Of a DNA stretch of 29,118 nt, positions 1-29,118 are shown one piece after another. Below the pieces are notes generated by a model that saw only the letters and a program-made list of their open reading frames with translations, was not told where the DNA came from and did no database searches. Position 1 is the first letter of the stretch; every line of letters starts with the position of its first letter. Source of the stretch: a virus; the IMG/VR virus record IMGVR_UViG_3300035438_000853, positions 1 to 29,118 of that record, one strand, 5' to 3'. The position numbers were made by a program, and so were the translations under genes.

Positions 1-232
1 GCGTCGCCGGTTGTCCATCGACCGCAAACGCACCTGCGTCCGCAGACATGACTTGCGCCCGCAATAACGTCGCCGGCTGTCCGGCCAGCGTGAACGCGCC
101 CACCGCCGCCGACATCGCATAGGCGATTGGCGCGGCACGGAACGCGGTACGGATGATCTGCACCGCACTGCGTTTCTCAGGCGGCCCCGGTGGCACATAC
201 ACCGGTTTGATAACGCCGCGAGCGACGATCAT
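1..232 (-). CDS. Phage tail-region protein, N-terminal part only (runs off left edge)
   Basis: Seventy-seven codons are visible from an ATG at 232, reading out of the window without a stop. The protein starts MIVARGVIKPVYVPPGPP and then carries two copies of a short pattern, GAFTLAGQPAT and GAFAVDGQPAT, about 25 residues apart. Repeats of this AGQPAT(L) type are familiar from phage tail and virion proteins, and the neighbours to the right are virion-type genes, so a structural role is inferred. An ATG at 243 closes after four codons and is not a usable start. No convincing Shine-Dalgarno sequence precedes the chosen ATG. Function beyond 'structural' is unknown. Confidence 0.65.
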   Translation of the reverse strand, partial: MIVARGVIKPVYVPPGPPEKRSAVQIIRTAFRAAPIAYAMSAAVGAFTLAGQPATLLRAQVMSADAGAFAVDGQPAT

Positions 233-276
233 ATCGTGTGCATGTAGTCAGAGGTGAGACACGTCAGCCGTCGCAT

Positions 277-981
277 TTATCGACGCGCCCCTGCAATGCG
301 ATAGCGCCCAAAGGCGGGCACGTCACCAGCCACGGACGGCGCAATAATGTACGTGATGGTCGTCACGCGACGCGCCGTGTTTAGCGTGAACGTGTACGCT
401 GGGACGCTTTCTGTCGCCGTCGTCACGGCGTCGCGCCGGAACACCTCAACGCTCGATCCTGTTGCACTAATGCTAGACTGCAATGTCCACCCTGAGGGCG
501 GCGTGACGCCGCCTGACGTGGTGTCGGTCGCCATCAGGTTGATTACGCGCCCGTCGGCAGCGCCTGCCGTCAGCGCAAACGAGTCGTGCGTAGTGGACGA
601 CGCCCGAGACAGCGCCTGCGATGCGTCAATCGGCGCGCTTGCGTTAAAATCTCCGCTTGGTACGCGGCCGGTCGTACACCGGACGCCAGACGCCGCCGAA
701 ATCGTAATGCCCAGCGTGCCTGCTGCCGCCGACGCCGTGGCAATAAAATAGAACACGCCGCCTGATCCGTCAGTCGCGCCCGCCGCCCGCGCTTGCGCGA
801 CCATCACCGCCGTTTCGCCGTTCGGACCCGTGCCCGTCAGCGTGATCGTCACCGCTTGCGAGATCGAGGCATGGAACAGCACCAAGTCGCCCGCACTACA
901 CGCCGGGAAATTCAGCGAGTGCGTGGTAACCGCTGTGCCGGAGTCCGTGGTGACAAAATTGGCGAGTTGCGGCGCGGCCAT
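277..981 (-). CDS. Putative virion/tail surface protein (234 aa), function unknown
   Basis: The protein is rich in Thr, Ser, Ala and Gly with alternating hydrophobic residues, so it is probably all beta. It has no signal peptide or membrane segment. The stretch GGVTPPSGWTLQSS near residue 160 resembles a GVTPPxGWT pattern seen in secreted and phage surface beta-sandwich proteins; that comparison is from memory. Its ATG overlaps the stop of the 41-codon gene before it as TAATG, which fixes the start by translational coupling. It sits in a run of small virion-like genes downstream of the head-tail connectors. An adhesin, decoration or tail accessory protein is possible, but I cannot assign a family. 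Confidence 0.75.
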   Translation of the reverse strand: MAAPQLANFVTTDSGTAVTTHSLNFPACSAGDLVLFHASISQAVTITLTGTGPNGETAVMVAQARAAGATDGSGGVFYFIATASAAAGTLGITISAASGVRCTTGRVPSGDFNASAPIDASQALSRASSTTHDSFALTAGAADGRVINLMATDTTSGGVTPPSGWTLQSSISATGSSVEVFRRDAVTTATESVPAYTFTLNTARRVTTITYIIAPSVAGDVPAFGRYRIAGARR

Positions 982-1103
982 TACATGCCACCGATCACGA
1001 AAGGCGTGTAAACATCGGACGACGCGCCACAGATAGCACGCAACGTGCCCCCGTGGTCACCTATGCGTGCCATACGCCAAGCGCTGCTCAGCGTATGCCT
1101 CAT
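981..1103 (-). CDS. Small phage protein (40 aa), unknown
   Basis: A 40-residue open frame (starts MRHTLSSAWRMARIGDHGG, ends TPFVIGGM) fills the gap between two larger genes exactly. Its ATG overlaps the upstream stop as ATGA (1103-1100), and its TAA overlaps the downstream ATG as TAATG (983-979). Both junction types are used throughout this genome, and that is the main evidence that it is real. An internal ATG (residue 11, MARIGDHGG) is an alternative start. There is no membrane segment or recognisable domain. Its place among virion genes suggests a small structural or assembly protein. Confidence 0.6.
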   Translation of the reverse strand: MRHTLSSAWRMARIGDHGGTLRAICGASSDVYTPFVIGGM

Positions 1104-1558
1104 TCCTCGTACGTGAGCGTGCAGCGTACATTGGTGAGGTTCTGTTGGCTTGTCAGTCGCACCCCAAGCAGCTTGTTTGTGGCGCCCGCCATCGGCTGAC
1201 TGGCGAAGTCGAATGGCTCGATGAGCGTGCCGCCGACCGGCGTAATGCGCTTTTCGTCGATCACGACATACGTCGTCGGCTCAGCCGTATAGTTGATAAA
1301 CCCGCTGCACAGCGCCGCCGTCTCTGCCGAGTCGATAGCGACCGGCGTGCGAGAAGTAGCCGTGCCCGCCGTCGTGCCATCCGACCGCACAATCTCGACC
1401 AGGACACTACCGTCCGTCGCGGTGACCGAGTCAAAGCTGACCGACACGCCGACAAGCTGCGAACGGCGCGTGGCTGGAGTACTCACCGCCGCGATCGTCT
1501 TTGCGGTACTGGCCGTAAGCGAGACGTTCGTTTGCGTGGTAATCGTATAGCGTGGCAT
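1100..1558 (-). CDS. Putative virion protein (152 aa), unknown
   Basis: The sequence is Thr/Ser/Val-rich and looks all-beta, starting MPRYTITTQTNVSLTAST and ending RCTLTYEE. No motif, signal peptide or membrane helix is visible. Alternating polar and hydrophobic residues and the position between connectors and tail genes suggest a virion component such as a head decoration or minor tail protein. No Shine-Dalgarno sequence is obvious before the ATG, and a 25-base gap separates it from the upstream stop. Its stop overlaps the next ATG (ATGA). Confidence 0.7.
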   Translation of the reverse strand: MPRYTITTQTNVSLTASTAKTIAAVSTPATRRSQLVGVSVSFDSVTATDGSVLVEIVRSDGTTAGTATSRTPVAIDSAETAALCSGFINYTAEPTTYVVIDEKRITPVGGTLIEPFDFASQPMAGATNKLLGVRLTSQQNLTNVRCTLTYEE

Positions 1559-1583
1559 GATCTTTGGATAAAGAGGGATGGCG

Positions 1584-1832
1584 TTATTCGATCACAACCG
1601 GCGTAAACACGGCAACCGACACGTCTGACTCGGGAATGTCCAACGCAACCGCGACCGCAGCACAGAGGTCCGCGTCCGTCCAATCAGGGCCAAGCGCAAG
1701 GGATGACAACGACACCTGTTTCGGAAAATAGGTGAGGCCAATCGTCGGAACGTCCGCCGTGACAACGCACTGACAGTCCGTCGAACCCGCGGCGTAGTTT
1801 ATGACCGCAGTGCTGATCGTAATTAAAGACAT
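1584..1832 (-). CDS. Small phage protein (82 aa), unknown
   Basis: Starts MSLITISTAVINYAAG and ends VAVFTPVVIE. Codon third positions are mostly G or C, as in the neighbours. The overlapping frame on the same strand (GTG at 1914) lacks this bias, so I take this frame as real. No Shine-Dalgarno sequence is visible (the 15 bases before the ATG are pyrimidine-rich), which is unusual here; a strong hairpin lies about 35 bases upstream. The acidic segment PDWTDADLCAAVAVALDIPESDV looks like a short helical domain. Function unknown; virion context. Confidence 0.6.
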   Translation of the reverse strand: MSLITISTAVINYAAGSTDCQCVVTADVPTIGLTYFPKQVSLSSLALGPDWTDADLCAAVAVALDIPESDVSVAVFTPVVIE

Positions 1833-1866
1833 AGAAGGGAGAGTCAGAGGGAAAAACTGCGCAGAT

Positions 1867-1896
1867 GTAGAGGCCCGCCAGTTGGCGGACCACTAC
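1867..1896 (-). promoter_or_regulatory. Strong hairpin in the intergenic stretch 1833-1910
   Basis: Arms GTAG/CTAC, GG/CC and CCGCC/GGCGG pair around an AACT loop, with one T-T mismatch and one T-G wobble. On the minus strand a T5 run follows about 13 bases later but is not adjacent, so this is a poor intrinsic terminator. It could be an RNA processing or translation-control element between the two virion genes. Confidence 0.45.
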
Positions 1897-1910
1897 ACCG
1901 CGACACACGA

Positions 1911-2333
1911 TCACTCGATCGTGAGCACGCCGGTCGTCGGATCGAAGTCGACCGTGAACGAATCGTTATTCAACAACGTCACCGTCGACCCGTAATCCCA
2001 CCAGCCGATCAGGTTCTTGCTCGCCGCCGTGTCGTTGTAGAGGACCGCGTACTGGAACGGCGCGAACGATCCGCTCGTTGCCGTCCACGTCGCCGGATCG
2101 GCCAGCACCAGCTTGTACACGCCGCCCGTCTGCGAAGACGTCGTCTGCGTCGCCACGTTGCCGCCCGCCGTGTACCCGTGCCCAGCCGTGATCTCCGTGA
2201 TGTCCGTCTTGACCGCGTCGGTTTGCGCAGGCGCCGTATTTGACAACATCACCTTGAGCGAATCGGTCGCGAGGTTGTGGACCTTTTCCGCCACGGCCTC
2301 GACAAACGGGAAGAACTTATTAAACGTCGCCAT
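1911..2333 (-). CDS. Phage structural protein (140 aa), tail-region type
   Basis: Starts MATFNKFFPFVEAVAEKVHNLATDSLKVMLSNTAP and ends DFDPTTGVLTIE. This N-terminal pattern (xFNKFxxFVExxAExVHNLxxDxLKVxLxNTAP) is common to a widespread family of uncharacterised phage virion proteins encoded near head-tail connectors; I recognise the pattern but not a proven function. The rest is beta-rich. A GAGGGG Shine-Dalgarno sequence lies about 7 bases before the ATG, inside the end of the upstream gene, which overlaps by 14 bases. It is a candidate tail tube or tail-associated protein. Confidence 0.85.
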   Translation of the reverse strand: MATFNKFFPFVEAVAEKVHNLATDSLKVMLSNTAPAQTDAVKTDITEITAGHGYTAGGNVATQTTSSQTGGVYKLVLADPATWTATSGSFAPFQYAVLYNDTAASKNLIGWWDYGSTVTLLNNDSFTVDFDPTTGVLTIE

Positions 2334-2604
2334 CTCGCAACCCCTCAGAATGAATGTGACCCGCCTCGTTTCTCGACTCCGCGTACCGTTCGCGCAGCAT
2401 TGTCGACAGCATCCCCAGCAACTCGCCCACGTCCACGCCCGCCACCGTCACCCGATACCCGCGCGGGTCGAGCCACTCCACGCGCACCCCGTCCCCGCCC
2501 ACCGCGTAGGACACGATCCCGCCCCATTGGGACGCCAATCCGTCCGCCCGCGCCCGGTCCGCCGGCGACCACATCCGCCGCGGATCTCCACCCGCCGTCT
2601 CCAT
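2320..2604 (-). CDS. Head-tail region protein (94 aa), unknown
   Basis: The start METAGGDPRRMWSPADRARAD is fixed by a TGATG overlap with the stop of the head-tail adaptor before it; the longer reading of this frame upstream is only the antisense-like shadow of that gene. Residues WGGIVSYAVGGDGVRVEWLDPRGYRVTV look like a small beta domain and the C-terminal third is helical. The position directly after two connector genes suggests tail completion or tail terminator work, but there is no sequence signature to prove it. Confidence 0.65.
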   Translation of the reverse strand: METAGGDPRRMWSPADRARADGLASQWGGIVSYAVGGDGVRVEWLDPRGYRVTVAGVDVGELLGMLSTMLRERYAESRNEAGHIHSEGLRDGDV

Positions 2605-3020
2605 CACGGCACCACGACCGGCGACGTCACCAAATGCACCCCGTCCTCGACCGCGTTTTCGTCGAACAGCGCGAACGACGCGTACGCCGTCGGGTCGATC
2701 CGCTCGAGCGTAACCCGCTGTTGTCGCAACGCGCGCTGCGTATACACCCCTCGGACAAAATACAGCGGACCCGACCCGTCTCGGATGATGCCGTTGACAG
2801 GTACCGGCACGTAGTCCATCACCGTCGCGACCGCGTCGGCGCGCAGCTCCATATGCGCTTGCGGCGCGAGCGGGATCTCCTGCGCCGCGCTCGTATCGTC
2901 CAGCCGGCCCCACCACTCACCCGTGAGCACGTACGTCGGCCGCTGGAACCCGTCCGCGCCGCTGTCCTGCCGCGCGTACAGCACCAGCCGCCGATCGAGC
3001 AGACCCGGCGCCACCGTCAC
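2604..3020 (-). CDS. Head-tail joining (head closure/adaptor) protein, 138 aa
   Basis: The GTG start at 3020 overlaps the upstream TGA as GTGA and gives MTVAPGLLDRRLVLYARQDSG. The N-terminal pattern LLDRRLxLYxRQxSGxDGFxxPTYVxxGEWWGRxDD is typical of phage head-tail adaptor proteins (SPP1 gp16-like family), which seal the portal-connector pore and attach the tail. The length of about 110-140 residues fits. It follows the gp6-like connector, as in HK97-type phages. A longer frame upstream exists but lies wholly inside the previous gene. Assignment is from motif recall and gene order. Confidence 0.75.
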   Translation of the reverse strand: MTVAPGLLDRRLVLYARQDSGADGFQRPTYVLTGEWWGRLDDTSAAQEIPLAPQAHMELRADAVATVMDYVPVPVNGIIRDGSGPLYFVRGVYTQRALRQQRVTLERIDPTAYASFALFDENAVEDGVHLVTSPVVVP

Positions 3021-3577
3021 TGCGCGACCCCCAGCTTCAGCTGTCGAATCGTTTTCATGACGCGCGCCACCGTCTCCCGGCTCGCGTCCCATTGGATCGT
3101 TGTACCGCCCGCGTTCTCGGACGCCGCGCCTGGCGTGCGCCGCTGGTACAGATCCGCCGCAAGGTCAAGGATGGCCTCGTTCAGCATCGGCTCAAGCGCC
3201 GCGTAATCGCCACGCAGCGACAAACCGACGGTCGCCGTCAACGTGTACGGACCGGACGGGAACGCAATCCCGTACTTGGCGTACACCATCCCCGACCGAT
3301 TATCGACCGTGTAATCGCCCGCCGGGACCGTCGCGCCGTCCGCGTCCACGACCGCCGTCACCTGCGCCGGTCGCCGCGGAAAGACCAGCGACTTAACCAA
3401 GATGTCAACCGACTCGGCCCGATCGACCGCCGTCTGGCTAGTCGCCGTGATCGGCGTGTCGGTCCACATCTCCAGCATCGACTTCGCGCGCGCCATAATC
3501 AGCGCCAGGAGCGCGTCCTCCGCGACCGACTCGATGCGTAAATAACTTTTGAGATCCGCCACCGTCGCCAGCGCCAT
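3017..3577 (-). CDS. Head-tail connector protein (gp6/gp15-like), 186 aa
   Basis: Starts MALATVADLKSYLRIE. The pattern (T)xADLKxYLRIexxxEDxLLxxLIxxA at the N-terminus, a central beta insertion (VDNRSGMVYAKYGIAFPSGPYTLTATVG) and the late helical ALEPMLNEAILDLAADLYQRR are characteristic of the phage head-tail connector family that forms the ring under the portal. The start codon follows the upstream TAA directly. It lies between the capsid-module glycosyltransferase and the head closure gene; a glycosyltransferase upstream of the connector is the only break from the usual HK97 order. Confidence 0.85.
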   Translation of the reverse strand: MALATVADLKSYLRIESVAEDALLALIMARAKSMLEMWTDTPITATSQTAVDRAESVDILVKSLVFPRRPAQVTAVVDADGATVPAGDYTVDNRSGMVYAKYGIAFPSGPYTLTATVGLSLRGDYAALEPMLNEAILDLAADLYQRRTPGAASENAGGTTIQWDASRETVARVMKTIRQLKLGVAQ

Positions 3578-4915
3578 TTAGCACTCCCCGAGATAAGTCC
3601 GATACCGCGCGCCGACCGCCCGATAATCATGTACCCGCGCGACGTAGTCATGCACCCGCGCCGCTTCCGTCGCGTAGTACGTCGCGTCCGTCGCCAGCCG
3701 GCGGATGACGTCGATCAGTCCGTACCGTTCATTAGCAAACGTCCACGGCACCGCGCCCCCGTTCAAGACCGCCGCTTCCGCGGCCGCCTGCGAATCGCCC
3801 GCGATCACCGCCTGCCCCATCGCCGCGCCCTCGATGCCGCTGCCCTGCATCCCCAACCAGAACGAATCGAACGTGACGTCGCAGCTCGCCTTGAGCCGCA
3901 ACGCGTCCCCGTGCGGCAGATCCTCAATCAGCACGACCTCGGCCCGCACCCCTTCGGACTCGCGCAGCCACTCAACCGCGTCAAGCAGCACCGTCGTCCC
4001 CTTGATCGCGCGTTTCGTCGGACTGTGCGCGATCCGCAGCACGTCCCCCCGCGCGCGACCACGCGCCGCCGCCTGATAGTCCGCCACCGGCACCGGGATC
4101 GGCAGATACCGCGGCACGCCGTAGCGAGCGTGATACGGACGCGCCCCGAACTGGATCGCGCCCATGCGTTCGTCGCTGAGGTGATCCACCAAGACGCGCC
4201 CCTCGTCGCCCGGCATGACCGACCCGTGGTAGGTGATCGCCGCGCGCTGCCCTTCTTTGAGCGCGTACCGGAGATCGTGATGCAGGGCCCGCCAATCCAT
4301 ATGACAATGGATCACGTCGGCCGTCATCGCCAGCAGCTCGACCGTGCGATTGTGCAGCAGCCCGTCCCATTGGCGCAACGAACAGTGCGGGTTGCTATCG
4401 CCCCACCGCACCATCGCCGACACCACGCCCTCGACCGTATTGGCCGCGCTGTGGTACCGATACACGCTTGAGCCGGGATCGTATTGCGTGAGTTGCAGCA
4501 CCCGCACCGCGTTCGTGGTGACCGGCGCCGCCTCATATGTTGTTGTGTGCCACCCGTCCGGCGTCAGCACCCGTCCGCCGGCGTCGTTCCAGAGCCTCGC
4601 CGCCGTTGCCTCATCGCACACCAGCGACTGACCCGTCAGCCCTTCCCGCTGCGCCGTGCGCCAATGCGCCGCCGCTTTCGGCTGCATCGCCTCGAAATAC
4701 GCGTCCGGGATCACGAACCCGAACGCCACCAGATCCACCACGCGCGACCGCGGCACGGTAAACCACTCGCCCACCATCCGCCGCGTGTCGCCGATAATGC
4801 ACTCCGTCAGCGCCATTACTGGCGTCAACGGCCCGGCCTCCGGTGGAGCCGCGAGCGTCGCGACCCCACCGGACACCGTATCCAGCCCCGTCAGATCAGG
4901 ACGAAGCAGGGACAT
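3578..4915 (-). CDS. GT-B fold glycosyltransferase (GT4-like) in the capsid operon, 445 aa
   Basis: Residues 1-75 form a short domain of unknown type (GEWFTVPRSRVVDLVAFGFVIPDAYFE). From about residue 136 the protein looks like a GT-B glycosyltransferase: VIHCHMDWR at 201, AITYHGS at 226, then the nucleotide-sugar half with AHSPTKRAIKGTTVLLDAVEWL at 296 and GSGIEGAAMGQAVIAGD at 358. The second glutamate of the usual GT4 EX7E motif is not evident, so the family is approximate. Its ATG lies 20 bases inside the 3' end of the major capsid gene, so it is translated with the capsid. A role in sugar modification of the virion or host surface is inferred; donor and acceptor are unknown. Confidence 0.7.
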   Translation of the reverse strand: MSLLRPDLTGLDTVSGGVATLAAPPEAGPLTPVMALTECIIGDTRRMVGEWFTVPRSRVVDLVAFGFVIPDAYFEAMQPKAAAHWRTAQREGLTGQSLVCDEATAARLWNDAGGRVLTPDGWHTTTYEAAPVTTNAVRVLQLTQYDPGSSVYRYHSAANTVEGVVSAMVRWGDSNPHCSLRQWDGLLHNRTVELLAMTADVIHCHMDWRALHHDLRYALKEGQRAAITYHGSVMPGDEGRVLVDHLSDERMGAIQFGARPYHARYGVPRYLPIPVPVADYQAAARGRARGDVLRIAHSPTKRAIKGTTVLLDAVEWLRESEGVRAEVVLIEDLPHGDALRLKASCDVTFDSFWLGMQGSGIEGAAMGQAVIAGDSQAAAEAAVLNGGAVPWTFANERYGLIDVIRRLATDATYYATEAARVHDYVARVHDYRAVGARYRTYLGEC

Positions 4916-6251
4916 CGAGCACGACGAACGGCGAGTGCGCGTCCACCTTGTTGCCGCTGCCGTCCACCTTGTACGCGTACGTCGACGTCGGGAGCGGGAT
5001 ACCGCCGCCGCGCGCCACGAAACGGTAGGTGGTCACGTCCTGGATGAACGCGACGTGAATGGACGACTCAACGGTCAACGCCTGACGCAAGCCCATCGCG
5101 TAAAAGTCGCCGTTCACCAGCGCCACGTCGCCCTTGGTGCCGAGCGTCGGGAGCAGGTCCGTCACGATCACCGGCAGACCGAGCAACAGCATCTGCGGCT
5201 TGTCACGCAGGTTCGCCAGCCAGGTGACCATCGTGTTATTGGTCGTCTGGAGCGCGAACAGCTTGTTCAGCACGCGCCGCGAGATCATCCACGCCGAGTT
5301 CGCCCCGTGCGTGTGCTTCTCGTACATCGAGAACGCGTCGGCCGCCGTGAACGTGCTCGCCGTGGCGCGGTTCACCGCGATCAGCGAACCGTTATTGGCG
5401 TTCAGCGCGCCGAGCGGCTCGCTCGAGCCCGACCCGTCGATCGTGATATCTTCGTTGATCTTGTTCACGATCTGACCGCCAACCGCCGTCGTCACTTCGC
5501 TCGGCAGCTCGCCGGTGAAGTCGTCGCCGAGCAATTCGTCGCCGAACTGCGTGATCGCGGCATACTTGTACATCGTCAGCAGACGCTGGCCAAAGGTGGG
5601 CTCGCGTACCGGCTTCGTGGCGCCTTCGCCGACGATCGACACGTTGGCGATCTTACCCGCCATCGGACGGTTGAGCGTCGTCGTGCCTTCGTCCTGCACC
5701 AAGTACGGGATGCGGAGCGAACGGCCCGGCACGTTGTAGCGCCGCGCGTACTGGAACAAACCCGGCTGCTGGTTGCTCACCGAGAAGATTTCCGGCACCT
5801 GCGTCAACGGGAGCAGGTACTCGCCGCCGTTCGTTGAGCCCGTGATCGTACGCGTGAACTGATCTACCTGCTTCAGCGCCGCCGCTTCCGCCGCGTTAGC
5901 CGGCCCGCGCGTCGCCGCCCGGATGTAGCTTCCCACGTTGGAAAAGGCGTTCACGATCGTCGACCGCACTTCCTGCATGGCGTCGCCCATGTTGGCGAAC
6001 TCCGTGCGCTCGCCGCCGGCATCGACACGCACCAGCCCTTCGTCGCCGCCCTGACGCGCGACTTCGGCATCAGGCGTGAACTCGGCGGCCGCCTGCGCCC
6101 GCATCTCGAGCGAGCGGATGTCGCCCGTCATCTTCTCCACTTCCTCGGCCGTGTACGAATTGGTCGCGTCGACCAGATCGTGCCGGATCTTGTGGGCCTT
6201 CTCGCGCAGCTCAGCCGCCGCGCGGTTCTTCGACACCAATGGCGCCTTCAT
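4896..6251 (-). CDS. Major capsid protein, HK97 fold, 451 aa
   Basis: The N-terminal 100 residues are a charged helical scaffold-like delta domain (MKAPLVSKNRAAAELREKAHKIRHDL; EEVEKMTGDIRSLEMRAQ), expected to be cut off by the prohead protease. The remainder shows HK97 capsid hallmarks: GGEYLLPLTQVPEIF around 164, RIPYLVQDEGTTT, FGQRLLTMYKYAAITQFGDELLGDD, and the late LLGLPVIVTDLLPTLGTKGDVALVNGDFYAMGLRQALTVE. A GGGG Shine-Dalgarno sequence lies about 7 bases before the ATG. It follows portal and protease in the canonical order, and its C-terminus overlaps a glycosyltransferase gene by 20 bases. Confidence 0.93.
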   Translation of the reverse strand: MKAPLVSKNRAAAELREKAHKIRHDLVDATNSYTAEEVEKMTGDIRSLEMRAQAAAEFTPDAEVARQGGDEGLVRVDAGGERTEFANMGDAMQEVRSTIVNAFSNVGSYIRAATRGPANAAEAAALKQVDQFTRTITGSTNGGEYLLPLTQVPEIFSVSNQQPGLFQYARRYNVPGRSLRIPYLVQDEGTTTLNRPMAGKIANVSIVGEGATKPVREPTFGQRLLTMYKYAAITQFGDELLGDDFTGELPSEVTTAVGGQIVNKINEDITIDGSGSSEPLGALNANNGSLIAVNRATASTFTAADAFSMYEKHTHGANSAWMISRRVLNKLFALQTTNNTMVTWLANLRDKPQMLLLGLPVIVTDLLPTLGTKGDVALVNGDFYAMGLRQALTVESSIHVAFIQDVTTYRFVARGGGIPLPTSTYAYKVDGSGNKVDAHSPFVVLDVPASS

Positions 6252-6263
6252 ACGAACCCCGTG

Positions 6264-7067
6264 TTAGTAATTGAAACTGGATCGCACCGCGGAGACCCGC
6301 TGCGCGTGTGAAAGATGCCGTGAGTCGTTCGCGTCCGGCGCGCTCGAATCCGTCGCGGTCGCGGGCGTCGTCGGCCCGTTCGCGTTCGCATTGAGCACCG
6401 TAGCCCCGTCCCCGTCATCGGTCCTACTCCCTACGTACCGCACCAACAATCCCGCCCGCGTCTCGGCCGGCAACGCGTCCAGCGCCGCCGCCGCCGCCAT
6501 CGTTAGCAGCTCCACGTCGCTCCGCTCGAGCGCCGGGACCGCCTCGGCCCGCGCCGACGTCACGTCCGCGCCAGGAACTGCTGGCATTGGCGTAATTGAG
6601 ACTTCGCGCAGCTCGATTTCTAAGAACCGCTCCGCGACCCGCCCGTCGATCGTGACCGTCTCGGCCTTCCGCGGCACGAACCCGATTGAGAACCCCGTCG
6701 ACGCGCCGGCCGCGATCACCGTCTTGACGTAGTCCAACGCGGCCCGACCTTCCGGCGTGTCGAACAGATCGGCCGTCATCATCAGACTGTCGCCCATCTC
6801 CTGCATCATCGACACGACGCCGACGTGCGCACCCGTGCGCCGTTCGTGATCCATCAACAGCGGCACCTTCCGCGCCGCCACCTTGCCCGCGATCGTCATC
6901 TTCGCGCACCCGCGCGCAAACAGCGTCCCGTAACTGTCAACCGTCTCGTACGTCAGCGCCACGCCGGACACGCGACCCGCCACGCCGTCCGGCAACGTCG
7001 CGTCCGCCCGCATCTGGACGTGCGCGTCGGACTGGAAATAGACCTGCGGCTTCGGTCGTGCGCTCAT
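6264..7067 (-). CDS. HK97-type prohead protease, 267 aa
   Basis: The start at 7067 overlaps the portal stop as ATGA and gives MSARPKPQVYFQSDA. The herpes/HK97 assembly-protease pattern is clear: His74 in PLLMDHERRTGAHVG, Ser127 in STGFSIGFVPRK, and the strand ERFLEIELREVSITPMPAVPGADV. The His and Ser are the expected catalytic pair. A Thr/Ala/Asp-rich tail of about 70 residues follows the domain. It processes the capsid delta domain during prohead maturation. A 15-codon longer frame upstream exists but would lie inside the portal gene. Confidence 0.92.
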   Translation of the reverse strand: MSARPKPQVYFQSDAHVQMRADATLPDGVAGRVSGVALTYETVDSYGTLFARGCAKMTIAGKVAARKVPLLMDHERRTGAHVGVVSMMQEMGDSLMMTADLFDTPEGRAALDYVKTVIAAGASTGFSIGFVPRKAETVTIDGRVAERFLEIELREVSITPMPAVPGADVTSARAEAVPALERSDVELLTMAAAAALDALPAETRAGLLVRYVGSRTDDGDGATVLNANANGPTTPATATDSSAPDANDSRHLSHAQRVSAVRSSFNY

Positions 7068-9649
7068 ATCGGAGCCTCGTCTACGCTTGTGATGTACGGC
7101 GCCAGCACGCACCGACAGTTAATAACCTCGGCCGCGTCGCCGGCCGGATCGAGCGGATAGGCCAGCCCATTGTCGAACCGATCATCAAACGGAATCCGAC
7201 CCTGACTCATACACGCGGTATGCGTCTCACGCGTCTTGGAATCCTCGAACGCCAGCCACTCCTTCGACAGATAGATGCCGTCGGCCCGCGCTTGGTCCCA
7301 AGTCCCTTGGCTCATCGCGCCGGCCGACTCCGTCCGCGCGATCGTTCGGGACCGCCCGTCCGTAATGACCTCGTTATACACCGACGCCTGCACTAGCCGG
7401 CCCGTCTCCTTGACCGACAGTCCGGCCAACTCCGCCGCGCGAATCGCCGCGAGCACGTTGTCGGCCGTTGTCTTGCCCACCAGTTCCGCCAGCCGGCCCG
7501 CGCGCCCGTCGATCGCCGCGAGCACTTCCGGCGATTGCAGCGAGAACGACAGGCCGACGCCGGCCACCTGGCGTGCGCCGACCATGTACATCTCGCCAAT
7601 CAGGTCCAAATACGTCGCCCGCCACGCCTCGTAATACTCGCCGCCCGGCTTGTATCCGGCCTTAATGCGCCGCTCGATCTCCGCGAGGATCTCGTCGGCC
7701 GTCTTATATGCGCGCGAATCCACGCCGAACAGCGCGCCGACTTCCGTCCGCTCCGCCGCGAACCGCGTCATCGCCGTCGTATAGTACGGCTCTTCGCGCC
7801 GCGTGAGCTCTTCCATCGCGCGCGACCAGAGCTGATACCGCGGCTCGGCCTGCAACTGGTCCGGCGTCAGCCGCTCCCACCACGCGCGCCCGTCCGACTC
7901 TTCCATCGGCTCGCCGTCTTCGTCCTCGTCTTCGTCCTCGCCCTCGTCGTCGTTCGGCCTTGGCTTGACCGCAAAATTGACGCACGCGTCGACCATGGCC
8001 TGCACCGCGTCGGGCTTGAGCTTCGGGAACGCCGCCAGAATCAACTGCACGACCGCCGCCGCCGGCAGCTCGGCCGTCATCACCGATTCCAGCAATTCCG
8101 CGACCGCTTCGATCTGGTCGCCCGACATCGCGTCTTCGGTAAACGACCGCACCACGTCCGCGCGCGTCAACGCGCGACCGTCGATCGTTTCCTCGTCCGC
8201 GTCGAGCTCCGCCTCCTCACCCTCCGTCACCGCCGGCCCCGCGCCATCGCCCGGAGGCGGCGCCTCAATCTGTGGCGTCGCGTCCATCACCGCGCGCGGG
8301 TCGATCACCGCGACCGCCGCCGGGACCAGCGTCGTGCCACTCGACAACGCGATCGTGTCCGTCGGCTCCGGCACCGGCGACAGCTTCAGCGCGCGGCGCG
8401 ATTCCTCCCACGTCCGCAATCCGATCTTAAACTCGGCCTGCACGCGATTGGACGTGACCACGTCGTTTTCGACCAGCGACGCCAGCGCTTCCGTATCGTA
8501 CGCGATCCACACGTCGCCGAACTCCGGCGCGAGCCAATGGTTTAGCTCGTCCTCGATCGACGCTAACATTGGCTCAATGGTATGCTGCACCAGCCGCATA
8601 CGCGCCTCGACGTACTGCGCGCCCGACAGCCCCGCGTCCGACGTGGCCGACGCAATCCCGATCATCCGCGGATCGACGCCAAACGCCGCGCAGATATCTT
8701 CACGCGACACGCGCCGCAAGTCTGGGAACTCCAGATCGGACAGCGTGAACCCGAGCGGCTTAATGTCTTTGACGGACCCGAAGAACGCCGGCGTGCCGCG
8801 CTTGCCGCGATCCACCACCCGCGCCCTATATCGGTCCTGCATCGCCGTCGCGTCGTCCTGCGTCGCTTCGTCCGATAGCATGACGGCAAACGTCGGCGTT
8901 CCGTCGTTGGTGACGACTTGCCTTACGTATTGCGTTGCCTCGTTGTCGGCCGTCATCGACGCAATCGCCGTCGCGCCGCGCGGGAACCCGAACACGTCCG
9001 GGTAATACGGCCGCGGCATATCAAGATCGCGGAAATGCAGCACGTCCTCGGCCGGCACCTGGACAATGACGCCCGCCCAATTGCCGTAATCGTACCGCCG
9101 CGGATCGCCTTCCGCGTCCACCCAGACGGACTGGATCGACTCCGGATTGATCGACCGGATGGCCAACGGCATCCGCCCCGGCGCCGGCCGCTCAAGCTGC
9201 ATCATCGCGTTGCCGTATCCCAGATAGTCCACCGCGATCCGCGCCCGCATGGCGCGCGACGTCATCCGCGGCCCCGGATAGTCCAGCAGTCGCTGCAACG
9301 GATGGTCGATCGGCACCTTCGATTCCTGCAAGCCGCGCTCACGCAACACCACCAGTGGCACCGACGCCACAATATCGGCGACCGCGCGAATACACGCGTG
9401 AACGACCGGATGCTTGCTAAAGCCTTGCGTGCGGACCGTCGCGCCGTCCGGCTTGTATTCCTGCGGGTTTGCCGTCCGCACAAGCGACATACTGGCCATC
9501 GCGTTCAGCTTCGCCGTGCCGACGCCCATCGCGGCCGACGATCCGCCCGCCGTCGTCGGCGTGATCGCGCGCGCCTCGGCCGTCCCGCGCAGCGCCGCCA
9601 ACGCCGTTGTCACTCGCGCCAGAAACGGCGCCCTTAGTTCGTCAGCCAT
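7064..9649 (-). CDS. Portal protein fused to a MuF-like minor head protein, 861 aa
   Basis: Residues about 50-420 are an HK97-type portal: GFSKHPVVHACIRAVADIVASVPL, LDYPGPRMTSRAMRARIAVDYLGYGNAMM, PAEDVLHFRDLDM, and REDICAAFGVDPRMIGI with SGAQYVEAR. An acidic low-complexity linker (DDEGEDEDEDEDGEP) lies near 564-580. The C-terminal 110 residues carry the phage Mu gpF/SPP1 gp7 signature: SRTIARTESAGAMSQG near 766, W-x-F-x-DSKTRETHTACMSQGRIPFDDRF, and NCRC near 843. Portal and MuF proteins are usually separate genes or adjacent; here one frame encodes both without a break. It forms the dodecameric DNA channel and probably recruits or ejects the MuF part. A 92-base gap separates it from terL. Confidence 0.9.
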   Translation of the reverse strand: MADELRAPFLARVTTALAALRGTAEARAITPTTAGGSSAAMGVGTAKLNAMASMSLVRTANPQEYKPDGATVRTQGFSKHPVVHACIRAVADIVASVPLVVLRERGLQESKVPIDHPLQRLLDYPGPRMTSRAMRARIAVDYLGYGNAMMQLERPAPGRMPLAIRSINPESIQSVWVDAEGDPRRYDYGNWAGVIVQVPAEDVLHFRDLDMPRPYYPDVFGFPRGATAIASMTADNEATQYVRQVVTNDGTPTFAVMLSDEATQDDATAMQDRYRARVVDRGKRGTPAFFGSVKDIKPLGFTLSDLEFPDLRRVSREDICAAFGVDPRMIGIASATSDAGLSGAQYVEARMRLVQHTIEPMLASIEDELNHWLAPEFGDVWIAYDTEALASLVENDVVTSNRVQAEFKIGLRTWEESRRALKLSPVPEPTDTIALSSGTTLVPAAVAVIDPRAVMDATPQIEAPPPGDGAGPAVTEGEEAELDADEETIDGRALTRADVVRSFTEDAMSGDQIEAVAELLESVMTAELPAAAVVQLILAAFPKLKPDAVQAMVDACVNFAVKPRPNDDEGEDEDEDEDGEPMEESDGRAWWERLTPDQLQAEPRYQLWSRAMEELTRREEPYYTTAMTRFAAERTEVGALFGVDSRAYKTADEILAEIERRIKAGYKPGGEYYEAWRATYLDLIGEMYMVGARQVAGVGLSFSLQSPEVLAAIDGRAGRLAELVGKTTADNVLAAIRAAELAGLSVKETGRLVQASVYNEVITDGRSRTIARTESAGAMSQGTWDQARADGIYLSKEWLAFEDSKTRETHTACMSQGRIPFDDRFDNGLAYPLDPAGDAAEVINCRCVLAPYITSVDEAPI

Positions 9650-9677
9650 AGAGTCCGGCTAGAGTAATCGCTCCCGA

Positions 9678-9706
9678 ATCCTACCGACCCAAACCGCGCG
9701 CGGCAA
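9678..9706 (-). promoter_or_regulatory. Weak candidate promoter P4 upstream of the portal gene
   Basis: In the 92-base gap between terL and portal, TTGCCG (9706-9701) and TAGGAT (9683-9678) are 17 bases apart, each matching four of six consensus positions. A TAGCCG hexamer follows at 9661-9656 but with only two flanking base pairs, so it is not a clear member of the P1-P3 set. This could be a late promoter for the head genes. Confidence 0.3.
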
Positions 9707-9741
9707 CATCGCGGCGCGTCACTGTTGACACCCCAGCGCGC

Positions 9742-10992
9742 TCACACCACGAACGGCGTTGCGCCCGTCAAGAGCAGCGCCGACAGCCCCCAGACCAGCG
9801 CGTCGACCCGGTCCGGCGACGTGAGCGACGACTCCGGATTGAACCCCGCCATCTGCGATTCGAGCAGCGGGAACGACCCGCAGTGATAGATCCGGCCCTC
9901 TTGATACAGCGAGTAGACCGGCTCCGCGCGCGCCAGCTTGCCCCGGCTCGCCTTCACGTCGATGATCCTGACCCCGTGCGCACGATCGCCGAGCGACTTA
10001 ATCACGGCCGTCACCATGTCGCCGCCCTGGTTCGTCTCGGCTACGATCGACCCCTTCCATCGCCGCGCCGCCTCGATCGCCACCGTCGCCCACTCGTTCG
10101 GCGTATACCGGCCCGACAGATCTTCCAGCACGTAGCCTTTCCGGTGCCGATCGGCCCCGACGACCACGATCCCCGTTTCGTCGCTGGACTCGTTTGCCGT
10201 GATCGCCGGGTCGATCGCCACCAGCACCCGCGTCATATCGTCCGGCCGGCTTGAGATCCGCGCCCGCTCAATCTCGGCCCGCGTCCAGAGCAGTCCCGAC
10301 ATTTCGCGCCGCCACTCGCCACCGTATACGTGCGCGTACCGCGGCGGATTATCGGTCCGCGTCTGCTCAATCTTCGCGACAAACGACTCGGACAGGTTCT
10401 CGCGGTTATCCTCCCACGTCGTATGCAGATACAGCGTATCCGGCCGCCGTGACGTGACGAACAGCCCGTGTAGGAAATGGTCGACGCTGGACGGGTTGAG
10501 CGACAAGATGACGCGGTTCGGCTGCAATTGGGACCGAATCGAGTCGTCGATCGTGTCGAACGTGCGCCGGTCCACCAGCTCCTCGGCCTCGTCAAGCACC
10601 CACGTCGTCACGCCTTGGATCGACTTAAGCTTGGCGGTTTGGTTGCCCGACGACGTTTTAATGCCGCGGAATAGGATGCGGCTGCCCGTCTTGGTATTGA
10701 CGATCTCTTTTTGCGTGATCGCAAAGTCGTCGCCCTTGCCCAGACGCTCGATCTTATCCACAAACTCCGGGATAATCGACGCGCCAGCGGACTCCATCGT
10801 CCAGCGCGTGAATAGAATGACGTGGTCCGGCTCGTACGTCAGATTGAGCAAGAACATGGCGAGGTGCCACGACTTGCCCGACCCGCGCCCACCCGTCATG
10901 AACGCGTACCGCCACGCCGGCCGCTGCTCGAAGAGCGCCCGATACGGCGCCAACAGGACGACCGGCTCCGCGCTAGGCCCGCTTGCGCTCAC
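9742..10992 (-). CDS. terL: Terminase large subunit (TerL), 416 aa
   Basis: DNA packaging motor. Walker A is GGRGSGKS at residues 34-41 and Walker B is WVLDEAEE at 131-138, followed by a coupling motif region ILSLNPSS. The RNase H-like nuclease domain begins at VLVAIDPAI (Asp261), with ETGIVVVG, VAETNQGGD (about 318-325) and the final DRVDALVWGL (Asp394/Asp397). The length is typical of HK97/T4-like TerL. The GTG start at 10992 lies 20 bases inside the end of the methyltransferase gene; no ATG precedes Walker A in a better position. The terS candidate is two genes upstream rather than adjacent. Confidence 0.93.
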   Translation of the reverse strand: MSASGPSAEPVVLLAPYRALFEQRPAWRYAFMTGGRGSGKSWHLAMFLLNLTYEPDHVILFTRWTMESAGASIIPEFVDKIERLGKGDDFAITQKEIVNTKTGSRILFRGIKTSSGNQTAKLKSIQGVTTWVLDEAEELVDRRTFDTIDDSIRSQLQPNRVILSLNPSSVDHFLHGLFVTSRRPDTLYLHTTWEDNRENLSESFVAKIEQTRTDNPPRYAHVYGGEWRREMSGLLWTRAEIERARISSRPDDMTRVLVAIDPAITANESSDETGIVVVGADRHRKGYVLEDLSGRYTPNEWATVAIEAARRWKGSIVAETNQGGDMVTAVIKSLGDRAHGVRIIDVKASRGKLARAEPVYSLYQEGRIYHCGSFPLLESQMAGFNPESSLTSPDRVDALVWGLSALLLTGATPFVV

Positions 10993-11599
10993 AATCCATA
11001 ATCAGCAGCCAATCTTTATTTGCTTGCTTCCACGTATGCCGAATGCCCGCGCGCTTGAGGAACGCCGAGATGGCCGATTGGCTGTACATATTATGGTAGG
11101 TATCCGGCACGTCGGCGATCGTGTTCCAAAGAATCACGTCCTTGCCCGCCTCGACGTCAATCCGCCAGAACACCGCGACCGCCGCCCGACGCGCCACGCG
11201 CCGCATCTCGAGCAGCGCCGTCTTATAGCCTGGCAGATGCTCCAAGACGTGCCGGCAATACACCACGTCCATGCAGTCCGCCGGATACGGCAGCGCCTCA
11301 ATCGACCCGCACCGGACGTCATCGAGCCCGCGCTTGCGCCCGTCCTCGACGATCGTCGGCGTCACGTCGACCGCGGAATAGCATACCTTCGGCCGCTGCG
11401 CCCACAACGTCTCCCAGTCGATATACGTGCCCGGCCCGCACTCCAGCACGTCGACCGTGCGCCTTGCCTTACCCGCGATCTTATCCACAATCGCCCCGAC
11501 CGCCTCGCGGCTTGACGCGTCAGAGTCGGCCAGCCATCCGGCGAACTCGGCCCGGCGCCGGCTCAGGTTGTACTCCCACCACCCTTCGTAATACTTCAC
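10973..11599 (-). CDS. Class I SAM-dependent methyltransferase between terS and terL, 208 aa
   Basis: The start at 11599 overlaps the preceding stop as GTGA and gives MKYYEGWWEYNLSRRRAEF. Motif I is VDVLECGPGT, motif II is SAVDVTPT, and motif IV with its following helix is DVVYCRHVLEHLPGYKTALLEMRRVARR; this is the methyltransferase type-11 pattern, mostly acting on small molecules, lipids, sugars or proteins. It lacks the DPPY/NPPY motif of N6/N4 DNA methylases and the PC motif of C5 enzymes, so it is probably not a DNA methylase. It is embedded in the packaging operon, overlapping terL by 20 bases. The substrate is unknown; a link to the two glycosyltransferases is possible. Confidence 0.8.
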   Translation of the reverse strand: MKYYEGWWEYNLSRRRAEFAGWLADSDASSREAVGAIVDKIAGKARRTVDVLECGPGTYIDWETLWAQRPKVCYSAVDVTPTIVEDGRKRGLDDVRCGSIEALPYPADCMDVVYCRHVLEHLPGYKTALLEMRRVARRAAVAVFWRIDVEAGKDVILWNTIADVPDTYHNMYSQSAISAFLKRAGIRHTWKQANKDWLLIMDCERKRA

Positions 11600-11937
11600 C
11601 GCTGGTCGCTCCACATGATCGGCGGCGCGATCCGCTCCCCGCCCGAGGTGACGTCGACCGTTTGCGACGCCTTGCCGAAGGCGCGATCGAGCAGCACCTC
11701 GGCCGCTCGAACGTCGCCCGCTTCGGCCTTCATACGGAGCGCCTCTAAGACCGTATCCAACGCAACCGCGCCGCCCTTCTCGTCTCCCAACAGCCGCGCC
11801 ATCGCCTCGCGAATGTCTGGCAACTTTGGGCGCCCTTTCGGGTTGCCACTAACGCCCGGAGGGAACGGCTTGTTCCCTTTAATGGGATTCGGTCGCGGAC
11901 CGGCTCCGGCTGTTTTTGGGCTGTTTTTCGTCGCCAT
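11596..11937 (-). CDS. DUF5681-like protein, probable small terminase subunit, 113 aa
   Basis: The N-terminal segment FPPGVSGNPKGRPKLPDIRE is the hallmark F-x-P-GxSGNPxGRPK pattern of the DUF5681 family, common directly upstream of phage terminase genes. The middle is helical (DTVLEALRMKAEAGDVRAAEVLLDRAFGK), and the C-terminus VTSGGERIAPPIM resembles the tails of small terminase proteins. Its ATG overlaps the upstream TAA as TAATG. Position and motif support DNA recognition for packaging, but no biochemical signature of TerS can be seen. An alternative is a packaging-accessory DNA-binding protein. Confidence 0.65.
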   Translation of the reverse strand: MATKNSPKTAGAGPRPNPIKGNKPFPPGVSGNPKGRPKLPDIREAMARLLGDEKGGAVALDTVLEALRMKAEAGDVRAAEVLLDRAFGKASQTVDVTSGGERIAPPIMWSDQR

Positions 11938-12101
11938 TACGCCGCCTGAGCCGGGTACGGGACGCCCATTGCCTCATGCTGACGGCGCGCGAACAGGACG
12001 TGCATCATGTGGTCCCAGTGAATCGTCGACGTAATCAGCTTGCCGCCGGACTGCGCGCGGATCGTCTCGACGCGCTCCATCGGCTCAATCGGTTCGTACA
12101 T
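11937..12101 (-). CDS. Small phage protein (54 aa), unknown
   Basis: Reads MYEPIEPMERVETIRAQSGG and continues with GKLITSTIHWDHMMHVLFARRQ to QAA. Its stop overlaps the next ATG as TAATG, and it begins two bases after the upstream TGA, so it fills the space exactly. Codon third positions are G/C-biased as in the neighbours. No Shine-Dalgarno sequence is visible, so reinitiation after the HTH gene is likely. The His/Met-rich centre (HWDHMMH) is notable, but no metal-binding family is recognised. Confidence 0.6.
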   Translation of the reverse strand: MYEPIEPMERVETIRAQSGGKLITSTIHWDHMMHVLFARRQHEAMGVPYPAQAA

Positions 12102-12103
12102 AG

Positions 12104-12448
12104 TCAGAAGGGGTTAAGGTTCGGAATGCCGGAAAAGGCTGGCGTCGCCGGGATCTCCGGCGGCTGCGGCACCACGTCCCGCCAGTACTGCGCCGGGATC
12201 GGACCGACCGGCAATCCCGCGTCCACCCGCTCGGCGCGCCACGCCAGGACGATGTCGAGCTCGACGCGCAGCTGGTGCCCGCCTCGCGTCCCGCGCCCAC
12301 CGCTAGCGCGGACCGTCGCTTCCAGCGGCCGGCCGTGCTCCGTGTCCCCGGCGCCGGTCGCGACCGCGATCCGCTGGTAGACCCGCTGCCGTGACACGCC
12401 TAAGATCCGCGCCGCAGCTGCAACCGACATCTCTGGGAGCGCCGTCAT
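12104..12448 (-). CDS. Helix-turn-helix DNA-binding protein (114 aa)
   Basis: The ATGA start at 12448 gives MTALPEMSVAAAARILGVSRQRVYQRI. Residues 7-27 form an excisionase/MerR-type helix-turn-helix (AAARILGVSRQRVYQRI). A Gly/Arg-rich linker (SGGRGTRGGHQLRV) and the segment ELDIVLAWRAERV follow. The C-terminus is Pro-rich (PQPPEIPATPAFSGIPNLNPF). It is a paralogue of the 76-residue HTH protein at 14708-14938, sharing the SVAxxAxxxGVxRxRVYQRI pattern. Location just before the packaging genes suggests a regulator of the late genes or a packaging-site recogniser; this is inference. Confidence 0.75.
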   Translation of the reverse strand: MTALPEMSVAAAARILGVSRQRVYQRIAVATGAGDTEHGRPLEATVRASGGRGTRGGHQLRVELDIVLAWRAERVDAGLPVGPIPAQYWRDVVPQPPEIPATPAFSGIPNLNPF

Positions 12449-12837
12449 ATCTGCGCCCCCAGATATGCTATCAGTATTTCCCACGCCGCGATCGCCGACG
12501 TCACGACCGCGACCTTCCACCCGTATTCCCGCAACCCTTCGTGAAATTCGACCTGCGCGTCCGTCAACCGACCTTTTCCCGTCGGCGACTTAAACTCCAG
12601 CGCTAATCCGGCGGACCCATTCGACGGGACAAATAACACCCAATCCGGCGCGCCGGCCGTGACGCCTTCCGCTTTCAATAGCGCCGCCTCGCGCGGTCCT
12701 CGACGCCCTCCGTTCGGGATCGCGCACGCCGGCAACGATCGCGTCCTCGGATCAAGCCGGAACCGCTGCACAAACAGCCGCTGTTCGATCGCCTCCAAAT
12801 GCCGCGGCTTGCGCCGCACCGTCCCGCTGTCCGTCAT
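12445..12837 (-). CDS. VRR-NUC domain nuclease, 130 aa
   Basis: The PD-(D/E)XK-type VRR-NUC motifs are present in order: AIPNGGRRGPREAALLKAEG (residues 39-58), GAPDWVLFVP with Asp65, and LALEFKSPTGKGRLTDAQVEF with Glu81-x-Lys83 and Gln95. The protein consists of this single domain, as usual for phage stand-alone VRR-NUC proteins, which are thought to cut branched DNA such as recombination or replication intermediates. It is ATGA-coupled on both sides (12837 and 12448), inside the P1 operon. Confidence 0.85.
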   Translation of the reverse strand: MTDSGTVRRKPRHLEAIEQRLFVQRFRLDPRTRSLPACAIPNGGRRGPREAALLKAEGVTAGAPDWVLFVPSNGSAGLALEFKSPTGKGRLTDAQVEFHEGLREYGWKVAVVTSAIAAWEILIAYLGAQI

Positions 12838-13202
12838 CGTGTCCCCTCCGTCTGAATCCCGCTAAACAGCTCGAGCGTCACGCGTAACGCTTCGGCCGCG
12901 GTCGCTTCGTGCTCGGTCCCGATCGCCCGGTGCCACGCCAGCGTCCTAACCATCACGTCCGCCTGCATCGACGCGATCAACCGGAGCCGGTCCGCGACCG
13001 CCGTCAGATGGCCGGCCGACTCCTCCGCCTGGCGGAGCTTGGCGGTCCGCCGTTGCAGCACTTGCGACAGCTGCTCATACGTCGCATCGTACGCCGCCGC
13101 AAACGCCGCCAGCCGCTCGACCCGCTCCGCCAGCACGTCGCGCGGCAAGCTGGCGACGTGCGCGAGCCCGAAATCGTGGAGCAGATCCGCGGCCGTCTTC
13201 AC
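12834..13202 (-). CDS. Helical phage protein (122 aa), unknown
   Basis: The GTG at 13202 overlaps the upstream TGA as GTGA, so I start here (MKTAADLLHDFGLAHV) rather than at the in-frame ATG at 13277, which lies inside the upstream gene. Almost the whole chain is predicted helical; residues 45-80 (YDATYEQLSQVLQRRTAKLRQAEESA) look like a coiled coil. No catalytic motif is seen. It sits between the VRR-NUC gene and another small unknown in the P1 operon. Confidence 0.65.
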   Translation of the reverse strand: MKTAADLLHDFGLAHVASLPRDVLAERVERLAAFAAAYDATYEQLSQVLQRRTAKLRQAEESAGHLTAVADRLRLIASMQADVMVRTLAWHRAIGTEHEATAAEALRVTLELFSGIQTEGTR

Positions 13203-13564
13203 GGTGCGCCGACCCGCCAGAGCACGATCGGGGCGCACTTGCGACGCCTCGAACTGACGTATCCGATTTTGTGCCATAGCCCGTCCGACGCTCCCCGCGT
13301 GATAATAGTCGCGCAGATCCGGCGCCGCGTCGACAGATCGGTTGCCACCTGCCGTTCGTCCAGCATCTGCCCCAGATCGTCCGCGCAGAACTCGCGCCGG
13401 CCCGCGTCCGCGAGCGCCGCCAGTAGGTCGAGCGTGACCGTGCGGACCACGTCCGACTCGCTCGGCGTATCCGTCACGCGCGCGTCCACGGCTGCAATCG
13501 CGTCCGATCGTGCCACCAACGCCGCAAACGCCGTCGACTCGTCCCATAGATCAAGTAACGTCAC
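13199..13564 (-). CDS. Phage protein with possible C-terminal winged-helix region (121 aa)
   Basis: GTG start at 13564 overlapping the upstream TGA (GTGA); begins MTLLDLWDESTAFAALVARS. A helical N-terminal half is followed by FCADDLGQMLDERQVATDLSTRRRICATIITRGASDGLWHKIGYVSSRRRKCAP, whose helix-helix-helix-hairpin layout resembles a winged helix. This kind of small protein often occurs near recombination and replication genes of phages. Its function is not assigned. Confidence 0.6.
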   Translation of the reverse strand: MTLLDLWDESTAFAALVARSDAIAAVDARVTDTPSESDVVRTVTLDLLAALADAGRREFCADDLGQMLDERQVATDLSTRRRICATIITRGASDGLWHKIGYVSSRRRKCAPIVLWRVGAP

Positions 13565-14289
13565 GGCTGCACCGCCAGCGCCCGTTCATCCGTGACCGAG
13601 ACCAGCCGCCGCAGCAGCCCCACGGGGTCGATGGTCGTCCATGCGTCTGCGGATGCGGCTGCGGATGCGGCTGCGGCTGCGGCTGCGTCTGCGGCTGCGG
13701 ATGCGGATGCGGCTGCGGCTGCGGATGCGGCTGCGGCTGCGTATGCGGCTGCGTATGCGGCTGCGTATGCGGATGCGGCTGCGTCTGCGGATGCGGCTGC
13801 GGATGCGGCTGCGGCTGCGTCTGCGGATGCGGCTGCGGATGCGGCTGCGGCTGCGGATGCGGCTGCGTCTGCGTCTGCGGCTCTCGCGGACTCCACTGTC
13901 CGCTCGCGCAGCATCGTCGCCCACGCCACGCCGTAGCCCCGCGCATCGGCTTGCGGCTGCACCAGCGCCAGCGCATCCCACATCCACGCCATGACCAGCG
14001 CTGTCCGCTTTGCCTCATACCCGCGTCCGGTGCCTGCCGACAGCACCAGCAGATCGCGCCATGCTCGGCTGTCGCGAATCGTCGCTGGCATGCGGTCTTG
14101 CACGCGAATAATCCAGCGCCAGATCACGCGGCTCATGCAGTCGGGCACGGCGTCTGTCAATGTGCCCGTAAGCGCGAGATTAAGCGCAGCGACGCTGCAC
14201 GCCTTCTCTTTCGTGCCGATACCTACGGCCAGCGTCGGCATCGTCGCCAGCACGTCGCGGATTGCGGTTTCCTGCTCGGTGGTAATCAC
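13561..14289 (-). CDS. Phage protein with Ala-X dipeptide repeat tract (242 aa)
   Basis: Residues 1-130 are a conserved-looking phage domain: MITTEQETAIRDVLATMPTL, CSVAALNLALTGTLTDAVPDCMSRVIWRWIIRVQDRMP, AGTGRGYEAKRTALVMAWMWD. I recognise it as a family of uncharacterised phage proteins with variable Ala-rich C-termini. Residues about 138-215 are coded by 39 tandem hexamers, each GCA plus GCC, TCC, GAC or TAC, giving Ala followed by Ala, Ser, Asp or Tyr. A short tail (TTIDPVGLLRRLVSVTDERALAVQP) closes it. A GGAGAG Shine-Dalgarno sequence precedes the GTG (GTGA overlap). A long Ala-rich helix or fibrous segment is likely; function unknown. Confidence 0.75.
   Translation of the reverse strand: MITTEQETAIRDVLATMPTLAVGIGTKEKACSVAALNLALTGTLTDAVPDCMSRVIWRWIIRVQDRMPATIRDSRAWRDLLVLSAGTGRGYEAKRTALVMAWMWDALALVQPQADARGYGVAWATMLRERTVESARAADADAAASAAAAASAAASADAAAAASAAASADAAASAYAAAYAAAYAAAAASAAAAASASAAADAAAAAAASAAASADAWTTIDPVGLLRRLVSVTDERALAVQP
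13564..13581. repeat. 18-bp direct repeat, copy 1 (coding ALAVQP)
   Basis: An exact 18-bp match to 14313-14330. Both copies encode ALAVQ/ALAVQP near the C-termini of neighbouring genes, so the pair brackets the Ala-X repeat gene. This may be a recombination scar or a shared C-terminal module. Confidence 0.7.
13645..13878. repeat. Imperfect hexanucleotide array, 39 units
   Basis: On the plus strand every unit is GGCTGC, GGATGC, GTCTGC or GTATGC, in unbroken 6-base register for 234 bases. Variation is confined to the two bases that change the second codon of the Ala-X pair. Because the period is a multiple of three and no unit makes a stop, all six frames are open here, which creates long spurious reading frames on both strands. 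Such arrays are prone to slippage and length change. Confidence 0.95.
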
Positions 14290-14711
14290 TGTGTCTCTCC
14301 GGTTGAGGTAGTCGGCTGCACCGCCAGCGCGGCGTCAAGTGCGGCTCGGACTCCAATCCGATGCGTGAACGTCCACGGGCGCTCATCTTCGCACTCCGTG
14401 TAAGCGCGCAGAAAACGCTCCACCATCGCGTCATCCACCGTCCGCAGCTTGTCCCGCTCGGCTATGGCCGCGTCCCGCATCGCCATCAGGCGAGCCTGTT
14501 CGATCAGCATGCCAGACCACTGGGCCCGAAGCGCATCGCGCTCGGCGCGGAGTGTGGCAACGTCCTGCGCCAGCTTCGCGTAGTCGCGCTCTGCGACAAG
14601 TCGCATCGGCTCTGGCAAGTCCAGCAAGGTAGGTACCCCGTCCTCGTCCGCAAACGTTAGCCAAGTCCCTTGTAACGCTACGTAGACAATCACCTTCGTC
14701 GGATCGCTCAT
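14286..14711 (-). CDS. Coiled-coil phage protein (141 aa), unknown
   Basis: The ATGA start at 14711 gives MSDPTKVIVYVALQGTWLTF. After a beta-rich first 45 residues, LVAERDYAKLAQDVATLRAERDALRAQWSGMLIEQARLMAMRDAAIAERDKLR is a clear heptad coiled coil. The C-terminal segment HRIGVRAALDAALAVQPTTSTGETQ contains the ALAVQP motif shared with the next gene through an 18-bp repeat. The late part (VERFLRAYTECEDERPWTF) is helical. Proteins of this layout are common unknowns in phage early regions. The role is not assigned. Confidence 0.7.
   Translation of the reverse strand: MSDPTKVIVYVALQGTWLTFADEDGVPTLLDLPEPMRLVAERDYAKLAQDVATLRAERDALRAQWSGMLIEQARLMAMRDAAIAERDKLRTVDDAMVERFLRAYTECEDERPWTFTHRIGVRAALDAALAVQPTTSTGETQ
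14313..14330. repeat. 18-bp direct repeat, copy 2 (coding ALAVQ)
   Basis: Exact partner of 13564-13581, 749 bases away, at the same peptide near the C-terminus of the upstream coiled-coil gene. Confidence 0.7.
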
Positions 14712-14938
14712 GCGCCGCCCTCCCGCCGCTCGCCCCACGCAATGGCAGCATGGAGCGGCACGCGTGTGACCATCCGGACGCCAGGCGTCAACGCCCTCCG
14801 GTGCGACGGCAGACAGCCGACGCGGCGCGCCGACTCGCCGCCGCCCGTCTCGCCGTTAATGCGCTGATAAACCCGAGCCCGCGTAACGCCTACCATCGCG
14901 GCGACTTCCGCCACGCTTAAATCCGGCTCATGTGTCAT
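14708..14938 (-). CDS. Small helix-turn-helix protein (76 aa)
   Basis: The ATGA start at 14938 gives MTHEPDLSVAEVAAMVGVTRARVYQRI. Residues 8-28 are a MerR/excisionase-type helix-turn-helix closely matching the HTH at 12104-12448. A basic linker (RRVGCLPSHRRALTPGVRMVTRVPL) and a final helix (HAAIAWGERREGGA) complete it. The size fits a phage AlpA/Xis-like regulator. It is coupled to the exonuclease upstream and the coiled-coil gene downstream. It may regulate the P1-P3 promoters, but no target site is demonstrated. Confidence 0.75.
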   Translation of the reverse strand: MTHEPDLSVAEVAAMVGVTRARVYQRINGETGGGESARRVGCLPSHRRALTPGVRMVTRVPLHAAIAWGERREGGA

Positions 14939-15633
14939 GCGCTGGCCTCCGACTCGTAGTCGAGATCGAGCACCGGGCCCGCCGCGTCGTACAGCGCCGC
15001 CGTCGCCCGGACGTCTTGCAGGCAATACCCCGCAATCTCGTGAAACTCGCCGCGCGCAAACATCGGCCAGACGCTCGCGCCTGACATTCCTTCCGTTTTG
15101 CCGCCAAGCCCGAACGCCTCCGCCCACTCGTTCAGCCCTTCGCCGCGCACCGGCGCCTCCCAGTTCGTGAGCATCGCTTTGACGTCGCAGTGCGGGTGCG
15201 TCTGGTACTTTCGGAACCACGCGCGCACCGTCGACGGCCGGATCGGGACCGGCACCCTGAGCAACAGCGACCGGATCAGCAAGAACCGAAGATCCCACGA
15301 CCCGTTCCACGTCACCACCCGCCCGTCGGCATCCGCGAGCACTTCCCATACCTGCGCCAGCATCCGCGCCTCGCGCAGCTCCGTCTTGGCCATGATGACC
15401 TGCTCCGACGGCCCCACCTTGAGCCCGACACAGAACACGCGGCCGATCCGCGGGTTGAGCGAGCACGCCTTCACGCGATCACCACGCCACGCCGTCACGT
15501 CCGCGTCGCGCCACTTGGCGATTGCGTCGTCGGTTTTGTAGTTGGCCGGTGGCGTCCGATCAAGCGCCGGGTACGGCGTCTCGAGCGACGCGATCAGCGG
15601 CACCGTCTCGATGTCCAGCACGACCGGCGCCAT
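14935..15633 (-). CDS. DEDDy-type 3'-5' exonuclease, 232 aa
   Basis: The DnaQ/RNase H-like exonuclease motifs are complete: ExoI VVLDIET with Asp7 and Glu9, ExoII VVTWNGSWDLRFLL with Asp114, and ExoIII GYCLQDVRATAALYD with Tyr203-x3-Asp207. This matches the predicted PolB-like exonuclease families that stand alone in phages. There is no polymerase domain, so it would act separately in replication, recombination or repair, removing nucleotides from 3' ends with two metal ions. The ATG overlaps the 46-codon gene stop as TAATG. It is the second gene of the P1 transcript. Confidence 0.85.
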   Translation of the reverse strand: MAPVVLDIETVPLIASLETPYPALDRTPPANYKTDDAIAKWRDADVTAWRGDRVKACSLNPRIGRVFCVGLKVGPSEQVIMAKTELREARMLAQVWEVLADADGRVVTWNGSWDLRFLLIRSLLLRVPVPIRPSTVRAWFRKYQTHPHCDVKAMLTNWEAPVRGEGLNEWAEAFGLGGKTEGMSGASVWPMFARGEFHEIAGYCLQDVRATAALYDAAGPVLDLDYESEASA

Positions 15634-15773
15634 TAGCGCGCCCTCACGATCAGCGCTCGGACCGCCGACGCCATCATATAGATGCAGGCGCCCGCCACCA
15701 TCACCGCCAGAGTCTGCCGGATCGCGTCCGCCAGGACTGCCCGGACCGCGCTGTCGTTCAGTAACTCAACCAT
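15633..15773 (-). CDS. Small membrane protein (46 aa), first gene of the P1 operon
   Basis: Starts MVELLNDSAVRAVLADAIRQ and contains one probable membrane helix, TLAVMVAGACIYMMASAV, ending RALIVRAR (positive-inside tail). A GGAG Shine-Dalgarno sequence lies in a GGAGATACGAC leader directly before the ATG; nearly the same leader precedes the gene at 20019-20204. The TAA overlaps the exonuclease ATG (TAATG). Promoter P1 and its hairpin lie 28-80 bases upstream. An early inner-membrane protein is possible; function unknown. Confidence 0.7.
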   Translation of the reverse strand: MVELLNDSAVRAVLADAIRQTLAVMVAGACIYMMASAVRALIVRAR

Positions 15774-15801
15774 TGTCGTATCTCCATCCGCGAGGAAAAC
15801 A

Positions 15802-15821
15802 GCAGCCGCGGCTACGGCTGC
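15802..15821 (-). promoter_or_regulatory. P1 leader hairpin with TAGCCG loop
   Basis: A perfect 7-bp stem (GCAGCCG with CGGCTGC) encloses the hexamer TAGCCG. It starts 6 bases after the P1 -10 box, so at the predicted transcription start, and ends 28 bases before the ATG. The same loop closes different stems at P2 and P3. A TGTTTTCC run follows on the minus strand, so it might also act as a weak terminator or attenuator for transcripts arriving from P3. Confidence 0.75.
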
Positions 15822-15825
15822 CCCT

Positions 15826-16467
15826 TTAAACTACGTCATCCGGGTTAACTGTCAAGGGAGACTTTGCCACCGGCAAGCCGAGCGCCCGCCGCCGGATCGG
15901 ATGTATCCACGGCTCGGCCTGCTCTTTGTCTGCTCGATGTGGCCGCACCGTCTTTTTGCGCGGCTCGTGCGTGACCGCGCCCACCGTGTACGCTGTGATC
16001 TGCCGCTCGCCCACCATCACATACGATCGGCCCAGCTTGTGCGTGTTCGCCAGATCGCCGCACGCCGTCCGAAGGCTTTTCGGCGGGACGTGCGGCAGCA
16101 GCTCGGCGAGCTTCGCCGTCGTCAGCGGCCCGTGCTGGTGTATCGCGGCCAGAATTGCCGCCCCAATCGTTTCCTTTTTCTTGGCCGGCGCCGGATCGTG
16201 ACGGCATTGATCGATCGGCGTCCACTGACTTCTCGAGCCCTTCATACCTGGCGAACGCGCCGTCGCGACGGCCGCGACCGTGCCCTCCTCGATGACGGCG
16301 CCGCGCGGCACATTGCGTCCGGCTGCGATCTGACGGAACCGCTGGTCGACCGCGTCCCAGCTCGCCAGCACTTCCCCCCCGGTGACCTTCCGGACCAGAT
16401 ACTGCTCATCGTGGACCAGCGTAATGACCCGACGGTCGCGATACGTCGCGTAATCCCGATCCGTCAT
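15826..16467 (-). CDS. Winged-helix-like DNA-binding protein (213 aa)
   Basis: Residues 100-165 (KKKETIGAAILAAIHQHGPL, TTAKLAELLPHVPPKSLRTACGDLANTHKLGR, then SYVMVGERQITAYTVG) have the helix-helix-recognition-helix-hairpin order of a winged-helix domain. The N-terminal 60 residues (DYATYRDRRVITLVHDEQYLVRKVTGG) look beta-rich. The C-terminus is basic (RKKTVRPHRADKEQ). It starts with ATGA coupling and is the last gene of the P3 block; its final codons contain promoter P1. It could be a transcription regulator of the phage, but the target is unknown. Confidence 0.7.
   Translation of the reverse strand: MTDRDYATYRDRRVITLVHDEQYLVRKVTGGEVLASWDAVDQRFRQIAAGRNVPRGAVIEEGTVAAVATARSPGMKGSRSQWTPIDQCRHDPAPAKKKETIGAAILAAIHQHGPLTTAKLAELLPHVPPKSLRTACGDLANTHKLGRSYVMVGERQITAYTVGAVTHEPRKKTVRPHRADKEQAEPWIHPIRRRALGLPVAKSPLTVNPDDVV
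15828..15855 (-). promoter_or_regulatory. Promoter P1
   Basis: A perfect -35 TTGACA (15855-15850), a 16-base spacer and the -10 TAGTTT (15833-15828) drive leftward transcription into the 46-codon gene and exonuclease. The -10 overlaps the TAA stop of the upstream winged-helix gene. TTGACAGTT is shared exactly with P2. Confidence 0.75.
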
Positions 16468-16706
16468 TCGCCTAGCTCCGCCTTCAACCGGCGGACCGCC
16501 GCGTTAAAGATCTTGAGGATCACCGCCTCCGTCTCCGTCGCGTACGCCGCCGCCGTTTTAATGCGCGGCTTGTAAATCTCCGCGTCGCGTGCGTTCCGCG
16601 ACGCTAAGATCCTGAGGGCGCCCTCGTCCTTGGCGTGCCGGTGCAGCGCCGCCGCGGCCTCGATGATCTCTTGCCGCATCTTGTGGACCGTCCGTTCGCT
16701 GGTCAT
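16464..16706 (-). CDS. Small helical protein (80 aa), unknown
   Basis: Begins MTSERTVHKMRQEIIEAAAALHRHAKDEG and is almost wholly helical and basic. It is coupled by ATGA to the HNH gene before it and to the winged-helix gene after it. No family recognised. Confidence 0.65.
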   Translation of the reverse strand: MTSERTVHKMRQEIIEAAAALHRHAKDEGALRILASRNARDAEIYKPRIKTAAAYATETEAVILKIFNAAVRRLKAELGE

Positions 16707-17551
16707 ACGCCCTGCCCGGTAAGTGTGCGTTTCTTGGTAATCGTGTGCGACAGCTTGGCGACCGCAAGTATTACCGGCTTCAGCTCGGCCGGCGCCGCGT
16801 CATACCCGAGCCGCTTGCCGCGCCCGCCGTTGAGTTGCGGCAAGATCGCCCGCGGGATGAGCTGCCAGTTTTCCACATTGGTATTGAGCCGGTTGCCGTC
16901 GATGCTTTTGAGGCATTGGTCCGACGGCACCGGCCCGTGGATCGCTTCCCAGTTCAGCACGTGCGTCAACTTCCAATTCACGGTCCACGGCACGTGCCGT
17001 ATGTCGCTCACCTTCGTAAACGTGTACTGCCCGGCCACGCGCTCGAATCCGATCGGCTTGTGATTCCAGCCGCCTTGACCTTTCACGAACTGCGTTTCGG
17101 CCATCCGCCCGGGGGCCCACCCCTTCGGATGCCTCCGCCCCGTATTGTGTGACGGCTCGCCGCGCCGAAAGTAGGTGCGCGCCCCAATGTCCGTGCCCGG
17201 CTGCATTCGGCCCGACGCCGCCGTCGCCAAGTACGCCGCGCTCTTCGCCAGCCCGAGCAACCGCGCGCGATGCGTGACCGACCCGGGCGACCGATTTAGC
17301 ACGGCCGCGAGCTGCGCCGTCGGCGTCTCCGCGAACCGCGCCAGCAGCACGGCGTCCTCCGCGGCCGTATACGTCGTACGTGCTGTATTCCACCGCTGCC
17401 GCTTGCACAGCGCGGTAATGTGCTCGACCCGCACGTCGTGCCGGCCAAACGCCAGAACAAACGCCGCGCGGATCTCGGCGCGCGGCCGGTCGCGCCGGGA
17501 TTCAATAAAGGCCAGCTCGGCCTCGCTGTACGTAATGCGCGCGCCTTTCAT
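16703..17551 (-). CDS. HNH endonuclease-like protein with Myb-like DNA-binding region (282 aa)
   Basis: Residues 1-55 (ITYSEAELAFIESRRDRPRAE; HITALCKRQRW) and 60-105 (YTAAEDAVLLARFAETPTAQ; RSPGSVTHRARLLGL) are two helix-turn-helix or Myb/SANT-like units. The C-terminal half carries the phage HNH layout: W-x2-LTHVLNWEAIHGPVPSDQCLKSIDGNRLNTNVENWQLIPRAILPQLNGGRG. The position usually held by His before DGN is Lys-Ser-Ile, as in a subfamily I recall with LKCLDGN, so catalysis needs testing. Phage HNH proteins nick or cut DNA and may act as homing endonucleases or in packaging. It is ATGA-coupled on both sides in the P3 operon. Confidence 0.8.
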   Translation of the reverse strand: MKGARITYSEAELAFIESRRDRPRAEIRAAFVLAFGRHDVRVEHITALCKRQRWNTARTTYTAAEDAVLLARFAETPTAQLAAVLNRSPGSVTHRARLLGLAKSAAYLATAASGRMQPGTDIGARTYFRRGEPSHNTGRRHPKGWAPGRMAETQFVKGQGGWNHKPIGFERVAGQYTFTKVSDIRHVPWTVNWKLTHVLNWEAIHGPVPSDQCLKSIDGNRLNTNVENWQLIPRAILPQLNGGRGKRLGYDAAPAELKPVILAVAKLSHTITKKRTLTGQGV

Positions 17552-17799
17552 GCCGCCGATCCGGCCGACAACGCCATCGTTGACGGGAGCGCCTTGAGCA
17601 TCCCGCCGCCGTGCTCGGCGACCAACTTTGCCCCCTGCAATTGCAGCGCCGCCGTCTCGACGATGCGGTCCGCCACTTGCACCACCGACGTCGATCGGCT
17701 GATCTCCTGCGCCAGCTCGTCGCCCGTGAGCGACTCGTCGGTGAGCCGCTCGAGCTGCGCAAAGAGAATGTCGTTCAAGTCCGTTAATCGATTTTTCAC
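17548..17799 (-). CDS. Phage protein of a widespread small unknown family (83 aa)
   Basis: The GTG at 17799 overlaps the preceding TGA (GTGA), with GAGGA 6-9 bases upstream, and gives MKNRLTDLNDILFAQLERLTDESLTGDELAQEISRS. Patterns like LNDxLFAQLERLxDExLxGxxLxxEIxRxxAVxxVAxxIIxNAxLxL are frequent in phages and annotated as hypothetical. All helical, no cysteines or membrane segment. The frame extends further 5' but that part overlaps the 27-codon gene. Confidence 0.75.
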   Translation of the reverse strand: MKNRLTDLNDILFAQLERLTDESLTGDELAQEISRSTSVVQVADRIVETAALQLQGAKLVAEHGGGMLKALPSTMALSAGSAA

Positions 17800-17879
17800 G
17801 CGTCGTCCTCCTCGTCCTCGGCGCCGTCCCACTGGAACGGCTCGAGCTGAATCCCCGTATGCCGGTCCTCCCACGTCAT
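17796..17879 (-). CDS. 27-codon truncated duplicate of the gene at 18316-18513
   Basis: Reads MTWEDRHTGIQLEPFQWDG and continues with AEDEEDDA. The core WEDRHTG(I/M)QLEPF is repeated in the 65-residue protein at 18316-18513, and the DNA of the shared part is 37/40 identical. The ATG overlaps the Myb-like gene's stop (ATGA) and its TGA overlaps the next GTG (GTGA), so it can be translated although it lacks the N-terminal half. It may be a remnant kept mainly to preserve coupling. Confidence 0.5.
   Translation of the reverse strand: MTWEDRHTGIQLEPFQWDGAEDEEDDA
17836..17875. repeat. 40-bp direct repeat, left copy
   Basis: Matches 18371-18410 at 37 of 40 positions. The two copies bracket the AT-richer Myb-like gene and code the same WEDRHTGxQLEPF peptide in flanking genes. 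Confidence 0.9.
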
Positions 17880-18322
17880 GCGCGCTTTCCGTCCCGAGCC
17901 CTTTGCGCGCTTTGCGTTTGGAGCTCTGCCATAAACTGCGGATGTTTTTTTAGCTTTAACTTCGATGCTTGTGTTGCAATGCCGCCAATCGGCCGGTTAA
18001 TCACTATTGATAAAGCTCTAATGGTTGTGGTTGGATAGAGTTCTCGAAGCATCTTGAGTTCGAGCTCTGTCCATTTTGACACGGACACCCGAGTCAATTT
18101 TAATTTTTTGGCGCGCTGCTGAACTGATACTTCAGAGCGCCCCAATTTTTTAGCAATGGTCTTGCACCGCACTTTGCCGTATTGCTTACAGAGTACGGCA
18201 TCTTCCGCTTTGGTCCATCGCCCTGATTTTTTAATCGTAGGCAATGGTAACCGCTCGTTTTTGCGTTGCGTGAACACGCTGGTAAGCGCGCCCCAGAATC
18301 GTAAAAGTATCCCATTTAGCAT
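17876..18322 (-). CDS. Two-repeat Myb/SANT-like DNA-binding protein, probable recent insertion (148 aa)
   Basis: Residues about 33-78 (RWTKAEDAVLCKQYGKVRCK; TIAKKLGRSEVSVQQRAKKLKL) and 82-127 (KWTELELKMLRELYPTTTIR; ALSIVINRPIGGIATQASKLKLKK) are two copies of a Trp-started helix-turn-helix unit, similar to the unit in the HNH protein at 16703-17551. The codons and the base composition are visibly AT-richer than every neighbour (many AAA, TTT, ATT, AAT). A GAGGAG Shine-Dalgarno sequence lies 5 bases before the ATG. The gene sits between 40-bp direct repeats. I infer acquisition by transfer; the function is DNA binding, with unknown target. Confidence 0.75.
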   Translation of the reverse strand: MLNGILLRFWGALTSVFTQRKNERLPLPTIKKSGRWTKAEDAVLCKQYGKVRCKTIAKKLGRSEVSVQQRAKKLKLTRVSVSKWTELELKMLRELYPTTTIRALSIVINRPIGGIATQASKLKLKKHPQFMAELQTQSAQRARDGKRA

Positions 18323-18513
18323 ATCGACTCCTCGTTGTGGTCCTTCTTGTCGTCCGCCGTTTTGGAATAAAACGGCTCAAGCTGCATCCCCGTGTGCCGG
18401 TCCTCCCACGCCTGCGCCTGCGCGTGCCGCTGGATGGCGCGAGCCTCCGCCCGCGCCTCCCGTTCGTCCGACTCCACGTCGGCCCACTCCGGCGCCCACA
18501 TCTCGTCATCCAT
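18316..18513 (-). CDS. Small acidic/charged phage protein (65 aa)
   Basis: Starts MDDEMWAPEWADVESDER through a TGATG overlap with the ERF gene stop. A charged helix (EREARAEARAIQRHAQAQA) leads into WEDRHTGMQLEPF and a Lys/Asp-rich tail KTADDKKDHNEESIC. The tail differs from the truncated copy at 17796-17879, and the last codons lie in the AT-richer insert, so the original C-terminus may have been replaced. No family recognised. Confidence 0.6.
   Translation of the reverse strand: MDDEMWAPEWADVESDEREARAEARAIQRHAQAQAWEDRHTGMQLEPFYSKTADDKKDHNEESIC
18371..18410. repeat. 40-bp direct repeat, right copy
   Basis: Partner of 17836-17875 (three mismatches). Equivalent positions are 535 bases apart. 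Confidence 0.9.
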
Positions 18514-19220
18514 CAGAACGGCACCCGCTCGTCATCGAACGCGTTGTCGTCGTCTCTGCCGCCCGCCTCGCGCGCCGCCGCGATCGCGTCGCACGCCGCG
18601 AGCACGTAGGCGTTTGCCTTCTCGACCGCCCACGCCCGGACCGCCGCCAGCCGCTCCGGCTCCATATCGACTAGCCGCTTGCCCTTGAGCTCGACCGTCT
18701 CGGCCTTCGCCAGGCTCATTGCGGCCGCCGGCGTCGCGGGTACGCGATCGTGCAACCGCTTGCCTGCCTCCGGCTCGCGCGCCACCTTCGCCGCGGCCGA
18801 CTCTGTCCGCTTCGGCGCCGACGCGCTGTTGCCGTCGTCGTCCTCCGCCGTGAGCCCCAGCATCGCCGACAGCCCGTAGCGCCGGCCGTAGCTAATTGCC
18901 GACCCCGCGCCCTGCGCCGTCGGCTTCTCGACCGGCACGACCACGATCGACGCCATCCACTCGCCAGACAAATGCAGGAGCCGCGTCTCGACCGCGATCC
19001 CGACCACCCGCCCGCCGTCCGTCTCCGGATGGAGCACGCCCTGCATGACCGCCAGCCCGTGCGCCGCGAGCACCGGCCGCACCTGCTCCATGATCGCGTC
19101 CAGCGTTGCGTACTTATTCCGGAACGCCGGGTTTGTGGCGTCCTTGGTGACCGGCCCAAGATCCGCTGCGGCTTTGACGATCGCCGGCGCGATCAGCCCA
19201 ATCGACTCGCTGCTTTTCAT
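18513..19220 (-). CDS. erf: ERF-family single-strand annealing protein, 235 aa
   Basis: The ATGA start at 19220 gives MKSSESIGLIAPAIVKAAADLGPV. The ERF core is recognisable: NPAFRNKYATLDAIMEQVRPVLAAHGLAVMQGV, followed by TRLLHLSGEWMAS and the highly typical AQGAGSAISYGRRYGLSAMLGLTAEDDDGN. A linker rich in Ala and charged residues leads to an acidic end, DDDNAFDDERVPF, which resembles the protein-binding tip of bacterial SSB. ERF proteins anneal complementary single strands for recombination and genome circularisation. It lies in the P3 operon upstream of the HNH and Myb-like genes; no SSB or RecT is seen in the window. Confidence 0.9.
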   Translation of the reverse strand: MKSSESIGLIAPAIVKAAADLGPVTKDATNPAFRNKYATLDAIMEQVRPVLAAHGLAVMQGVLHPETDGGRVVGIAVETRLLHLSGEWMASIVVVPVEKPTAQGAGSAISYGRRYGLSAMLGLTAEDDDGNSASAPKRTESAAAKVAREPEAGKRLHDRVPATPAAAMSLAKAETVELKGKRLVDMEPERLAAVRAWAVEKANAYVLAACDAIAAAREAGGRDDDNAFDDERVPF

Positions 19221-19570
19221 CGTCCGGCCTCCGTCCACGGTAGCGTGTCCGACAGATCCAGCGCGAGCAGGATGGCCGCGCGGTGGTCAAGCCCGTCCGT
19301 CGCGTCACGCGCGATATGCAGATCCTGCCGCACGTGGTTGAGGCTGGCCTCCAGCTTGGTCAGCAGATTCCGCGCCGCGCGCAGATCCGCAGACCAGACC
19401 GCGTCCGTATTGCCGAGCGCCTCAATCTGCGCCGTGACGGCCGCGTCCGCGTCATCGATGGCTCGGAAACACGCCTCAGAGTGCGCGAACAACTGATCCA
19501 GTGTATCCCAGATCTTGACGCAATAACGCCGCGTCATGTGACCGGCCGCGAGCACTTGGTCGCTGGTCAT
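19217..19570 (-). CDS. Helical phage protein (117 aa), unknown
   Basis: The ATGA start at 19570 gives MTSDQVLAAGHMTRRYCVKIWDTLDQLF. The chain is helical throughout, with a basic/acidic pattern suggesting a helical bundle (DLRAARNLLTKLEASLNHVRQDLHIARD). The longer upstream extension of this frame overlaps the preceding gene and is not used. It sits directly before erf, so an accessory role in recombination is possible, but there is no motif. Confidence 0.65.
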   Translation of the reverse strand: MTSDQVLAAGHMTRRYCVKIWDTLDQLFAHSEACFRAIDDADAAVTAQIEALGNTDAVWSADLRAARNLLTKLEASLNHVRQDLHIARDATDGLDHRAAILLALDLSDTLPWTEAGR

Positions 19571-19764
19571 CGTCCGCCCTCCCGCAGCGCCGAGTCCTCG
19601 GCCTTCCGGTATTGGGCCTCCTCCTCGATGATCCGCGCGAGCGTCACCAGCGACGCCGGCATGTCCGCCTCGGCGTCCCACCGCGCCATCATGTCGCGTG
19701 CCTCCGCGAGCTGCGCGTCCGAATACCGCGCCACGATCCCCACCAGGCTGTCTAGGCTATCCAT
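19567..19764 (-). CDS. Small helical protein (65 aa), first gene of the P3 operon
   Basis: Starts MDSLDSLVGIVARYSDAQLAEARDMMARW with a GGGGAG Shine-Dalgarno sequence 5 bases before the ATG. Charged and helical, no cysteines, no membrane segment. Promoter P3 and its TAGCCG hairpin lie 25-84 bases upstream. Function unknown. Confidence 0.7.
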   Translation of the reverse strand: MDSLDSLVGIVARYSDAQLAEARDMMARWDAEADMPASLVTLARIIEEEAQYRKAEDSALREGGR

Positions 19765-19789
19765 TGTCTCCCCTCAGGTCCGCGTGAAA

Positions 19790-19815
19790 TCGAGCGGCAC
19801 GGCTATGCCGCTCGA
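19790..19815 (-). promoter_or_regulatory. P3 leader hairpin with TAGCCG loop
   Basis: A perfect 10-bp stem, arms TCGAGCGGCA and TGCCGCTCGA, encloses TAGCCG. It begins 5 bases after the P3 -10 box and ends 25 bases before the ATG. This is the strongest of the three TAGCCG hairpins. Confidence 0.85.
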
Positions 19816-19820
19816 GCCCT

Positions 19821-19848
19821 AAAGTACAACCAACCTGCTACGTGTCAA
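19821..19848 (-). promoter_or_regulatory. Promoter P3
   Basis: A perfect -35 TTGACA (19848-19843), a 16-base spacer and TACTTT (19826-19821). The -35 overlaps the TGA of the 56-codon gene upstream. It drives the erf/HNH block leftward. Confidence 0.75.
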
Positions 19849-20015
19849 GACTGTTGCGCAACCTCGGACGCTTTTAGCGCGCGAACGTGCGCCGCCGACA
19901 TCGCGCTGTGATACAACGCGACGTCGACAACATCTTGCGCCGACCGGAGGAAGATCGCGCGCAGCCGCGCGGAATCTTTAACGTACTGTTCGTGTGCGGT
20001 TGCGGTCATCGTCAT
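19845..20015 (-). CDS. Small phage protein (56 aa), second gene of the P2 operon
   Basis: Starts MTMTATAHEQYVKDSARLR. A strong GGAGG Shine-Dalgarno sequence, 8 bases before the ATG, is part of the end of the upstream gene (three bases between its TAA and this ATG). Helical, no cysteines (AIFLRSAQDVVDVALYHSAMSAAHVRALKASEV). Its TGA is part of the P3 -35 box. A second in-frame ATG two codons in is equally possible. Function unknown; early-gene position. Confidence 0.7.
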   Translation of the reverse strand: MTMTATAHEQYVKDSARLRAIFLRSAQDVVDVALYHSAMSAAHVRALKASEVAQQS

Positions 20016-20018
20016 AGC

Positions 20019-20204
20019 TTACGCCTCCACGTTTGCGGAGGCGATCAGCACCGCGACGGCGCACTTGGGGCACTCGACCCGCGTTGCGCCCTGATAAAAC
20101 GCCGCGAATCCCGCCCACCGCTCGCACGCCGTGCGGTAATAGCCGCCGATCGTGCGGCGGTCGTCCGTCGGGTGCGGCTGGTGGTACATCTTCGTCTTGG
20201 TCAT
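20019..20204 (-). CDS. Small Cys-containing protein (61 aa), first gene of the P2 operon
   Basis: Starts MTKTKMYHQPHPTDDRRTIG after a GGAGATACGACG leader that nearly duplicates the one before the P1 gene. It contains one Cys in YYRTACERW and a CPKC pair in VECPKCAVAVLIA, which could make half of a zinc site or a small zinc ribbon. The upstream extension of this frame runs into promoter P2 and is not coding. As the first gene after the strongest-looking promoter it is probably expressed early; host-takeover function would be speculation. Confidence 0.7.
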   Translation of the reverse strand: MTKTKMYHQPHPTDDRRTIGGYYRTACERWAGFAAFYQGATRVECPKCAVAVLIASANVEA

Positions 20205-20230
20205 CGTCGTATCTCCGTCCGGTGGGTTCT

Positions 20231-20252
20231 GTGCGCGCCGGCTAGCGCTCAC
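20231..20252 (-). promoter_or_regulatory. P2 leader hairpin with TAGCCG loop
   Basis: Stem GTG-A-GCGC with GCGC-G-CAC (one A-G mismatch) around TAGCCG. It begins 6 bases after the P2 -10 and ends 26 bases before the ATG, as at P1 and P3. Confidence 0.7.
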
Positions 20253-20258
20253 CCCACA

Positions 20259-20287
20259 ACAGTACCATCGGCTCCATGAACTGTCAA
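20259..20287 (-). promoter_or_regulatory. Promoter P2 with upstream A-tract
   Basis: A perfect -35 TTGACA (20287-20282), a 17-base spacer and TACTGT (20264-20259). On the minus strand a run of ten A (20316-20307) and AGAAAGCGAAAG lie just upstream, as expected of an UP element that raises promoter strength. It drives the two small early genes and perhaps the P3 block by readthrough. Confidence 0.7.
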
Positions 20288-20585
20288 GAGTCGCTTTCGC
20301 TTTCTCTTTTTTTTTTAAACACAGCGGAGCCATACCCGGTCACCCTCGCTGTTGCGGTGACCGTGCGATCGGATCTCTTGGACCCGTCGACCCTCAGAGA
20401 GAGCCGGCAAACGGACTGACCATCGTTGGCGCTCCTGCCCGCGCTCGCCCGCTAAACGAGTCGCGCCCTCGGAGGGTACCTATCGGCCAGAATGTGCGGC
20501 CGTGTAGCGCAGCTCGAGCGTTGGTGACCGGCCGGGGCGTAGGCTCGACGTTGCCCGGATTGGTAAAGCCGCTCGTCTGGATCGC
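20288..20585. other. Non-coding stretch between late terminator and early promoter
   Basis: No coding frame with the phage's codon pattern or a Shine-Dalgarno sequence is seen on either strand. It contains the A/T tract at 20307-20316 (P2 upstream element) and an inverted repeat CGGTCACC/GGTGACCG (20337-20363). The half-site GGTGACCG recurs at 20523-20530, and there is a short palindrome CCCTCGGAGGG at 20466-20476. This position, between the end of late and the start of early transcription, is where a phage origin, cos site or regulatory region could lie; none can be proven by eye. Confidence 0.5.
20337..20363. promoter_or_regulatory. Inverted repeat, possible operator or hairpin
   Basis: Perfect 8-bp arms CGGTCACC and GGTGACCG are separated by 11 bases. 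Lying about 50 bases upstream of P2's -35, it could bind a dimeric regulator, or fold as a hairpin if transcribed. Confidence 0.45.
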
Positions 20586-20699
20586 TTAGGATTGGTGCGC
20601 GCATGGTCCGCATAGCGCAATCGGGAAAGCAACGGTAAGCCCGATCACCTGCCGCCGCTCATCAGTCACCGGCAAGTCATGCACACAGTACAGATCCAC
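20586..20699 (-). CDS. Doubtful 37-codon frame after the terminator
   Basis: From a GTG at 20699 the frame reads MDLYCVHDLPVTDERRQVIG and continues with LTVAFPIALCGPCAHQS. Codon third positions and the CVH/CGPC cysteine pattern look protein-like, but there is no Shine-Dalgarno sequence, no promoter after the terminator and no coupling. It may be the tail of a decayed gene. Listed for completeness. Confidence 0.2.
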   Translation of the reverse strand: MDLYCVHDLPVTDERRQVIGLTVAFPIALCGPCAHQS

Positions 20700-20718
20700 G
20701 CCCGAAAGCGCAAGAAAC

Positions 20719-20746
20719 AAAAAACCCCAGCCTGAGAGCCGGGGTT
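20719..20746 (-). terminator. Rho-independent terminator (end of late operon)
   Basis: On the minus strand, arms AACCCCGGC and GCTGGGGTT pair (one mismatch) around TCTCAG and run into TTTTTT then GTTTC. This is the only clear intrinsic terminator in the window and lies 115 bases after the holin-like gene, so it should end tail/lysis transcripts, and the candidate small RNA. Confidence 0.9.
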
Positions 20747-20822
20747 CTTCGCATGGCCGCCTTGCGGCGCCACTAGCCTTACGCGGACTGAGATCGGCCG
20801 GCCGCTTTCGCGCCGTCACCGA
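20719..20822 (-). ncRNA. Candidate phage small RNA (about 104 nt)
   Basis: A good promoter (20857-20829) predicts a start near 20822, and an intrinsic terminator lies about 100 bases later. Between them no open frame has a ribosome site. Instead there are two short hairpins with GNRA-type tetraloops: CGC-GAAA-GCG within 20800-20814, and TGGC/GCC paired around GCAA at 20754-20772 with one bulged G. This promoter, structured body and U-tract terminator layout is that of a bacterial or phage sRNA. It could instead be only the 3' end of the late mRNA. Confidence 0.4.
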
Positions 20823-20828
20823 CACCCG

Positions 20829-20857
20829 AATATGCGCCCGCGCGCGAGCGCTGTCAA
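20829..20857 (-). promoter_or_regulatory. Candidate promoter of the small RNA
   Basis: TTGACA (20857-20852, perfect), a 17-base spacer and CATATT (20834-20829, four of six). It begins three bases after the TAG of the holin-like gene. Confidence 0.5.
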
Positions 20858-20860
20858 CGC

Positions 20861-21199
20861 CTATTTGGCGCCGTTCGCCTTCGCCTGGCGCGTTGTCTTG
20901 GCCCAATGCAACGCCATTGCGATCAGCGCCGCCATCACCGTCTCGAGCGTCGCCACCGGCAGCGTCGCCAGCGCCTCGATTGACTCACCCGAGACGCCGA
21001 AATCGACGCCCGCGAGATGCCCGAGCGCCGTGAACAGCGCCGCGATTGCGACCACCACGCCGCGCTTTTGCCACGTCGGCAGCTCGTCCACCTGGCGCAC
21101 GCCGATCTTGAGCCCCTGCATGGCGAGCATGGCCAACGGCGCCACAAAAAACGACAGCGCGTACTCCACGACTTTGAGTTTCATCCAATCCACGATCAC
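20861..21199 (-). CDS. Holin-like membrane protein (112 aa)
   Basis: Three hydrophobic segments are visible: about 12-33 (EYALSFFVAPLAMLAMQG), 46-68 (RGVVVAIAALFTALGHLAGV) and 80-100 (PVATLETVMAALIAMALHWA), followed by a basic tail KTTRQAKANGAK. The size, the membrane pattern and the position next to an endolysin fit a holin that opens the inner membrane, but holins share no universal motif. The GTG at 21199 gives MIVDWMKLKVV; the ATG five codons later (21184) is an alternative. It is followed by the small RNA candidate and terminator. Confidence 0.65.
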   Translation of the reverse strand: MIVDWMKLKVVEYALSFFVAPLAMLAMQGLKIGVRQVDELPTWQKRGVVVAIAALFTALGHLAGVDFGVSGESIEALATLPVATLETVMAALIAMALHWAKTTRQAKANGAK

Positions 21200-21205
21200 C
21201 CCCGG

Positions 21206-21724
21206 TTAGATAGCCCCGACCTCGCGCCAGACCGCTGGCGGACCACCGTCCGCCACGATCCGCGCCGCCCTCGGACTCGGACTCCGCCGCATTGGCGGCC
21301 CCCACTGGACGTGCGGCCGATCAAGGAACCGCTCGTCGCGGCTGTCGCCGTCGCCGTCCCAATCGCCGCCCCACCGTAACCGCTCGCGCGCGCACGCCCG
21401 ACCCAACGCTGACCAGAACTCCGGCGTAGCCGCCCAGAACGCGTTGCCGCATACCACGTCGGCCGCGAGCCCGTACCCGTGCCACGTCTCATCCCAGTCC
21501 GCGCTGTGCGTCACCACGCCGCGGCCGTCGTCGTACGCGCGCCCGAAGCCGTGCAAGTACCGCTGCCGCTCGCCGCTTCGCAGCGTCTCGATGACGACCG
21601 GCGCGAACCCGAGCCCGCGCATCGTCGCAAGCACCCGCTCCAGAGCCGACCGGAACTTCGGCGCCAGCACCGCGAGATCCCGCACCGGCCGCACCTCCGC
21701 CGGCACTGTACCGCGCCGCGTCAT
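21206..21724 (-). CDS. Endolysin, M15-type peptidoglycan peptidase (172 aa)
   Basis: The ATGA start at 21724 gives MTRRGTVPAEVRPVRDLAVL. M15/VanY-like zinc peptidase motifs are in order: IETLRSGERQRYLH at 45-58 (Arg/Gln), His82 and Asp89 in HGYGLAADVV, WGGDWDGDGD at 118-127, and His138 in DRPHVQWG. His82, Asp89 and His138 are the expected zinc ligands. Such phage enzymes (T5 endolysin-like) cut L-Ala-D-Glu or D-Ala links in peptidoglycan. There is no signal peptide, so export would rely on the neighbouring holin-like protein. A 30-residue C-terminal extension is of unknown use. Confidence 0.88.
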   Translation of the reverse strand: MTRRGTVPAEVRPVRDLAVLAPKFRSALERVLATMRGLGFAPVVIETLRSGERQRYLHGFGRAYDDGRGVVTHSADWDETWHGYGLAADVVCGNAFWAATPEFWSALGRACARERLRWGGDWDGDGDSRDERFLDRPHVQWGPPMRRSPSPRAARIVADGGPPAVWREVGAI

Positions 21725-21996
21725 CGCTCGAGCTTGGCCTCGATCCGAGACAATCTTTGCACCGTCTCCAACATCAGCGCCGATAACTTTTCCACATCGG
21801 CCCGCGTGCGCCGGCTGTCCGCTTTCTGGACACCCCATGCCACCGCGCCGGCGACGATCACCGACACCACCGTCATGCCGAGCGTCAAATACGGGATCGG
21901 ATTGGCGGCCGTATTCGCCGCCTGCAACCCGTACGTGCCCGTGCCCGCGATCGCGGCGACCAGCGCCGGCACTGTCTGTTCCACGTGAAATGCCAT
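21721..21996 (-). CDS. Lysis-cassette membrane/coiled-coil protein (91 aa)
   Basis: From the ATG at 21996 the protein reads MAFHVEQTVPALVAAIAGTG. It has one clear membrane helix, YLTLGMTVVSVIVAGAVAWGV, followed by a C-terminal coiled coil, RADVEKLSALMLETVQRLSRIEAKLER. This topology is seen in small proteins beside endolysins (spanin- or holin-accessory-like), but no family is certain. An earlier ATG at 22101 would add 35 Arg/Gly-rich residues and overlap the glycosyltransferase stop; I cannot exclude it. Its stop is ATGA-coupled to the endolysin. Confidence 0.65.
   Translation of the reverse strand: MAFHVEQTVPALVAAIAGTGTYGLQAANTAANPIPYLTLGMTVVSVIVAGAVAWGVQKADSRRTRADVEKLSALMLETVQRLSRIEAKLER
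21977..21992. promoter_or_regulatory. parS-like sequence
   Basis: TGTTCCACGTGAAATG matches the bacterial chromosome-partition site consensus TGTTNCACGTGAAACA at all but the last two bases. It lies within the first codons of the lysis-cassette membrane gene (residues AFHVEQ). No parA or parB is visible in the window. It may be fortuitous. Confidence 0.35.
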
Positions 21997-22094
21997 GCGC
22001 GTCGTCGTCAATGGTGAATGTCCCGACCCCGTGCGCCGAAATCTGCTACCGATCTCGACCGGAGCCAACGGCTGCATTGACAGCTGGCCGCGCG

Positions 22095-23213
22095 TTACCA
22101 TCCGGCCGCCGGGAACGTCCCCGACTCCAGCCGCTCCGCGCAGACCGTCAACAGATCGTCATAGATCCGGCCCACCTTCGGGATCGAATACAACCGAATC
22201 GCTCGCGCTCGGATATACCCGCGATCGAGCTCGAGCACCTTGTCGACGGCCGACGCGAACTGGTTGAGCGTCTGCGCGCGGATGCCCGTAATCCCGTGTT
22301 GCACCGTCTCCGCGAACGCGCCGAAGTCAGACGTAATCGCCGGCGTGCCGCACATCGCCGCCTCAACGACCGCGCCCCCGAACGGCTCGCAATACCGCGA
22401 CGGTGCAATGATCGCCCGCGCCGACCCCAACAGCGCCGCGCGCTCCTGCCCGATCGCGCCAAGGTACGTGACGTTTGACGGCAGCTCGCCGAACGCGTCG
22501 ATGTCGCCCTGACCCGCCAGGACAAACAACACGTCCGTCCGCCGCCGCGCCACATCGAGCACGATCGGCACCCCCTTGCCCTCCGTCAGCCGCCCGAGGA
22601 AGACGACCGGCGCGCCCGATCGGTCCATCCACTCGCCCGCCGGCCATTCCGTCGGCTCGTAGTAATTGGGCGCCACGAACTCGAGCCGGTTCGACTCTAC
22701 CGTGACCCCGTACCGGCCCTCTTTTGCCATCACCGCGTGCCGGACCGCGTACGATTCGTAGACCCGCCAAGGGAGCATCGTCTCGAAATACCCGATCCCC
22801 GACTCGATCGCGCCCGCCCCGGCCGCCAGCACCGGGAGCCCCCGGACCGCGGCGCCGTGCGCGTGCCCGAACGGACACAAGATCAAGTCGCCCGGCTGCA
22901 CCCGCTCGCGCAGCTCCTCGCGCGCGTAATGGTTCCACTGCCGGTAGCAGTCGTTCCCGTCGACCGCGTCCGCGCCGTAGAACGCCGTGCCGTGCTCGTA
23001 CGGATGCCCGAGCAGCCGCTGGTGCTCGTCCTGATCCATAAGCACCACGTCGACGTCCGCGCCCGCGCTCGAGCCGCCCACGCCGTAATGCGTGACGTGA
23101 TGCCCGAACGCGCGCAACATCGGCGCCAGCCGCCGAACCTTCTGCGTGAAGGCGCAATGCGACCACGCCGCGTCCGTGACCGTGTGAGGTATGCCAAGTA
23201 CATGAAGCCGCAT
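22095..23213 (-). CDS. GT4-family glycosyltransferase (372 aa)
   Basis: The C-terminal GT-B half is textbook: VVFLGRLTEGKGVPIVLDVARR (204-224), FVLAGQGD, VTYLGAIGQERAALLGSARAIIAPSR, then EPFGGAVVE with the EX7E pair Glu276/Glu284 and MCGTPAITSDFGAFAETV. The N-terminal half begins LHVLGIPHTVTD as an acceptor-side Rossmann fold. The start at 23213 has GGAGG 8 bases upstream, better than the ATG at 23234. It lies between the large tail protein and the lysis genes, so it is co-transcribed late. The target may be a tail fibre, capsid or host glycan; unknown. Confidence 0.9.
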   Translation of the reverse strand: MRLHVLGIPHTVTDAAWSHCAFTQKVRRLAPMLRAFGHHVTHYGVGGSSAGADVDVVLMDQDEHQRLLGHPYEHGTAFYGADAVDGNDCYRQWNHYAREELRERVQPGDLILCPFGHAHGAAVRGLPVLAAGAGAIESGIGYFETMLPWRVYESYAVRHAVMAKEGRYGVTVESNRLEFVAPNYYEPTEWPAGEWMDRSGAPVVFLGRLTEGKGVPIVLDVARRRTDVLFVLAGQGDIDAFGELPSNVTYLGAIGQERAALLGSARAIIAPSRYCEPFGGAVVEAAMCGTPAITSDFGAFAETVQHGITGIRAQTLNQFASAVDKVLELDRGYIRARAIRLYSIPKVGRIYDDLLTVCAERLESGTFPAAGW

Positions 23214-23246
23214 CCGGTGCGCCTCCTGCATCAAAGGTGAGCCCGC

Positions 23247-26200
23247 TTAGGTAAAGAACGTGCCTGACCGACTTTTCACTAGAACCAGCGTGCCCGATTT
23301 AATCGCCGTGACTGTCATCTGGTACCGCGGGCTCGACCCAATCGAATACCCTGAGTAGACGTTGACCGGCGACGTCTGATTATTCAACGTCCCCTGTTCA
23401 ACGTCCCCGGCTGTCGTCGTCGTCGTATACGTTAAATCGTACGTCGTCCCGGTTGGCATCCCAGACGTGGACCACGTAAACGTATAAAGGTTGCTAGGTT
23501 GGTCGGCCGACTGCGTGCCGATCGTAATCGTGGCGCCCGCGTTGTCTTTGGGCGGCACGTTCACCGTTTCGGAGACCGTGGACCCGCTCCGGGTTGCCGA
23601 CAACGCGACGATCTGCGTCGCCCCAAGGAACTCGTTCCGGCTCACGACCAAGCCATACGGCGACGCCCACCCCGCCGTCGACTGCGCTACCCCGTCCAGC
23701 GAATAGCTAATCGTCCCGATATAGGTGACCAGCATCGTGTACACCGACGCGCTTGGCGTCGTCACGACGGAAAGACTCGGCCCGACAATATCCTGCGCGG
23801 ACACGTCGACCGCGTCGCTGCTCGCGGTCCGACCCGTCGCCGTCGCCTGAAACGTGATGCGCCCCGGCGTGGCCGTTGGGATCGGTCGCGGCACCGTGAA
23901 ATCCACATAACTCACGCCCGACTCCGTAATCACGGTATTGGTTTCCGGCGTCACGGTTTGCGGCGAGCCTGGCAAAATCCCTGACAGCCCTTCCGTGATA
24001 TAGGTAATCGTGGCCGTGTTCGGCGAGAGCGCCACCGGCGTCGCGACGGCATACCGGATGACCATCTGCGTCGCGTTCTGCGAAAAGATCCGCGCGCGAC
24101 TCAGCAGATTAATGGTGTCCCGCTCCTGCGCCGGCACGTCAACCGCGTCCGAATCCGACACGCGGCCGGATGCCGTCGCGGTGTATGTCACTCGCCCCGT
24201 GCCCGCACCAAACGCCGGCCGACCAATGGTGTAGTCGATGTAAGTGCCAAACGCTTCCGTCAGCGTCGCCACCGGCGTCAATGTGCCGCCGCTCGCTGGC
24301 AACACACTGGTTACCCCTAACGATTGATAACTGACGGTAACCGAGTTACTCCCCTGCGGGTACGGATCTGCGACCGCATATCGCACGGTCACCGTCGTGT
24401 CCGTCGTCCCCGTCACCCGCGCGCGGCTGGCCAGATACGTTGTATCCCGGCCCTGCTCCGGCACCTCGATGAAGTCGTCGTCAGATTGCGTGCCAGCAAG
24501 CACGGCGCGGAACTGCGCGCCGCCAGGCTGACCGAGCGCCGCGCCTCGCGTAAAGGTCCACTGTGTGCCAGACGGTTGCGGTACACCGACGTTTGGCGAA
24601 CTTGGATTTTTTACCGCCGACCCCGTCACCGCGACCAGCTGCACCGTCGGAGTACCGCCGACCGCCGACCCCGTCACCGTGACGGTCACCGTGGACGCCG
24701 TCGAGGTCGCCATCACCGCTAGGCACTGCGCGAACCGCGTGTCCTGCTCAACCGCCGGCACGTCGACGGAGTCCGTGTCACTCACGCGGCCGGTCGCCGC
24801 GGCCATAAAGATCACCCGACCCGCGCCCGCCTGAAACGCCGGCCGCTGGATCGTGAAGTCGATGTAGGTGCTGAGTGATTCCGGCACGGTAAAACTGTCC
24901 CCGACGGCCGCCAGCACGGTTGGCCACGATAACGGCGTGATCGCCCCGACGCCCATGGCGGTATACGTAATCGTGGACGTGAGCTGCGAGTACTTGTCAA
25001 GCACCGCGTACCGCACCACGACTTCCGTGTTGCTGGTACTTAAGACGCGCGCGCGGCTCGCGAGATACGTCGTATCCCGGCCCTTCTCTGGGATCTCGAT
25101 AAAGTCGTCGTCCGACTGCGCCGCCCCCAAAACTGCGCGAAATTGTGCGCCACCTGGCTGACCCAGTGCGTCGCCGCGGTTAAACGTCCAGCTTGATCCC
25201 GACGCGACCGGCACCCCGATAGCCGCCCCGCCACCAACGGGAAGAACAGCAGAGCCCGTGACCGCAACCAGCTGCACCGTCGGCGTTCCCGTTGGCGCCG
25301 TGGCCGTGACCGTGACCACGATCTGCGTCGCGCTCGACGTGCCTGCCGTGGCAATACACTGCGTGTACAAAATCCCGCCGTCCCGAATAAACGAATACTG
25401 GAACAGCACCGACTCCGCACCGCCGCCGCTCACCGCCGTGTACCCGAGTACCGACACGAACACTGTCGTCCCCGCCGCGAACGGACCCGCAAGCGTCGTC
25501 GTGTAGTTCCGCGTGTTCTGCGCTGTCGCGGCCTGCGTCGTCGCCAGCGTCGGCTGCGAGGACGTGGACGTGGCGAACCGCAGCGACGCCGTGTCGGAGT
25601 CCGCACTGATTGCCAGCGTAAACACGCCGGCCGCGCTGAACGTACCGACCACCGACACCATATCGCTCGACGTGCCTTGGTCAAACGATTCCGTCCCGCC
25701 CGCGAGCAGCCCGTATTCGCCCGCCGCCGTGTACCCGTTCACCTCGTATTGGATATCGACGAACCCCGTCGCCGGGATGGCCGCGCTATACGCGTACGGC
25801 ACGCTTGTATCTACCGTCCACGCCGAGTACGCCCCGCCCCCCGTCCGATGCCGGAACCGGACCTCGGCCACCCGCCCCTGCGGATCGGTCACCGCGAGCG
25901 TCACCGTTGCCGTCCCCGACGCCTCGGCCGTCGTCACCTGAACGACCGGCGTGACCGCGTCCGGCCGCACCATATCCCGCGGCACGCCGCGCGCGATCGC
26001 GCTCACCTCTTGGCTGTACGTCGACAGCGCGAACCCGCCCAACGCGTGCGCGATCCGGTAGTAATACGTTATCCCGTTCCGCGGCAGCGCATCCGCATAC
26101 GTCGGCGTCGACCCCGCGACGCGCGCGATCTGCGCAAACCCCGACCCGCTCGTCGTGCTCCGCTCGATCACCAAGTCGAGCGTCTGGTCGCTTGCCCACA

Positions 26201-28730
26201 TGGCCAGCGCCACGCCCTGCTCAAGCGTGACGTCGTCGACGCCAGGGATCACCGCGAGACCCGCCGGCCGCGTCGATGCGTCCGTCGTGCTGTTCGTCGT
26301 CACCGCCACCGACACAACCGGCCCGACCGCGCCGGGACCGTCGTACGCGACGCCAAGCCGCCACGCAATGCTCGGCCCCGTCAGCGATCGGACCGCCGTG
26401 GACGTCGACCCCGCTGGCAACGTCGCCACCTGATACGCCGACCAGTCCGCCGGCGCGCTCGCGCCTTGGTACGCGTACACGATCAGCGGGTACGCCGTGC
26501 TGGTATTCGTCCACGCGATCGTGGCTGCGGTCTGCTTAATATTTGAGGCCGCCAGCCCGGTTACGCTCGGCAAATTATCGAGCGGGATGGCCCCCCACGC
26601 CGTCCAATTCGACGGCCGCCGTCCTGCCTGCTCGGAGCGCGCGCGCGCCCAAATAAGTCGACCCGCGACTGTTTGACCCGGCAGCGCCACCGCCGTCGTC
26701 GGGATCTGCCCAGGCGCATAGACCGCGTGATCGGCGCCGGCGCCCGTGGGCGTCGTAAATTGCGCCACCCATTGCACGCGTACCGAAATCACGCCGCTTG
26801 CGTTTAGCGCTGCCGCGTTGCTAATGGTGTACAACGCCGTCGTCGTCGGCGCGCCCGCCGATTTTGCTAAAGCCAGCGACGGCAACGTCGCCGGCTGCGC
26901 GTCAAGCCCCGAATCCAACAGCCTGAGAATTGGCCCGCTTGGCGACTCCGTCCGGCGAACTACTTGCATAATGCGCGCCCCGACCGACGACTCGCCGATC
27001 CGGTAGCCCTTGTTTGGGAAGTGCGCCGCCTCGAAATAGATCTCATCCCCGATCTGCGCCGCCGACGCGCTCGAGCCCGCGAGCACCTGCACGTCCGCAC
27101 CCACCGCCCCGCGTCCGTACCGATCAAACACGCCAACGGCAATCGCCTTCAGTTGTTCACTAACAGCCGGTTCCCACGTCGTCTGTGTATGAATCATGCC
27201 AGGGACGGCGTAGTCCACAGCGCGCCCCGTAAACACGGTGAGGTTGATGTCGTCGTATTGTGCCGTCTGCGTAATCGGCGACACCAGCACACCATCTAAC
27301 GGGAACGATGTAATGTCCCGAGGAACTGCCTTCCTTGGCCCTGAACCCGTGTTTGGTATGGCCGGCCGCATAAACTGCTGCGTCATCGTGATCTGTGACA
27401 CCGCCGTCCGCTCGTCCAGCTCAAAGACTACGTCCTCGGCTGATCGCATATCCGCGACGCCAAGTGTCAACGTTGGCGTCGCCGACGTCCGAATGCGCGT
27501 TGAAAACAGTTCCTGTTCACCGAGGCTATTCGTCCGCGACGAAATGCCAAATGGCCCAAATACCGCCGACTCTAGGAAGTCGGCAATAATTGGCGCGCTG
27601 GTAAACCGACACGCCAACAGTACCGAGTCACCAATGAGCGATCGAATGGTATTGATCCACGCGCCTGACGCGTTGTATTGAATCCGCGCGTTCGTCCAAA
27701 TGGCTAACGTCAGGTCAACTGGATGCACGTCCAAATACAGAGGCGTTTTTTCCGTCACCTCAAATGTAGACAATGAGCAGTAGACAGTTTGCCCTGTCGA
27801 GTACGGACACGACGGCCAATACAGATAAATATCGCTGACACCGATACTAATGTTGTCCGGCGGATTTGCCGGATACGAACAGACCAGCGCTTTTACCTGC
27901 ACTGGCGCCGTCGTCGCCGTCCCAATCCACGCCACCACGCCGCTGTCGATGTCCCACGATCCTGTCGTCGGATCGAACGTTGTGCCCGTGTATGCCGTCG
28001 CGTAGGGAGAACCGCCACCAGACAACGCAAACGGGTTTGGCCGCTCGTAACTTGTCAGCACGTCCGCAATTTCCGGACGCTCAACCTTTGTCCAATCCGT
28101 GACGATAGGACCGTTTCGACCGGAGATATAACCCGACAGAAACGACAGCGACACGTTGCCGCCGCCAGCGTTCGTGACGCGATACGCCCAGCCGCCGCGC
28201 GCCTGCACTGGCCCCCAGTTGCCCGTCAGCGGTCCGCCGGTTAGCGTCCCGCGCGTCGTGTACGGCGGCAAACTGCCGCCCTGAAAGATCGTCTGCGTCT
28301 GATCCACGCGCCGCGTGTCCCCGATCTGCACCGCGTACCGCATCGGGCTGACCAGTCGAATCGACGTCACGTAGCCAGCGACCAGCGTCGAGAACGCGCC
28401 GCCGTTTGTCGAGATCTCAACATACGCCCGCCGGCTCAACAGCTGCTGACGCGCGCCCGCGTCCTCCAATAGCGCCGTTAGATACCGGATCGTGCCCGTC
28501 GCGTCCGTCCCCGTGTTCGCGTCCACGATCTCGACCGTGTACGATCCGGTGCGCACCGCGCCCGTCAGCGGGTCGACTTCCTGACCGTCCCCGCTTGGCT
28601 CGCTCGCGATATAGGGGTTGGTTCCCCCTGGCGTCGACGACACCGACACGACGTCAGTCGTCCCGTCCGGATTAGCAACCGTCGACGCGTTCCGGATTCG
28701 GAGCCGGTACTCAATCGTACTTGCTGGCAT
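23247..28730 (-). CDS. Very large tail protein: hub/tip and fibre with FN3-like and tandem repeat domains (1827 aa)
   Basis: Residues 1-600 (MPASTIEYRLRIRNASTVAN; GQEVDPLTGAVRTGSYTVEI; LLSRRAYVEIS; VSPMRYAVQIGDT) look like a siphophage tail hub or tip domain. Around 715-810 (VTGLAASNIKQTAATIAWTN) and 815-920 (LAVIPGVDDVTLEQGVALAM; ITYYYRIAHALGG) are FN3-like folds. From 1122 to about 1647 two modules alternate as A-B-A-B-B, with VQLVAVTGSAV and LGQPGGAQFRAVL in A and RDTTYLASRARV and VDVPAxE in B. A short beta end follows (SGTLVLVKSRSGTFFT). GGAG lies 10 bases before the ATG. It is probably the central fibre or receptor-contacting tail protein (lambda J-like in role), not proven. Confidence 0.8.
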   Translation of the reverse strand: MPASTIEYRLRIRNASTVANPDGTTDVVSVSSTPGGTNPYIASEPSGDGQEVDPLTGAVRTGSYTVEIVDANTGTDATGTIRYLTALLEDAGARQQLLSRRAYVEISTNGGAFSTLVAGYVTSIRLVSPMRYAVQIGDTRRVDQTQTIFQGGSLPPYTTRGTLTGGPLTGNWGPVQARGGWAYRVTNAGGGNVSLSFLSGYISGRNGPIVTDWTKVERPEIADVLTSYERPNPFALSGGGSPYATAYTGTTFDPTTGSWDIDSGVVAWIGTATTAPVQVKALVCSYPANPPDNISIGVSDIYLYWPSCPYSTGQTVYCSLSTFEVTEKTPLYLDVHPVDLTLAIWTNARIQYNASGAWINTIRSLIGDSVLLACRFTSAPIIADFLESAVFGPFGISSRTNSLGEQELFSTRIRTSATPTLTLGVADMRSAEDVVFELDERTAVSQITMTQQFMRPAIPNTGSGPRKAVPRDITSFPLDGVLVSPITQTAQYDDINLTVFTGRAVDYAVPGMIHTQTTWEPAVSEQLKAIAVGVFDRYGRGAVGADVQVLAGSSASAAQIGDEIYFEAAHFPNKGYRIGESSVGARIMQVVRRTESPSGPILRLLDSGLDAQPATLPSLALAKSAGAPTTTALYTISNAAALNASGVISVRVQWVAQFTTPTGAGADHAVYAPGQIPTTAVALPGQTVAGRLIWARARSEQAGRRPSNWTAWGAIPLDNLPSVTGLAASNIKQTAATIAWTNTSTAYPLIVYAYQGASAPADWSAYQVATLPAGSTSTAVRSLTGPSIAWRLGVAYDGPGAVGPVVSVAVTTNSTTDASTRPAGLAVIPGVDDVTLEQGVALAMWASDQTLDLVIERSTTSGSGFAQIARVAGSTPTYADALPRNGITYYYRIAHALGGFALSTYSQEVSAIARGVPRDMVRPDAVTPVVQVTTAEASGTATVTLAVTDPQGRVAEVRFRHRTGGGAYSAWTVDTSVPYAYSAAIPATGFVDIQYEVNGYTAAGEYGLLAGGTESFDQGTSSDMVSVVGTFSAAGVFTLAISADSDTASLRFATSTSSQPTLATTQAATAQNTRNYTTTLAGPFAAGTTVFVSVLGYTAVSGGGAESVLFQYSFIRDGGILYTQCIATAGTSSATQIVVTVTATAPTGTPTVQLVAVTGSAVLPVGGGAAIGVPVASGSSWTFNRGDALGQPGGAQFRAVLGAAQSDDDFIEIPEKGRDTTYLASRARVLSTSNTEVVVRYAVLDKYSQLTSTITYTAMGVGAITPLSWPTVLAAVGDSFTVPESLSTYIDFTIQRPAFQAGAGRVIFMAAATGRVSDTDSVDVPAVEQDTRFAQCLAVMATSTASTVTVTVTGSAVGGTPTVQLVAVTGSAVKNPSSPNVGVPQPSGTQWTFTRGAALGQPGGAQFRAVLAGTQSDDDFIEVPEQGRDTTYLASRARVTGTTDTTVTVRYAVADPYPQGSNSVTVSYQSLGVTSVLPASGGTLTPVATLTEAFGTYIDYTIGRPAFGAGTGRVTYTATASGRVSDSDAVDVPAQERDTINLLSRARIFSQNATQMVIRYAVATPVALSPNTATITYITEGLSGILPGSPQTVTPETNTVITESGVSYVDFTVPRPIPTATPGRITFQATATGRTASSDAVDVSAQDIVGPSLSVVTTPSASVYTMLVTYIGTISYSLDGVAQSTAGWASPYGLVVSRNEFLGATQIVALSATRSGSTVSETVNVPPKDNAGATITIGTQSADQPSNLYTFTWSTSGMPTGTTYDLTYTTTTTAGDVEQGTLNNQTSPVNVYSGYSIGSSPRYQMTVTAIKSGTLVLVKSRSGTFFT
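23788..25366 (-). repeat. Tandem protein-repeat region (A-B-A-B-B) in the tail protein
   Basis: Module A (about 95 residues) occurs at about 25366-25081 and 24741-24454; module B (about 110 residues) at about 25080-24747, 24453-24121 and 24120-23788. A copies share GTPTVQLVAVTGSAV, LGQPGGAQFRAVL and QSDDDFIE; B copies share LxSRAR, the segment Y(I/V)DFT or YIDYT, and (D/S)SDAVDVPAQE. This indicates internal duplication of a fibre-like beta domain pair. Confidence 0.75.
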
Positions 28731-28745
28731 CGTCGCGCGTCTCCG

Positions 28746-29118
28746 TTAGCTGTATTGGCACAACATATCGGCGCCGCTCAAATTGATCAGCGTCACCGAG
28801 AGACTGTACGTCAGGTATTGCGCGTCCTGAAACGCCAGGGACGGCGACCCGCCTTCCGGATCAATCGAGCAGTTCGCATACGTCCGCGCCGCCGCGTCGT
28901 CCGTCGTCACCGTACAGACGCCGCCGCCTTCAAGGTGCCGGATGAGCCGCAACGCCACCGATTGCGCCGTGTTCGGCAGATCCCGCATCACGAACGACGC
29001 GCCATAATCGATCCGGAACGTGAACGCGTAGCTCGCGCCCGTCCCTAACGCCGTCGCCCGTTCCCCCACGCGCCGCGTGAACGGCACCCACTCCGCGAAC
29101 CGCGACCCGACCCCGCCG
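28746..29118 (-). CDS. Tail-region protein, 5' end beyond the window (at least 124 aa)
   Basis: The frame is open to the right edge (GGVGSRFAEWVPFTRRVGER), so the first GTG inside (29087, MPFTRRVGERATALG) is probably not the true start. The visible part is beta-rich and ends SLSVTLINLSGADMLCQYS, with GGGVCTVTTDDAAARTYANC in the middle. It directly precedes the large tail hub/fibre gene by 15 bases, so a tail tip or minor tail protein is likely. No family recognised. Confidence 0.65.
   Translation of the reverse strand, partial: GGVGSRFAEWVPFTRRVGERATALGTGASYAFTFRIDYGASFVMRDLPNTAQSVALRLIRHLEGGGVCTVTTDDAAARTYANCSIDPEGGSPSLAFQDAQYLTYSLSVTLINLSGADMLCQYS

Follow-up and report, generated by a model that had tools for sequence, protein, structure and literature searches.

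Why would three promoters of one uncultured phage each open their transcript with a hairpin whose loop is identical and whose stem is not? The question was raised by the window, the whole stretch of DNA analysed here, which is a viral contig of 29,118 bases. Nearly all of its genes are carried on the − strand. Head genes, the portal and the terminase lie at 4.9–11 kb. The early region, at ~15–20.3 kb, encodes an Erf-like annealing protein, an HNH endonuclease and an exonuclease-like protein, and the genes for a glycosyltransferase and an endolysin come after it. The host was sought via relatives of the phage, and no close relative was found in GTDB genomes or among cultured phages. A search for a single-subunit RNA polymerase gave no match; its control likewise gave no match, hence the search is uninformative.

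Promoter hairpins of the early region

At P1, P2 and P3, all on the − strand, the same order was found: a −35/−10 promoter, a hairpin with a UAGCCG loop near the expected start, a Shine-Dalgarno (SD) sequence and an ATG. The promoters were identified as sigma70-like consensus matches, and the transcription starts are predicted. Coordinates, stems, loop and spacings agree with those in the preliminary description of this DNA. The features, with covariance model scores for the hairpins, are the following.

15828..15855, − strand: P1 promoter, TTGACA-16-TAGTTT, from the sequence; matches the orthologous promoters in L002, L003, L097 and L098
15802..15821, − strand: P1 leader hairpin, GCAGCCG-UAGCCG-CGGCUGC, loop 15814–15809, from the sequence; 36.1 bits, E 5e-7
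15633..15773, − strand: gene after P1, 46-aa protein MVELLNDSAVRAVL...; orthologs at the P1 position in L002, L003, L006 and L098
20259..20287, − strand: P2 promoter, TTGACA-17-TACTGT, from the sequence
20231..20252, − strand: P2 leader hairpin, GUGAGCGC-UAGCCG-GCGCGCAC, one A.G mismatch, loop 20244–20239; 26.2 bits, E 1.6e-4
20019..20204, − strand: gene after P2, a 61-aa protein bearing a CPKC motif; proteins resembling it in L026, behind a UAGCCG leader, and in L115, behind a different one
19821..19848, − strand: P3 promoter, TTGACA-16-TACTTT, from the sequence
19790..19815, − strand: P3 leader hairpin, UCGAGCGGCA-UAGCCG-UGCCGCUCGA, loop 19805–19800; 32.6 bits
19567..19764, − strand: gene after P3, 65-aa protein MDSLDSLVGIVARYSDAQLAEARDMM...; orthologs in L002, L003 and L006, and proteins that by eye seem homologous in L104 and L107

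The stem begins 6 nt after the −10 at P1 and P2, and 5 nt after it at P3. The ATGs, at 15773, 20204 and 19764, follow the hairpin ends by 25–28 nt (28 nt at P1, 26 nt at P2, 25 nt at P3), and in the predicted folds of these leaders the SD stays outside the stem. For the P1 hairpin, the predicted fold has −16.3 kcal/mol, a value as low being reached by 2 of 1000 shuffles. The loop could alternatively be drawn as an AGCC tetraloop closed by a U.G pair.

Two trivial origins were rejected. Plain abundance of TAGCCG is not the cause, as the hexamer alone occurs at the expected frequency in the window (13 sites, 11.95 expected). Chance was rejected by shuffling and by a site survey. Across 200 dinucleotide shuffles, promoter hairpins with any loop averaged 0.035, and none of the shuffles gave two sharing a loop, compared with three in the window. 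The survey covered 735 kb (window and relatives) with 397 TAGCCG sites. An unbroken stem of 6 bp or more was present in eight distinct hairpins, every one of them at such a promoter. The hairpins are thus not scattered over random coding positions, the outcome that would have spoken against the preliminary description, and the matches listed from the viral collection (see below) agree. With the full model, which was built in part from the window hairpins and whose E-values are rough, the window scan returned exactly P1, P2 and P3 at E<0.001; the next place had E=0.13.

Conservation, covariation and confinement to one clade

Relatives were IMG/VR contigs retrieved with Erf, terminase and exonuclease queries, many of them fragments. 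Including the window, they held 13 distinct promoter copies with the UAGCCG loop. A covariance model built from ten copies found a 14th blind, in L114, at a promoter followed by SD and ATG. The loop was unchanged in all 14 distinct copies. Pairs form in 95.7% of the cells of the ten-row alignment, a percentage biased upward because rows were chosen partly for having stems, and six of the seven stem pairs were altered on both sides. The covariation score reached 0.829; the shuffles averaged 0.244, and none of 500 scored as high. Sliding the partner gave at most 0.203. A less biased comparison, at a single gene, comes from the leaders of the P3-gene orthologs in L002, L003 and L006. All three keep the loop, and L003 and L006 have stems unlike that of the window. 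The preliminary description had proposed an RNA-level element maintained by pairing, not by stem sequence, and had looked to related phages for further copies; the covariation and the copies recovered bear out both points.

Over the copies, the stem starts ~5–9 nt and the loop 13–15 nt past the −10, so the stem would begin near the expected +1. G.U pairs occur in four cells of the clade stems, and A.C occurs in none of the true hairpins, as expected for RNA. This bears on the idea of a DNA operator overlapping +1 and bound by a phage repressor. The position would be typical for repression, and the hairpins of the distant relative L117, with fixed arms (TGGTGTCAGC/GCTGGCACCA) and variable loops, could also arise from a dimer operator. 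In the window clade, however, it is the arms that change from promoter to promoter, around a constant centre, the reverse of a dimer operator. Conserved symmetric half-sites were not found: the window has three different stems. G.U without A.C, although from few independent events, suggests selection on the transcribed strand. We consider an operator very improbable.

The hairpin is not tied to one gene. At P2 of L002, the same hairpin as at the window P2 stands before an unrelated protein, and in L098 a P1-type hairpin is combined with a P3-type ribosome-binding region. Judged from these arrangements, the leader travels with the promoter, independent of the downstream gene. Two noncoding RNAs of the region, sRNA1 and the one upstream of P2 (both described below), have their own promoters without the UAGCCG hairpin. 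A promoter-proximal attenuator was rejected as well: in several phages a few U residues come after the P1 stem, but the P2 and L006 copies have none.

In more distant relatives, no leader loop with UAGCC was found. In L104 and L107, the P3-gene homologue is preceded by a +1 hairpin with CYAGA loops, and the early transcripts of L115, L116, L117 and L108/L110/L112 likewise begin with a hairpin with other loops. A GC-53% group has a conserved GGAC-type loop on stems that change together (TGTGAT/ATCAC, TGTGGT/ACCAC, TGTAGT/GCTACA), with G.U in three cells and no A.C in true hairpins. Among the genomes compared, a +1 structure is the general feature, and which part of it is conserved in sequence depends on the clade. 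One function may be common to all these +1 hairpins. Extra model matches in L104 and L107 were discarded, being in coding sequence and without promoters.

The viral collection was scanned twice for the pattern of promoter, TAGCCG and GGAG, which gave at least 136 distinct promoter-like sites. Among the matches listed, nine sites formed six or more of the seven pairs. Seven of these were in the window clade; the others were L191 and L398. These two were not accepted as members outside the clade, as ~1.7 such sites are expected by chance (our own estimate, with a pairing rate of 0.375). A related terminase was not found in L191. A wide distribution in other phages was rejected too, with no convincing copy outside the clade among the matches listed. 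As far as these matches from the collection show, the element does not extend beyond a single uncultured clade. No Rfam family matched above gathering score in the window and eight related loci, and no description of such an element was found in the open-licence part of the literature. Both agree with the preliminary impression that no element with this loop and placement had been described.

Possible functions of the leader hairpin

As the best explanation, we propose a 5'-terminal leader hairpin of early mRNAs that protects or insulates the message end, with the loop as a clade-specific recognition site for a putative factor. We put its chances at about even. Early mRNAs would start at the stem or within a few nucleotides of it, leaving the SD free. 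The stem would hide the 5' end and so protect or insulate the message, as with some bacterial mRNAs; hairpins at the 5' end that make mRNA more stable and impede RppH are known (PMC3997798). The UAGCCG loop would be bound by a trans-acting factor, whether an RNA or a protein of phage or host, and this putative factor would control a set of early messages jointly. Searches of the early genes for an RNA-binding protein (Pfam, PHROGs) gave merely weak HTH/Myb-like or regulator-like matches. The proposal builds on what the sequences establish, namely the promoter–hairpin–SD–ATG architecture, the covarying structure, the invariant loop, the restriction to a single clade and the independence from the gene; from these we infer the start sites, a protective role and binding of the loop by something. 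Against it counts that a protective hairpin by itself needs no conserved loop.

A rival reading is a plain 5' stabiliser, in which the stem alone would matter and the identical loop would be merely inherited or favoured for folding. Its placement suits known stabilisers, and promoters of relatives have +1 hairpins with other loops. Yet every one of the seven stem pairs varies among the 14 copies and the loop does not, and UAGCCG is, to our knowledge, not a known extra-stable loop. We find this simpler version unlikely. Of the roles that the preliminary description had offered, a 5' mRNA stabiliser still fits best, with the reservation that stabilising alone does not explain the invariant loop.

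The put-like and boxB-like roles that it had also offered fared worse. In an antitermination signal, the nascent RNA or a protein bound to it would modify RNA polymerase (put-like or nut-like). The hairpin does open several early phage transcripts and would be the first RNA to exit the polymerase. However, the ~50-nt leader has one hairpin only, and by inspection the leaders have no boxA-like sequence, the lack of boxA counting against this role. Between P1 and the contig end, a scan for intrinsic terminators found seven weak terminator-like sites, a number at chance level (7.8 expected), and none convincing. Antitermination is in our view an improbable role.

The terminator at 20719, which had been suggested for readthrough tests, is on the upstream side of P2, where it closes a different transcript, short and noncoding. 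This transcript, sRNA1, was considered as a candidate partner of the loops.

20717..20822, − strand: sRNA1, short noncoding transcript (~105 nt) with its own promoter, TTGACA-17-CATATT (20857–20829), and an intrinsic terminator

It is located just upstream of P2 and has AGGCUAG at 20779–20773. Blastn found homologs in L002, L003 and L006, and the L114 homolog was recognised from its position. AGGCTAG is the only heptamer common to five clade sRNA1 homologues, and it includes GGCTA, the complement of UAGCC. The heptamer of sRNA1 might pair with the UAGCC loops in a kissing contact and control the early mRNAs as a regulon: a phage sRNA would read the six-letter loop that each early message carries at its 5' end, and the stems would drift freely. 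In favour, sRNA1 is conserved and has a promoter and a terminator of its own, and L114 keeps the heptamer although its sRNA1 is too diverged for blastn. A random hexamer loop would match the conserved 5-nt complement in sRNA1 with a probability of 0.029. The match was, however, found post hoc, and the chance becomes 0.19 once the second noncoding RNA is included. In predicted folds the GGC of sRNA1 is partly paired, L115 retains GGCUAG though its leaders are without UAGCC loops, and the sRNAs of L104 and L107 fail to match the loops of their own leaders. The complementarity is suggestive, a lead and not a result, and we rate an RNA-based early regulon of this kind as quite doubtful.

A ~380-nt noncoding RNA, which covaries strongly, was observed in the window between sRNA1 and P2, with its own conserved promoter, TTGCGC-17-TACTGT. 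Twelve aligned sequences gave 47 consensus pairs, 29 of them with compensatory changes, and on all five measures the observed value was reached by none of 500 shuffles. No Rfam family scored above threshold, and blastn found it in no cultured phage.

Control of early phage messages is known chiefly from proteins of a few cultured phages. Here several promoters in each genome carry a +1 hairpin whose loop is invariant and particular to the clade, which suggests that a recognising factor probably exists. If the functions of stem and loop are separate, the leader would be a compact tag with which the lifetime or expression of an mRNA could be tuned. The structured RNA nearby suggests that this lineage leans heavily on RNA elements.

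Comparison with known systems

Like the putRNA of HK022, whose putL sits just downstream of PL (PMC9378689), the leader hairpin is a structured RNA that opens early phage transcripts. putRNA has ~70 nt and two stem-loops (PMC9378689), whereas here there is one short hairpin, with no clear terminator targets. The boxB of lambdoid nut sites is likewise a small hairpin with a conserved loop in early transcripts. nut/boxB is defined by boxA and a short hairpin with a GNRA-like pentaloop; here boxA is absent, the loop is not GNRA-like, the stems vary, the hairpin is at +1 and no N-like gene was recognised.

The SAS/ESAS elements of cluster K mycobacteriophages are also repeated inverted repeats before phage start codons, and are also subcluster-specific. 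In ESAS, which stands next to a 13-bp SAS, the 17-bp arms are conserved and the spacers vary, and the changes seen in the arms lend no support to RNA pairing (PMC3203893). In the element described here, the arms vary and covary, and the central hexamer is invariant. The N4-type hairpin promoter, used by a phage RNA polymerase, lies upstream of +1, and the present hairpin downstream of a sigma70-like −10. The 5'-terminal stabilising stem-loops of bacterial mRNAs, of the ompA/papA type, stand at or very near the 5' end, as predicted for the present hairpin, and share with it the free SD and the location in mRNA leaders. Unlike those, the hairpin described here, with its putative stabilising role, has an invariant loop that recurs at several phage promoters while the stems change.

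Noncoding RNAs upstream of P2

Two noncoding transcripts lie just upstream of P2, an early promoter followed by a UAGCCG-loop leader hairpin:

20822-20717, - strand: sRNA1, noncoding transcript of ~105 nt, with a promoter (20857-20829) and an intrinsic terminator
20686-20297, - strand: structured noncoding RNA of ~380 nt, with its own promoter (20715-20687)

Homologs of the ~380-nt RNA were found in 11 related contigs (L002, L003, L006, L104, L107, L110, L112, L114, L115, L116 and L117). Compensatory changes were present at 29 of its 47 consensus pairs, and by any measure, none of 500 shuffles scored as high. It had no match in Rfam or, by blastn, in cultured phages.

sRNA1 was kept across the clade sharing the UAGCCG loop, and its AGGCUAG segment is complementary to the leader hairpin loop. 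Upstream of sRNA1 in L006 (6657-6780), an additional promoter and a terminator-like hairpin suggest that this phage encodes a further small RNA.

Leader variants in related contigs

In L098 (881-960), a P3-type ribosome-binding region is joined to a P1-type hairpin, a combination that suggests exchange of leader modules by recombination.

In the GC about 53% group (L120-L180), promoters that point away from each other overlap an inverted repeat of the form TTGACA-N4/5-TGTCAA (e.g. L140 9215), and the adjoining gene looks like a helix-turn-helix gene. On the mRNA side there is a hairpin at +1 whose GGAC-type loop is conserved and whose stem changes are compensatory.

Within single phages, several L117/L012/L013 leaders (e.g. 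L117 8500, 10831 and 11277) have the hairpin arms TGGTGTCAGC/GCTGGCACCA in common while their loops differ, the opposite of the window's pattern.
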